Position numbers and translations under genes: made by a program. A DNA stretch of 64,000 nt from Charina bottae (Eukaryota; Chordata; Lepidosauria; Squamata; Charinaidae): positions 15,388,001 to 15,452,000 of the forward strand of contig JALMGJ010000006.1 of assembly GCA_023362775.1 (NCBI GenBank), written 5' to 3'. Shown here piece by piece: positions 1 through 64,000 of the stretch. The notes beneath the pieces were generated by a model. The model saw only the letters and a list, made by a program, of their open reading frames with translations. It was not told where the DNA came from and searched no databases. Each line of letters starts with the position of its first letter. Position 1 is the stretch's first letter.

Positions 1-261
1 GCAAATTTCTTTTTGGGGGATATGAGAAAACAAGTTTTTTTTTTGCCTTCAGTCTCTGAACAGGTGACTCATCAGTTGTATGTAGGCACAGATCTGTCTA
101 TGGGGTTGAAAGCAATTGAACTCATGGGTCATTGCAATTTAGTTGAGTATATGCAGTGCATTAGCTTTAGGAGCTATCCAGACCCTGATGCTCAGTAGTG
201 AGCAATAGGGTTTTTTGTGTGTGTGTATTTGTGTATATAAAAAAATTCCCTTCTCACCCCT

Positions 262-627
262 ATGTGTGGTCTGTGTCTTCCTCAACCTCGGGTCCTCTAC
301 CAGAGGCCTGGGAGTTTGAGGGTTCTGCGCAGTATCTTGGCTGTTCCTAGCACTGTACTTTTCTGGACAGAGAGCTCTGATGTTGCTCTGTTGGAGCCAC
401 TCTCCCAGCTTAGGAGTCACAGCCCCGAGTGCTTCTACCACTACTGGGACCATTTTGGCCTTCACTTTCCACATCCTCTCTAGTTCCTCCTTCAGGCCCT
501 GGTACTACTCCAGCTTCTCATACTCCTTCTTCCTGATGTTGCTGTCACTTGGCACCGCTACATCCATCACCACCGCTGTTTTCTGGTCCTTGTCTACTAC
601 TTGTCTCTTAGTTGTCTCTCATATGGA
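262..627 (-). pseudogene. R4/Dong-like LINE, C-terminal fragment
   Basis: Read on the minus strand, this stretch encodes the C-terminus of a non-LTR retrotransposon with a restriction-like endonuclease. Around 621-541 the translation gives VVDKDQ followed by VVMDVAVPSD, the D-x-A-V-P element seen in the PD-(D/E)XK nuclease of R4/Dong/R2-type LINEs. It continues with KEYEKLE, an in-frame stop, then YQGLKEELE and a GALGAVTPKLGEWLQQ block near 430-390. A frame change leads to a GTAKILRRTLKLPGLW-like terminus near 350-300. The stop and frameshift show it is dead. The clade is assigned from memory of these conserved blocks. This family differs from the second endonuclease-bearing fragment at 25.8-26.4 kb. 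Confidence 0.7.
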
Positions 628-640
628 CGAGACAAGTGTA

Positions 641-642
641 TA

Positions 643-725
<83 letters not shown>
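641..725. repeat. Compound (GT)n-(GATA)n microsatellite
   Basis: A run of about 17 GT dinucleotides to about 676 is followed directly by about 11-12 GATA tetranucleotides to 725. The array ends exactly where the 3' tail of a minus-strand SINE begins, which suggests it grew from the SINE tail. Confidence 0.95.
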
Positions 726-921
726 GTCTTCAAGTCAGTCTTGACTCCTGGCAACTGCCTGGACAAGTCTCTGCAGTTTTCTTGGCAAATTTTTTGGACG
801 TGTTTGTCATTGCCTCCTTCCTAGGGCTGAGATAGAGTGACTGGCCCAAGGTCACCCAGCTGGCTTCATGGCTAAGGTGGAGGTTTCTAGACTGGAGCCT
901 TAACTACTACCCCAAACTGGC
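726..921 (-). mobile_element. Sauria-like SINE
   Basis: On the minus strand this reads as a tRNA-derived head with the block ctgggtgaccttgggccag, then the aggaaggaggcaatgacaaa segment and a tail of the ttgccaagaaaactgcagag type. The same order occurs in the plus-strand copy at 31757-31985. This is the organisation of squamate Sauria SINEs. The copy is diverged. Confidence 0.75.
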
Positions 922-1424
922 TTCCAATAGATTGTAGGAATTCTGGGATGGTAGTACCAGAACTCCACGCAGCTTCTTATTAGTATATAGCAGAGCAGAA
1001 GTGTTCCCATAAACTTGCACAAGGCTTAATCAGTTCAAAACACAAAATAAACACACTTCACACTTTAATGTAAAGTTACATTAAAAAAGAGTTTACAATT
1101 TTATTGTAACTCACAGTTCCTTAGTAGAAACGGTCCATGTGTGCGAGCAATTGGTTCTGACGTGACCCACGTGCTTCCTTAATGTGGCCCACCTGGATGG
1201 AAGTATGAGAAATGTGGGGCAGCAGCCATAGCTGCCATCCTCCTTGGTAGGAGATCCAAGCAGAAAGAAAAAGAGAAGGGAATGGGAAACAGGAAACCGG
1301 GATTCAGCCCCTCCCACACAAAGCAAGTAAGATTAGGTTACAACAGAGGCTGCCTCCTCCTTCAAGCTTGTGTGAGACGTGCTTGGTTGAAACCCGATCT
1401 CTAACATAGATACAGTATATAGAG
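922..1424. other. Unassigned flank
   Basis: No gene, RNA or repeat that I recognise. Short open frames here have no family resemblance. Confidence 0.5.
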
Positions 1425-1780
1425 CAGAGCTTTCCAAACTGTGTGTCGGGACACGTTAGTGTGTCTGCTGCAGTGTCTGGGTGTGTCACGGCTGCTGCTG
1501 CCTCCAATCCCTTCCAGGATTCCGTGCAGGTCCTAGTGCCTGCCTTGTGCCTTGCTGCCTTCAAACCTGCCCTGCCAGGATTCCGTGCAGGTCCTAGTGC
1601 CTGCCTTGTGCCTGGCTGCCTCCAAACCTGCCCTGCCAGGATTCCACGCAGGTCCTAGTGCCTGCCTTGTGCCCTGCTGTAAGAGTGTGTCACAAAATGA
1701 TGCCCTGCTGTAAGAGTGTGTCGCGAAATGATGCATGTCTAAAAAGTGTGTCACCAAGATGAAAAGTTTGGAAAGCTCTG
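1425..1780 (+). mobile_element. hAT MITE copy A with minisatellite core
   Basis: Non-autonomous element with inverted ends cagagctttccaaac and gtttggaaagctctg, flanked by a perfect 8-bp target duplication atatagag (1417-1424 and 1781-1788). An 8-bp duplication and CAG..CTG ends are diagnostic of hAT transposons. The core holds about three units of a 61-bp repeat (gattccacgcaggtcc...). There is no transposase. Five relatives occur in this window. Confidence 0.9.
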
Positions 1781-2054
1781 ATATAGAGAGAGTATATATA
1801 GCAAGAGGAAAGTATATATAGAGTCTATCTTAAGAACGGTATATACACTCCACTTTCCTTTTTCCTCAGCTCTCAGACCAGTGAAATATGGATATTCCAT
1901 TACATCATGTCCTCAATACAAGGTTTTATTCTTGGGTGGGTGAATTTTTCGGTTTTTACATGGTGTATATTGTGTGTAGTGTTCTTACTTATATTGACTA
2001 TCAGGGGGCAGTGGTGGTCACCACACAGGACATACACTGTAAAACAAAGAAATA

Positions 2055-2125
2055 AATATTACAAAGGGGTGGGGCTTTGATCACATGGTTGTGGATGCCA
2101 TCTTGGCTCTTTTGACCCTCCCTCC
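2055..2125 (-). repeat. Short interspersed repeat shared with 20.70 kb
   Basis: A block with tttgatcacatggttgtgg and gccatcttg recurs as its reverse complement near 20697-20760. It is probably an old MITE fragment. No target duplication was identified. Confidence 0.45.
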
Positions 2126-2262
2126 TGCAATTACCCGATTCCAAAACTAACATATGAAGGGGAATATAATTAACTATTGTATGCTTCTTGCACTCCTCTG
2201 AGTTTGGCAATGCAATGCTCTGATTTAAAAAAAAACACTGTATGAAAATGCATACATTAAGG

Positions 2263-2398
2263 CAGTGTTTCTCAACCTTGGCAACTTTAAGATGTGTGGA
2301 CTTCAACTCCCAGAATTCCCCATCCAGCATATGCTGGCTGGGGAATTCTGGCAGTTGAAGTCCACACATCTTAAAGTTACCAAGGTTGAGAAACACTG
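2263..2398. mobile_element. Palindromic hAT MITE
   Basis: An almost perfect palindrome with ends cagtgtttctcaacc and ggttgagaaacactg, and central arms around gacttcaactcccagaattc. It is flanked by a perfect 8-bp duplication cattaagg (2255-2262 and 2399-2406). There is no coding content. Confidence 0.92.
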
Positions 2399-2650
2399 CA
2401 TTAAGGGAAACTATATACCAATATGGTCACTGAACGTGAAGGCACATTTTGGGAAAAACACTTCCCAGCTATGTGCCTATGAATGGGTGATGATGCATGT
2501 AAAATGTGTGTGAATATTTCTGTGTATAAATATAGTCCTTGTGGAAAAGGGATGAAAACAGCTGTGTTTGAAGCAACATGAATGTTACAGAAAATAGAAC
2601 GCAGATTCATCCACCCTTCTTAAGGAATGGACAGGAGCTCTGTGATTTCC

Positions 2651-2992
2651 ATGGGTGTGGTGGCTCAGCGGGTAAGACACCAGGCTTGTTGATCAGAAGA
2701 TCGCAAGTTCAGAGGTTCGAATCCCTAGCCCCACGTGATGGAGTGAGCTCCCGCACTCACCCCAGCTCTTGCCAACCTAGCAATTCGAAAGCATGCAAAT
2801 GCAAGTAGATTAATAGGTACCACTTCGGTGGGTAGGTAACAGCGTTCCGCGTGCGTCATGCTGGCCACATGACCATGGAAGCGTCTTCGGACAATGCTGG
2901 CTCTTCAACTAACAAACGGAGATGAGCACCGTCCCCTAGAGTCAGACACGTCTGCACAACTGTGTGAGGGGAACCTTTACCTTTACCTACAT
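2651..2992 (+). mobile_element. tRNA-derived SINE (Anolis-SINE2-like), copy 1
   Basis: The 5' part has a tRNA-type promoter: A-box-like gtggctcagcgggtaagac and B-box ggttcgaatccctag. A body with gtaccacttcggtgggtaggt and cgtcttcggacaatgctgg follows, and the tail repeats cctttaccttta. Seven copies share this structure in the window. A clear target duplication was not found for this copy. Confidence 0.88.
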
Positions 2993-3806
2993 ATTTCATT
3001 TCATTTTAATGTTTTTTTTTCCCATTGGAATGATGGGCCAGCACAAGAAACAAAGTGGAATATATCAGCTGCTGAAAGAACAGGGGAACTTAGTTATGTT
3101 TATGAGGACATTGATTTCAGAGCACTTTAAAATAAATAGACTGCTCTTGTAAATGTTCAATTGAATGTTAAAACAGGTCTTTGGACAGTTTTTTTGTTTG
3201 TTCATATTTTTCATTCTTCTGAAGAAACTTGACTGACAGTTGTCAAGTGGATAGACTTTTGAGTTTCAGCATTCAGATGGTTCTTTTCATACTTGGGATC
3301 TCTCAGCTGCCTTAGAAATCCAGAAACATACAGTGTCTTTTCAATCTTCTTCTGACCTTTGTTCACCTGCTGACTTTGCAGAAAGAATGTTCTCCAGCAT
3401 ATCACTTGATGTTGCTGCTTGCTAAAATCTCCATGGACCTTTATGAAAATATAATTCTGACCTACTCAAATAAATGGGACTTCTGTTATTGTGATTCCTG
3501 CTCTAAGCTTACAGGAACAGAACCAAGGACTCTTTTCAACCTTTTTATGGTCTTCCTGAATTTGTAATGACTATCTGTTAGTTTTCATTGATAGCTGGGC
3601 TAACCCTAAACTCTGCACCCAAGAAATGAGATTGGATGGACATTTCTCTTTTAGAATGGGACCTTCTGCTACTTGATTATTTGGTATTCTTTTAAGATTC
3701 TGCATATACTGAGATACTGAGAAATGCATGCTCTGAACCTTATTTCCTAAGGATCCTGAAGGAGTCAGGAGGCAAGGAAGCAGAGGGACACTTTGCAGAA
3801 TAGGAT
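2993..3806. other. Unassigned flank
   Basis: AT-rich sequence with no recognisable gene or repeat. Confidence 0.5.
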
Positions 3807-4115
3807 GTCAGGCCCAGCCCAAGAAAGACAAAGAATCAATCCAGTTCTTTATTTGCTCACACCGTATAGACAGAATCTTGCCAGACTAAAGCTATTCTAC
3901 CTATCCTGAGGGGAAATAACCTGGGAAGGCTCTAGGGCGGGGATATCCTGAACCTCTTAGTCTTCCCATGGTCCAGCTGTGGACTGTGTTTTCTCTTATC
4001 TTGCTCTCCTCCTTGGAATGTGCTCCCTCCTTCCTGAGAACCAGCAGCATTACTGAAATCCACCACATTGGGCCAGGCAAGAAGGAAATGGAAGGGGAGA
4101 AGAAATTTACCCACA
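3807..4115 (-). repeat. Possible diverged solo LTR
   Basis: It begins tgtcaggcccagcc, and on the minus strand contains an aataaag-like signal followed by a short 3' part ending ctgaca. It resembles the LTR family at 22726-22995 but is too diverged to delimit. No target duplication was seen. Confidence 0.35.
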
Positions 4116-4791
4116 TTTAGAAACCTGTGTACTATTTACTATTGGTAGAAAAAGCTGTGGAGAGCTGAGGTGGAACTCATGCATCAATTCCATATAGCTC
4201 AGCACGTTTGTAATTGCTGGTTCTTGGTTAGCAACAGTTTTATTCAGAAAATGTTAATTATTTCAGGATATCATCAGCAATGTTTTTTTTTAAAAAAACA
4301 CACACACAATGAAGAAGATCAATGTTAATGCACTGCATTAAATTAGAACAGCCCTGGATTACTCAAAACATTCTATTTTATACAGTATCTAGCACATTTA
4401 ATTTGTGACAAACTCTTCTGAATAAATTAGCACCCTTGCAGTGGAATTAATTAAATCAGTATTAAAAATACATCGAGTGCTTAGTATTCTATTGTGAGAT
4501 AGAATGGGGGACAGAACCTTTTGCCAAATGTATCTTACCCACAGGAATAAGACTGTCATTAAGAATTAGCAGGAATTTTAAAAAGCACTACTTAATGCAT
4601 TGACAATTTATTGACATTTACTGTAAAACTGTTAAGTGTTTCAGATTGCTTTATTAATGTATTATTTATTATTAAAGAGGTAGTGTCACCTCATCCAAAA
4701 TAACCACTGGAACAGACAGAAAACAAGATGGTCTTTAGACAAACAGCAGCCTGTTTGTTTGGCTTCAATCTCAGCTTGTTTTGTCCTGTCT
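4116..4791. other. Unassigned flank
   Basis: AT-rich, with no recognisable gene. A short a8/(ac)n low-complexity patch lies near 4283-4308. Confidence 0.5.
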
Positions 4792-4936
4792 TGTAATGGG
4801 CTGTGAGAACAACCTTGAGGAAGAAAAGGAAGAGCTACAACCAAGGCAATGGCCAGATAAGAGATATCTCAGCCCACAGCAGGAATGTAATTTGAGTAAG
4901 CATCGCAGACTTGAACCTCCCTAGTTTTCTTTAGAG

Positions 4937-5561
4937 CAGAGGTTTCCAAACTGTATGTCGGGACACGTTAGTGTCTCGGCTGCAGTGTCTGGGTGTGTCG
5001 CGGCTGCTGCTGCCTCCGAGCCCTGCCAGGATTCCACACAGGTCCTAGTGCCTGCCTTGTGCCTTGCTGCCTCCAAACCTACTGTGATTCCACGCAGGTC
5101 CTAGTGCCTGCCTTGTGCCTTGCTGCCTCCAAACCTGCCCTGCCAGGATTCCACGCAGGTCCTAGTGCCTGCCTTGTGCCTTGCTGCCTCCAAACCTACC
5201 CTGCCAGGATTCCACGCAGGTCCTAGTGCCTGCCTTGTGCTTTGCTGCCTCCAAACCTGCCCTGCCAGGATTCCACGCAGGTCCTAGTGCCTGCCTTGTG
5301 CTTTGCTGCCTCCAAACCTGCCCTGCCAGGATTCCACGCAGGTCCTAGTGCCTGCCTTGTGCCTTGCTGCCTCCAAACCTGCCCTGCCAGGATTCCACGC
5401 AGGTCCTAGTGCCTGCCTTGTGCTTTGCTGCCTCCAAACCTACTCTGCCAGGATTCTGCACAGGTCCTAGTGCCTGCCTTGTGCCTTGCTGTAAGAGTGT
5501 GTCGCGAAATGATGCATGTCTAAAAAGTGTGTCACCAACATGAAGAGTTTGGAAAGCTCTA
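4937..5561 (+). mobile_element. hAT MITE copy B, expanded minisatellite core
   Basis: Inverted ends cagaggtttccaaac and gtttggaaagctcta. Flanks are ctttagag (4929-4936) and ctttagat (5562-5569), a 7/8 target duplication. It is the longest of the six relatives because its internal 61-bp repeat is present about eight times. Confidence 0.9.
5030..5490 (+). repeat. 61-bp minisatellite inside hAT MITE
   Basis: About eight head-to-tail units, each starting near gattccacgcaggtcc and containing gtgcctgccttgtgc and tgctgcctccaaacc. Starts fall near 5030, 5086, 5147, 5208, 5269, 5330, 5391 and 5452. The first spacing is shorter (about 55 bp); the rest are 61 bp. Units differ by single substitutions. 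Confidence 0.93.
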
Positions 5562-5694
5562 CTTTAGATAAAAACAGGGAAAGGGGAGGCATATCCAGAG
5601 TTGCAGGATTCTTTTACCATAGCCCTATAATAAAAGTTGTTTTGAATATTCATGACTTTGGTGTTCAAGTCTGGCCTGCCTTGTATGGCTGACA

Positions 5695-5920
5695 CATCTA
5701 GACCATTACAGCTTTCAGACATCCACCCAAGATCTTGACAGCATCTCCACCTTGGCCCAGGGTAGTGATGTACAGCTTGGTATCATCAGTGTACTGGTGA
5801 TGCCTCACCCCAAACTAATGGATGACCTCACCCAACAGCTTCATATAGAGGTTGAATGACAGGGGTGAGAGAATCAGTCTCTGAAGAATCCCACACGTGT
5901 CATACTCAGTTGCAAATTAT
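5695..5920 (-). pseudogene. L2/CR1-type LINE reverse transcriptase fragment
   Basis: On the minus strand the translation gives NLYMKLLGEVI, a stop, then FGVRHHQYTDDTKLYI and TLGQGGDAV. The Y-x-D-D box (YTDD) and the preceding NLYMKPLGEVI-like block match the palm of reverse transcriptases of the L2/CR1 group. It is disrupted by a stop and truncated on both sides. Confidence 0.75.
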
Positions 5921-6678
5921 CTTTCTATAGGGTGCTGCATGTGGAAAGTCCACTTGAAAAACGTTGTGGCTTTCTCTGAAGCATCAAGCAGTCCATGGAA
6001 GCTTATATAAATCAATTTGTGCACTGTTTAATGCAAACAATATGTTTAACCTAGACAGACTGCATGTGCTGTAGAGTTTGTGTTCAAACTAATCCTCTTT
6101 AGAGATTTCTTTGCAAAACAGATGCCATCAGTGAAGCATTAAGATGTGCTTAGCTACCTTTTCTCATTCTCTGAAAATGTCATCAGCGTGTCTAGATGGA
6201 GAGTTGATGATTGTAAAGAGGTCCCTCTTGTAGGACTGCCTTGCCAGCAGCAGAGTCCTCTAAAGACGGGTTGAAATGCAATTTCAATCAGCAGTTCATC
6301 AGGAGGACATCAGGTTGGGAAAGGCTGCTATAGGCCACAGGTCAGAAATATTTTCGGTCAAAGACTGTTTTTCAAAATATTACAAAGTCATGAAATCTCA
6401 AACGATTTAACCTCAATTATTTCACCCTGAGGTCTTGCATGAACTCACTAAAATATCTGCAAGGTTTAGTGATCTCATGAAAATGTGGCCTTTATGGAAA
6501 TTAGTTCAGTGTAAATTTAATTTGGCAGTATCAGAGTACTGTTTGAGGAATGATGGTTATCCTGGTACCATCTGGTTTGGCAAACCCTTCTCTTGGGGCT
6601 GCTACTATGAAACAGCTGCTATTCAGTAACTGATTTTCAAAGCTTACTCTGAGTTGTGGAGGACCAAATGTGGATGTG
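5921..6678. other. Unassigned flank
   Basis: Nothing recognisable. Short open frames only. Confidence 0.5.
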
Positions 6679-6688
6679 TATAAGTTCA

Positions 6689-7022
6689 AGGGGCGTGGTG
6701 GCTCAGCGGGTAAGACGCCAGGCTTGTCGATCGGAAGATCGCAAGTTCGGAGGTTCGAATCCCTAGCCCTGCATGCGGAATGAGCTCCCGCACTAGCTCC
6801 AGCTCTTGCCAACCTAGCAATTCGAAAGCATGCAAATGCAAGTAGATGAATAGGTACCACTTCGGTGGGTAGGTAACAGCGTTCCGCATGCATCATGCCG
6901 GCCACATGACCGCGGAAGCGTCTTCGGACAACGCTGGCTCTTCGGCTAACAAACGGAGATGAGCACCGGCCCCTAGAGTCGGAAACGACTGCACAAATGT
7001 GTGGGGGGAAACTTTACCTTTT
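6689..7022 (+). mobile_element. tRNA-derived SINE, copy 2
   Basis: Same SINE as copy 1, full length, with tRNA-like head, body and ctttacctttt tail. Flanked by the direct repeat tataagttca (6679-6688 and 7023-7032), as expected for LINE-mediated insertion. Confidence 0.93.
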
Positions 7023-7032
7023 TATAAGTTCA

Positions 7033-8448
7033 TAATCAGCATTCTTGACCCAAACAAGTTGGTACTGGGGGCTGAGCCCATTTATTTTCATGGAAGATTC
7101 ACTTTGCATAGAAGAGGAATTTGTGTTCTGCTGTCCCTCCCTTAATAGTGGTGTGACAAGAAACTGTTGGATGGTTTGGAAGCAACTGGATGAACCAAGA
7201 GGGCTTGGTCTCATATAAGATCTCCCAAATGTTTAGCTCCCTCCTCTTATTGTTTTCTGAGGCAGTAGTAGATGAGAGGCAGGCAAGTTTGTGTTATTTT
7301 CATCTATAACTGCCTCAGTCCTGCTATCCTCCAGAACTTCCAGACCATAGCTCCCATCAGAAAATATAGACATTATCATCTGAAGTAATTGGAAGGCATG
7401 AGCTCTAGATATTTCCAGCTCTACACCAGCTCTAGATCAAAAGAAATCATTCTTATTGCTTGCAGGGCAAGAAAAGATATATCAGGATTTAACCTGGAAT
7501 CTTCTGCCTGAGAAACATGTGCTCAGTCGGTAGCCTGAGGTAGTGACTCAGTAGAGCAATAATTTCCATACCGTTATGTTATGACCTGCTGGACTTGGAT
7601 TTTTTTTCCATCTTTCCTATTTTCAAGGAAATAAAGGCTTCTTGCCTTCACACCCTTTGCTCAAAGAACACACTCTTTTTTTTCCTAAAAGGACTTCATC
7701 AAGTCCTGGCCACCATTGTCTGCCAGTATCCAGGCAAGAGAATCAGTAACTATTTTCATCTGTTTTCTTTTTGTTCATTCAGAAAATGTCCAGTCAATAA
7801 TTTAAGTGTTGAGCTATCTGTTTCGATCCCACCTTCATAAAGATATGAATGGACACATCAGAATGAATCCACAGATCCGAGTGTAGTGGAGATATAGACC
7901 AGTTTTCATTAGATCAGTCACTTCACAATGATTAGTCAATTGAAAGCAAACCAGAAAAAGTTAGGTTGGTAATCTTGAATTAATTCATATATCTCTCTGG
8001 GTAGAGGATAAAATCATATGGTTGGAAGCTGTAATTCACCAGGAAGACTGTGGGATCCCCATTGTTTCATTAGAAAATCAGGAATTAGCCATATGTGTAT
8101 ATATCACTTGTTATGCTATCAATCAACAATGTTGGAAATAACATTTGGTAGGATCAATAACTTTAGATTGAGTTTTAATCAGAGGGTGGGTGAAATACAT
8201 CTAGTTTTCCTATTCCTCCTTCCAGGTTGCATTCCCCACCACACAATGAACCACAAACTAAGCAATCTCATTTTAGCCCAGCATGTGTCTGAATCCAGCC
8301 CATATGGTTAATTCATGGTTCAGTGTTATGCTTACCCAGAGAGTAAACCATGGTTAATTTAATAATGAGCAACTGTATGGCATGAGCACAATCAATGTGA
8401 TAGATGAGGAAACTTTACTGAACCTTACAAGAATTTCTCTATCCAAGG
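7033..8448. other. Unassigned flank
   Basis: No recognised gene or repeat. Composition is ordinary for squamate intergenic DNA. Confidence 0.5.
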
Positions 8449-8462
8449 ATGCTATCTGTATA

Positions 8463-8798
8463 AAAAGGTAAAGGTTCCCCCCGCACATTTGTGCAGTCGT
8501 GTCCAACTCTAGGGGCCGGTGCTCATCTCCGTTTGTTAGCCAAAGAGCCAGCGTTGTCCGAAGACGCTTCCACGGTCATGTGGCCGCATGACACGCGTGG
8601 AACGCTGTTACCTACCCACCGAAGTGGTACCTATTCATCTACTTGCATTTGAATGCTTTCGAATTGCTAGGTTGGCAAGAGCTGGAGCTAGTGCGGGAGC
8701 TCACTCCACACGCAGGGCTAGGGATTAGAACCTCCAAACTTGCGATCTTCCAATCGACAAGCCTGGCATCTTACCCGCTGAGCCACCATGCCCCTCCT
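8463..8798 (-). mobile_element. tRNA-derived SINE, copy 3
   Basis: Minus-strand full-length copy of the same SINE. The 14-bp duplication atgctatctgtata flanks it (8449-8462 and 8799-8812). Confidence 0.94.
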
Positions 8799-8812
8799 AT
8801 GCTATCTGTATA

Positions 8813-10470
8813 CCAAGAACTATTGTTCCCATTTGTCATCACAAATGAGAATTATAGAAATACATTTTACAATCTGGTCATTAATGCAAGACTAGATCGG
8901 CATTTCACTGCCTGCATGGTGTCCATCCTTCTTTTAGAATCACAATGTGTTTTGTTGCCTTGAGCAAAAACAAATGAAAATAATGCAATACTGATGGCTT
9001 CCAGAGCAATCTTAGAATAACTTGTTGAGAATAAATGTGGCCTGTAGGTGGTGCAAGCAAGCTAGGTTCTCACATCAATGATATTGCTGAAAGAGCTCAT
9101 CTAACATCATTCTATTTTCACTCTGCACCTTTGCAATTTTTACATTCCATTTGAGTGAATTTGTTGAATGGCACAGTAAATATCAGTGCAGTTACTTTAT
9201 GAATGTATCATCTGCTCACTTTGCTAAGGGGCAGTCTTTTAGAAATGTGGAATGTTGGCTGTTTTCTTTGAAAAATGGACATTAAGACACACTTCTTTTG
9301 ATAGCATCCATTACAGACTCTTGAATGAGAAAGCAATCAAATCAGGCATAGAAATTTCTCTTGTGATGCAAAGCTACAGTATGTAATTGTTCAACTAAAG
9401 ATTTATTCTCTGGCAATTTTGCAACTTCAAAGAAATGGCTGAAGTATTTCTAACCTTGCCAAATCAATGAAAGATGTTTAATCTGTAAGAGTTCCATAAA
9501 TGTTCCTATAAATTAAAATTAAATCTAGATACATTTCTAGAGAGGCAGAGCAGATCTGGACAACTTTATTTGGTGGGTGGGGCTATGCTTTACAGCTATT
9601 TATTTGGCCTATGTGCCAAGTAAAGTGTGGCGACATCACCAAAGAGGAAAAGAAGGGGTGAAGTTGGGGAGTTGAGTTTATTGTTTTACAACTAAAAATA
9701 ACTAAGGCTACCTAAATAAAAATCATGCTGCCCCAAATCACCACTTTGTCTTGTTGAAATACGGTGGCAGCCTTGAGATTTTGACATTTCAGCCATGAAA
9801 TCTTGGAGTTCTCGGAGGACAAACATGAGACTGGAAATGCATGTGGTTCTTAGATTAGGGTAGTATGATGAATTTAGAAAGAGGAATATCTGCTCTATAA
9901 CAAGTTAATTTTTTTATTATCTAGGACATATTGTCTATACCTATATCCTGGTCACTAGGAGGGTCTACTCTAATGGAAAACCCAACACCTGGATACATGT
10001 TCAGGGCAATAGTATGCAATCTTTTTCAAGCCGAGAGCTGCACGTGACCTTTGAATTGTATTCTGGGGATTGCATTTATAAAAATGGATGCCTCAGGACA
10101 AGGAATTGGCAGGGGCTTGATAAAAATGGAATTTAATGAATCAACTTGATGGGATAACAAATGAAAGTGAAATAAATTAAGTTTCTTTCTGACTGAATAT
10201 CAGAAACCACTGGCCTTAGGGACCTGATTTATGCTTCACTTGCTGATGAGCATGACTAGGGATATGCAACACTTCAGATCCAAAGCTGGAAAGGTGCTTT
10301 GGAGCAGGTGTGGACACTCATGCTGCATCATTGGTTGGAGGTTGAACATCCAATGGCACTGATTCTTCAGCATCTCATAACCTATCACCACAAGGGGGCA
10401 GGAGGGTGTAGATAGATTTAAGAGTTAACTCTATCATTCTGCCTGCTCTTTGTCTAAAAGATTGCTAATT
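8813..10470. other. Unassigned flank
   Basis: No recognised gene or repeat. Codon-like structure is absent on both strands. Confidence 0.5.
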
Positions 10471-10478
10471 GTCTAAGA

Positions 10479-10705
10479 CAGAGCTTTCCAAACTTTTCAT
10501 GCTGGTGACACACTTTTTAGACATGCATCATTTCGCAACACACTCTTACAGCAGGGCATCATTTCGTGACACACTCTTACAGCAAGGCACAAGGACCTGC
10601 GCGGAATCCTGGCAGGGCAAGTTTGGAGGCAGCAGCAGCCGCGACACACCCAGACACTGCAGCCGACACACTAATGTGTCCCGACACACAGTTTGGAAAG
10701 CTATG
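10479..10705 (-). mobile_element. hAT MITE copy C
   Basis: Reverse-oriented member of the same family (cagagctttccaaac ... gtttggaaagctatg). Perfect 8-bp duplication gtctaaga (10471-10478 and 10706-10713). Only about one minisatellite unit remains (cctgcgcggaatcctgg). Confidence 0.92.
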
Positions 10706-10966
10706 GTCTAAGAGATTGCTAATTCCACCTTTCTCCCCAGGTATATACACACAGAGAGCACATATTCCTGGATTCTCCTCCTGGTAGGATGTAGTTAGCT
10801 TGTGCTAGACTTTGCCTCTTCCTGTAAAGGTTAGTGAAGGAACGGGCTCAGGAATGCTCACCTGCAGACACAAAATGCTTTAACCTCCAATGCTGCATCT
10901 CTGTAAAGAAGCGACATCTTTTCCTGAGCTTGCATAGTAGCTGTGTGATCCCAGGAATATATGCAC

Positions 10967-11148
10967 CCCATATACTCGTGGATAAGCCCATCTGCAGATA
11001 AGCTAACCCTCGAAATTTTCGTTAAATTTTCATTTTCACAATTGGGTTATCTGCGGGGAGACGGGGGAGCACGTTTCATGGTATTTTAGCTAAAAATTCA
11101 AGGGTTGGCTTATCTGTGGATGGGCTTATCCATGAGTATATATGGGAA
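10967..11148. mobile_element. TIR MITE, cccatatactcg type
   Basis: The ends are inverted repeats: cccatatactcgtggataag on the left and cttatccatgagtatatatg on the right, with a second inner pair (ctgcagataagc / gcttatctgtgg). There is no coding capacity. The superfamily is not resolved. Confidence 0.75.
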
Positions 11149-11159
11149 TTTTTTAAAAA

Positions 11160-11285
11160 TCCTTTCAATTGTGTCCGATGCTCGGAGACTGCCTGGATAA
11201 GTCCCTGCAGTTTTCTTGGCAAGATTTCAGAAGTGATTTGCCGTTGCCTCCTTCCTAGGGCTGAGAGAGAGAGACTGGCCCATAA
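11160..11285 (-). mobile_element. Sauria-like SINE, 3' fragment
   Basis: Contains cctgcagttttcttggcaag, ttgcctccttcctagggctg and gagagactggcccat in the order of the minus-strand SINE at 726-921. The tRNA head is missing. Confidence 0.65.
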
Positions 11286-12371
11286 TGAGACTTGTTCAGT
11301 CATATGCATTCTCAGAAGGTGATTCATGGGCTTTAGGACCACTGTTCAGCTGATCTGCATTACTGGAGGATGAAGTGGTCAGGGAGGAGTTTGCTGAAGT
11401 CTATGGAGTAGCCCTGAGAGACCGACTTTAGAACTCAGGCATCGATTGTTACAGGGGTTGATAGATGGGAGAGTTAGATTTATGCCCATAGCAGTGGCCC
11501 TCCAGAACTTGTGAGAATCATGCAACTCTTGATGTTGATGGAGGATGTCTGGGAGAAGGGAGGTAGAGAGACAAGAGGGCACCCTAAAACACTTTTAGTG
11601 GCTAGTCCTTAATTTGGCCCAAGATTCCACCATGTTCATGGATGGTAAGTTGCTATCTGTGAGCTTGCTGGCTGTGTATCTCAGCCCCACCAGGTAGGCC
11701 AGACCAAGAAATCAACTCCACAGGAAGGTTAAGGTCCCTTCTTATACTCCTGTGAATTAGGGAGGTGTCTGTCTGAGCCGCTTCTGAATGTTGTCTTGTT
11801 ATTCAGGACTTAAAAATCCTTCAGCCCCTTTGGCTAGATGACATTCTTGCATCTTCCTTCTTCTCTACAGTGTAGTTCTAGTCCTAATATTTAAGGAAAA
11901 TGATATAAATAAAGGCAAGAAGATAAAGAAAAGATGGAAAGGAAGATCCTGTTAGATTGAGGGAATCCTTGGTGGAACCAACGTTAGTATGTGCTCTCTG
12001 GAGTAAGGCTAGGCTGGGACTGGGGAAAGAGTTATGCCATCCCACTGGAAGTGATGTCTGAACGTTCTAACTTTCCCTCCAAATCAAGTAGAGGGAGACC
12101 CCATGGTTCACATTCTAAAATGTGTGTTTTAATGTGGCACCAATGGCCTGTTAAACACACTGACAGGATTCACACCTTTCTAATGTAGTTTGGTTTTTGC
12201 TTAGCAGGTACTCAGCCATCTATGGGGTACAGGTGAGTGTGATAAAAGCCCAACCAAGAACCCCTATTAAGGAAACAATGACTTAGCGCAACGGATAAAC
12301 TCAGTCACTAGAAACAGCTTTCTCGCAGAGGTATTTGGGATTACGTTTCAGATGTATTTGAACAAGCAGCT
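11286..12371. other. Mostly unassigned, with a possible LTR fragment
   Basis: About 11680-11810 contains tcagccccaccaggtaggcc and gaggtgtctgtctgagccgc, which resemble the LTR-like sequence at 28147-28178 in the same orientation. The remainder is unassigned. Confidence 0.4.
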
Positions 12372-13145
12372 CAACTGAATCTTATTTATTTTATTTATTT
12401 TATTTATATTTCTAACTTATATCACCGCCCATCTCCCCCCATTCCGGAGGGGGCTCTGGGCGGTTTACACCAAGCCAGCAATTAAAACATATAAAAATTT
12501 ATAAAATAGAATACATAATTTAATTAAATATATAAGATCCAAGAGGCTCTGATGTTAGGCTTTAAAGAACCCTATGGAGCAAGCCAACCCCAAGAGGAGC
12601 TATTACTCCCCCAATCCCAAGCGAGGTGGCAGAGCCAGGTCTTCAGTTGTTTCCGGAAGGTCATAAGTGTGGGGGCTAGCCTCACCTCCAGGGGCAGAAT
12701 ATTCCAGAGGGCGGGTGCCACTGCCGAGAAAGCCCGCCTCCTGGACCCCGTCAGGTGGAATTCTCTTATAGACGGGGTCCGAAGCAAGCCCTCTCTGCAT
12801 AGCCGGGTGGAGCGGGTCGATGCTCTGGGGATGAGGCGGTCCTTTAGGTAACCTGGTCCCATGCCATGTAGGGCTTTAAAGGTGACAACCAACACCTTGA
12901 ATTGGACCCGGAAGCAAACCGGTAACCAATGCAGCTCACGCAGCAGAGGTGTCACATGTGCCGACCTTGGGGTACCCATAACTGCGCGCGCAGCCGCATT
13001 CGGGACCAGTTGAAGCTTCCGGATACTCTTCAAGGGTAGCCCCATGTAGAGCGCATTGCAATAGTCTATGTGGGAGATGACCAGGGCATGAGTGACTGTA
13101 CGGAGGGCGTCTCCTCCAACTTCACCAACCTGCTGTTCAGTAGAA
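12372..13145 (-). pseudogene. L2-like LINE 3' end with ORF2 C-terminus
   Basis: On the minus strand an open frame (13156 to 12572) encodes the C-terminal part of a LINE reverse transcriptase. Blocks include SHIDYCNALYMGLP, KLQLVPNAAARAV, HVTPLLRELHWLPVCFRVQF and TFKALHGMGPGYL, then ALWNILPLEVR and RKQLKTWL. They match the region after the RT palm in L2/CR1-group LINEs. Below it lies the 3' UTR, with an accgcccatctcc / ctctgggcggttta box and an AT-rich tail. It is 5' truncated, as usual for LINE insertions. Exact clade is inferred from memory. Confidence 0.85.
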
Positions 13146-13470
13146 GAGAAATACAATGCATAAGAACAAAAACAGAATCAAACACAAAAGTTACGACTCT
13201 ATATTTTCCATAGAGCGGGTACCAAAGCCCATTTTTTTTCCCTTGCAAAAACTGTGGTTTCTATCAAAAGTCTGAATAAAGGACCATTATGATAACAAAT
13301 GAAACAGCTCAGCTTTCGCTCCAGAGACTGGCAAAGAAGCTTTCCCTGGAGGTGGCTCAGATAGCATTTCCCTGTTAACCTTATCACCGAGGGGTGTGTC
13401 TTTCCTTTGCAAAGCGGCAACATGTTACTGGGAGAGAAATTCAGATCAGCTAATTTAGGTTAACTGCTTA

Positions 13471-13700
13471 TTTTATTTTATTTTATTTTATTTTTATTTA
13501 TTTATTTATTTAATTTTGCCACCGCCCATCTCCCCCCGAGGGAGGGACTCTGGGTGGTTTACAATAGTGATAAAAGCCTAAAAATAACATAAACATAAAT
13601 AAATATGGAATAAATACAATATAAAGCATAAATATAGTATAAACTCCAGGTGACGATGATAATTATAGCACCGCTCGTGTATATCTAAAGGGCCATTTTA
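13471..13700 (-). mobile_element. LINE 3' UTR fragment
   Basis: A (tttta)n/(ttta)n tail followed by ccaccgcccatctccccccg and gactctgggtggtttacaat, the same 3' UTR signature as at 12372-12470. Confidence 0.75.
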
Positions 13701-14004
13701 GGGCACCAGCCCTCTCCAGGAGCGATTAACCATGTGTGCAGTAGTTTTGAAGCTGTGGGCCACCGTTGAGACAACAGTCTTCCTCTTTCTTTTTGCCGAC
13801 TGCTGGATTGCTAAACTTGGCCTCTCAATAATAATAATTATAATACTGTAGAATCACAGCACCTTCATAGTGGAAGGCATCTTTAGGGCCATCTAGTTCA
13901 TCCATTTAAAAAGAAAAGAAAAACAAAGCTGAATTTTCCAGCTCTTCTAACAATGTTCTCGAGTCACTCCCATGCCCTCTGAGGCCCTCGAGGCTGAAAC
14001 AAAT

Positions 14005-14411
14005 GAAATAAGTACAATAATTTCTTGCTAATGCAATGCAAGGAATTTCCCTGCATTTTTTTTCCTTTTCCTCTCTGTATTCAGTTTGATGGAAGAAGAT
14101 TGTCTCCAGTTATTTATTTAATGGGTATCCCACCCCTCATTCATATTGCCCCCTCCACCCATTTTTCCCCACTACAAGAACCCTGTGAGGTTGGTGGGTT
14201 GAGAGAGGATGATAACTGGAGACAATCTTCTTCCATCAAACTGAATACAGAGAGGAAAAGGAAAAAAAATGCAGGGAAATTCCTTGCATTGCATTAGCAA
14301 GAAATTATTGTACTTATTTCACTTATTTCACCCCTCATTCATACTGCCCCCTCCACCCATTTTTCCCCACTACAAGAACCCTGTGAGGTTGGTGGGTTGA
14401 GAGAGGATGAT
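14005..14411. repeat. A-B-A'-B inverted and direct repeat complex
   Basis: Arm A (14005-14112) and arm A' (14213-14320) are perfect 108-bp reverse complements separated by 100 bp. Segment B (14131-14213) lies between them and recurs directly at 14329-14411 with one mismatch in 83 bp. The B segments contain a SINE-like ccctgtgaggttggtgggtt motif. The order suggests a replication template switch. Confidence 0.95.
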
Positions 14412-15510
14412 GGGTCCAAAATCACCCAGTGAGCTTCTGTGGCTGAGGCTGGATGACAAATCTCCCTTTGAGGGAAATGGGCGGTGATATAAATATAAAT
14501 AATAAATAAACAAGCTAGGTCTCCTTGCTGCTAACCTAGTATCTTATCCACTAATTTACCCTCTCAAATTCCAAGGAGGACAGGATTCTGGCAGACTTCT
14601 CATGAGCAATGTCCTTGCACTTGCTTAGTGAATGACTTGTCTTTCATTGAACAACCTTCTCTCCCATGGTCCTCAGCCACCCTGGCTTCCATTAAAGCCT
14701 GTTACTTTCATTCTTAAGGGGGAGCTGGCTGGAGAATTTCTCCTTTCCCTGGATGAATCTGAAGAAATCCTCCACCTGATTTCTCTGCCCCCAAATGGGG
14801 TAGAGAATTATGAAATGCTATTTGCACCCGAGAACTAGAGTTCTAGCAGCAAAAAGATAACTCTGAGGTAGAACATCAACACCTGATCATCCAGTATCAA
14901 TATCAGGCTTCCCAAGAAACCCTTGGCAGAAGTTCCCAGATCCTCAGTTTAACAGGCTCAGCTAGATTGCTCAGCACTGATTAGAGGTTAGAGGCTCTGA
15001 TTGGACACTTCATGGCTAGCTAAGAATCTTTACTGGGTACTAAAATTAAGCCTTATGACCAGTTGATTGGTAGTATGAAGGTGCAATTTCTTCTTATCCC
15101 CACTATAGGTATGCAGTACAAGCCACAATGTTGTCATGTGCATCATGATGTCATTGCACAATTACATCGTTATGTAATTGACAATGCAAATTTCATAATT
15201 TTCTTCATTTGCAGGCTGATGATGTGGTGTCCCCAGGTATCCCCAAGAGACAGTGTTTTCATTAGAATGATGGACGCAGCATCAGTCCATCATGGCACAA
15301 GCTCCATGAATTTTGCAGATGGGTGTGATGCCATAAATGCATATCCAGAAGGGGCTGAGCATGTTACACAACAACACAATACCAGCTTTGTCATTTGCTC
15401 TCTGCAACTCCCCCTGAGGATGTGGGAGCCAATCAGTTCTTTCTTTCAGCCATCCAATAGGAGCGTACAAAGAACAGCATTCAGTCCGTATCTTGTCCAT
15501 TCATTTGGTT
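14412..15510. other. Mostly unassigned, SINE remnant at left
   Basis: To about 14520 there is a tRNA-SINE-like remnant (aaatcacccagtgagcttct and gatataaatataaataataa). The rest shows nothing recognisable. Confidence 0.45.
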
Positions 15511-15607
15511 CAGTGTTTTTCAAACTTGGCAACTTGAAGATGCTGGCTGGGGAATTCTGGGAGTTGAAGTCCACACATCTTAAAGTTGCCAAGTTTGAAA
15601 ACTGCTG
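15511..15607. mobile_element. Palindromic hAT MITE, shortened copy
   Basis: Ends cagtgtttttcaaacttggc and gccaagtttgaaaactgctg. Flanks atttggtt (15503-15510) and atttagtt (15608-15615) give a 7/8 duplication. The left arm of the core is partly deleted. Confidence 0.85.
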
Positions 15608-15659
15608 ATTTAGTTCATCTTGTGTGCATTTCCTGGTGCTTAAAAAAAAGTGGTTTTTT

Positions 15660-15750
15660 TTTGCAATTTTATTTATTTGTTTGCAGTACTTATAAACCTG
15701 TCCCAGTCCGAAAGGGCTCTGGATGGTGTACAATATCAAACAAAAAGAAA
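15660..15750 (-). mobile_element. LINE 3' UTR fragment
   Basis: attttatttatttgtttgca, then gtcccagtccgaaagggctc and tggatggtgtacaa, a diverged version of the ctctgggcggtttacaa box. Confidence 0.5.
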
Positions 15751-15760
15751 ACAGGTTCTG

Positions 15761-16448
15761 TATTCAAGAATTTTCAAGCCTCCTTTCTATGGGGTGGGGA
15801 GATACAAAGGCACCATAGCAGCTTCTCCCTACTGCATTGGAAACACTCTTGCAATAGTGCCATGGTGGTCAAACCTTGGGAAGAGAGGCTGGTTTGCAGC
15901 TCAGAGAGTTGGAGTGTGCCAAATTCCCTTCCGTGGGAAAACAGCCTTCTCATCAGCTCTGCAGAGCTTCAGTTTCACAAACAGAAATCCCACCTTTTAT
16001 ACCGTGCCAGATCGTCCACATCTGAGCCAAAGAGAAATCAATTCAGCGGCTGAAAACACAGATCAGGGTGTGAGACCATAGAGGTTCAGAACTGATTTTG
16101 GAGTGGGACAAAGGTCGCAGGAGGGAGGTGCCCTCAGTCCTTCCTATTAGGAGAAGCCCACCCAGATATTTAACAGTAGGCCAGGAGAAGGGCAGAAAGC
16201 TGAATACATCAAGCATGTGCACATCTGTGAACACTAACAGAGAAAGACCCCAAGTATCTCCTTCAGGCTGCAGGTGAGCACAACATGGAAACCCACTAAT
16301 ATACGTAGATCTTGCTCAGCACAACATTATTCTACACATTCTATAGGAGGAAACACAGATCTGCAGACAAGGAATGAACCCACCACTGGGATGAATTCTA
16401 AATTCTCTTTCCACGCCCCACCTCCCCATACCTAAATCTGTTCAGAAA
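15761..16448. other. Unassigned flank
   Basis: Two overlapping open frames (155 and 143 codons) cover part of this stretch. Neither shows a domain that I recognise and both extend into LINE-like repeat, so I do not call a gene. Confidence 0.45.
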
Positions 16449-16456
16449 GTTTAGGG

Positions 16457-16584
16457 CAGTGTTTCTCAACCTTGGCAACTTGAAGGTGTATGGACTTCAA
16501 CTCCCAGAATTCCCCATGGCTGGCTGGGGAATTCTGGGAATTGAAGTCCACACGTCTTCAAGTTGCCAAGGTTGAGAAACACTG
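16457..16584. mobile_element. Palindromic hAT MITE
   Basis: cagtgtttctcaacc ... ggttgagaaacactg, with near-perfect arms. Flanks gtttaggg (16449-16456) and ggttaggg (16585-16592) give a 7/8 target duplication. Confidence 0.92.
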
Positions 16585-16799
16585 GGTTAGGGGAATCATA
16601 GGACAGATCTGAGCACAAGGTCTGTTGCACATATGGAAGTGTCCTTTTTAAATGTTGGATGTAGTCCAAGTGTATAGTTAAGAAACGGATGCTTGAAAAA
16701 AGAAACTGCACACTTGTGGGAGAGCAGAAGCTGGTTACAACTCTGGTCTGCGTGGAGATTGTTCCATTCCTGGCCAGTTTTTCATCAGAAGGGGCTCTA

Positions 16800-16905
16800 G
16801 TTTCCCCCTCTAGTTTTATCTTCACAACAACCCTGTAAGGTAGGTTAGATTGAGAGAATATGCTGGGCTCCAAGTCACCCAGGGACCCCATGGCTGATGG
16901 GAGAT
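16800..16905 (-). mobile_element. tRNA-SINE remnant
   Basis: acaacaaccctgtaaggtag, then ttgagagaatatgctgggct and caagtcacccaggg, in the order of the minus-strand SINE tail seen elsewhere. Old and truncated. Confidence 0.5.
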
Positions 16906-17159
16906 ATGAACCTATCTTTTCCTTTTCCGATTCAACCCTTAAGCAGGGCCCTATTTGTCTTTATGGCAAAGGTGGCCTTGCCAGGGCCTACTGTGGAAAC
17001 CTTTCCACGTATTAAAAGGATTAAAGAACGGGGGAAAGAAAGACAATACAATGTGCTTTTTGTATGTGGCAGTGCTAAGGAAACGATAGTATTTCATTAG
17101 CAGGGTCAGCTAGACATTGCAATAAAAGTTAAGCAACAAGCGCTATCCTTCAACAAACG

Positions 17160-18240
17160 TTACTCAATCACATAACGAGAGGAAATCTGTAAATCTGGCC
17201 CGCTACGGAAGCAGCGATCGGCGACCTTGAAGGCCGGTGCTTGACACCGCCGCATTCGTTCCCCAAGTTAGCGCCCTCCAGATGCCTTCGAGATCCCCTC
17301 CCATCATCCTCCGCTGGCACACCTGAGAAGGACGAGAACCGAAGGGCAACTCATCCGGCGAGTCCCGGCGTTAGGGCGATGCCAAGCCCAGATCACGCGA
17401 AGCGTTCACACGCTCTCTCCTATTCCGCCTGCGTTTGAACTGCTGTAGGAACAGGAAACCTTGTTTTTCCAGGGTGTCAGTGCTGGGCGCCGTTACCCGC
17501 TGCTAGCCCAAAGGGCATCACCCGTGCGCGGGAGGGATCGGCGCCCTTGAGGAGAAGCTAAACTTTGCAGGATATGGGGGGGGGGTTTTCGCGCTCGTGT
17601 GTTTGTGCGTGCAAGGTTTTTGGGTGTGCCACGTGCCACCACATTCGTCTCGGGCCGCATTTTGCCGTCCCCCGCTCTGCCGTGCAGGCTGGCAGCCGGC
17701 AGGTGGCGCCGTAGAGCCTCCTTTTTAAAAAGCCAGGGTGCGCGCTGCGACCACCGTGTTGTCAGCGAGGGGAGACGCGGTAAACTCGCTTGGATCTATT
17801 CTCGCCGATTGCCCTTTCTCTCGATCCCTCTTCGCCCCCGCGCCCTCTGCAGTAGTTCTCTCTCGGTCGCTCTGCCCGGCCTGCGGGGACGGACGGACAG
17901 CGCTGCCTCCCGACGGCTCCGCTGCGGAGCTTGCATCTTCTGACCCTGGACCCCCGGGGCGGGGGGGAAGAAGGCGCTTAGTTAGTCGCTTGGCTGCCCG
18001 AGACGTCTGGCGAAGCGAGAGGCGCGGAAGAGACCGAAGCGGCGCTCCAGCGAGGGGGTGGATTTCCAAGCACGCTTCCAGCCGTGGGGACCGGCTGGGC
18101 GCTGGAAAAGCGCAGCCGCGAGCTTGCGGGTCGCTGGAGAGAGGTGAGTGGCTCGATCAAGGAGACAGAGGATCAGTTTCCTGGGGATCATCCTTGCCCT
18201 GGTTGGAAGGGGGGGGGGATTAATGACTGAGTGAATCACC
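17160..18240 (+). promoter_or_regulatory. RERG: CpG island, probable RERG promoter
   Basis: This is the only CpG-rich stretch in the window. CpG is frequent from about 17160 (ctacggaagcagcgatcggc), peaks at 17600-18140 and falls away after 18240. It holds a GC box (ggggcggggg near 17956) and a run of G at 17577-17587. Unmethylated CpG islands of this size mark vertebrate promoters. A strong plus-strand splice donor inside it (18144) and the downstream RERG coding exon set the direction. Transcription start not determined; there is no convincing TATA box. Confidence 0.75.
17730..18143 (+). other. RERG: Candidate RERG 5' UTR exon 1 (start unknown)
   Basis: The right edge is a consensus donor: gagag followed by gtgagtgg, with GT at 18144. 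The left edge is arbitrary, because the transcription start cannot be read from sequence. Open frames across this stretch (up to 161 codons) are typical of GC-rich DNA without stops and match nothing I know. I interpret the region as untranslated. The exon would join the acceptor at 30784/30785, giving a first intron of about 12.6 kb. It could instead belong to an unrelated transcript. Confidence 0.5.
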
Positions 18241-18959
18241 TTTTTCCTTGCTGCTGCTCTGCGGGAAAATGATCTGAAAAACCTAACAGTGCCCTTAACT
18301 ATCCCTACTCAGATGCAAATCCCATTCAGTTCTGCGGGGCTGACTCCCAAGTAAGGGAGCACAAGATGAGAGAAGGGACTATTCCAACAGGTTCAAGAGG
18401 AAACCAATTCCAGGGGGGCAGCTGTACCAGCAGAGGCAGGCGCTGCATTCACACATGATACTAATCAGCTACTGCTTCAGCAGAATGTGTAAACTCAGCC
18501 ATTGTGGCCTCATTAACTTGTAGAAGATAACAATAACCCGGCTCTCTTATCACATCTGAGAACTGAAGGTCTGCAGAATACCTTAAGGACTAGTAACCTG
18601 GGCTGTGGCGAAATCTTTGCAAAACCTAAAGGAAAAACCAGGACTCTCCAAGTTTATATATGTCTGTTTTAAAAGGGGTGGAGAATTGGTCACTTCCAGC
18701 AGGCCACACTGGAGGCCTCTCCTCAGAGGGTGCTATCCGAAATACCAACAGGTATTGCAAAGAGGTTAGTTTTGGAACCAGTCTTCAAAGTAAATGTTTC
18801 AGAAATCCCAACATTTTGGTTGTAATTTTTCTCTTGCTCTCTTTTTGCAATCCTTGGGTAGTGATGTGATTAGAAGGTTGTTTAGGTTCACATTTTCACC
18901 AGTTGCAGTTAAAAAACACCTTGGATGAGTTGATGGCATCTCTGTGGCTTAATGTAATC

Positions 18960-19093
18960 CAGTGTTTCTCAACCGTGGCAACTTTAGGGTGTCTGGACTT
19001 CAACTCCTAGAATTCCCTAGCCAGCATGCTGGCTGGGGAATTCTGGGAGTGGACGTCCAGACACCTTAAAGTTGCCACAGTTGAGAAACACTG
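18960..19093. mobile_element. Palindromic hAT MITE
   Basis: cagtgtttctcaacc ... ggttgagaaacactg type (here with aaccgtggcaa and ttgccacagtt). Perfect 8-bp duplication atgtaatc (18952-18959 and 19094-19101). Confidence 0.93.
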
Positions 19094-19480
19094 ATGTAAT
19101 CCAATGGAATGCAGGTATTCTGTATATGTTATGAAGTTTTGTTGTTCAGTCGTTTAGTCATGTCCGACTCTTCGTGACCTACTCTATTACTATTTTAAAA
19201 ACTCACTTTCTGAAACTTTATCAATAAAACCAGCTTGATGCACCATATCCTGTTCCTGAAAATCTTCATTGCTATCAAATGCTCACTCTTTGGAAAACTT
19301 TTGTGAGTGATCAGAAAAGTCTGCAGATACATAAGGGGCTGTAAAGTCTTATCTCAACTCCATCTGGTCTCTGAACAGTATTGTGGCACTAAGAACAAAT
19401 TATTTTAAGCAGCATCCTAAATCCCACCAACTACAGTATCTTGTAATAACACGTCTCTTACACTTTCATCATTTGCAGAG

Positions 19481-19855
19481 CCCCACCTTCCTCCTCCTAT
19501 TTTCCCCACAACAACAACCCTGTGAGGTGAGTTGGGCTGAGAGAGAGTGACTGGCCCAAGGTCACCCAGCCGGCTTTCATGTCTAAGGTGGGACTAAAAC
19601 TCTCAGTCTCCTGGTTTGCCATTGGCTCCTTCCTAGGGCTGAGAGAGAGTGACTGGCCCAAGGTCACCCAGCCGGCTTTCATGCCTAAGGCGGGACTAGA
19701 ACTCTCAGTCTCCTGGTTTGCCATTGGCTCCTTCCTAGGGCCGAGAGACGGACTGGCCCAAGGTCCCCCAGCCGGCTTTCATGCCTAAGGCGGGACTAGA
19801 ACTCTCAGTCTCCTGGTTTGCCATTGGCTCCTTCCTAGGGCCGAGAGAACTCTTC
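19481..19855 (-). mobile_element. Sauria-like SINE with tandem 102-bp units
   Basis: Minus-strand SINE in which an internal segment is repeated about three times with a 102-bp period (for example gctgagagag at 19536 and 19638). Each unit ends tttgccattggctccttcct. Because 102 is a multiple of three, the units stay open as 34-residue repeats on both strands. That is a by-product, not a protein. Confidence 0.9.
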
Positions 19856-19860
19856 GTCGT

Positions 19861-21309
19861 GTTTGTTTTGTGAAAGGATTCACGTTTTATTGCTTATAGG
19901 GACATAACAGCATCAAATATTTGGCTGTTTTATGTTGGCCCTTTGCAACATAAAAGAACCAAATATTTGCAGATGCAGATCGCTGTTTAGATGTTGATGG
20001 TTCTTGGTTTTTAAAATCCCCCAAGAAAGAGTCTTTTTAGCATTCTAGAAAGTGTCCTCAAGTTCTGATCTACAATGTTATTCACGTTTGTCAGAGCCAA
20101 ATAAAGGTATTGACTGACTATAGATTTTGGCATTTCCTTTCTCTAATTCTGGGCATTTGAAATCCTCTAAAATTGAAGCTTTGACAATTTGTGGATGTGC
20201 TTGAAATGTATAACCTTTTTATCATGACAGTTGTTTGGAGACATGTGATAAGCAAGATGTGAGTTTATCTTTTTTTTTTACCCCAACCTTTCATCCTACC
20301 AAGACCTTTAACAGATTAATTTATATCTGCTCTATAAACATTCTTGAGCCATTGGATAGAGCAAGGAACAATGTTATAATTAAAAAAAATACCAAAGCTC
20401 TTTGTTTGCACACCAAATTAAGGCCATGTAAGCCAATTGATTTCAGGAGCTAAGCTATCTTGCCTTATTATAAAATCTCCGGAATAAAGGGTATTTCTTG
20501 TGATGTTTGGGGTTGGCTATGTATATACTCCATTTAGAGGGAATACTGTATTAAATTTTTATTCCAATGAAAATTGGATTCTTTCAACAGCTTATGCTTT
20601 ATGCAAAGGCAGGTGGTAGACACTTACAAATAAATGGAAGTTTGGTTAAATAGTTTGTTGCCAAGGATGAGCTGGGCCAGGAGTGTCAGGGAACGGGGCA
20701 AAAAAGTCAACATGGCAGCCACAATCATGTGATCAAAATCCCACCTCTTTTTTATATGTATTGCCAGCAGGGGGGGAGAAAGTTGTTTGCTTGATTCTCT
20801 CTCTCAGGTTTGTATTTGAAGAGCACGGCAGGATGGACTAAATCATAACTCTAATTCAGAGTGTTTTATGACTTGGCGAAAGTTCAGAGATCTAGTTTGA
20901 AAGACGTTGAAGATCTGGGTTTGGCCTCCAGGCCGATAGTTTTCCATCTCTGCTTCAACCAGGAATTCCTTCAGAGAGGCAGACATAGCTTTGGATCCTC
21001 TCCCTCCCACTGTTTCTGCGGGGTGCTGGTGGAGAGGATATATTTTGTTAGTTCTTGGGCTGATACTTTGTTTGTCGTTCTTTACAAATATGCTGGAGAA
21101 AGCTTAGAACCTTGGTTGCTCCAATATGCCCTCAACCAATTTTTCGTTTGGATCTCACTGCTAAAGCTAGGCCATGAAGTGGCATCGTATACAATCTCTG
21201 AAGATGACTGCACAATTGCACTGCTGATATTGGAAGGTAGGCCTCCCCCTCTGTCCACAGCGCCTGATCACCAAACCCCAGATCCTCTTGCAGAAATGGT
21301 AAGAGAGCA
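19861..21309. other. Intronic sequence, mostly unassigned
   Basis: The 65-bp repeat shared with 2055-2125 lies near 20697-20760. A 204-codon open frame (20861-21475) runs into the MITE at 21318; it shows no domain that I recognise and is not called. Confidence 0.45.
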
Positions 21310-21317
21310 CTCTAAAT

Positions 21318-21622
21318 CAGTGGTCCCCAACCTTTTCGGCACCAGGGACCAGTCGTGGAAGAAAATTTTTCCATGGACCGGGGGGGCAGGGTTTGCAGGC
21401 GGGAGCCAATCGTGCACACTGGGGGGGGCGGGGTTTGCAGGCGGGAGCCAATCTCGCGTACCGGGGGCAGGGTAATCGTGCGCACCGGGGGGGGCGGGGT
21501 TTGCAGGCAGGAGCCAATTGCATGTACCGGGGGCGGGGTAATTGTGCGCACCAGGGGGCGGGGTTTGCAGACAGAAGCCCCGTGGCCGACTTCCTAACAG
21601 GCCCACAGGTTGGGGACCCCTG
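21318..21622. mobile_element. hAT MITE (cagtggtccccaacc type), G-rich core
   Basis: Ends cagtggtccccaacctt and aggttggggacccctg. Perfect 8-bp duplication ctctaaat (21310-21317 and 21623-21630). The core holds about four imperfect units with gggggcggggtttgcaggc. Open frames across it are artefacts of this repeat. Confidence 0.92.
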
Positions 21623-22473
21623 CTCTAAATATCACTCTTCCTCTAGCTTTTGAGGGGCAGAATGACTCTGCTTGCAGCTAGGGAGAATGGAGAACTTAAG
21701 CCAGGAACATGTACCTTTTCTCAAGCTGAGGCCAGCCAGATGAGTCAGCCAGGACCAGAAAGTAGGTATGGCAGGAACACAATCTAAATGTGATGAAACA
21801 TACAGTTAAATTGTTTTAATACAGTTCCTACTCAATTACCTTCATTAAAAATAATTATTAATCTTCTTCCCCTTTCTGTTGCATTAAAAGTGCCCATTTG
21901 GTGGCAGCTGTTAGAGGACAACTCTGCTCCCAAAACTGGAGGGAGGGTGCAGATTGTGCACCCTTCAACTTGTATGGCCGCCCAACTCACAAAATGACGC
22001 TGGGCGGCTTACCAACACATTTAGAAACAATCATAGACACATAATACATATCAAAACCAAAGAGAACAGATTGGCAATGGAGGACACCAATCAATATTGG
22101 CAACACCCCTCAGAGTGGGACTCACTTGACACTTTGGCCCATTGTCCACAGGACAATGCCTTACTGAAGGCCAAGAGGGTCAAAGCCATCCAAATTTCAG
22201 GCGTAACCCTTTCTTCCCATACTCTCATCTCCAAAACAGATTTTGGGGATTGGAGGCGACCCACTTTGATGCAGATCAGAGTGCTTTAGAGAGGAAACCT
22301 CCTCAAGACCACACAGAATTGGTGAGGTTATACCCCTTCCCCATGCCTGTTCTGATCCTGGCAGTCTTTAGTCACTCTCACTAACCTTCGAGAGTTGCAT
22401 CTGATATAACTTACATGTCAAAAAGAAGAGACAGACTTAATGTCAAGACCCATTTAGGCTATTAATAATTTGT

Positions 22474-22533
22474 CAGCCCTTCGAGGTAGTCCAGACAAGA
22501 AACCAAAACCATGAGTACTAACACTACCTTTTT
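22474..22533 (-). mobile_element. LTR fragment
   Basis: tgtcagcccttcgaggtagt, then agtactaacactaccttt. It matches the start of the LTR at 22726-22995 and is broken by SINE sequence. Confidence 0.65.
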
Positions 22534-22622
22534 AGCCGGCTTCCATGCCTAAGGGAGGCCTAGAACTCCCAGTCTCCTGCTTTCTAGGCCAGCACCTTCA
22601 CCACTACACCAAACTGGCTCTT
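22534..22622 (-). mobile_element. Sauria-like SINE head fragment
   Basis: agccggcttccatgcctaag, then cagtctcctgctttctaggc and accactacaccaaactggct: the tRNA-like head on the minus strand. It is truncated at the left. Confidence 0.7.
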
Positions 22623-22725
22623 ATACCAGGTCAGATACCAGGTGAGGCCTTCCCTTGATGGCAGGCAAACTACCAGGCCACTAACCCAGGGCAAGAAGGC
22701 AGGGCCAGGGTGTGTACACTCAGAG

Positions 22726-22995
22726 TGTCAGCCCTTCAGGATAGTCCAGACAGGAAACCAAAACCATGAGTACTAACACTACCTTTATTGTAAGGTTACG
22801 GTAACAGAATCTTGCAAGTCTGAAAGCCCACCTCCCCTCCCTTGCCTTTACTTTCCAGAGAACTAGGGAGGGTCCCTCCTGAGATGCTTCCTACACCCCT
22901 ATTCCTTCTGTGGGCTGAGATATCTCTTCTCTGACTGTTGTCTAGGCTGCGGTTCCTCCTCCTGTCTCCCAAGGTCATTCTCACAGCCCATCACA
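22726..22995 (-). mobile_element. Solo LTR, reference copy of the TGT..ACA family
   Basis: On the minus strand it starts tgtgatgggctgtgagaatg and ends ggctgaca. A polyadenylation-like aataaag lies about 60 bp before the end. About 270 bp long, with relatives at 4792-5694, 29585-29758 and 33500-33773. No internal gag-pol is present, and no matching target duplication was found (cagag left, caatt right). Confidence 0.65.
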
Positions 22996-23054
22996 CAATT
23001 AAAGTTGCAGTCCTAAGTTCACTTTACTGAGAGAAAGCTCCTTGAAGAAGTGGA

Positions 23055-23130
23055 TTTTATTTATTTATTAAACAAGATTGATAAACTGTCCCAATCCATC
23101 AGGACTCTTGGGGGGGGGGGTGTTGCATTG
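23055..23130 (-). mobile_element. LINE 3' UTR fragment
   Basis: ttatttatttattaaacaag, then ctgtcccaatccatcaggac and a G run: a diverged LINE 3' box. Confidence 0.45.
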
Positions 23131-23317
23131 TACAAGAGAAAGGGTTTCCCTCAACTCTCTCACCCAAGTCATTGATAAAAATGTTGAACAGCACAGGGCC
23201 CAGGAGAAGATTCATTGAGTCCTTCCCTCTAAGCTGAAATGGAGCCATTAATGAGCACTCCTTGGGTGTGGTCATTCAGTTGACTGTGAATGGCAGTATT
23301 ATCTAGCTGATATTTTA

Positions 23318-23897
23318 CAGTTACTCCTCGGGTTACAACGGTAATTGGGACTGGGGTTGCCGTCGCTAAATGACATAGTCGTAAAGCGTGATGTCATGTG
23401 ACCACATTGCTTAGTGAAGGGAGTCCCGGCAGTCCCGGTTGCCGTTGTAACCCCAGGACTGCGCAGGTCTTTAAGCAGGAAGAGGCGGGAGTCCCAGGTA
23501 AGGAGTGCAGGGGGATGGGGGGATGCTGCAGGAGGGCGCTGGGGAGTGTGGGTGGGCTAGCCAGAGCAATGGGTGGGCAGGAGGGTGCTACTCCCAAGGA
23601 GTGGGGCTCCTTGGGGAAAGAGCAGCAGGAGCGATTTGCGACCTTTCCTGCTGGCTTCCCCATTGACTTTGCTTATGGGAAGCCAGCAGAGAAGGTCGCC
23701 ATGGTGATCACATGACTCAGTTTGCTGCAATGTCGTAATTGCAAGCCAGGCACCCAAATGCCCAGATCGCGATCACGTGACTGGGAGGACCCTGCAACGG
23801 CTGCAACTTTGTGGACCGGTTGTAAGTCCCCCTTGTTCAGCGCCATCAGAATTTTGAATGGTCGCTGAATGAGTGGTTGTAAGTCAAGGACTACCTG
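23318..23897. mobile_element. Tc1/mariner-like MITE, long copy
   Basis: The ends are inverted repeats cagttactcctcgggttac and gtaagtcaaggactacctg. Left flank is TA and right flank TT. Its relative at 29234-29582 has perfect TA flanks, pointing to a Tc1/mariner-type TA duplication. At 580 bp it lacks a transposase. Frames of up to 105 codons across it are shadows. Confidence 0.75.
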
Positions 23898-24452
23898 TTC
23901 CATTTTATGAAGGAGAACATCCTAAGCGACTCTTCTATCTGAAAAATAAACTCCCACAATGGTATCACTTCAGTTTCTTTCTCCTTTTATTCTTACCTAA
24001 ATTCTTTCTACAGGATTCCCATGTTCAGATCTCCGAATTTCTGAGCCATAAACTAGAGATAAACATTGTAACAGATGAACAAAACAAAGATACAGTTGGA
24101 GGAAAAAAGGAGTAATTGGGGGTAGAGATCCAAGTGAACATAATGAAATAGAGATCTGTTTGAACAGCAGCAGCAACAAAAATCAGCGTTCTAAAATAAG
24201 ATAGATAGACAGACAGTAAAGGTTAAGTTCTACCAAAGTCTACATTTTTGGAAACTACTGTACTTGTTTGCAGTATTAAACTTTCACCAAAGAGAAACAC
24301 AAGAAGGAGTAGATCGTGTGGCAGAAGAAAAGAATACCCCAAAATACATTAAAAATTGTTTTTGACACTCAGAATTTCTGTGCAACATCCCCACCCTTTC
24401 TGCTGGCTCTGTTCATTTTGAATAAGTTGTAGCCTTCCAGTACCGTTGTGGG
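23898..24452. other. Intronic sequence, unassigned
   Basis: No recognised feature. Confidence 0.5.
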
Positions 24453-24728
24453 TTAATCATGAGTAACATTCCACCAATTTTCAATGATACTCATCACATC
24501 ATACTTATCTTCCTGAGTTAAGATCTCTAGTTCTCTCTCTTTATTTCTCATAATCTGTGCATTGGGGTAGAAACTTCTGAGGTTCCATGTAGATCCACCT
24601 GCTGGCCTTGTGTCTGTAGTCTTCCTGTGAAACTCCTGAGTTCCAGCTCTGGGGTCCCTCTTCTCCTCTTGTATTCTGCTTTCTTGGCCCCAGACCTTCA
24701 GTTCTGACCTTTTGTTTCTGTTTAACAC
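24453..24728 (-). pseudogene. CR1-type LINE endonuclease N-terminus fragment
   Basis: A minus-strand open frame of 91 codons ends with NLRSFYPNAQIMRNKEREL, then EILTQEDKYDVMSIIENWWN. This matches the start of the APE-type endonuclease of CR1 ORF2 (N-A-R-S/N-K block, then YDIIGITETWW). The catalytic glutamate position of the ETWW block is kept as ENWW. The rest of ORF2 is absent. Confidence 0.75.
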
Positions 24729-25619
24729 CCTCCTGAGGATCCTTCCCAGTCCTTATAAGATGTAGCTTATCTCAAGGAGACCTTCTGGAAGGCAGCTAGT
24801 TGTTGAGTTCTATATCATTCTTTTCTTGCGCCATGACCTTCAACTGGAAGGATTGCCGGAAAAGCTACTTGTACACAAATGATGAAAACCAATGAATCAC
24901 CTTAAAATAGTCCTTTACCTGCTGGTTCAAGTGCTGAAGCAAAAGAGACTCTTGTATTGTGAGTGGGAGAGAGGGCAAAAACAGAAATTATATACAGTAT
25001 ATTTTCCTATCTGCTTAGAAATACTAGAAATTGTTTGTTATTGCTTCAGCATCTGGGAGCATTTTCCTGTAATGATAAGTGCAATACAAGAGAGGAAAGT
25101 TTTTGCCCGCTCACTCTGTGCCCTCCACGGGAGCAGTGGCTTATGAAGGATTTTCTTTTCATTCTTTGGGAAAATTTGAGAAAAAAGGGCATTGTGGCAA
25201 CTGCTTTAAATGACCTGCTTTTGCCAAAATTGGGAAGGCGGTGACGTGGAAGAGTAGGAGGGCCACCACTGGAGCAGCTAAAAAGGATCCTAGCTCTCTG
25301 GAATAAGAAAAGAATAAATAGGACACTTTTGATTCAACTGAGTTGCAGTTAAGTCCAATGTTAGTAAATCTAGAGTAGTTAATTAGGACTGGTGAGATCT
25401 TTGGAATTTTGATGAAAAATAGGGGTTCTCTCACCAACGGCTTTCAATGGTAAAGGTTGATTATTCACAAAATGGTGGCGATGATGAACAGGACCAATCA
25501 GACAATGCCCAAAATTAAAGATCTGAGATTGAACTGCAGCGCCAGCTACCAAGTTGCTGGGTGTTAACCCAGTTTAATTGTTCTTGTTTTTTCTATATTT
25601 AACAATATAAAGGGTAGAC
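24729..25619. other. Intronic sequence, unassigned
   Basis: No recognised gene or repeat. Confidence 0.5.
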
Positions 25620-25704
25620 CGGTGTTTCTCAACCTTGGCAACTTTAAGCTGGCTGGGGTCATGCTGGGAGTTGAAGTCCAGCCAGCTTAAAGTTGCCAAG
25701 GTTT
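25620..25704. mobile_element. Palindromic hAT MITE, truncated
   Basis: ggtgtttctcaaccttggca ... agttgccaaggtt. The right end stops before the terminal gagaaacactg and abuts the LINE 3' end. No target duplication. Confidence 0.75.
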
Positions 25705-25709
25705 AATTT

Positions 25710-26378
25710 ATTATTATAGTTGGTCGCACATCAGCCAGATGTTTAGACTGGATTTGGCATTTTTGTCCACCTGTCGAGTCCTTCCCAAGGACCTGGGATA
25801 GGCAGATGTTGTTGTTCGATGGTGTTAAAAGTATCGTCGCAGGATGGAAGCTGTTCCAAGTAAAGCTGCCTTTTGCCGTTGACTGATAGTGATTTTGTCA
25901 ATGCCGATGGCATTCAAGTAGTGCTCCAGATGTTTTGGAATTGCACCCAAGGCGCCTGTTGCTACCTTTGCTTTCTTTTGCCACAGTCGTTCTACTTCTA
26001 TTTGCAGGTCTTTATATTTTGTGATTTTCTCCAGTTCTTTCTCTTCTCTTCTGCTGTCTCTAGGTATTACAGTGTCCAGTATCCAGACTTTTTTTTGTCT
26101 CTTATCAACAATTGTTAAGTCGGGGGTGTTGTGTGGCAGATGCTTGTCTGTTTGAATTCTAAAGTCCCAGAGCACTTTAGCTTCTTCATTGTCTATTACT
26201 TTGTCTATTTTGTAGCCCCACCAGTTCTTGCTTGCAGGCAAGTGGTATTTCTTGTAGATATTCCAATGCACCATTGTTGCTACTTTGTCATGCCATTGTT
26301 TGAAGTCAGTCTGTGCGATCTTCTTGCAGCAGCTAACTAGGTGGTCCACTGTTTCAGCTTCTCCTCCTCCTCCTCCTG
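25710..26378 (-). pseudogene. R4/Dong-like LINE 3' end with restriction-like endonuclease
   Basis: The minus-strand open frame (26505 to 25825) encodes about 180 residues of LINE C-terminus after a repeat-derived start. In order: a C/H cluster (HLVSCCKKIA ... HDKVATMVHW), KYHLPASKNWWG, then the nuclease core with PDLTIVDK, KVWILDTVIPRDSR and KITKYKDLQIEVERLW. The end is GALGAIPKHLEHYL and ISQRQKAALLGTASILRR. PD ... D-x-V-I-P ... K-Y fits a PD-(D/E)XK nuclease of the R4 clade (Dong/Rex6). The 3' UTR continues to about 25710. It is 5' truncated, but the frame from the C/H cluster to the stop is intact. Confidence 0.8.
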
Positions 26379-26411
26379 TTGTTGTTGTTGTTGTTGTTGT
26401 TATTATTATTA
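26363..26411. repeat. Triplet microsatellite (CTC)n-(TTG)n-(TTA)n
   Basis: About five ctc, eight gtt and three att triplets in succession at the 5' truncation of the LINE fragment. It gives the T- and G-rich start of the minus-strand frame. Confidence 0.95.
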
Positions 26412-26582
26412 GCATTAATGAGTAACCAGTGGACTCCATGTGATTCCCACTATCCCTTCTATGGCCATCCAAGTCCCTGAGCAACACCGGAGAGTACAGG
26501 GACAATATTTTCAGGGTTGGGGCAGCTGTTGTTAGGTAGTTAAGATGGAAAAAGGGGTGCCTTAAGCTTGCAGAGGTAGCAG

Positions 26583-27028
26583 TTTATTTATTTATTTAAT
26601 TTTTATCCCGCCTTTATTATTTTTATAAATAACTCAAGGCGGTGAACAGACCTAATACTCCTTCCTCCTCCTCTTTTCCCCACAGCAACAACCCTGTGAG
26701 GTGAGTTGGGCTGAGAGAGAGTGACTGGCCCAAGGTCACCCAGCCGGCTTTCATGCCTAAGGTGGGACTAGAACTCTCAGTCTCCTGGTTTGCCATTGGC
26801 TCCTTCCTAGGGCTGAGAGAGAGTGACTGGCCCAAGGTCACCCAGCCGGCTTTCATGCCTAAGGCGGGACTAGAACTCTCAAGCTCCTGGTTTCCCATTG
26901 GCTCCTTCCTAGGGCTGAGAGAGAGAATGATTGGCCCAAGGTCACCCAGCTGGCTTTCAGGCCTAAGGCGGGACTAGAACTCTCAGTCTCCTGGTTTCTA
27001 GCCCGTTGCCTTAACCACTAGACCAAAC
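26583..27028 (-). mobile_element. Sauria-like SINE with tandem 102-bp units
   Basis: Full minus-strand copy: (ttta)n, then tcccgcctttattattttta and ataactcaaggcggtgaac (tail), cccacagcaacaaccctgtg, about three 102-bp units, and the head (ccttaaccactagaccaaa). The units share the junction tttgccattggctccttcct with the loci at 19.5 and 38.4 kb. Confidence 0.92.
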
Positions 27029-27030
27029 CT

Positions 27031-27929
27031 TTATCAGACCACGTTTTCCCTGGAGTTAAGAGGCATAATGATCTTGGCCTCAGCATGGACACAGAAGGTT
27101 GAGTGGATCATTTCTCTATGCCTCAATCTTGTACATTTCTGGATCATAATTTCTCCATCCAACAGATGGGGAAGAATTAGATTGGGAGGGGGAGGGGAAA
27201 ACCTTTTGTGTCCTCTGAGGGAACACATTTTCAGTCAAACATGTCCAGCTTTCTCCAATCCTGCCCTCTGCATCTGATGCTGATTACCCAAAAAGCTTCT
27301 GAATACCTGTAGCACAAAACTTTGTTTAGGAGAAATGTCAAGATAGGTTCATTTTTCCCAACTAGTCGAGCTTTTAAAGTAATTCTTGCTGGCTAATAAA
27401 AAGGGTTTACTGTAAACTGTGGGGTGTCAGCTCTCTGCAGAGGCGTTAATGTATCTTTCATACATTAAGAAACTTTTAGATAATGTTACTGCTCAAGGCC
27501 AGCTTCTGGGAATAGTAAGAACTCTCTTGGCTTACTGAACAACGGAAGAGAAAAGTGGAGTTTAAAGAGAGAAATAGCAGTACTCTATGCTGAATGTTGG
27601 CACATCTTTATTCAGTATGTGTTCACTAAAAGCAAATTATATCCGAATGTAGAAAACTGATATTTTATGGTGAGCAAGTAAGAGCTTTAGGCCCCTCTTT
27701 CTTTGCTATCAAAAAGTAATGAAATAAAGCCTGAAAGCAGGAAACCTAGATGAGGCATTCCTCCTTAGAAACAAGCCAAACTTAGTTTGTCCATTAAAAA
27801 ACAACAACAGTGGACTTGTTTTGAAGGCATCTCTATTGGTTTTCCTAAATCTCTGCATAAATAGATTGGTGGGCACAGGACTTTAACTCGTACCTTTCCA
27901 GTGCAAATAGCTGGTGATGATGATGATAA
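27031..27929. other. Intronic sequence, unassigned
   Basis: No recognised gene or repeat. A short (gat)n run lies at 27914-27936. Confidence 0.5.
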
Positions 27930-28179
27930 TGATGATTTATTAAATTTATATGCCACTCAACTACCAGCAACTCTGGGCGTTTACAAATTATTTAAAAAAT
28001 GAAAAACAAGACATCAAAAATGACAAGAAACCAAAAGGAGAGTAGAGGTGGCAGGATAGCAAAACAGGCGGAAGCAAAAGAAAACGTCCCAGTAGATGGC
28101 ATTCTTTAAGCGAAGGAACCCAGGCCATGCCAACCCCCGAATGAACCACGGAGGCGTCTGCCTGAGCCCCTTCCAAATA
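27930..28179 (-). mobile_element. LINE/LTR-like repeat mosaic
   Basis: The left part (tttattaaatttatatgcca, then aactctgggcgtttacaa) is a LINE 3' box. The right part (cacggaggcgtctgcctgag) is shared in reverse orientation with 29585-29615. Boundaries uncertain. Confidence 0.45.
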
Positions 28180-28290
28180 CAGGTAGTCCTCGCTTAATGA
28201 CCTCTCATTCAGTGACCATTCAAAGTTACAACAGTGCTGAAAAAGTGGTACTTGTTTTGTTTTTCAACAGTGCTGAAAAAGTGGTACCCG
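28180..28290. mobile_element. Tc1/mariner-like MITE, one end only
   Basis: TA then caggtagtcctcgcttaatg, running to about 28290. A short direct repeat (tcaacagtgctgaaaaagtg) is internally duplicated. The opposite end is missing. Confidence 0.75.
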
Positions 28291-28312
28291 CAGGATCAAA
28301 TCGGCTGGGCAG

Positions 28313-28365
28313 ATACTATGGGAGATAGGCGGTCCCTCAAATAACCAGGCCCTGTGCCATGTAGA
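28313..28365 (-). mobile_element. L2-like LINE fragment
   Basis: gataggcggtccctcaaata, then caggccctgtgccatgtag matches 12832-12870 of the larger LINE copy. Confidence 0.6.
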
Positions 28366-29231
28366 TGTTTGTTACCTGTATCATTACCTTTCATCCTCTC
28401 CTCCAAACTGTAACAGAGACTCGGTCAGTGTTTTCCCCTTTGGTGTTCCTACCAGGGGCATCTCCAGCAAACTGTGATGATGCCAAAGTGTGACACATGT
28501 GTGGCGAGGTTATCATACGCATGCCATGATTATGTTCCTGCATCTTGACATCTGATGAGAGTCTGCAAGTTGCAACACGATGTCATCATGCACATTTCAA
28601 CATTTGTCCACCCCATACCATGGAATCTACTCTGATTCATGAAGAAGGGTGTGGTAACAAACATGGTTCCTTCTATCTGGTTCCACAGTGGGTAGCTGAA
28701 GTATGTAAATATGTAAATAAGTACTGTAGAAATGTAAGGAATGCCTTGCCAAAAATTGCCTTGCAGTTTCTCAAAGGTTTTCTTCTGCAAAAAAGGGTTC
28801 TCTTTCAGCTTATTCTCAGGAGGCCTGAGAATTCCTTTTGAATTTCTTTTGATGGTGGTTCTGAGCTGACTTTATTGTTTGCGATGCAGGATTTTTCTTT
28901 CGGTGCTGGTGTTTTCTGATTGTCATCTTGCCATCATTCTGAAGCCTCCCTGGCTACCTACTATTTCAAATTTTACCTCCCTGTCAAACCAATGGAGGAG
29001 CTCCCTTAGGATTTAATTGGTGCAAGAAATGAGGAAAATTGCAGTGTTGGAGAAGCAATTGGTACAGTGCAAGATGGGCTGTGTTTACATACACCTTGTC
29101 GCTAAGCAAGTAGAAATCCACTGCATTTCTTCCATGGAGAGAATTAAGGAAGTTGACCTTGATGGAGACAGGCAGGAACTGTTGACTAAGCAAAAAGGGC
29201 TGAAGCATTTTTTAAATCCACAAAAAGATAG
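28366..29231. other. Intronic sequence, unassigned
   Basis: No recognised gene or repeat. Confidence 0.5.
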
Positions 29232-29233
29232 TA

Positions 29234-29582
29234 CAGGTAGTCCTTGCTTAACAATGGTAATTGGGGCCGGAAACTCCGTCGCTAAGCAGTGTGGTCTTAA
29301 AGCGCAATGTCATGGGACCACGCCGCTTAGCGACAGCAGTCCTGGTTGCCATCGTTAAGTGAATCATGCACGGTCGTTAAGCGAGGACCTCACGTGTCCG
29401 TGACTTGTGACTTCCTGCCGGCTTCCCCATTGAATTTGCTTGTGGGAAGCCAGCAGGGAAGGTCATGATCATGTGACTGTGGGGGCACTGTGACAGCTGG
29501 AACTTCGAGGACCGGCTGTAAGTACCACTTTTTCAGCACGGTTGTAACTTTGAATGAGAGGTCGTTAAGCGAGGACTACCTG
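29234..29582. mobile_element. Tc1/mariner-like MITE, complete copy
   Basis: Inverted ends caggtagtccttgcttaac and gttaagcgaggactacctg, with TA on both sides (29232-29233 and 29583-29584). 349 bp, no coding capacity. Confidence 0.88.
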
Positions 29583-29584
29583 TA

Positions 29585-29758
29585 TTTGGAAGGGGCTCAG
29601 GCAGACGCCTCCGTGATTCATTGAACTATTAAAAGGAGAAAGAGGTCCAGCACAATCAGACCTGTAAGATTCTGTTATTATAGCGAACCTCAATAAAAGT
29701 TGTTTTAGCCTTCCTGTGTGGTTGATTTACTAGTCTAGTCTACCTACTGGGGCTGACA
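29585..29758 (+). mobile_element. LTR 3' part
   Basis: cagacctgtaagattctgtt, then aacctcaataaaagttgttt and a ggggctgaca end match the LTR family. The MITE sits at its left edge, and the left flank (ggctcaggcagacgcctcc) is shared with 28147-28177 in inverted orientation. Confidence 0.6.
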
Positions 29759-30784
29759 TCCCATGAGAATTTCTCCACAAATCTCTTCTCCTTTGAAATA
29801 AATTCTAAAACAAATTATTTTTCATCAAATTTAACGAGACCTGGTAAGAAAAAATGCAAGATAATTCCTCTGTCCAGCACAGTGCTAACATTCTTTACCT
29901 TGTACAGGGCAGGTGAGGCTAAAACATCCCTTAACTATGTTCTTGTTAAAAGAGACTGAAGATGGAAGTGGGCTTAGATTGGTGGGAAGTTGACTCATTT
30001 CTCAAGGCTGATGTTCAACTATTTCTGCTTGCTGTCATTATTAACATCTGGTTTCTTAAATCTGTGCTGTGAAGACAAGCAAGTGGTCGTTCTGCTCAGG
30101 GAGAGATGATATCACCTGAGCCCCTTTAAGTGGCCCATTTCCACATATAACCTCCATGAAATTTTAAGGACTGTTGCCTGATTTTACGTTTTCTTTCCCA
30201 TCTCCTTTTCCTTCTAGTTCACATATGTTCTAAACTTTGAACATAAGAGCAAGAACTTGTTCACTTTTTTATTATACTATAAGGCAATGGTGTGACGCTT
30301 CTGATTTTCCAAACTACAGCTACAAACAGAACCAAACATTGTGACTGTTTTGGCTCAGACTGCTAGGAGTTGAAGTTTATCAATAACTGGTGGGTCCCAG
30401 GTTTTTTACCAGTCCTAAGTGTTTTGAGGGTCTTTTTGAATGGAGAGAGAGAAGAATTAAATGCAATGGTTCTATGTCACGTAACATGCTATACCCAAAT
30501 AAATTAATACTGTGCCTTAATGTGATGGCGTGGTTCACATAACATTTTAAGGCAATATGCTGAATGCCAAATTGCCCACCCCGTTTTATCTGGATCTTTG
30601 GTGTTATGGAAACCCAGCCACTGTGAGCTCAAAGCAGATGATACTACAGTAACTGATCCAAAGAATTTCCTGGTGTGCCATGAACATAGCATTTAGCTTG
30701 CTCAAAAATTGCCCATGGTTAACAGTATCTGCCTCCTTCCCCTTACGAGCTCTTTAATTCTCTTCGGTGGGTCTTTTCTCACAG
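29759..30784. other. Intronic sequence before the coding exon
   Basis: No recognised repeat. It ends with the splice acceptor tract at about 30760-30784. Confidence 0.5.
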
Positions 30785-30904
30785 CCCTGCTTGGAAAACA
30801 CGATGACACAACAAGGCTGAAGGCTGGGCTGGGAAAGTCATCCTTTGTACCAGATCAGATACAACAGTGACGTTGCCACCAACCAGTGGTGTGTCCCCCT
30901 TGCC
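30785..30904 (+). other. RERG: RERG 5' UTR part of coding exon
   Basis: It follows the pyrimidine-rich acceptor gggtcttttctcacag (AG at 30783-30784). An in-frame ATG upstream at 30845 would add 20 residues, but the family start is the ATG at 30905 (tgccatggct, good Kozak context). The exact acceptor is a prediction. Confidence 0.6.
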
Positions 30905-30965
30905 ATGGCTAAGAGCGCAGAAGTAAAACTGGCCATCTTTGGCCGAGCTGGAGTAGGAAAGTCAG
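30905..30965 (+). CDS. RERG: RERG first coding exon (Ras-like GTPase)
   Basis: The exon encodes MAKSAEVKLAIF, then GRAGVGKS, and the first base of codon 21. This is the N-terminus of RERG, a small Ras-family GTPase that binds and hydrolyses GTP, is estrogen-regulated in mammals, and restrains growth. Unlike classical Ras proteins, RERG lacks a C-terminal prenylation CAAX box (family knowledge; its C-terminus is not in this window). Residues 1-12 hold the first beta strand, and residues 13-20 are the G1/P-loop GxxxxGKS. The exon ends in a phase-1 donor, g then gtaagt at 30966, so the residue after the P-loop serine comes from the next exon. Only 20 of about 199 residues lie here. Read-through frames past 30966 are intron. 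Confidence 0.92.
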
Positions 30966-31120
30966 GTAAGTTTCCTTTTTCTCCTTGGTTGTTCTTTTCT
31001 CCTCTTTGGGTGTTTCACATTTTTAAAGAACTCATTGGTAAGCAAAGAAAAACTGCACTCCTGCATAGACAAGTAGCTAAACAGAGGAAGAAATGGGACT
31101 TCAAAAACTGTTAAGGCTTA

Positions 31121-31460
31121 AAAAAGGTAAAGGTAAAGGTTCCCCCCACACATTTGTGCAGTCGTGTCCGACTCTAGGGGCCAGTGCTCATCTCCATTTA
31201 TTAGCCGAAGAGCCAGTGCTGTCCGAAGACGCTTCCACGGTCATGTGGCCAGCATGACGCATGCGGAAAGCTGTTACCATCCCACCGAAGTGGTACCTAT
31301 TCATCTACTTGCATTTGCATGCTTTCGAATTGCTAGGTTGGCAAGAGCTGGGGGAGTGCGGGAGCTCACTCCGTCACGCGGGGCTAGGGATTCGAACCTC
31401 CAAACTTGCAATCTTCCGATCAACAAGCCTGTCATCTTACCCGTTGAGCCACCATGCCCC
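31121..31460 (-). mobile_element. tRNA-derived SINE, copy 4
   Basis: Full-length minus-strand copy. 12-bp duplication tgttaaggctta at 31109-31120 and 31461-31472. It lies 155 bp downstream of the RERG coding exon. Confidence 0.94.
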
Positions 31461-31756
31461 TGTTAAGGCTTATGTTCTATCAATATATCCTTATGGAGAG
31501 TCAATGTTTGGTATGTAAACCCACAATATGCAAGAATTGGGGAGTGGGATATGTCATCTACAAACCACTGGAGCTTATTCAGTCAGTTTCTAAAAATATG
31601 TGTTGGGACTTAGACTGTCCATAATCCTTAAGGCTACTGAATCTCTATTTGCCACTGAGTTAACTGCTAATGTGAGCCAGGCATGGTGAATAGCTTTTGG
31701 AAGATGGTAGCATTTCAGCTTATAGGTTGGAGATATCCCCCTAGATGAAAATGAAG

Positions 31757-32003
31757 GAGGGCCAGTTTGGTGTAGGGGTTAAGGCACCAGGCTAGAAACT
31801 GGGAGACCGTGAGTTCTAGTCCCACCTTAGGCACAAAGCCAGCTGGGTGACCTTGGGCCAGTCCCTCTCTCTCAGCCCTAGAATGAAGAAGAAGGCAAGG
31901 GCAAACCACTTCTGAAATATTGCCAAGAAAACTGCAGGGACTTGTCCAGGTAGTCGCCAGGAGTCAACCCTGACTTGAAGGCACCAAAAGAGAGAGAGAG
32001 AGA
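31757..32003 (+). mobile_element. Sauria-like SINE with (GA)n tail
   Basis: Plus strand: gccagtttggtgtaggggtt head, gtgagttctagtcccacctt B-box region, ctgggtgaccttgggccagt, then ttgccaagaaaactgcaggg and a 3' end ttgaaggcacca, followed by (ag)n. This is the cleanest single-unit copy and serves as a reference for the multimerised ones. Confidence 0.9.
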
Positions 32004-32079
32004 CACGGTATGGGGGGATCACATTAGTTTCTAGTACATGTAGAGTTTTAGAAAAACCATTGCAGTATCATCTAGACAC

Positions 32080-32174
32080 GCAATCTTGAACTTGCAGTTT
32101 GAATTCCTAAATTCTAGCAAAGATGGTACAACACATAATTTTGCTCTATAACCCAACTCTTTATTCCTATACAG
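32080..32174 (+). repeat. 95-bp direct repeat, copy 1
   Basis: gcaatcttgaacttgcag ... ttattcctatacag. It recurs at 32858-32952 with about four mismatches. Confidence 0.93.
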
Positions 32175-32651
32175 GCTGTTGTAAATCAAGGTATATGTTA
32201 GTGGAACAATAAGTGCATCAGTCTTGGGAGAGAAGGTTATTCAAGCCATCTGTGGGTGATCATATGCACCTCCTGTACCATGCACAGAAAGAAACATTCT
32301 GGGTGGAATTTGTTTTAATTCCTATTACAACAAAGGTGGGGTATCCTCATACTGACATTCCTTCTGTAAAATAAAAATCCAAGTCACTACCGGCACCAAC
32401 CCCACTCCCTCCTAAAAAGTGAACTGAATCCAGCTTGCTCTGCTAAGTAGTTCTGTTTTACTGTAGCATATTAATGGCACCAGGGATAAATAAAATGCTT
32501 CCCTAGATGAGGTCAGTGTGAATTTCTGGAAAGACCTGGTTTTGTAGCAATTTACTGAATTCAGAGCATTGTCACTTTTGGAGAGGATCTGGTCTGGTGT
32601 GCAGAAAAAGGCACTCATCTACTGGGCTTGCTTCCATGTAAAATCACAGAT

Positions 32652-32735
32652 AATTTTATTTATTTATTTATTATTTTATTATTTCAATTTATTCCCCACC
32701 CATCTCCTTTGCAAGGGACTCTGGGCGGGTTTTTG
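32652..32735 (-). mobile_element. LINE 3' UTR fragment
   Basis: (ttta)n, then attccccacccatctccttt and gggactctgggcgggtt. Confidence 0.65.
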
Positions 32736-32857
32736 CTGATTTAGGCCCTGTGCTAATAGAAATTGTTCAAACCAAGGAATATTGAGGGAGAGTTGGATGG
32801 CAAAAGAGTGGCTGTGAAATAGAAAACAGAGAGAGACATCCTACAGCACCAGGAACT

Positions 32858-32952
32858 GCAATCTTGAACTTGCAATTTGAATTCCTAAATTCTAGCAAAG
32901 ATGGTACAACACATAATTGTGCTGTATAACCCAACTCTTCATTCCTATACAG
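32858..32952 (+). repeat. 95-bp direct repeat, copy 2
   Basis: Second copy of 32080-32174. Its last eight bases, ctatacag, are also the target duplication of the adjacent hAT MITE. Confidence 0.93.
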
Positions 32953-33148
32953 CAGAGCTTTCCAAACTTTTCCTGTTGGTGACACACACCAACGGTGGTG
33001 GTGTGGTGGCGGCGGTGGTGCGCGCGGCAGCAGCGGTGTGCAGGTGTGTCGCGCAAAACCCAGAAGCGCTGATGGGTTTTCGCGCGACACACCTGCACAC
33101 TGCAGGCGACACAGTAGTGTGTCGCGACACACAGTTTGGAAAGCTATG
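32953..33148. mobile_element. hAT MITE copy D with hairpin core
   Basis: cagagctttccaaactttt ... acagtttggaaagctatg. Perfect 8-bp duplication ctatacag (32945-32952 and 33149-33156). In place of the minisatellite the core carries a GC-rich inverted repeat (about 33036-33062 against 33073-33100: gtgcaggtgtgtcgcgc and its complement). Confidence 0.92.
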
Positions 33149-33229
33149 CTATACAGGCATTGCGCAAAAAATGCATTGCGCTGTTACCCCCAGGATATGC
33201 CCAAATTACCCTCAGTTTAAGAACCCCTG

Positions 33230-33340
33230 TGTGGGTGGGCAAAGTTACCCAGTGAGCTTACATGGATGAGCCTGGACTTTAACCTGGATCTCCCTGGTCC
33301 TAATCCCTCATTGTAACCACTCTGCCATATTGGCTGAAGT
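33230..33340 (-). mobile_element. tRNA-SINE head remnant
   Basis: agttacccagtgagcttaca, then tttaacctggatctccctgg and aaccactctgccatattggc: an old minus-strand SINE head. Confidence 0.5.
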
Positions 33341-33499
33341 GATTTTCCAGCTCATGTGGTTCACTGCTATACTGCATCTTTTCTTTCTTTTTCATCTTCT
33401 TTCTCCTACCTTCTCTCTCATTAGAGTTTGTTTTTCTTAAAGAGGCCATGTGCTTGCTCTGAGAGCAATATATCTCTGAATAACTCAGTCACCACTAGG

Positions 33500-33773
33500 T
33501 GATGTAACGGTATGTGGGAATGACCTTGGGAGACAGGAGGAAGAGCCGCAGACTAGGCAGTGGTCAGAGAAGAGGTAGCTGAGCCCACAGAAGGAATGGT
33601 GTGTGGCAAACATTCCAGAAGGAACCCTACCTGGTTTCTTAGACTGTAAAAGTGATGGGAGAAGAAATGGACTTTCAGACTTGCAAGAATCTGTTAATGT
33701 AACCTTACAATAAAGATAGATAGCTAGTACTCCTTGGTGTGCTTCTTGCCTGGACTACCTCGCAAGGCTGACA
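33500..33773 (+). mobile_element. Solo LTR
   Basis: gggaatgaccttgggagaca, then tgagcccacagaaggaatgg, cagacttgcaagaatctgtt and cttacaataaagatagatag, ending caaggctgaca. Matches the LTR at 22726-22995 in reverse. Left edge approximate. Confidence 0.65.
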
Positions 33774-35273
33774 GGTGTCTCCTTGGAGAAGCCTGGATCC
33801 AAGGAGATAGGCCATGGATGGTCTGATCTATAGGGTTCCCTGCCAACAAAAGGAAGACTATACCTTTTGCAAAACTGCCAGAAAGAAAGTATATCCCTCA
33901 CAATTACTCCTAGAGTTGTGGTTTGTGCTGAATACATTAGGCTGCCATCCTGGCCAGACAGTTGGGAGTCCATGCCAAGCAATATAAACTGAACAGTTTG
34001 CCAAGACCCTGAAGGAGTCTGTGATAAAGCACATAACAAAGGCAGAAATATATAGTTTCCAGAAGTTCATGACAAGAGTTTTGTTATGAGATTTGCTCTT
34101 CTTTGGCTTCTTATTTCCACTCAGCAGGTAAATGTTAGGATTAAATTGTGGGTGTGCATCCATTTTGGACAGCGTCCAGATTCTGAGCCAAATTGGAATG
34201 TATCAAAAGCAAGTCTGGGTGTTCTTGAAAGTGAGTCTTTCCTAAAGTGAAACAGCTGGTCCCAAAGACTCAGAACTACTTTGGAGCTCAGTAGGGTATC
34301 TAGACTACTAGAGATGCCTTCAACTAGACTGTGTTGAAAGCGTATAAGATCAGCAGTCAAAGGGGGAAAAGAAAAGAAAAATCTGCACCATTGAAAGCTG
34401 ATGGGGAATAGGTGCAGTGATACTCTGTCTACTTGGTAGGAGATGGGCTCTGCTTGCCAGTCATTTTGGAAGATTGCAACCTTTTCTTTCCTCTCTGATG
34501 GCTATTCCCTCATCTCCCAGAGCTCTAAAACCACCAGAGACCCCTGTCTTGCGGTCTCCTCACGAGGAGCAACTGTCTGGAGCACTTGTGGGCAATCTCA
34601 AGGCCTCTCCTGTCCAGACAGGAATTATGAAGAGAAGGTCTGCTATCCGGCTCTTCATTCTGCTGTGGTTGTTGGCTCCGCTTTTCGCAGAGCCGCCTTC
34701 AGTCCCCCATTTCTTCCACAGAAGTCCTCCCATGCTTCCCCTTTTCATACATACACACAATGTGCATCAGGAACGTCTCCTGATATTCCTGATTTCTGAT
34801 ATTCCTGACATTCCTGAGAATGTCTCCACAATGCCCTGGAGAAGAAACAAATCCCATCAAAGTTCTAAATCTGAGTTGTATACCTTCTTAAAATATACAA
34901 TGACATCATCCTCTATCCCATAAGTGGGGGCATCTTAAAACATCAGTTGACAGCAAAGCAGCTGTAAAAAATGCATGTGTCAGGATAATTGGATAACTAT
35001 TGCATGAGATCAAGCCAGTTGTCTGCACACTTCTGAGATCGAGTTACAGATCAAGTGTAATAAAGGAGAACTCAAAATGGTGCCATCAACAAAACCAGGG
35101 ATAGAAATACTGTAGGCATGTTTGAAATAGGACAGGAAAAGAAATGATACACAGATGGGACTAAGATCAAAACAGAGAAGTTATTTAGGCACTTAAAGAT
35201 AACTCTCAGGCCCTGAAACCAAAGTGATTCAATTAGGCAACGGATACTTCAGAGAACAGACCAAACAGGCCTA
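33774..35273. other. Intronic sequence, unassigned
   Basis: The longest open frames (168 and 118 codons near 34417-34923) show no domain that I recognise. No repeat identified. Confidence 0.45.
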
Positions 35274-35608
35274 GGTAAAGGTAAAGGTTCCCTCCGCATA
35301 TTTGTGCAGTCGTTTCCAACTCTAGGGGCCGGTGCTCATCTCCATTTGTTAGCCGAAGAGCCAGCGTTGTCCGAAGACGCTTCCACGGTCATGTGGCCAG
35401 CATGACGCACGCGGAACGCTGTTACCATCCCACCGAAGTGGTACCTATTCATCTACTTGCATTTGCATGCTTTCAAATTGCTAGGTTGGCAAGAGCTGGG
35501 GCGAGTGCGGGAGCTCACTCCGCATGCAGGGCTAGGGATTTGAACCTCCGAACTTGCGATCTTCTGATTGACAAGCCTGGCATCTTACCCGCTGAGCCAC
35601 CATGCCTA
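35274..35608 (-). mobile_element. tRNA-derived SINE, copy 5
   Basis: ggtaaaggtaaaggttccct ... ccgctgagccaccatgcct. Full length. Flanks share only gcctag. Confidence 0.9.
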
Positions 35609-36262
35609 GAGGACACAAAATGTTCAGCCTGTGACCCTACCATAGTTCTACAAGGTGAGTCAATAAAGAATAGAAAAGCCTATGTGGTTGAAAAGGGCAA
35701 GGAAGTCTAACCATAACTCTTACATCACTTGAGGTGCAAGAGATTTTGATGAGCCTTCAGTTCTTCTTGGTAATAACCCCCAGGCTTTGGAACCACCGCC
35801 TTTGAAGTGTGGCTGGCCCAGTTCTCCTCTTGTATAGGAAGGCTCTGAAGATGGATTCATTCCAATGGGGCTTGGCTCTACAGTAAGGTTGTAGATGTCT
35901 TATGATTGGGGTGGTATACAGATATGGTTAACTCAATAAATATTATAAATATTATGCTTGGTGAAGGATTAAATCTACAATTCAACCTATTTCCATAAAG
36001 AGTAAAAAATTCTTGTTTCTGGGGTTGGGTTTCCATATTTTCAGGTTGTCTAGGTTGTACTTGAAGTCTAGCCATGTCTAATCAAATCCACTAGTCAAAG
36101 TATCTGTGATATACAGTATGCCCTCAGTCAGATTAAGTGCATCCAAAGGCTGGTTGATTCACACAGATTTTTTCTTGTTTGCAGAACGATGACAGGATAT
36201 AGGGCACATGCTCCTCTAGGGGGAGAGGGTGCTTGAAATAGTGGGGGCCTACCACAGAAAAG

Positions 36263-36594
36263 ATAGGGGCGTGGTGGCTCAGCGGGTAAGACGCCAGGCT
36301 TGTAGATTGCAAGTTTGGAGGTTCGAATCCCTAGTCCCGCGTGACAGAGTGAGCTCCCGCACTAGCCCCAGCTCTTGCCAACCTAGCAATTTGAAAGCAT
36401 GCAAATGCAAGTAGATGAATAGGTACCACTTTGGTGGGTAGGTAACAGCATTCCGCGTGCATTATGCCGGCCACATGACCGCGGAAGCGTCTTCGGACAA
36501 TGCTGGCTCTTCGGCTAACAAACGGGAGATGAGCACCGGCCCCTAGAGTCAGACACGACTGCACAAATGTGCGGGTGGAACCTTTACCTTTACT
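36263..36594 (+). mobile_element. tRNA-derived SINE, copy 6
   Basis: Full-length plus-strand copy with a small deletion after the A box (cttgtagattgcaag). 13-bp duplication taccacagaaaag (36250-36262 and 36595-36607). Confidence 0.94.
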
Positions 36595-36814
36595 TACCAC
36601 AGAAAAGGCCTGCTGTCTACTCCACCCCCATGGACTTCTCCCCATGTATTTCTCATGGGGGTGTGTCTCAACTGGCCCTTCCAAGGTGAGAGAGGCAGAT
36701 TCAATTCTGGCAAGGCATTACCCATTGTATCCTGGTGGGTTTAAACCCAAAGAGGGTAAAGGTAAGAATCTGCTTACTGGCAATTAGTGCAGCAACTTTA
36801 AAAGCGCTGCTATT

Positions 36815-36960
36815 CTATAGTGGTGGGGTTGTCCTACCAGCAATCGAGCTGCTGCATTTTGTACCAGCTGCAACTTCTGGTTGGTCTCCAAAAACACTCT
36901 CATGTAGAGTGTGTTGTAGTAATCCAACTAGATGGTGATCAGATAGTAACCTCATGGCAT
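36815..36960 (-). pseudogene. L2-like LINE fragment
   Basis: gagctgctgcattttgtacc, then agctgcaacttctggttggt and gtagagtgtgttgtagtaat correspond to 12990-13075 of the larger LINE copy (AAAR / KLQLV / DYCNALYM region on the minus strand). Confidence 0.65.
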
Positions 36961-38384
36961 TGTACATTGTACTGTATTATAGATACAATCTGATTACAAC
37001 AAATTGAATCAAATACAAAAATACAGATAAAGACTACAAAAATGCATACTATCACAAATAGGAAAGCAAGCAAGAACTTTCCCATGATTATTTTAAATAC
37101 CTTTGTCTGTTTCAAATCAATTGATAAAAATAAGCTCAGAGAAGTTCAGACAACTTCCTCATAGCAGAGCATTCCACGGCAGAACAAATAGCTTTGATGC
37201 AGCATCTGTTCACCATGCTCTTATTTAGGGAACAACTGCTGGAAATAACTTCCCAAACTTTTCTGTAGCTTTCTATTTTCCAGTAGTCCTTGTAATCTTA
37301 TGTGAGTATTTGGTATTCATTTTGTGTGATCTCTGGATGGGGCTGCAAATGGTATTGCCTCAAGGAGATGACTTCGTAGCCCACCTTCTTTTTATAAGTT
37401 TGGATTTCTTAACCTCCAACTTCATTCTTGTTGATTGAAATTATACTTTATTTCTGCACAATAGTCCAAATTCATAAAATCCTAGACAGAACTGGGGCAA
37501 CTATCCTTTGACAGCCAGATTCCCTAGAGCACCCCTTTTTTTGGGTATTTGCCAGGATTTCTGGAACGAAAGGACATAAGACACTCCAAAGCCTCATTAA
37601 CCACACTCTAGGATGAAGTTGATCCCCTCAAAAAAGTAGCCTACCTCATCCTAGAGTGTGGTTAATGAGGCTTTGGAGTCTACTTTGTATAGACATTAGT
37701 TTGTTTCGCTATGCAAACCATTTTAGGTATATGTATCATAGCAGCAAGTTGGTTTACACTGCTTGAGAGTCAGTGTTTGGAAGGGAGAGAAATTAATGGG
37801 GTAAACCTTAAATGAGTTGACTTTAGTAAAATGCAGCCCAGCAGCAATGCTGATAATTTATAGATTTGCTCTTCAACAGAACAGCATTTGTGAGGACCCG
37901 TTGCTTCATTTCCCCATCAGTTTGGTATGTGTATAGATTAATGAGTTCTACAATCAAATTGTTAGTACCATAGATGAGCAAAAAGATGAGCCTCAACATG
38001 ATACTAGAGTTGGTGAAGAATATTGGTGGCACTGCCAGTTTTTAAAATACATTTCCATCCAGGCCTTAGTCAAGCACCCTGATGTATCGTACTGAGAGCG
38101 AATTTAGTCTAGCGTTCTGCTCAAACAGTTGCCAAGCAGATGCCTTGAGGCAGCATAGGACTTGAGGAGGATGCATAGGCGAGGGCATGTTATGTTTGTT
38201 GTTTCTGCTTTTTAAAAAGAACAACAATAACAACAACAAAAACCCTATTTCCTCCTCTAATATTAAGGTTTCCCTAATCTTCCTCTTTGTCCCCATTCCA
38301 AATTTCAGGATGGTTTTCACTCTTCTCCGTCCTCAATCTTCCTTCCATGAAACCATCTGAGTGTCACAAGTTAGGATGCATAGC
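36961..38384. other. Intronic sequence, unassigned apart from an inverted repeat
   Basis: The only structure seen is the inverted repeat at 37583-37679, listed separately. Confidence 0.5.
37583..37679. repeat. Perfect 34-bp inverted repeat
   Basis: Arms 37583-37616 (actccaaagcctcattaacc...) and 37646-37679 are exact reverse complements with a 29-bp loop. There is no second copy in the window. Confidence 0.93.
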
Positions 38385-39000
38385 TCAGTGATATTTGTGG
38401 TGGTTAAGGCAACGGGCGAGAAACCAGGAGACTGAGAGTTCTAGTCCCACCTGAGGCATGAAAGCCGGCTGGGTGACCTTGGGCCAGTCCCTGTCTCTCA
38501 GCCCTAGGAAGGAGCCAATGGCAAACCAGGAGACTGAGAGTTCTAGTCCCACCTTAGGTATGAAAGCCGGCTGGGGGACCTTGGGCCAGTCCCTGTCTCT
38601 CAGCCCTAGGAAGGAGCCAATGGCAAACCAGGAGACTGAGAGTTCTAGTCCCGCCTGAGGCATGAAAGCCGGCTGGGTGACCTTGGGCCAGTCCCTGTCT
38701 CTCAGCCCTAGGAAGGAGCCAATGGCAAACCAGGAGACTGAGAGTTCTAGTCCCACCTTAGGCATGAAAGCCGGCTGGGGGACCTTGGGCCAGTCCCTGT
38801 CTCTCAGCCCTAGGAAGGAGCCAATGGCAAACCAGGAGATTGAGAGTTCTAGTCCCGCCTGAGGCATGAAAGCCGGCTGGGTGACCTTGGAAAAATCACT
38901 CTCTCTCATCCCAACTCACCTCACAGGGTTGTTGTGGTGGGGAAAATAGGAGGAGGAAGGAGTATGTTCGCCGCCTTGAGTTATTTATAAAAATAAAGGC
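38385..39000 (+). mobile_element. Sauria-like SINE with about five tandem units
   Basis: Plus-strand copy: head (gtggttaaggcaacgggcga), about five 102-bp units from 38410 to 38890, then a single tail (cacctcacagggttgttgtg, cgccgccttgagttatttat). Neighbouring units alternate between two slightly different versions (cacctt / cgcctg), which suggests duplication of a two-unit block. Confidence 0.93.
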
Positions 39001-39007
39001 GGAATAG

Positions 39008-39011
39008 AAAA

Positions 39012-39046
<35 letters not shown>

Positions 39047-39050
39047 ATAT
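39008..39050 (+). repeat. (AAAT)n microsatellite at SINE tail
   Basis: About ten aaat units continuing the SINE tail. Confidence 0.95.
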
Positions 39051-39458
39051 TTGATAGGCCATTTACTTTTTCCTTTGAACTTTATGCTTCACTTAAAATT
39101 TCAGAGGGGGGCTCACATGAAAGAATACCTTACCATATATTCAGTTCTTCCCCCAAAAAAAGAAAAAACGTGTTGAAGGAAAACGAATATATCAAGGAGA
39201 AATTGAGTGTTTTGGCATCCATCTGTTAGGGACTGTTTTTCCCTATAGTTTTGCATGAACATTGCCCATACAGATAGTCCTCGTTTAGCAACTGCCTTGT
39301 TTAGTGACTGTTTGCACGACGGTGATGAAAAACTAACTTTATGACCAATACTTGCATTTACGACCTTTGCAGGTCTGTAAAGCAAAGGAAAGCTGAAGTA
39401 AGATCATAAGCACAGTTGTGGCTTCACTTAGCGACCACTTCACTTAACAACCAAGTTG

Positions 39459-39941
39459 TGTTGTATATATTTTTTATGTCTGTAGAATATGTGGCTGAGT
39501 TTTTTAAAAAGCCAGGCCTCAAAACTTTTTTCCTGTTTGGGCTCAGAGAGCACATGTTCACCCCCCACTCAGGAATGCTAATTGCCCCCAGGTGCCGGCC
39601 AGTCTGAGAGTTTTGACCAATCAGAATTAGTTGTTTGAGCTTTGCCCATATTGGGAATCTGTTGCCTAGGTGTTTTTGGTCACATGGTGGATCCTGTCCA
39701 CTCAGAGGCTGGTCAGGTAAAGGTTTAAAATGTAGATGCCTTTTGTTCTTTTGTTCTTTCTCTACATTCTGCTCTCTGCTATCTAAATGGCTATGTTAAT
39801 CAACCATGCCATGCTTTGGCTAAAGAAGAAGATTCAAGGTTTGTTCCTATGTTTCTGTTTTAAATAAAGCAACGTTTTTACTACAAACTTATCTCTTGTT
39901 TTTTCCATAACTCTGATCACAAATTTTATAAAAATACAAAA
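39459..39941 (+). repeat. copia 5' LTR
   Basis: Starts tgttgtatatat and ends aaaatacaaaa. The end was set from the position of the agttg duplication after the 3' LTR; with a classical ..CA end it would stop at 39938 (and 44538). Carries aataaa at 39863-39868, probably near the R/U5 border. Confidence 0.95.
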
Positions 39942-39942
39942 G

Positions 39943-39975
39943 GTTCTGTGCCCAGCAATTGCTTCTGGATCAGAG
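39943..39975 (+). promoter_or_regulatory. Candidate primer binding site(s)
   Basis: Immediately after the LTR, gttctgtgcccagca (39943-39957) matches 13 of 15 bases of the complement of the anticodon arm of vertebrate initiator tRNA-Met, as I recall that tRNA. Drosophila copia uses this internal, half-tRNA primer. A second candidate, tggatcagag at 39966-39975, resembles the conventional plant copia site but lies 25 bp from the LTR. Confidence 0.45.
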
Positions 39976-40162
39976 ACAAAACTTATGGAAATAAAAAGAG
40001 AAGAAAGCTGAACTGATTCAATCTACATCTGGAGAGGCTTCCTTTGTTTTTTTGAAACTTGCCGGCAGTTACAGGAAGTTTCCATTGGAGGCGGAGTTTT
40101 GCCTCGTGTTTGCAAGCCTCGTGGTGTTTTTTGGATTTCTACAACAGGGGAGAGAAGGAGCC

Positions 40163-43100
40163 ATGGCTGCTGCTGCTACAGCTTCAAATTTTCAAGGTAT
40201 GCTCCTGGAAAGGCTTTCTAATTCTAATTATTTGAACTGGTCTTTGAAAATGGAAAGTTTCTTGAGGAGAGACAATTTATGGTCTGCAATTTCTGAACAA
40301 ATTCCTCAGAATCCAGATCAAGCCTGGTTGAGGAAAGATGAGAAATGCAAAGCCTCCATTATTTTGGCTGTTCAGGATGATCAGCTTATTCACGTGAGAG
40401 GCAAAGAAACTTCCAAAGACTTATGGGACTATTTGCGTGATTTATATGTGAAAACTAGTCCAGGCAGCAAGGTTATTTTAACGAAAAAACTGTACAAGGC
40501 TCACTTGCCTGAGAATGGAAATTTGCCTGATCATCTCCACAAGCTTCAGAATTATTTTGTGGAACTTCAGGAACCTGGGATGGAATTTACCCCCCTGATG
40601 AAAGCCTACATTATGCTTTCTTCATTGAATGAGTCCTGGGACACTTTAATTTGCTCCATGGAGGGAATCCCAGAAGCTGATTTAAATCCATCGTTTGTGT
40701 CTACCCGGCTGCTTGCTGAGTGGGAGAAGCGACAAGAAAAAGCTTCCTCCATTTCTACAATAAAGTCTTCTCGTGGCCAGCAGAGGGAGCGGAAGAGCTC
40801 TGAATTTCAAGTTTCTGCATTATCCAGCAGGCGATGCTTTACCTGTGGATCCTCTGCTCATCTCCAAAAGGACTGTGTTCAAAAGAAGAAGACTTCAAAG
40901 AAGAAAGAAGAAACTTCTGGAAAGAAGATTCTTCATGCAACAGTTGTTGAGAACTCTGATAATAAAGATTTGTGGGTTCTTGACAGTGGGGCCAATTCTC
41001 ATATATGTCACAATAAAGATTCCTTTCTGTCTTTGTCTAAAACTAACAAACAAAAAGTTTCCTTAGCAGATGGATCTGTATCCAAGATCGTGGGTGAAGG
41101 TGAGATCAATCTTCCATGTTTGGGGGAAACTGTTAAAAATGTTTTGTTTGTGCCTAATTTTCAAAGCAATCTCTTGTCTGTGGGGCAGCTAGTAGCCTCA
41201 GGTTATGTTATAACTTTTAAGAAAGAGGGTTGTGATATTAGAAAGAATGGTAAAATGGTTGCAAAGTGTTTGCAGAAAGATTCTCTGTACATTGTACAAA
41301 ATGCTGAAAAGCAGCAAATTGCTAAAGCCAAGGCTGTTTTTGAAAATAAGCCCTTGCATGACCAGTGCATCCATTTATTACATAGGAGATTTGCTCATGC
41401 TAATTTTAAGTACATTTCTCAAATGCCTAGTTATTCTGCTGATTTAAAATTGAAGTCTTGTGATAAATATCTAGACTGTGCAGTTTGCAAGGAGAATAAA
41501 ACCACAAGGGCTCCTGTGAAGAAGTTTTCTGATAGGTCCACCTCTAGGCCTCTAGAGATAATTCACTCTGATGTAATAGGTCCATTTTCTCCTAGTCTTG
41601 GGGGAGCAAGGTACATTTTGACCTTCATAGATGATTTTTCCAGGTACACATTCATTTATTTGCTGAAACACAAAGATGAGGTCTTTGATAAATTTAAGGC
41701 TTTTGTGGCTTGGGCGAATGGAAAATTCCCAAGGCCAGTGTCTGCTTTGCAATCAGATCGCGGTGGCGAGTATTTATCCTCAAAGTTTAAAAGCTTTTTG
41801 TTAGAAAAAGGGATAGAACACATTTTGGCTAACCCTTACACTCCTGAACAGAATTCTGTTGCAGAGAGAAAAGGCAGAACACTGCAGGAAGCAATGATGT
41901 GTTTGCTGAAGGATGCTAGTTTGCCTTTTAGGTATTGGGGAGAAGCTGTTACTACAGCGTGTTATGTGCAGAACAGGCTGTTTAGCAGTGCAATTCAGGA
42001 TGTGCCTTTTCGTTTGTTCTATGGTGTGAAGCCTAAAGTAAGCCACCTCAGGGTGTTTGGAAGCACAGCTTGGGTCCACATTCCCAAACAGCTGAGGCGC
42101 AAGGGGGCTTCCAGAACAAAGAAAGCAATCTTTGTAGGGTATGAACAGAGTCAGAGAAGCTACAGGTTCATACTGGATAATCAACTGATAATTAGTAAAA
42201 GTGCTTCTTTTGCTGAGCAGAATTGGGACAAAATAAACTCTAGTTCTTCAGTTGATTTATCCATGGGGGAGCAGCAAAGTCTTGCTGATGGTGATTTGCA
42301 GGAATCACCCAGTGAAGTCATTGATCAGGAAGCTGACTTGTCTGGAAAGTCAGAGGTTTCTGAGGGCAATGGTGGGAAACAGAGTGTTAGTCCTGTCCTA
42401 CCTCGCAGGTCTGAAAGGATTAATAAGGGAGTTCCTCCTGATCGTTATCAAGTAGATGTTGTGAAGGCTTTTCACATTCACACAGAGCCTGAGTCTCTGG
42501 AAGAAATTAAAGAAATGCCAGCTGAAATAGCTAAGTGTTGGCATGAAGCCATGCAGCAAGAGTTGGATTCCTTAAAGGAAAATAAAACTTGGAAACTAGT
42601 AAGTTTGCCTCCTAATCAGAAGGTTTTAGGTTGTAGGTGGGTGTTCAAACTGAAAAAAGATTCTGATGGCAAAATTCAGAAGTACAAAGCAAGGTTGGTA
42701 GCAAAAGGTTTTGCTCAAAGAAAAAATGTGGATTATGACAAAACTTTTGCTCCAGTGACAAAAGCTGAATCTATCAGGTTGCTTTTAAAGGTTGCTGCCA
42801 TGAAGAAACTGTCTGTTTATCACTATGATATTCAAACTGCTTTTCTGTATGGTGACTTGGAGGAAAAATTGTTTATGCAACAACCTCCTGGTTATGAAAA
42901 AGAAAAACATCTTGTGTGTGAATTGCAGAAATCCATCTATGGTTTAAAACAAGCCGCGCGTTGTTGGAATATTAAAATGGATAATATTTTGCAAAAATTT
43001 GGATTTCAGAAGGGAATTGCTGATCCTTGTGTGTATGTAAAAAATGATGAGCAAGGTGTAATGTACTTGTGCTTGTATGTGGATGATTTGTTGCTGCTCA

Positions 43101-44041
43101 CTTCATCTGATGAACAGAAGCATTCCTTTGAGGTTTGTATGAAAAACAATTTCTCATTGAAATGTCTTGGAGCAGTCAACAATTACTTAGGATTAGAAAT
43201 TCAGAGGGAAAAAGATGGCAGTTTTCTCATAAGCCAGAGCAGTAAAATTAAGAAGCTGCTGGAGGATTTTAAAATGCAGGACTGCAAGTCTGTCTCCTCC
43301 CCCATGCTTCCCGAGTTTCTAAAAGAGGAGGGGGAGAAGGGGAATGGTGAGTCATCTGAAGGAGATAGTTTCAGATCAGCCATTGGCAGTCTTCTTTACA
43401 TTGCAAATAACAGCCGTCCGGACATTTCTAACAGTGTGTCCATTTTGAGCAGGTTTGTGGAAAATCCCACATCTGCTGCAAAGTCTGGGTTAAAAAGGCT
43501 GTTTCGTTATTTGCAAGGCACCAAAGATTTTTGCTTAAGGTTGTCTGCTACAGACACAGAAGAAAAGTTAGAATGCTGGTGTGATTCAGATTGGGCTGGA
43601 GATCTCAGTGATAGGAAGTCTACTTCTGGAAGTGTAATTCAATTTGCAAAGTCCACTATTGCTTGGTTTTCCAGAAAGCAGACTGTAGTAGCCATCAGCA
43701 CAGCTGAAGCTGAATTTTATGCTTTAGCACAACTGTGCAATGAAGTAATTTGGTTTACTCAATTGTTGCAAGACATTGGAGTCATTTTAAGCCAGCCTGT
43801 AACAATTCATGAAGACAATCAAGCCTGTATTCATTTGGTTTTATCTGAAAGTTCCAGAAACCGCACAAAGCACATTGATGTGCGTTTTCATCTTGTTAAA
43901 GATTTTCTAGCCAAGAAAAAGGTTGTTTTGAAATACTGTGATACTAAATTAATGTTGGCTGATATCTTAACCAAGCCTCTAGTTGCCAGTAGGCACAGTG
44001 AGTTAATTACCAAGCTGGGTTTGTTTCCATATTCTTTCTAG
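40163..44041 (+). CDS. gag-pol: copia gag-pol polyprotein
   Basis: 1292 codons from the first in-frame ATG (gagccatggc) to TAG. The frame is open from 39995, but no earlier ATG exists in it. Numbering is from this ATG. Gag, about 1-250: a UBN2-like capsid region, then a CCHC zinc knuckle C225-x2-C-x4-H-x4-C238. Protease: DSGA at 274-277. Integrase: H407-x4-H412 and C439-x2-C442 zinc site, catalytic D470, D532 and E568, with D-35-E spacing. Reverse transcriptase: D889 (YDIQTAF) and YVDD at 972-975. RNase H: D1141 (CDSDWAGD), E near 1182-1184, D1218, D1239 (KHIDVRFH). All catalytic positions are kept, with no frameshift or stop. Gag and Pol are in one frame, as in Drosophila copia. It makes virus-like particles, copies its RNA to DNA and integrates it. 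Confidence 0.97.
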   Translation: MAAAATASNFQGMLLERLSNSNYLNWSLKMESFLRRDNLWSAISEQIPQNPDQAWLRKDEKCKASIILAVQDDQLIHVRGKETSKDLWDYLRDLYVKTSPGSKVILTKKLYKAHLPENGNLPDHLHKLQNYFVELQEPGMEFTPLMKAYIMLSSLNESWDTLICSMEGIPEADLNPSFVSTRLLAEWEKRQEKASSISTIKSSRGQQRERKSSEFQVSALSSRRCFTCGSSAHLQKDCVQKKKTSKKKEETSGKKILHATVVENSDNKDLWVLDSGANSHICHNKDSFLSLSKTNKQKVSLADGSVSKIVGEGEINLPCLGETVKNVLFVPNFQSNLLSVGQLVASGYVITFKKEGCDIRKNGKMVAKCLQKDSLYIVQNAEKQQIAKAKAVFENKPLHDQCIHLLHRRFAHANFKYISQMPSYSADLKLKSCDKYLDCAVCKENKTTRAPVKKFSDRSTSRPLEIIHSDVIGPFSPSLGGARYILTFIDDFSRYTFIYLLKHKDEVFDKFKAFVAWANGKFPRPVSALQSDRGGEYLSSKFKSFLLEKGIEHILANPYTPEQNSVAERKGRTLQEAMMCLLKDASLPFRYWGEAVTTACYVQNRLFSSAIQDVPFRLFYGVKPKVSHLRVFGSTAWVHIPKQLRRKGASRTKKAIFVGYEQSQRSYRFILDNQLIISKSASFAEQNWDKINSSSSVDLSMGEQQSLADGDLQESPSEVIDQEADLSGKSEVSEGNGGKQSVSPVLPRRSERINKGVPPDRYQVDVVKAFHIHTEPESLEEIKEMPAEIAKCWHEAMQQELDSLKENKTWKLVSLPPNQKVLGCRWVFKLKKDSDGKIQKYKARLVAKGFAQRKNVDYDKTFAPVTKAESIRLLLKVAAMKKLSVYHYDIQTAFLYGDLEEKLFMQQPPGYEKEKHLVCELQKSIYGLKQAARCWNIKMDNILQKFGFQKGIADPCVYVKNDEQGVMYLCLYVDDLLLLTSSDEQKHSFEVCMKNNFSLKCLGAVNNYLGLEIQREKDGSFLISQSSKIKKLLEDFKMQDCKSVSSPMLPEFLKEEGEKGNGESSEGDSFRSAIGSLLYIANNSRPDISNSVSILSRFVENPTSAAKSGLKRLFRYLQGTKDFCLRLSATDTEEKLECWCDSDWAGDLSDRKSTSGSVIQFAKSTIAWFSRKQTVVAISTAEAEFYALAQLCNEVIWFTQLLQDIGVILSQPVTIHEDNQACIHLVLSESSRNRTKHIDVRFHLVKDFLAKKKVVLKYCDTKLMLADILTKPLVASRHSELITKLGLFPYSF

Positions 44042-44045
44042 TCAT

Positions 44046-44058
44046 AAAAAAAGGGGAG
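44046..44058 (+). promoter_or_regulatory. copia polypurine tract
   Basis: aaaaaaaggggag directly abuts the 3' LTR start (tgttg). It primes plus-strand DNA synthesis. It lies 5 bp after the gag-pol stop. Confidence 0.93.
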
Positions 44059-44541
44059 TGTTGTATATATTTTTTATGTCTGTAGAATATGTGGCTGAGT
44101 TTTTTAAAAAGCCAGGCCTCAAAACTTTTTTCCTGTTTGGGCTCAGAGAGCACATGTTCACCCCCCACTCAGGAATGCTAATTGCCCCCAGGTGCCGGCC
44201 AGTCTGAGAGTTTTGACCAATCAGAATTAGTTGTTTGAGCTTTGCCCATATTGGGAATCTGTTGCCTAGGTGTTTTTGGTCACATGGTGGATCCTGTCCA
44301 CTCAGAGGCTGGTCAGGTAAAGGTTTAAAATGTAGATGCCTTTTGTTCTTTTGTTCTTTCTCTACATTCTGCTCTCTGCTATCTAAATGGCTATGTTAAT
44401 CAACCATGCCATGCTTTGGCTAAAGAAGAAGATTCAAGGTTTGTTCCTATGTTTCTGTTTTAAATAAAGCAACGTTTTTACTACAAACTTATCTCTTGTT
44501 TTTTCCATAACTCTGATCACAAATTTTATAAAAATACAAAA
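44059..44541 (+). repeat. copia 3' LTR
   Basis: Identical to the 5' LTR and offset by exactly 4600 bp. Carries aataaa at 44463-44468, which could terminate transcripts on the RERG sense strand. Confidence 0.95.
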
Positions 44542-44585
44542 AGTTGCCGGTCCCAATTGTGGTCGCTAAACGAGGACTACCTGTA

Positions 44586-45657
44586 TGTTTTGTAGATATG
44601 AGCACAAACAATCTTTTGAAGTTCTCCATCAAGTCTGTGGGCAGAGAAATAGAGTGGACATTTCTCTTAAGTTTTTTCAGGATAAAAAGAACTTCTCCAA
44701 GTATTGGTCTAGAAATCTTTATGGTGATACTACCACTGCACCACTACAGTTGAAGAAGCCCCATGGAAGGGGTTTCCCTGTGTTGTCTTCTTTTGTGATT
44801 TACCAGAAGTATGAGAAGCCAGGGAAGATGCAGAATTTTGGAGTGGTGATAGTACAATGAAAAGCAGGATGTTTAATGCACTTATTGGCTGTCTCATTGC
44901 AGAATGCTACTGGTGACTTCTGATTTAATTTGGAGATAGAGGCAAGAAATGTTATGTATTTTCAGGGATGGGACAGGTTCAGTCTGTGACAGAAGAGGAT
45001 GCAGCTTTTCTTTAATACGTTTTCCCTTTATGTATTCAAAGCAGGCTATTAATTAGTGTTTTGTCCTGTATGCCAAATGGTGTGATGGTATGACAAATTG
45101 AAGTCTTCCTCAACCTGAGGTCCTTCAGATGCATTGGGAAGTCCAAGCTGCCTTGGTCTTCAGAAGTTGCAGTCCCAACATATCTGAAAGATGTGGAGAA
45201 AGGTGGTATACTGTAGTATAATTCCTGGGCATTTGGTTGAGAAACAAATGCCTCCAGTTGGGGGTGGCACTTCTGGCCATTTTTACAGGGTGCAAAAAGT
45301 CCCAGAAAGGAACAACATTCTTTTCATTATACAGGGATGCTTGATCACCAGGGTTTTCCTGAAAGCCCTTCCAAAAGTTTTGTAATTTTTTAATGGGACA
45401 GAAGAAGGGATGTTTAAGTCCATTGGAATAGTCGTTTTAGCTATATATGCATACATGCCCATCATTGCTATTCTCTTTCAGGATAAGCAACATCATGCAG
45501 AGCATTGAAAAGAGTAAGAAATTGTATGGTCAAATGAATTAAAGGCAGGCAATAAGAAAAAAAAAGGAAACATAGCTAAAAGTAATCTGTACCAACACCA
45601 TTCACTCTACCTTTCCATACGTCGATGAAGGTTCTCAGTCATCCAGGTGGAACAGTC
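44586..45657. other. Intronic sequence, mostly unassigned
   Basis: Near 45105-45190, tcctcaacctgaggtccttc and gaagttgcagtcccaaca resemble an old hAT MITE of the tcctcaacct type. Nothing else is recognised. Confidence 0.45.
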
Positions 45658-45819
45658 TGTGGCTTGAATCATGTCAACTGGATTTCTATTTTCTCAGTAG
45701 AAACGTTTCACTCCTTATCCAAGGAGCTTCTTCAGTCCAGACTGAAGAAGCTCCTTGGATAAGGAGTGAAACGTTTCTACTGAGAAAATAGAAATCCAGT
45801 TGACATGATTCAAGCCACA
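45658..45819. repeat. Perfect 80-bp palindrome
   Basis: Arms 45658-45737 and 45740-45819 are exact reverse complements around the 2-bp spacer ca. The arm contains aagctccttggataaggagt and gaaacgtttctactgag. No target duplication was evident. Confidence 0.95.
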
Positions 45820-45829
45820 TACCTTTCCA

Positions 45830-47170
45830 TACCTACAGTATCTCTGTTTGCTATCCATCCTTGCTTTAACCATGTTCATACACAGCTTCATACAATGACT
45901 TTTGTTTAAACTTATGACCTACCTTTTTTGAGGATCTCATCAACTCTCTCTCTAACTGAAGTCTTCCTCTTCTCAATCAATTTACTCTCTCTTCATCTAT
46001 TTGTTTTGAAATATGATCCTAATTCATTCTCTACATGACCAAACCACCTCAAGATACTTTCATACTGGTCACTCAGCCATGTATTCAATCCATATTGACT
46101 CAGCACCCATTAATTCTTAACTACCCCATTGTGATTGCATCCAATTTACTTTTTATGTCTCTCCTGACATACCTAACTCTCGCTTCCGTATAACAAAAAA
46201 AGGCAGAACTCTCTGACACAGTCATTTTTCGCTTCTTTCAAAAAACATCAATTCCTCACACCATATTACATGCTACCCACTATCTTTCTAACAACATTTG
46301 CATGTCTGAAAAATTCTCCATCCATTTTCCCATTCTTAATAAACATTCTACCAAAGTACACAAATTCATCTACTTGCTCTAGTTTTTCATTGTTTATGTA
46401 TAACTTGCAATTGTTCACTGTAATTTTTTTTTTGTCAAAAGGACAATTATAGTCTTTGGTCTTTGATACATTAGTTTTCAGGGCCATCCTCCTCATTGCC
46501 TCATACAATTGTCTAACATTCACTGCAAATCATTGGGTGCTCAACCAAGAACATAGCGTTATCTGTGTGCAAAAGTGCTTGTGCTCTCACACCCCCAACC
46601 AAGCCGCCTCTAAGGTCAACAAAACCATTCTTCATACACTTGCCCATAAATCCATTAAAAAAACACAGGGTATCACACATCTTTATCTTACTCTTCGCTC
46701 AGTGCTGAACTATTTGCTAAGCATTCTATTTATTCTCAAACATACTTTACTTCCCATGTTGCTCTTATCACATTCAGCAAACCTTCCGACCATATTAGTG
46801 CAAAGCATTCCATAATTCAAGCCTATTCACTTTAACATAAGCTTTCTCTAAGTCAACAAACACAATAAACTTTATCTTTCAGCTATTTCTTCTTCATGAT
46901 TTGCTGAAGAGCAGATATCTGGTCTGTATAACCCTATTCAGCATAAAACTGCACTGGATTTCCCAGATTTTGTTCACTTTCATTTTCTTTTGTACCCTTT
47001 AATTCCAAATTCTGCCGAACACCTTCCCAGTTAACAACCTAATTTCCCTGTACTTTTTTCACCCCTCTCTTTGTACAGGGGGGTGATAACAGCATTTGCC
47101 AGTTATTGGGGACACATGCAAATTGCAGACATACATTAATCAAGTCACATACCCATTCCATAAGCAAACT
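45830..47170 (-). pseudogene. Degenerate LINE reverse transcriptase
   Basis: Read backwards from about 47160, the minus strand gives in order: PNNWQMLLSPLCTERGVKK, GYTDQISALQQIMKK, KVYCVYVDLEKAY (RT fingers/palm), MRRMALKTNVSKTKDYN, EQVDEFVYFGRMFIKNGK, LYGSESWVCQ and a WFGH-like block near 46040. The frame changes several times, so it is a pseudogene. The clade is not resolved; the block order fits a non-LTR element of RTE or jockey type. The palm YxDD box was not located. Confidence 0.65.
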
Positions 47171-48348
47171 GTACCCATATTTTAACATAACTTCACCAAT
47201 TATCCTTTTTCATATATCCCAGTAACATAGCTCCATCATCTTTCCTTACATCCACTTTCCATTCATTCTATTCAGAGATTAGTCAATTAGAGTACTTTTC
47301 ATACAGGAGTTATAGTTTCTTCCCCTGCAGTCATTCTACATTCACTCTCATTTCTTTCACTTCTTTCCTATTATTTCACGTCAATTTTTTCTCAAGGTCC
47401 ATGTAGAAAAAAATGATCTGCCCCACACTCAACACTTCTTGTCACCCTCTCTTAGTCTTTCATCATAAACAATCAAATAAATTGTGCTTTTAGTTTTATA
47501 CTCATTCTTTTCCATACGTGTATATGAATACTTACTGTTTCTCTTGACAAGTTGGATCACCTGGAAACAGGCCATCAAGGACCCTGATAAGTAAATGTCC
47601 TGTAGACAGTGTAGTGGACCCATTACAAAAGAAAGCCAGTGATCACTGTGTATTAGATGCAAGCCCTATTTATAATAAAATCAAGGTTTAAATTCTTGTG
47701 CCTTTTTCTTTTTCCTGGCTAGAATAATGGGCTTGAAACCACTCTCTTTTGGGTAGAAGGATGGTTTCCACCTGTCCCACAGTTTGCTAATTGACTTATC
47801 TGATGTTAAGCTTTTTGCTTCTGACTTTGTGAGAAGCAGCTGTCACGCTTGTGCTTATATCATGTGATTGAAATGAATAGACCATACGTAGATGCTCACT
47901 ACTCCACATTCTTACTCATTCTCCAAATGGTCCTATCACTTTTTCTGCACTGTCTCCTTTTGTTCCTACCAACTCATTTATGTCACTTAGCAAAATCATT
48001 TTTCCCCCTGGATCACATTCATTCAGCGTCTTATACATTTCCCCCCCTAAAACTCATTTCTGGGGTTTTTTTTTATTATTATCACCATTCACTGGGGTAT
48101 AATGTGCAATCTATGGATTCCTATTTTCATATGCACCAAACCACTGCAAAACCTATTCTGAAACTTCCAAAAATGGCCTGAAATTGTTCTGCTGAAGTTC
48201 GGCCATTTTGTTTCCAAATTTCAGTGACACGTTGTGGGACTCCTGTTGGGTGGCCACAAAAGAAGTGTTGATGGGCTCTGCACAGCCCTTGGACTAAGGG
48301 TTTCCATCTCTGCTTTAAAAAAAGTAATATTTTATTTCTACAAAACTG
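47171..48348. other. Intronic sequence, unassigned
   Basis: T/C-rich sequence that may continue the decayed LINE. No clear blocks. Confidence 0.4.
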
Positions 48349-48357
48349 TCTATATTA

Positions 48358-48693
48358 AAAAGGTAAAGGTTCCCCCCGCACATTTGTGCAGTCGTGTCCG
48401 ACTCTAGGGGCCGGTGCTCATCTCCGTTTGTCAGCCGAAGAGCCAGCGTTGTCCGAAGACGCTTCCACGGTCATGTGGCCGGCATGACGCACGTGGAACG
48501 CTGTTAGTATCCCACCGAAGTTGTACCTATTCATCTACTTGCATTTGCATGCTTTCAAATTGCTAGGTTGGCAAGAGCTGGGGCGAGTGCGGGAGCTCAC
48601 TCCGTCATGCGGGGCTATGGATTCGAACCTCCGAACTTGCAACTTTCCAATCAACAAGCCTGGCGTCTTACCCGCTAAGCCACCACACCCCTT
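48358..48693 (-). mobile_element. tRNA-derived SINE, copy 7
   Basis: Full-length minus-strand copy. 9-bp duplication tctatatta (48349-48357 and 48694-48702). Confidence 0.93.
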
Positions 48694-48702
48694 TCTATAT
48701 TA

Positions 48703-51700
48703 CATTTGTTCTATTTACAGTGAAAAAATTAAATAGTTACATACAGCAACAAGAGCTTTGAATTGATAACTGAGCATTAGGTTGCTTTCTAATGTATTAA
48801 TAAGGGTCATTAATAACTGATTGAAATGAAATAGCTAAATACTCTTGACTGCACAGGGGCACCCCACACTTGTTTTGAACTGCATTGGTGGCTGTGTGTA
48901 ATTTAAGCTGTGCACACAAGCCCAGAGGCCATTCCTAAGCAAACCAACATGTTGGTGTTTTCTGAAACAGCCCATTGCCCTGGGGTAACTGTTGAATGTT
49001 CCCCTCTTGAACCTGTTCCATTGGAGCACAAAATATTGCAAGGGAATTAAAAATACCTTGTATGCTGGATTCAAGAGAAATGGCTCAAAAAGAAGCTTTA
49101 AGCCCAAAGTTAAAAGGAACGCGACCGATAGGCATATTTATGAAATGAGAATTAGTAGAGAAATCATGTCTGGCAAGCAGTTGGATTTTTTGAAACATTC
49201 ATCACTGGGAATGAAAAAGGCAGAAATGTGTTGAAAAATGCAGGCCTACAAAATCCCTCAGGGCTCATAGGTCGTAGTCTGTTCTCAGGCTGGAATTATT
49301 AAAAAAACTATCAATATGAAATAGAAGACGGTTGGGGCAGAACTAGTAGGGAAAGACTTCGTGCTTTTTAAAACTGAAAGGAGATTTCACACAACTCTTT
49401 CTGCCTCCCCCTACCAATATTTTCATTACTTCAATGGAAGAGGGAAAGAGATTACATAGAACAGAAGAATTGCCCTGCTGGGTCAGATGTAGATGGGCTG
49501 GCTTTCCAGATGTATTGGGACTGCAATTCCCAGAATGCCCAGGACTGATGCCATTTTATGTCATTTGTACAATGAGGTTGTTCCACAAATGCCACAAATT
49601 GCCATGGAAATTTGGCCTGTTGATTGAGAATTCCATTGAAGTTTCACCAATCAATTTTTTTTATTTCGGTCATAGACCAGCATATAACAACAGTTCCGAT
49701 AAAATAAAGATATAAAAATCATACTGATAAAATAAAATAATGATAAAACTATTAAGAAAAATTACAGAGTGCGGTTTTTAGAATGCAGAAGAATCCTATA
49801 AAATTACTATCAAATTTTACGATAAATAATCTAAATGCTATAAACTAATACAGATAATTATAAAAGACATAAGTAATACTAGAATCTATATATTTAAAAA
49901 AAACTATGAAAATATAAGGCTATACTATCTTATACCAGTAAAGTACATGAAACAAACAGAGGTTTCACCATGCACGGGTATATGCGTGTATGTAATATAT
50001 ACGTGATATACACATACAGAGAGACACAAATGTGTGCACACATCGGTACAGATTATATGCATTGAGTGCACCTTATTTTTTTAAATGCCCTCATCATTTA
50101 AACCTGCCATTTGATGTAATGGTGCCACTGCTTGGGGACAGTCAGGGATTTTAAGAATGGTTGGAGAAGGAAGGTCCATTGAAATGGATTAAATCCTACC
50201 TGGAGAAGACAGTCCTTTTGGTAGTGTCCCCTGACTGCTACAAAGCCTGGGATGGCTATTTGGGTTGCAAATATATCATCAAGGTCAGGTCTAACCCAGC
50301 GTTTCCCAACAACAGGCCCTCCCAATATGTGTCTGTGAAGATTTAGTGTAATATATTACTCTGTTGCCTACCGTCACCAGTTGGATGTGTCTGGGAAGTT
50401 GATGAGCCGGGCACGAAGGCGATAGTTCATCTGCTATCTCCCCCTCTATGCCCAGTTTATCCCAGTAGCAGAACCCAGCTTGGCAGCATCTGCCACCCTC
50501 TTTCTCACCAGGCCTTTCACCACTGCTGAGTAAAAGTTCCTTCTATCCATGCTTGAATCACCAGAAAACAATCCTGGCATTAGAGTCTCTATCCTTTGCC
50601 CGTCTCTATCCTGACTTTATTGTCTCTGTTTCTCTGACAAAACCAAACAGATTTGACACACATTGGGGCTGTTCTTGAAGGATACTGGAATAAGAGGGGA
50701 AACACTACTTGTGCTCCAGCTAAGGATGTCTTACATCTGTTCACTCCTGGGCTGGGAATGAGATGAAGATAATGTCATGGAGGCATGGCAAGCATTTTTC
50801 TTTTCTCATGAGAGTCATTGCAGAGGGGTGGGAAGGGATGACATCAAACCAAGGTTGAAGTTATCTCTGAAAATGGATTCCGCGGGACAGAATTTGAGCG
50901 ATGTGAGCGATATGAGTGGAAGAAAAGAGCAGGAAAATGAGTTAGAGATGTTCCTGACCTCTTGATCACAATTAGAAGGAACCAGGAATGCTGTGTCTGC
51001 AATGAACCAGAAAAGAGCTTTCTAGTATCTGTAAATGGACTCCTGATAGCTATGCATTATGAAGGGAGAATGGGTTTTCACAAGGAGTTGTGCCAGTTTC
51101 CCACTCTTGTTTAAAAGTTCTACAGTTGGGAAGTATTTGAGTAGTTTTCTTTTGGTAGGAAATGGGGAAGCTGCTCTGTTTTTTGTAAAGCTATTTTAGC
51201 TACACAGAATGTGCCTTTCAGTGCCATCTATGAATGTGTTCCAGTTCCAAAATAAGATGTTATGACCCATTAGAACCAACCTTTAAGACCTGTAGCATTG
51301 CTTGCCCCAGTCATCTCCAGGGATTTTATTTTTCTTGCAACACTTTCTCTCCATGCCACCATCCTGCAGTGAGAAAAATACCTCCTTCCATGCAAGAAAA
51401 AAGACATGGTTGCTTCAGATTTGTCCATTTGACTCTTTAGATTATGCACTTTAGATTCCACAAAGAGTCTTTTGATAGTGCTGGTTTTTTGACACCTTTG
51501 ATGACCCAGTATGTTTGGATTTCTTTTTTCTTTCTTTCATTTGTCAAATAGAAGCTTCAGTCAACATTTCCGGGGCTTTTAGCTGAAGCATTTGGATCTG
51601 GATTTGTCTTTTCTCACAATCTTTGGTGGAAACGGATAAAGTTGTCCTTAGCTGCTGCCACCTAGAAAGATTTCCTGAGGGTGAGAGGCCAGAATAGATA

Positions 51701-52737
51701 GAAGAAGTTGATTTGTTTGATTTTAATGATATTTGGTGCCAGCTTCTCGATGCCATCCATGGCCAGAGTTGAAACAAGGAAAAATAAACCACTTATTTTT
51801 CAATATCTGGCTAAGGAGAACAGACAGCATTAACAGAATGGAAAACAAGCTTTTGAACATAATAAAGCCAATTATATACACAAGCTTTTTCTATCTGCTG
51901 CCATTGGATTTTTAAAACATTTGCTCATGTCTCCAAAAAGCCTGTCACCAAGGATAGAAAGGTTATTGGTGATTACATAATTACAGAATAATCTGTTCTT
52001 TATTGGCATCTTTTACCTTTTGCTTACATGCTATATTCCTAGCTTGAAGCTAAGACTTGGTTCACACATTGCATAAAATCATATAATGTGTGTTGTGTGT
52101 TCTAAGAACCTTGTCATTGTGGTGTGTAATCCATAGTTTATGATTTAATATGACGTTTGAGCTCATCCAGTTATGATTTAGTCAGTTAATGTGGGTAAGT
52201 AAACCATGGCTTTTCCTGATATGAGAATCCAGTCTAAATTTTAAATGCTTGAAGAAGAAAAAGCAAATGGTAGCATTTAATGGTTGTTGTGGGTTTTCCG
52301 GGCTGTACATTTAATCTTGTAAGGTGAGGAACTTTGAAATATGAAGAGCTTCAAAAGACAGTCAAACTCAGATGTGTGCTGTAGTGATAAAAATAAGAAA
52401 GAGGCCACATTTGTGTAATGTATAAGGAACACCTTAGAGAACAAGCATTCAGTTCAGATGAAGTGTTTCGCTGTGTGGAACTGGGTTTGGTTGGGATAAT
52501 AGTGTCATAGAAAGTGACTTGTGGGCTGGCTTCAAAAACACTCAAATTTAGCTAAAAAGGGTTTGAGCATTTTGTGGTTCAGCGTGTTGTCAGAACTCAG
52601 CCTTGGGTTTGGCATGTTGTATGAACCAGGCCATAACAGTAAGCCATCATATGGTTTAATTCATTTGGGTATCATGTGTGATGTGAAGATAGCTGTGTTT
52701 TGTTAATCTAAGTTTTGGGCAGCTGCGTCCACAGAAG
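48703..52737. other. Intronic sequence, mostly unassigned
   Basis: 49645-49960 is strongly AT-rich, with tttatttcggtcatagacca, possibly an old LINE 3' UTR. Near 49490-49545 lies a MITE-like fragment (ccagatgtattgggactgca). No gene recognised. Confidence 0.4.
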
Positions 52738-52833
52738 GAGGTCAAAGCAGGAAAGATGGTGGAAGCGGCACCACAGTTCAAGCCTACGGCTTGGATTGCA
52801 GTACCACTTCCGCCATCTTACTTGCTTTGACCC
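52738..52833. mobile_element. MITE with inverted ends
   Basis: ggtcaaagcaggaaagatgg ... ccatcttacttgctttgacc: arms of about 40 bp with a few mismatches around ggcttgga. Superfamily unknown. Confidence 0.7.
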
Positions 52834-52865
52834 CTCTACTGCTCACAGACACTGATGATTTAGGG

Positions 52866-53145
52866 CATAGCTTTCCAAACTGTGTGTCGGGACACGTTAG
52901 TGTGTTGGCTGCAGTGCCTGGGTGTGTCATGGCTGCGAGCCCTGCCAGGATTCCGCACAGGTCCTAGTGCCTGCCTTGTGCCTTGCTGCCTCCAAACCTG
53001 CTGTGATTCTGCGCAGGTCCTAGTGCCTGCCTTGTGCCCTACTGTAAGAGTGTGTCGCGGAATGATGCCCTGCTGTAAGAGTGTGTCGCGGAATGATGCA
53101 TGTCTAAAAAGTGTGTCACCAACATTAAAAGTTTGGAAAGCTCTG
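52866..53145 (+). mobile_element. hAT MITE copy E
   Basis: catagctttccaaactgtg ... gtttggaaagctctg. Perfect 8-bp duplication atttaggg (52858-52865 and 53146-53153). About two minisatellite units, plus two copies of ctgtaagagtgtgtcgcgg. Confidence 0.92.
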
Positions 53146-53587
53146 ATTTAGGGTTTTGTGTGCTGTGTGAAGCGAGCCATGGTATTTTAAAAAAAGGATG
53201 AATTGAACAGGTCTCGTGATGGTAGCATTTCAGTGTTCAGGAGCCACTGCCAGGAAGCAGATGCCATGTGGTTGGGTTAACATTTAAAAGGCCCCATGAT
53301 AAAATTGACGTAATCCATATTGAACAAATAATGGTCCCTAAATGCCATTCCTGGATTTTCCCTGGTGTGCAGTTCTTGCCTTCTTGCTGCTGTCTAAAGG
53401 AAGAAGGTTGAGTAAGTTACAGCCAACAGCATTATATTAACAGTGTTGCATCTTTGGCGGAAGAGGTTGGAAGTTGGGGGTGAGAAAGCAAGCATTATAG
53501 AGGGGTTATCCTTCTCCTCAATCTCAGCTTCTCTCTTAGAGACCTCCAGGTCCCACACAGTCAGCTGAAAGTAAAATCACTCTGGAG

Positions 53588-53722
53588 CAGTGTTTCTCAA
53601 CCTCAGCAACTTTAAGATGTGTGGACTTCAACTCCAGAATACCCCCAGCCAGCATGCTGGCTGGAGGAATTCTGGGAGTTGAAGTCCACACATGTTAAAC
53701 TTGCTGAGGTTGAGAAACACTG
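53588..53722. mobile_element. Palindromic hAT MITE
   Basis: cagtgtttctcaacctcag ... ctgaggttgagaaacactg. Flanks ctctggag and ctctaagc are only weakly similar, so the insertion is old or the flanks have mutated. Confidence 0.88.
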
Positions 53723-53730
53723 CTCTAAGC

Positions 53731-55477
53731 CTGAAAGGCCAAAGCTTTCATAACAGCCCAGGCAGGGTTTCTCCACCCACCCACACCGTTGGTCTTTTCC
53801 CATCTCCTGAGCCAGAAGTGACATTTCATCAGACTGAAGGAAGGGAGGTTATTCTTGGAACTCCTCTGAGAATTTCCAAAACATCTTTGGGGTGGAAGGA
53901 AAAGGAACGCAAGGCAACCGGGAAAACACTGGAGAGAGTATTGCCTGTGCTTTAGTTTTCATCCATTTCTCATTCAGCCAGCGCAGGAGCAGCCACATCT
54001 GGATGAGATTAAGACAATGGTAGCCAACCTTTTTGGCCATAACTCAGAGGCAAAGTGCATGGTTTGCTACAATGCACTCTCCCCGTTCAGTTTTCCAGCC
54101 CTTTCTGAGAAGAGCTTCTGTCTGAAACCCTTAGGAGCTTCTGCTGGTCAAAGGAGCTCAATTCTAGCTAGATGGAAGGCAGTTTTGCCTGGTGCATAAT
54201 ATATTTATTTACAGGATTTGGGCGGTGAGGAGGGGGGATGACACCCTTTCAAATCAGACTTCCCCAAGGCAGCTTCCAGTGCCTTAAAATCACAACTAAA
54301 CATGTGGAGTAAGATCAGCAATGAAAAATATTTTGATCTTTGCTGAATACTAACAGTGTTCACCCTAAACACAAAACACAACAAAACACAAATGCTATGT
54401 CTGAACAAATCATTTTAGAGCTGAATGTGGTGGCCTGGATCCCTCGACATTCTCAGACCCTGGCTGGGTGCTTCATGATACTCTGAACCACAAACTACCA
54501 ATCCCATTTTAGCCGCATCCTAGCATTGTTGTGCAAACCCAGTTCCACTGTGTTGTTGTATGCCTGCAGAGAAGGTTCACCCTTCATGCAAAGCCATATT
54601 GTGATTGATTTAGTTTTGCTTTCCTCTCTTCTGCAACTCAGAATGCTTTGTTCTTTATTCTTTATTCATTATCCTCATTCTTTATTCTTTATTCATTATG
54701 CTTTATTCAGCAAGCCGCAGCTTAGTTCAAAGTGTGACTTTGGTTTCAGACTCACATGTCCTGTGGTGTTTTGCATTTAAACCTGTTGACCAGAGAGAAA
54801 GGATCTATACAGCAAAGAGAAATGCATGTAGTATACTAAACCACAGCTGAGTCTGCTTCACTTCAAGGTGCCACAACAATCCTTGGCTTGATGGCCACCC
54901 AAGAAGATTGGCTGTGCTACCTAAAAAGGGGGAGAATTCAACACAATTCAAAGCCACACAGTTTTCTCCATGCCCTCCGGCCTCTAATTATTATTTTTTT
55001 TTAAAAAAAATGGGAATACTAGGCCTTTTCCTCAGAAGGATGATACACACCCGTGATTGCTGAACAGGAGGTGTGGGCTGTAAAATTGTATGTAATTTGT
55101 CCCATTAATTCTTGCACATTGGAAAAAGAAGTGTCATAACGAGGAAGGAACATCTCAATCTGGTGGGAGGGTGGGTGTTAGCCGTCCCTCTTCCTACTGG
55201 GAATTGATATAAAATATAAAAACCTACAGTAGGATTTCAGCAGAATTGTACCAAATTTGTAATACTGTGGCCCGCTCAAATTGTATACAAGAATGTGTAC
55301 TTAGGATAATGTGTATTTTGGGTCAAGACGTTCATAAAACTGATTCAGGGTAAATTGTATATGTGAGCAAAGTATGTTCAAAACATGAATTTTCATATTC
55401 TTTTAAACCTGTTAATGGATGCAGAAAGGGGACAGCATGGGGATACTGTAGAACTAGTCATGGTTTATTGAACTAGT
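53731..55477. other. Intronic sequence, unassigned
   Basis: A short ttctttattcattat tandem lies near 54651-54712. Otherwise nothing recognised. Confidence 0.5.
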
Positions 55478-55690
55478 GTGTTGTAGTTAAGGTGTTGGAC
55501 TAGGACCTGGGAAACCCAGGATCATGTCCATGTCAGCTGTAGAAGCTCACTGGATGAATTTGGGCCAGTCACTCTTATTCTACCCAGCCTATTTCCCTGG
55601 GTGTTTGTTGTGGGGAAGAAATTGGAGGAGGGAATGCTATCTAGGTCAACTTAGTTTCCTGGAGGAAAGGTGGGATCTCAATCTCACAAA
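55478..55690 (+). mobile_element. Old tRNA-derived SINE
   Basis: gtgttgtagttaaggtgttg, then acccaggatcatgtccatgt (decayed B box), gggccagtcactcttattct and aggaaaggtgggatctcaat, in the order of a full SINE but heavily diverged. Confidence 0.6.
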
Positions 55691-58600
55691 TAGGCACAGC
55701 CAAGATTTGTAAGCCTGTGCAAAACCACAGTTCTGAATTGTGATTGGTTAAAAATAAAGAATGGTTTCTTTCTTGAGATGGCAACACACACGCTAAGTCA
55801 AAACCAAACCTATTTGACATGAAAATGAAATCTGTACGTGCAAAAATAACAGCTCCACAAAAGGACAGCAGGGTTCAGACACCCTGCTGAGCCATAAATC
55901 ACAGTATGTAAACCACAGCTCGGACAACATGTTAACCAGAACCAAACTAATTACATCATGGCCTAGTGAAGTGTCTGGACCCATCATAGAAAGAGGTGCA
56001 TGGGAGAATTCCAGCTGTAATTGAGATATGCAGATTCTCCATTCCAGCTGTAGACACTGGACAATTAGGCTGCTTTGCTATTCATGTACAGTTAAAAGTT
56101 TTCATGTAAAGGCTGTTAAAATACAGGCATTTCGGAGTCTTAATTTCCACCTCTTAACTTCCACCTGGTTGTCTGGGTTTTTGCAGCCCAGATAGAGCAA
56201 CCCTCTGTATGGTTCTACTACTCGCACGTTGAAAAGAACTGCATTGGAAAGTTTACAAAGGTTCTCTGAGGATTCAGACAAACAGCCAAAGGAAAAAGAA
56301 AAAAAGAAAAAAGAAAGCAGTCTGAAAATATATTTCTTATCACTTCGGCAGCCAACATGAGGACTTTTCTTGTCAAGACATACAGAGAAGCCTTTTTGAT
56401 CTATAGTCAACATCTTTCACTGAGGGAGCCAACATTTAATATTGGCTTCCTCTCTACATTACAAAGCCCAAACATTTCCAGCAATATTCCCACACTACCT
56501 TGAAACTGACAGATAACTGGAAAACAAAGGCCCCTTCTATTGCGTTCATGGGCCAAGACCACCACTCCTTGGGGGAGGTCCGCAGAAAGCACCAGCAAAT
56601 CAAAAACACTTCAAGGGAAAGAAGACAGAAATATATACTGTCAGCTTCTGAGAGAGCGGGAGAGGGAGATGGAATTTATTCAAATGATTATTTTAAATTC
56701 CACTGACCTGATACAATACCCTAAGCCATAAGCAAAGCTTCAAGGCAGCGATTTGGCCTGAAAGTGATCAGACACAAAAAAAGCCACCATATCTTAATTC
56801 CATGTCTGAGCCCAGTTGGTAACCTGGATTAATAACTGAAAAAACATACCTTGTTAAATAAGTCATAATGGTTGGGTTCACATAACATGTTAAGCAAGAA
56901 TGAAACAACACATTGTGGCTAAGCATGTTGTATGAGCTGAACTCATGTCTCCAATAAAAGGCCTAGAAATGTGGAGAGTTTATTTATAATTAATGTAATA
57001 TAAGGAACCAAAAATTAATTCAGAGAGAAGGTTTTCTTGGGCAAAAGTAAATGCTAAACATCAGGGTCACAATCCACTCCATTGTTACTTGTGCTCAAAT
57101 TAGAGAGCTATGCTCATGTTTAAACTTGGCTCTCTGGAAGCTTCCTAATTATACTTCACAGAAGCTCCATCCAGCTTAACTAATGGCAAGGATGGTTGGG
57201 CAACATCTGGAGGTCATATATTCCAAGACTCTGGCATCCAGTAGCTTAGCAAGGAAATGAAGACACTGATGTCATTGCAATGGATTTATGGATTCCCCCC
57301 ACCTCTGGGTGAGAGAGTCAGCACAGACTGGGGAAAACAAGTTCAAAATCCCATCAGAATTTTAATGGGAAACATGTCAGTGCCAGGTTCACACATAATG
57401 CACTTCTGGGTTACTGTGATATGTGAGCTTGCTCTTTGGAGTTCACATTGAAGTGGCTACACTTCAATGGGGGGGGGGGAAGGACTTGTAGCTATGGTGG
57501 CCTCACCTTTGCTAGATATATCAAAGAGGAGGCTGGAGAGCCATCTTCCAGAGTTGCTTTCACTTGGATTCCTGCCCAGAGCAAGATGTTGGAGTTAATG
57601 GTATTAACACCCCCATCCAACTCTAGGATTTCTATGATTGAGCTTGGGAGGCCATGAAAAGTGATGGGGCACCACTGGGGGCTGTGGGACTTCAGGTCCC
57701 CCAAATCTGTATTATGGGTTAGCATTATGTATGACCTAAGCTATGTAATTTTTAGAATGACTTTCCTTAACAGGCAACCTTTAGATGCGTGAAGACTGCC
57801 GTGTTCAGAATGCCAATGTATCTTGAGAGCTCCAGTTTGGGGAATGCTTCTTTAGAAACTGTCTTCTTCTGGACTACTGTCTAGGGCAGAGGTGCCCAAT
57901 CTGGGACCTCAGGGCCACAGATGACCAGTGAAAGCCTTGGACTATATCCTCCAAGGACCTCTAAAAGTTGTGACCAAATTATAAAATTGAACATAACAGA
58001 AAATATTAAATATTTGAATGGAGCATAATCATATCATCTAGATTTAATTTTAATTAAATGGAAAAGTAAATAACATTAAATCAAATTTAATTTTTGTGCT
58101 GGCCCCTTCCATCACTTTTTGGCATGTGATTTTGAGTATGTCATTCAAAAACTTTTGGCCTGGAGAAAGCAGGGCCTTTTGATCTAGAATATTGCTGGAA
58201 ATACATCTCTAAAAAAGGTGTCTTTTTGTTGATGATGGCTATTGGATTCAGTTTCATAAACCCAGAACTTTAAAGGGGGAAGAAAGAAAGTTTATGAATT
58301 GGTCAACCATAAAGTAGATGAGAACCTCTTGGTACGTTTGGAGAATCTTGTTTCTTTTTTGCCTTGTAGCTAAACACTATTGGCTTTTAGAAGCTACAAA
58401 CTAACAGAACAGATTTCTTTCACAGCTATTATAGATCTCCGTGAACAATTGTTTTTGAGGCATTTTTCTTTGGAATATTGACAGCAGCAGTGGGGAGCCT
58501 TCATAATATGTGGGCTCTGAATGATTAACTCAGAAATACTCTGAAAAGACATCGCCACCATTCATTTAATAACTTGGAACTGTTTGTTATCTCAACTTAT

Positions 58601-59775
58601 CAATCTTTCTTGATTCAAGAATCTATATTTGGGCTGATACCAGAGAGTGTTTTGTATGCCATTTAGAGAGATGAAAGATTGGTGCCTCCTGTCTTTTCCT
58701 TTCTATAACATAAATGGAAACATTAATCCCACAGTCCAAGGCTATTAAAGCATGCTCTGATCTGTTACAGCTACCTGTGCTCAAAGGGATTGTTAGAAAT
58801 TACTAAAGCTTTCCTTGCCAACGATTGTGTGGACTTTTGCAAGGAGGGGGAGTTTCTACCTTGACATTTGGAAACATTTGTTCTTGGTTTGGAACCGGCA
58901 TGAAAAATGGATGGAATTGGACTCAAACTGAAGAATCGGGTTCACCGTGTGGGAGTGCTGATATTTTGACTTTGGCTTTGGAAGAAGGCAGCAGCAAATG
59001 GCTGAAGCCACACTGACACATTGGATTGCCCTGTTCCCAGCCCAGTCGGGTTGGGTCACGGGTTCTTTTGGATTTGGAAGCAATGGCCACATAGTATGAG
59101 TACTTAAGGCTTTATTCCAGGGCAGTATAAGAAAATAAATAAATAAATAATGACATAATGTGAGAGAGCAATCAAAGAATATTCAAGAGTGGTGGGGAAT
59201 ACAGTGAGAAGGGAGGGAGGGAGGGAACTTAGGCTCCATTCTGCCAGTCAGTGAACTATAGAGATATGATGGCATTTGAACCCCTCCAGAGCCAGCAAAC
59301 ATGCAGCACTCTCCCAGTTAGGTCTGCATCCAAGTTTCATCCCATGGGAGTTTTGACTAACTTATATAGGCTCTGAACCACCATTATGCACACTCCTTTT
59401 CAATGGTCTCATCTCACTGGAGTTTGCCAAGGACAAGTTCATCCTATCTTGTGCTTGGCATGCTTTGTTTAGCTCTGCTGAAAATGAGACCGTCAAGGCT
59501 AAGGAGTCTTTGTTTATACCATATGGCAATGAGACCATCTCAAAGTTAAGGAGTATATATTTCTCAAGGCTAATTGAATTGAAGATGAGAAAAATCGTCC
59601 TACTCTACATGGATGTCCTAGCAAGGACAGGGTAAAACAAAGAATAACAGAGTCGTTTGTCGAGATGGGCGGTGAAGGAATGTGCTAAATAAAATAAATA
59701 ACCCTTTAATAACAAAAACAAGTGCTTGATTAATTCTGTATTACATACTCAATTATTACATAGGAATATTTTATT
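55691..59775. other. Intronic sequence, unassigned
   Basis: No gene or clear repeat. An (aaat)n run lies at about 59132-59151. Confidence 0.5.
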
Positions 59776-60310
59776 ATTTTTTTATTTATTATTCAAATTT
59801 ATCACTGCCCATCTCTACAACAGTAGACTCTGGGCGGTTTACAACAATATCATAAAAACAATTAAAACTTATACAGGTAAAATCCACTAAAATTATAAAT
59901 AGAAAAATCCAAAGATGGTAAGTTCTTAAAAGGAGGGTATTACTAAGCCAACCACCCCCAGGAGGAACTATTATTTCCTTCATTCCAAGCAAGGCGGCAG
60001 AACCAGGTCTTTAAAGAGTTCCTAAAGACCAGGAGCGAGGGCGCCCATCTCACCTCTGGGGGCAAGATATTCCACAGGGCAGGTGCTATCGCAGAGAAGG
60101 CACGCCTCCTGGACCCCGCTAGATGGAGTTCTTTTAGTGATGGGATCCGAAGCATGCCCTCCCTGCATGATCGGGTGGGGCGGGTAGATGTAATTGGGAT
60201 AAGATGGTCCCTCGGATACCCTGGCCCCATGCCATGTAGGGCTTTAAAGGTGATAACTAACACCTTGAATTGGACCCGGAAGCAAACTGGTACCCAATGC
60301 AACTCTATAG
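59776..60310 (-). pseudogene. L2-like LINE 3' end
   Basis: A minus-strand frame (60332 to 59943) encodes ELHWVPVCFRVQFKVLVITF, KALHGMGPGYPRDHLI, ALWNILPPEVRW and FRNSLKTWF. It is the same protein region as at 12372-13145 but a different insertion. The 3' UTR has the cactgcccatctctacaaca and ctctgggcggtttacaac boxes and an AT tail near 59770. Confidence 0.85.
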
Positions 60311-62569
60311 AATATAGAGTTCTATGTACCATGCAGCTAAGGGAAAGAGGTACACACTACTATCCAGTTCCTCCTTGCCAATCTTCTGTTGGAACCACCA
60401 GCACCATGCATGTTCATGTATCACCAGGTGTTAAATTTGATTTAAATGATCAAGTAAAGTGAAATATGTAAGAGGTGATGCCTCTCACCACTTCAGGTAT
60501 GTGTGCCAGTGGTAGACCATGCTCATCTGTGGCATTGCTAATATAATGCCTAGACTCTGTTCACTGCAGTGTGGCTTATGCACATTGTCTTTGAAGATTA
60601 TTCAGCATATTCAGAATAGGAGAGCCAGATGGTTGTTTGGTTTGGAACATAACTCCATAGTATTGAAACTTCTCTACTAGCTTCCTGACCATGTCTGGGT
60701 AGGCCAACTAGTCTTAATTTGCAATACATGCTAAATGCAGAGTTTCCTATCCAAGGCTAAACAAGCTAGGCAAGATGTATTACTGAACTAAGATTTGTGT
60801 GGGTGGAAAATGTACTACATCAAAGCTGATACTGCCTTTTCTGTAGATGTTAACTCCACATAGCTAAGTGAATCACTTTCTTTGGCAAGCCGTGAATATA
60901 ACTTGACCAGTCTCCTAACAGATGAATTCAAGCCTTTGATGAATCTAGAATGGTGGTGATAAGAAACTTGCTTTTGGCATTCAATCATCATTTCCAATTC
61001 CTGGTTTATTTAAAACAAGATTGGGTAATCTGCAGGGCACATGAGGCTTTCAGGCCCTTTTAGGGGTATCCCAGAGATTAGGCAGCCATTGCCACAAGAG
61101 ATATCAACATGTTCATTTTTAGTTTTCCCTCTCTGTCAATTCCCAGGTGGAAATCTGGCCTACTATTGCCCTGAATTCTGTGATTTGTTTTATCCTTTTT
61201 TGGGATATTTGTTCCAAGTACTTTGCCACAAAGATTCCATTTTATATTCTTAATTCATTAATCTTGGGGCACCACATGTCATCACAGCTCAACTCTGGAT
61301 TCCAGGCTATAGTTGATTATCCTTGTTATGCTGAGAACATCTGCAGAGTTACCAACAATACTTATTTTCAGGGATAACTGTATGGAGGCCGAGAGGGAGA
61401 AATCGGGGGGAGAGATTCATATTATTTTAGTCTAGACTATTCTTTAAGAGTGGGCTTCTCTTTAGAACAAGAGTAAAACACATGGTGCCCACCATGGCAA
61501 CCATTTTGTGAATAGGAAGGTCTCTCATTTTGTTTGTATGCTGATCACCCACAATTAGAAATGTGCCCTTGGACCCAGCACATTCCCTGCCTGTGCTTTA
61601 GATGAACTTCAAAATTGGCAAGCCTGCCTTACTGTGTTTAGGAACCCCCTTTGTTCATTCTGCTGTGAGAGGATCCTGGGGTTCCCATTCTGATGGTGCC
61701 ATTAGAAGAAAGTCAAAGTCTTAACAGGAATCTTTTAATTTTCTCTCTCTTCAGACCTAACATTATCCCCATGTTGAAACAGAGTTAACTTTGAGCAATC
61801 ATAATGTTATACTTAAGGTCCATTCCTATCACACCTTTCACTCAGTTGTTCACTTCCAGCATAGCAGTAACCACCCATTGGCATGAATGTTTGCTTATAC
61901 TGGGATTGTTGGTTTTTTTAGGCATATTGTTGTGCTCCCCAACCACAAGTTGTTTTGAAGCGATCCTAGCTGGGCTGTTGTGTCAAGGCTCCAATTGTTC
62001 TGCTTTTTAATTGAAAACTGAATAATATTTTATAACTAGGCCTGATAATCATGCTTGCTCTTAGCAGGTACGGTATGTGGGGGAAAAAACATCTTCAGCT
62101 TGGACTAGCAAGAATTGTGCAGAGTTTCTGAATTGCATTGTTTCTTGTTCAGTCTTAAGGTGGGCTGAACACTTCATTGCCCAGCGAGGAAACCATTGAT
62201 TTTCTCATTTCTAGAGAAACATTGATGAAAGATTTATATGTAAGATCAATTCTATAATATATAAATCATATGATCAACCTGTCTATCCCTGAATTCTGTC
62301 CCCAGACTCCCATTAAAGTTTTCTACAGATTTTTTTTTTTGCCCGTTTAGTTGGCTTAGTGGTGTTTGGTGAGCCCAGACAATATAAGGTAGCTTTGTTT
62401 GTTTCTAATATGCCAGTTATGTAGAAATATGGGCCGTAGGCTAGACCAGGAAGTGAAAAAGTGCATGTTCTCATGGAAAACTAGAATATTAGGACCATAG
62501 AAAGTTGCCTTAGGCTGGTAGACTTTAGAAGCACAATAAACCAACTAAAGAAACAACTCTCTCTCTGTG
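60311..62569. other. Intronic sequence, unassigned
   Basis: No recognised gene or repeat. Confidence 0.5.
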
Positions 62570-62745
62570 TACATGTATTACATTTATACCTCACCCTTCT
62601 TTTAAGAAACTGAGGACAGCAAACAGCGAGTTACTTTTTAAATTTTATCGTCTGTTAGGCTGAGAAATAGTGAGTGGTCCAACTATCCAGCAAGCTTCAT
62701 GATTGAATGGATCTCCTTGGTCCCAGTCCAGCTTCTAAACATTAC
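62570..62745 (-). mobile_element. tRNA-SINE/LINE tail remnant
   Basis: acatttatacctcacccttc, then aggctgagaaatagtgagtg and tccagcaagcttcatgattg recall the minus-strand SINE layout. Strongly diverged. Confidence 0.4.
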
Positions 62746-62961
62746 TATGAGGTAAAAGTACCCTTTGAGTTGAGTTGAAATAAAAGCTCTGTAATAAAAA
62801 AAATACCTTAAAATACATCCTACTTTACAGTCAGCAGTATTACTACTCTATTTACAATCCATTTCCCAAAATTAGGGATCGCTTATGGGCCAAATGTGGC
62901 CCCGGGAATCCCTTTTCCAGCTCCATTTTTTCACCATTTTTCCATTTGAGACAGTTTAGGG

Positions 62962-63281
62962 CAGAGCTTTCCAAACTGTGTGTCGGGACACGTTAGTGTG
63001 TCGGCTGCAGTGTCTGGGTGTGTCGCGGCTGCTGCTGCCTCCGAGCCCTTCCAGGATTCCGTGCAGGTCCTAGTGCCTGCCTTGTGCCTTGCTGCCTCCA
63101 AACCTGCTGTGATTCCGCGCAGGTCCTAGTGCCTGCCTTGTGCCTTGCTGCCTCCAAACCTGCCCTGCCAGGAATCCACGCAGGTCCTAGTGCCTGCCTT
63201 GTGCCCTGCTGTAAGAGTGTGTCACAAAATGATGCATGTCTAAAAAGTGTGTCACCAACATGAAAAGTTTGGAAAGCTCTG
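62962..63281 (+). mobile_element. hAT MITE copy F
   Basis: cagagctttccaaactgtg ... gtttggaaagctctg. Perfect 8-bp duplication gtttaggg (62954-62961 and 63282-63289). About three minisatellite units. Confidence 0.93.
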
Positions 63282-63289
63282 GTTTAGGG

Positions 63290-64000
63290 GAATTAAGTGC
63301 AAAAATGGGTCTCTCATGTCCTGCAGAGGTTTAAAAGCATCCACCGTATCCCTTTGAAATCCTGAACCCCCTTTAGAATGAAAGATGGCTATAAAGCGTA
63401 GGGTAGATTCTCCTGCTCCTTAAATCTGAGAAATCATCATCAGTCATCAGTAAAGGAAGAAAGCCATTGTGAAAACCATACTGAAGAGGTTTTCTTTTTT
63501 TCCCCTATATTGAAAAAATATTCTAAAAATTTCTATATTTTCTATATTTTTTCTATAACAGCACTTTCCTTCTCCACCTGCCCACCCAAGAGACATTGGG
63601 AGTGAGTGCCTACTATGGTTGGTTCAGCAACGTGCTTAAAAGGAAAATTGCTGAGCCAAACCTACATTATTATTGTTTTCCTTCCCAATTTTTTTTGCTT
63701 CAAGGACAGTAAATAAAGGGGCAGAATAAACAGCTGCATACTCAGTAGGAACATTTGGCTTCCTCCCTTTTCTTTGATGCAGTAGCTACTTAGCAGCAAC
63801 ATGAGATATCTGTAACTCTCACTTGACAAGCTCTACTTGGTTGGGTCACACATTTCTTTTTGCTCTGCACTGAAAGCTCACACAATGGTGGAAAGGGATA
63901 TCTGAATTCCCTTACTCCTTGGTTTGTGTATCCTTATGAAACAGGATAGATGTGTCATAGGGGAGATTAACTAGTGAATACGGATTCCTGTTTGGCCATT
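63290..64000. other. Intronic sequence, unassigned
   Basis: No recognised feature up to the window edge. Confidence 0.5.

What the first reader, a model, noticed from the sequence alone, without database searches (positions are those of the whole stretch)
39459..44541. Intact, apparently very young Ty1/copia element in a squamate-like genome
Both 483-bp LTRs read as identical, the 5-bp duplication is perfect, and the 1292-codon gag-pol has no stop or frameshift and keeps all the protease, integrase, RT and RNase H catalytic residues I checked. Copia elements are uncommon in amniotes and usually decayed. This copy could still be able to transpose.
Basis: partly seen in the sequence, partly recalled or inferred. 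Interest (0 to 1): 0.88.

Follow-up and report, generated by a model that had tools for sequence, protein, structure and literature searches.

The report
Young, still-spreading reptile copia retrotransposon
The window holds a complete, recently inserted copy of a copia-type jumping gene that, in what looks like a reptile genome, has hundreds of other copies, most of those examined also recent, which appear to swap segments with one another like a sexual population.

Summary
Window 39459-44541 is a complete 5083-bp Ty1/copia element: identical 483-bp LTRs, TSD AGTTG, one open 1292-codon gag-pol and all catalytic residues checked. It is no rarity in its 1.80-Gb host assembly: an exact 30-mer over LTR end and primer-binding site (PBS; two positions free) occurs 328 times, an exact LTR start 856 times. 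Among 40 copies chosen by RT similarity, 30 LTR pairs are identical, 38 have matching 5-bp TSDs and 27 an ORF of at least 1250 codons. In a second sample, 11 of 16 whole LTR pairs are identical. pN/pS is 0.17.

Linkage between sites falls near its long-range level within about 50 bp, so copies look like mosaics. CpG suppression suggests long residence in a CpG-methylating genome.

Apparently active snake copia is in print (PMC11948899): a new member of a known kind. Present mobility is inferred.

The parts
39454..39458 (.). target-site duplication AGTTG, left copy
39459..39941 (+). 5' LTR, 483 bp; AATAAA at 39863
39942..39957 (+). primer-binding site, 14/16 to the anticodon half of initiator tRNA-Met (3' end at tRNA nucleotide 40 by my count); C..T form of a two-form PBS
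   Evidence: nucleotide 40 from PMC1181622 passage
40163..44041 (+). single gag-pol ORF, 1292 codons plus stop, ATG in GGAGCCATGG
40163..40912 (+). Gag: Retrotran_gag_2, DUF4219; CCHC knuckle; similar to a solved 'Copia VLP protein' (E 1.5e-14)
40973..41206 (+). protease region (Pol_BBD; DSGA at residue 274)
41345..42250 (+). integrase (rve, SH3-like; D-61-D-35-E; similar to solved integrase 7z0h, recalled as Ty1, E 8e-18)
42503..43342 (+). reverse transcriptase (RVT_2, YVDD)
43583..43879 (+). RNase H motif residues D1141, E1182, D1218, D1239 (motif only)
44046..44058 (+). polypurine tract AAAAAAAGGGGAG just before the 3' LTR
44059..44541 (+). 3' LTR, identical to the 5' LTR
44542..44546 (.). 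target-site duplication AGTTG, right copy

Best explanation
This is a recently inserted, structurally complete copy of a large Ty1/copia family that has been moving in the germ line of a vertebrate, probably a squamate, within roughly the last million years. Shown from sequence: anatomy, youth of the sampled insertions, purifying selection on gag-pol, copy number, and loss of linkage between sites. Inferred mechanism: RNA made from the LTR is translated into one Gag-Pol protein and packaged, two RNAs per particle. Reverse transcription is primed by the 5' half of initiator tRNA-Met (3' end at nucleotide 40). Template switching between unlike RNAs makes mosaic cDNA, and integrase inserts it with 5-bp staggered cuts. 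This copy landed inside an old DNA transposon.
For: LTRs 100% identical, TSD, ORF. Domains in copia order. 328 LTR-PBS junctions and 856 LTR starts by exact pattern, reversed-pattern controls 0. 30 of 40 and 11 of 16 LTR pairs identical. 38 of 40 (35 at the BLAST ends, 3 after a 2-base shift) and 18 of 20 with matching 5-bp TSDs. By blastn at E 1e-10 only L019 and L020 share flanks. pN/pS 0.171 over 300 pairs of 25 intact copies. The A..G form of the PBS matches the host tRNA stem-loop 16/16. r2 between sites 0.42 within 5 bp, about 0.04 beyond 50 bp, shuffled 0.03. The empty site joined from the flanks aligns without gap across the junction to a repeat copy at 29286-29232, 74.5% over 55 bp.
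Against: No RNA, protein or new-insertion data, so present activity is unproven. LTR identity could also be kept by gene conversion. The 40 copies were picked by RT similarity. 13 of 40 lack an ORF of 1250 codons. The PBS of this copy has 2 mismatches to the tRNA. Assembly quality is unknown.
Confidence: 0.9

Rival explanations
1. The element is older than it looks: gene conversion or assembly collapse made its LTRs identical.
For: LTRs within one element can convert each other (recalled). L019/L020 share both 300-bp flanks, so some duplication, real or assembled, exists.
Against: Identity is the rule over many copies (30 of 40; 11 of 16), while their LTRs are only 93.8-99.4% like the window's. 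A collapse would not keep each copy's own LTR pair, TSD and flanks distinct.
Confidence: 0.06
2. The family entered this lineage very recently from an invertebrate by horizontal transfer.
For: In an RT tree of 38 rows (37 chosen of 240 hits) the window falls with spider, nematode, lizard and unnamed metagenome rows at a fork of 89/98 (not counted as firm), and not as sister of the lizard row. Of the 120 listed hits of comparable length the best is 51% identical.
Against: Cross-codon CpG in the ORF is 6 against 52 (sd 5.6) in synonymous shuffles. ORF CpG o/e is 0.19, below the host-flank mean of 0.29 and within its range of 0.14-0.59. This points to long residence in a CpG-methylating genome. 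Mean synonymous difference among copies is 4.5%. The tree has only one other reptile row.
Confidence: 0.12
3. The apparent mosaicism is recurrent mutation on a star-like tree, or assembly chimeras, not recombination.
For: 64% of differences are transitions. Clumping of differences (variance/mean 2.77) may come partly from uneven constraint and from choosing copies by RT similarity. The switch of nearest relatives (3 of 38 keep one) has no control.
Against: Decay of linkage with distance holds for transversions alone and for common alleles, and about 80% of distant site pairs show all four combinations.
Confidence: 0.1

Closest known systems
Corn snake Copia LTR retrotransposon (OCA2 amelanistic and CLCN2 stripe insertions; PMC4657000, PMC11948899, passages read)
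   Same: Ty1/copia in a squamate; many near-identical copies; evidence of recent insertion.
   Different: 5832 bp against 5083 bp here; 85 copies with over 5000 bp at over 95% identity were reported.
Drosophila copia (Hemivirus type)
   Same: Half-tRNA primer from nucleotide 40 (PMC1181622 passage); Gag similar to a solved 'Copia VLP protein'; single ORF (recalled).
   Different: Gag similarity is remote, and no copia pol sequence was at hand for a tree.
Copia elements of hydrophiine snakes and tuatara (PMC8872380, PMC10709897, PMC7116210, passages read)
   Same: Ty1/copia in lepidosaurs, abundant or recently expanded.
   Different: Only genome fractions and ages seen in print; no sequences to compare.
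Onsen of Arabidopsis (PMC5668417, abstract read)
   Same: High-rate recombination among members of one LTR retrotransposon family during bursts.
   Different: Shown there experimentally in a plant; here inferred from linkage among genomic copies.
Hemicordylus capensis LOC128351321 (P0121)
   Same: Copia-type RT protein from a lizard, 48% identical over 322 aligned residues.
   Different: Not a sister of the window RT in the tree; only a 327-residue RT piece known here.

Membership tests
Ty1/copia (Pseudoviridae) | two LTRs around an internal region with PBS and PPT | tested here: met
   feature list from PMC8515867, whole text
Ty1/copia (Pseudoviridae) | domain order Gag-PR-IN-RT-RH, integrase before RT | tested here: met
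   by Pfam for gag, IN, RT; PR and RH by position and motif
Ty1/copia (Pseudoviridae) | copia-type RT (RVT_2) and gag (Retrotran_gag_2) | tested here: met
   E 1.6e-72 and 8.6e-33
Ty1/copia (Pseudoviridae) | forms intracellular virus-like particles | not testable with these tools
   only Gag similarity to a solved copia VLP protein
Hemivirus | PBS complementary to a short internal segment of the tRNA, 3' end at nucleotide 40 in the anticodon stem-loop | tested here: met
   by sequence only, priming not measured. 16/16 in the A..G form, 14/16 in this copy. Conventional 3'-end PBS: best 7/14 within 39930-40000
Sirevirus | extra envelope-like ORF after pol; plant host | tested here: not met
   stop at 44041, polypurine tract starts at 44046
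Corn snake Copia family | sequence identity above 95% over 5000 bp | not testable with these tools
Autonomous, currently active retrotransposon | germ-line RNA and new insertions | not testable with these tools
   no reads or second individual available

The most novel reading that the evidence does not exclude
The family is a near-panmictic, recombining population of retroelements in a vertebrate germ line, and its PBS dimorphism shows that half-tRNA priming does not rewrite most of the PBS from the primer. The C..T form makes up 183 of 328 junctions although the only iMet-like stem-loop found in the genome encodes the A..G form. A possible reason is that copying into the primer stops at the modified base t6A37 (recalled), so only the first three or so PBS bases are re-templated and the variable sites (PBS positions 5 and 8) are inherited from the RNA like ordinary alleles.
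Probability: 0.3. Interest if true: 0.72.

Novelty: new member of a known kind. Interest (0 to 1): 0.55.

Why it matters
It adds a reptile copia family, differing in length from the published corn snake element, with strong signs of recent movement. It also offers a natural experiment: hundreds of full-length copies, many of them young, whose shuffled alleles let one measure recombination during reverse transcription, and test what half-tRNA priming copies, in a vertebrate. Insertions of a copia element underlie two visible mutations in corn snakes (PMC4657000, PMC11948899), so this family is a candidate source of new variation in its host.

Tried and rejected
Protein search with the Gag region found nothing at E up to 0.001 among 1731 candidates. 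The RT searches scored only about 8000 candidates each and listed 120, mostly plant and metagenome proteins, so no clade name (Hydra, GalEa, Mtanga) could be assigned. RT-RH against solved structures: no hit. tRNA genes in the up to 300-bp flanks of the 40 copies: none by ARAGORN, so no sign of targeting to tRNA genes. Rfam and ARAGORN on the window: nothing. A tree of internal regions was set aside once linkage suggested mosaics; PBS form needs 14 changes on it against 12.7 for shuffled labels. Absence of linkage between PBS form and sites 36 bp or more away does not by itself show re-templating, since most sites in the family are nearly unlinked at that distance. A count of PPT-LTR junctions and a search for other copia lineages in the host did not complete. 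On rechecking I raised the rival for mosaicism from 0.07 to 0.1, because the identical tract between the window and L010 lies over the RT stretch by which the copies were chosen.

Full report
The element. The two LTRs are identical over 483 bp, with TSD AGTTG. PBS and polypurine tract are in place, and one ORF of 1292 codons carries gag, protease, integrase, RT and RNase H in copia order. Gag resembles a solved protein labelled Copia VLP protein and integrase a solved integrase (7z0h, recalled as Ty1). No Pfam RNase H model matched, and gag_pre-integrs is below cut-off. By blastn no second copy or LTR of it lies in the window.

Insertion site. The flanks carry a 26-bp inverted repeat (92%). 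Joining them with one TSD gives a sequence that aligns without gap across the junction to another repeat copy at 29286-29232, 74.5% over 55 bp. So the element probably sits inside an older terminal-inverted-repeat transposon.

Copy number. The host assembly has 1,804,297,929 bases in 278 contigs. An 801-bp RT query gave 40 scored matches, all printed as 99 or 100% identical, of 1451 candidates. The exact LTR-end plus PBS 30-mer occurs 183 times in the C..T form and 137 times in the A..G form. With both sites free the count is 328, so 8 are of other forms; the three of these among the 100 listed places are C..G. An exact 29-bp LTR start occurs 856 times. Of the first 100 listed, all on C1, 76 form 38 same-strand pairs 3.0-4.8 kb apart and 24 are unpaired. 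Reversed-pattern controls were 0. These are lower bounds, since exact matches were required.

Age. Sample 1 is the window plus 39 copies chosen by RT similarity. 30 of 40 LTR pairs are identical and 39 of 40 differ at no more than one place; there are 7 mismatches in 19,134 site pairs. 38 of 40 have a perfect 5-bp TSD (three after a 2-base shift of the LTR end); the other two, L042 and L043, are one tandem array sharing an LTR. Flanks match only between L019 and L020. Sample 2 is 20 copies that I took from the listed PBS-pattern places, 10 of each form, all on the plus strand. Sixteen have both LTRs whole: 11 identical, 12 mismatches in all, at most 5 in one pair. Four had the 3' LTR cut by my fetch limits and show no mismatch in the part seen. 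TSDs match in 18 of 20. For the window copy, the 95% upper bound on LTR divergence is 0.62%, or 1.3 million years at 2.4e-9 per site per year and 3.9 at 0.8e-9. The rates follow PMC12143202 (passages), which gives 2.4e-9 per generation with 3-year generations in one place and per year in another. Sample 2's mean of about 0.16% gives about 0.3 to 1 million years.

Function kept. 27 of 40 copies have an ORF of at least 1250 codons. After dropping L020 and L043 as duplicates, 25 were compared in 300 pairs: mean pS 0.045, pN 0.008, pooled ratio 0.171; by region from 0.241 (gag) to 0.137 (protease-integrase and linker). The source copies were therefore under purifying selection. Median divergence of internal regions is 1.7%, far above LTR divergence within copies, so many different source copies were active, not one.

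Mosaics. Over 38 copies, r2 between sites is 0.42 within 5 bp, 0.13 at 5-20, 0.07 at 20-50 and about 0.04 beyond, against 0.03 for shuffled alleles; transversions alone (few close pairs) and common alleles behave alike. About 80% of distant pairs show all four allele combinations. Weaker signs: differences between copies are clumped (median variance/mean 2.77, over 1 in 98% of 701 pairs), and the window matches L010 over four adjacent 300-bp bins yet differs by 24 in another. Those four bins cover the RT stretch by which the copies were chosen, and uneven constraint also clumps differences. Only 3 of 38 copies keep the same nearest relative in five segments (no control). The likely cause is template switching between co-packaged RNAs; intra-family recombination is shown for Onsen in Arabidopsis (PMC5668417, abstract). 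Assembly chimeras are an alternative and need raw reads.

Primer. The 16 bases after the 5' LTR match the complement of initiator tRNA-Met positions 25-40 (my count on a recalled sequence) at 14 of 16. Only one of the window's 63,984 plus-strand 16-mers scored 14. Among 40 copies, 24 carry the C..T form, one of them with a further change at its first base, and 16 the form GGTTATGGGCCCAGCA, a perfect match. One search found the same 22-base stem-loop in the host at C253:508544-508565; the rest of that gene was not read. It was the only hit allowing any base at both variable sites and one further mismatch, so no iMet-like tRNA for the C..T form was found. PMC1181622 (passages) states that hemiviruses prime from nucleotide 40, which is where this PBS starts. 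The two variable sites are 3 bp apart and almost fully coupled (320 of 328), but show little linkage to sites 36 bp or more away (r2 at most 0.16). Why a form without a matching tRNA stays at 56% is open; the t6A37 idea in the novel case is inference from recalled tRNA modification.

History. Cross-codon CpG is 6 against 52 expected, and ORF CpG o/e is 0.19 against a host-flank mean of 0.29, range 0.14-0.59, so the lineage has probably long replicated in a CpG-methylating genome. RT relatives are distant: among listed hits the best is 51% identical, to an unnamed protein, and 48% to a Hemicordylus lizard protein, which is not its sister in the tree. Searches scored only the candidates sharing most words.

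What is known. (passages of PMC11948899) reports a 5832-bp copia with 85 copies in corn snake, and insertions in OCA2 and CLCN2 differing by one nucleotide, possibly active. One search gives 0.47-1.65% copia in six elapid genomes; one search reports copia expansion in sea snakes; an abundant Mtanga-like copia in tuatara. So an active-looking copia in a reptile is not new as a kind. I saw no report of a mosaic copia family or a PBS dimorphism in a vertebrate in the listings of my ten answered paper searches, none of which was a systematic survey.

Noticed in passing
L042, L043 (C110 near 42.35 Mb); also C68:9046450 and 9051045: Two elements in tandem about 4600 bp apart; in L042/L043 they share a central LTR. 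The C68 pair has the same spacing and was not read.
   Followed up: partly
L019, L020 (C110 at 9.27 and 9.19 Mb): Two copies with identical 300-bp flanks on both sides: a segmental duplication or an assembly duplicate.
   Followed up: no
C110 against C1 of G000: PBS-junction places of both forms together are 71 on C110 (249 Mb) and 40 on C1 (255 Mb), binomial p 0.002 (counts taken by hand); several C..T places cluster at 8.8-13 Mb and 239-244 Mb.
   Followed up: partly
L016, L017, L030: LTR 3' ends differ from the usual ...CAAAA...CAACA (canonical TG..CA)...CAAGA and ...CAATA, all in copies with the A..G PBS.
   Followed up: no
C253:508544-508565 (-): Only one initiator-tRNA-Met stem-loop was found in the 1.8-Gb assembly with up to one mismatch, fewer than I would expect for a vertebrate.
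   Followed up: no
window 12572-13177 (-) and 59943-60356 (-): Two related ORF fragments (DNA 75% alike over 300 bp) that look like the C-terminal end of a CR1/L2-type LINE RT (recalled resemblance); 25825-26583 (-) resembles an R4/R2-type LINE end.
   Followed up: no
window 19534-19848, 26708-26998, 38421-38890; 1509-1679, 5020-5491, 63045-63211: Two families of tandem arrays, of 102-bp and about 61-bp units, each at three places in the window.
   Followed up: no
window 46001-48000: Strong GC skew (-0.34), perhaps an old LINE on the minus strand (a guess).
   Followed up: no
one of 62 window ORFs scanned: A weak Pfam match to NCOA_u2 (E 4.7e-05); which ORF carries it was not determined.
   Followed up: no
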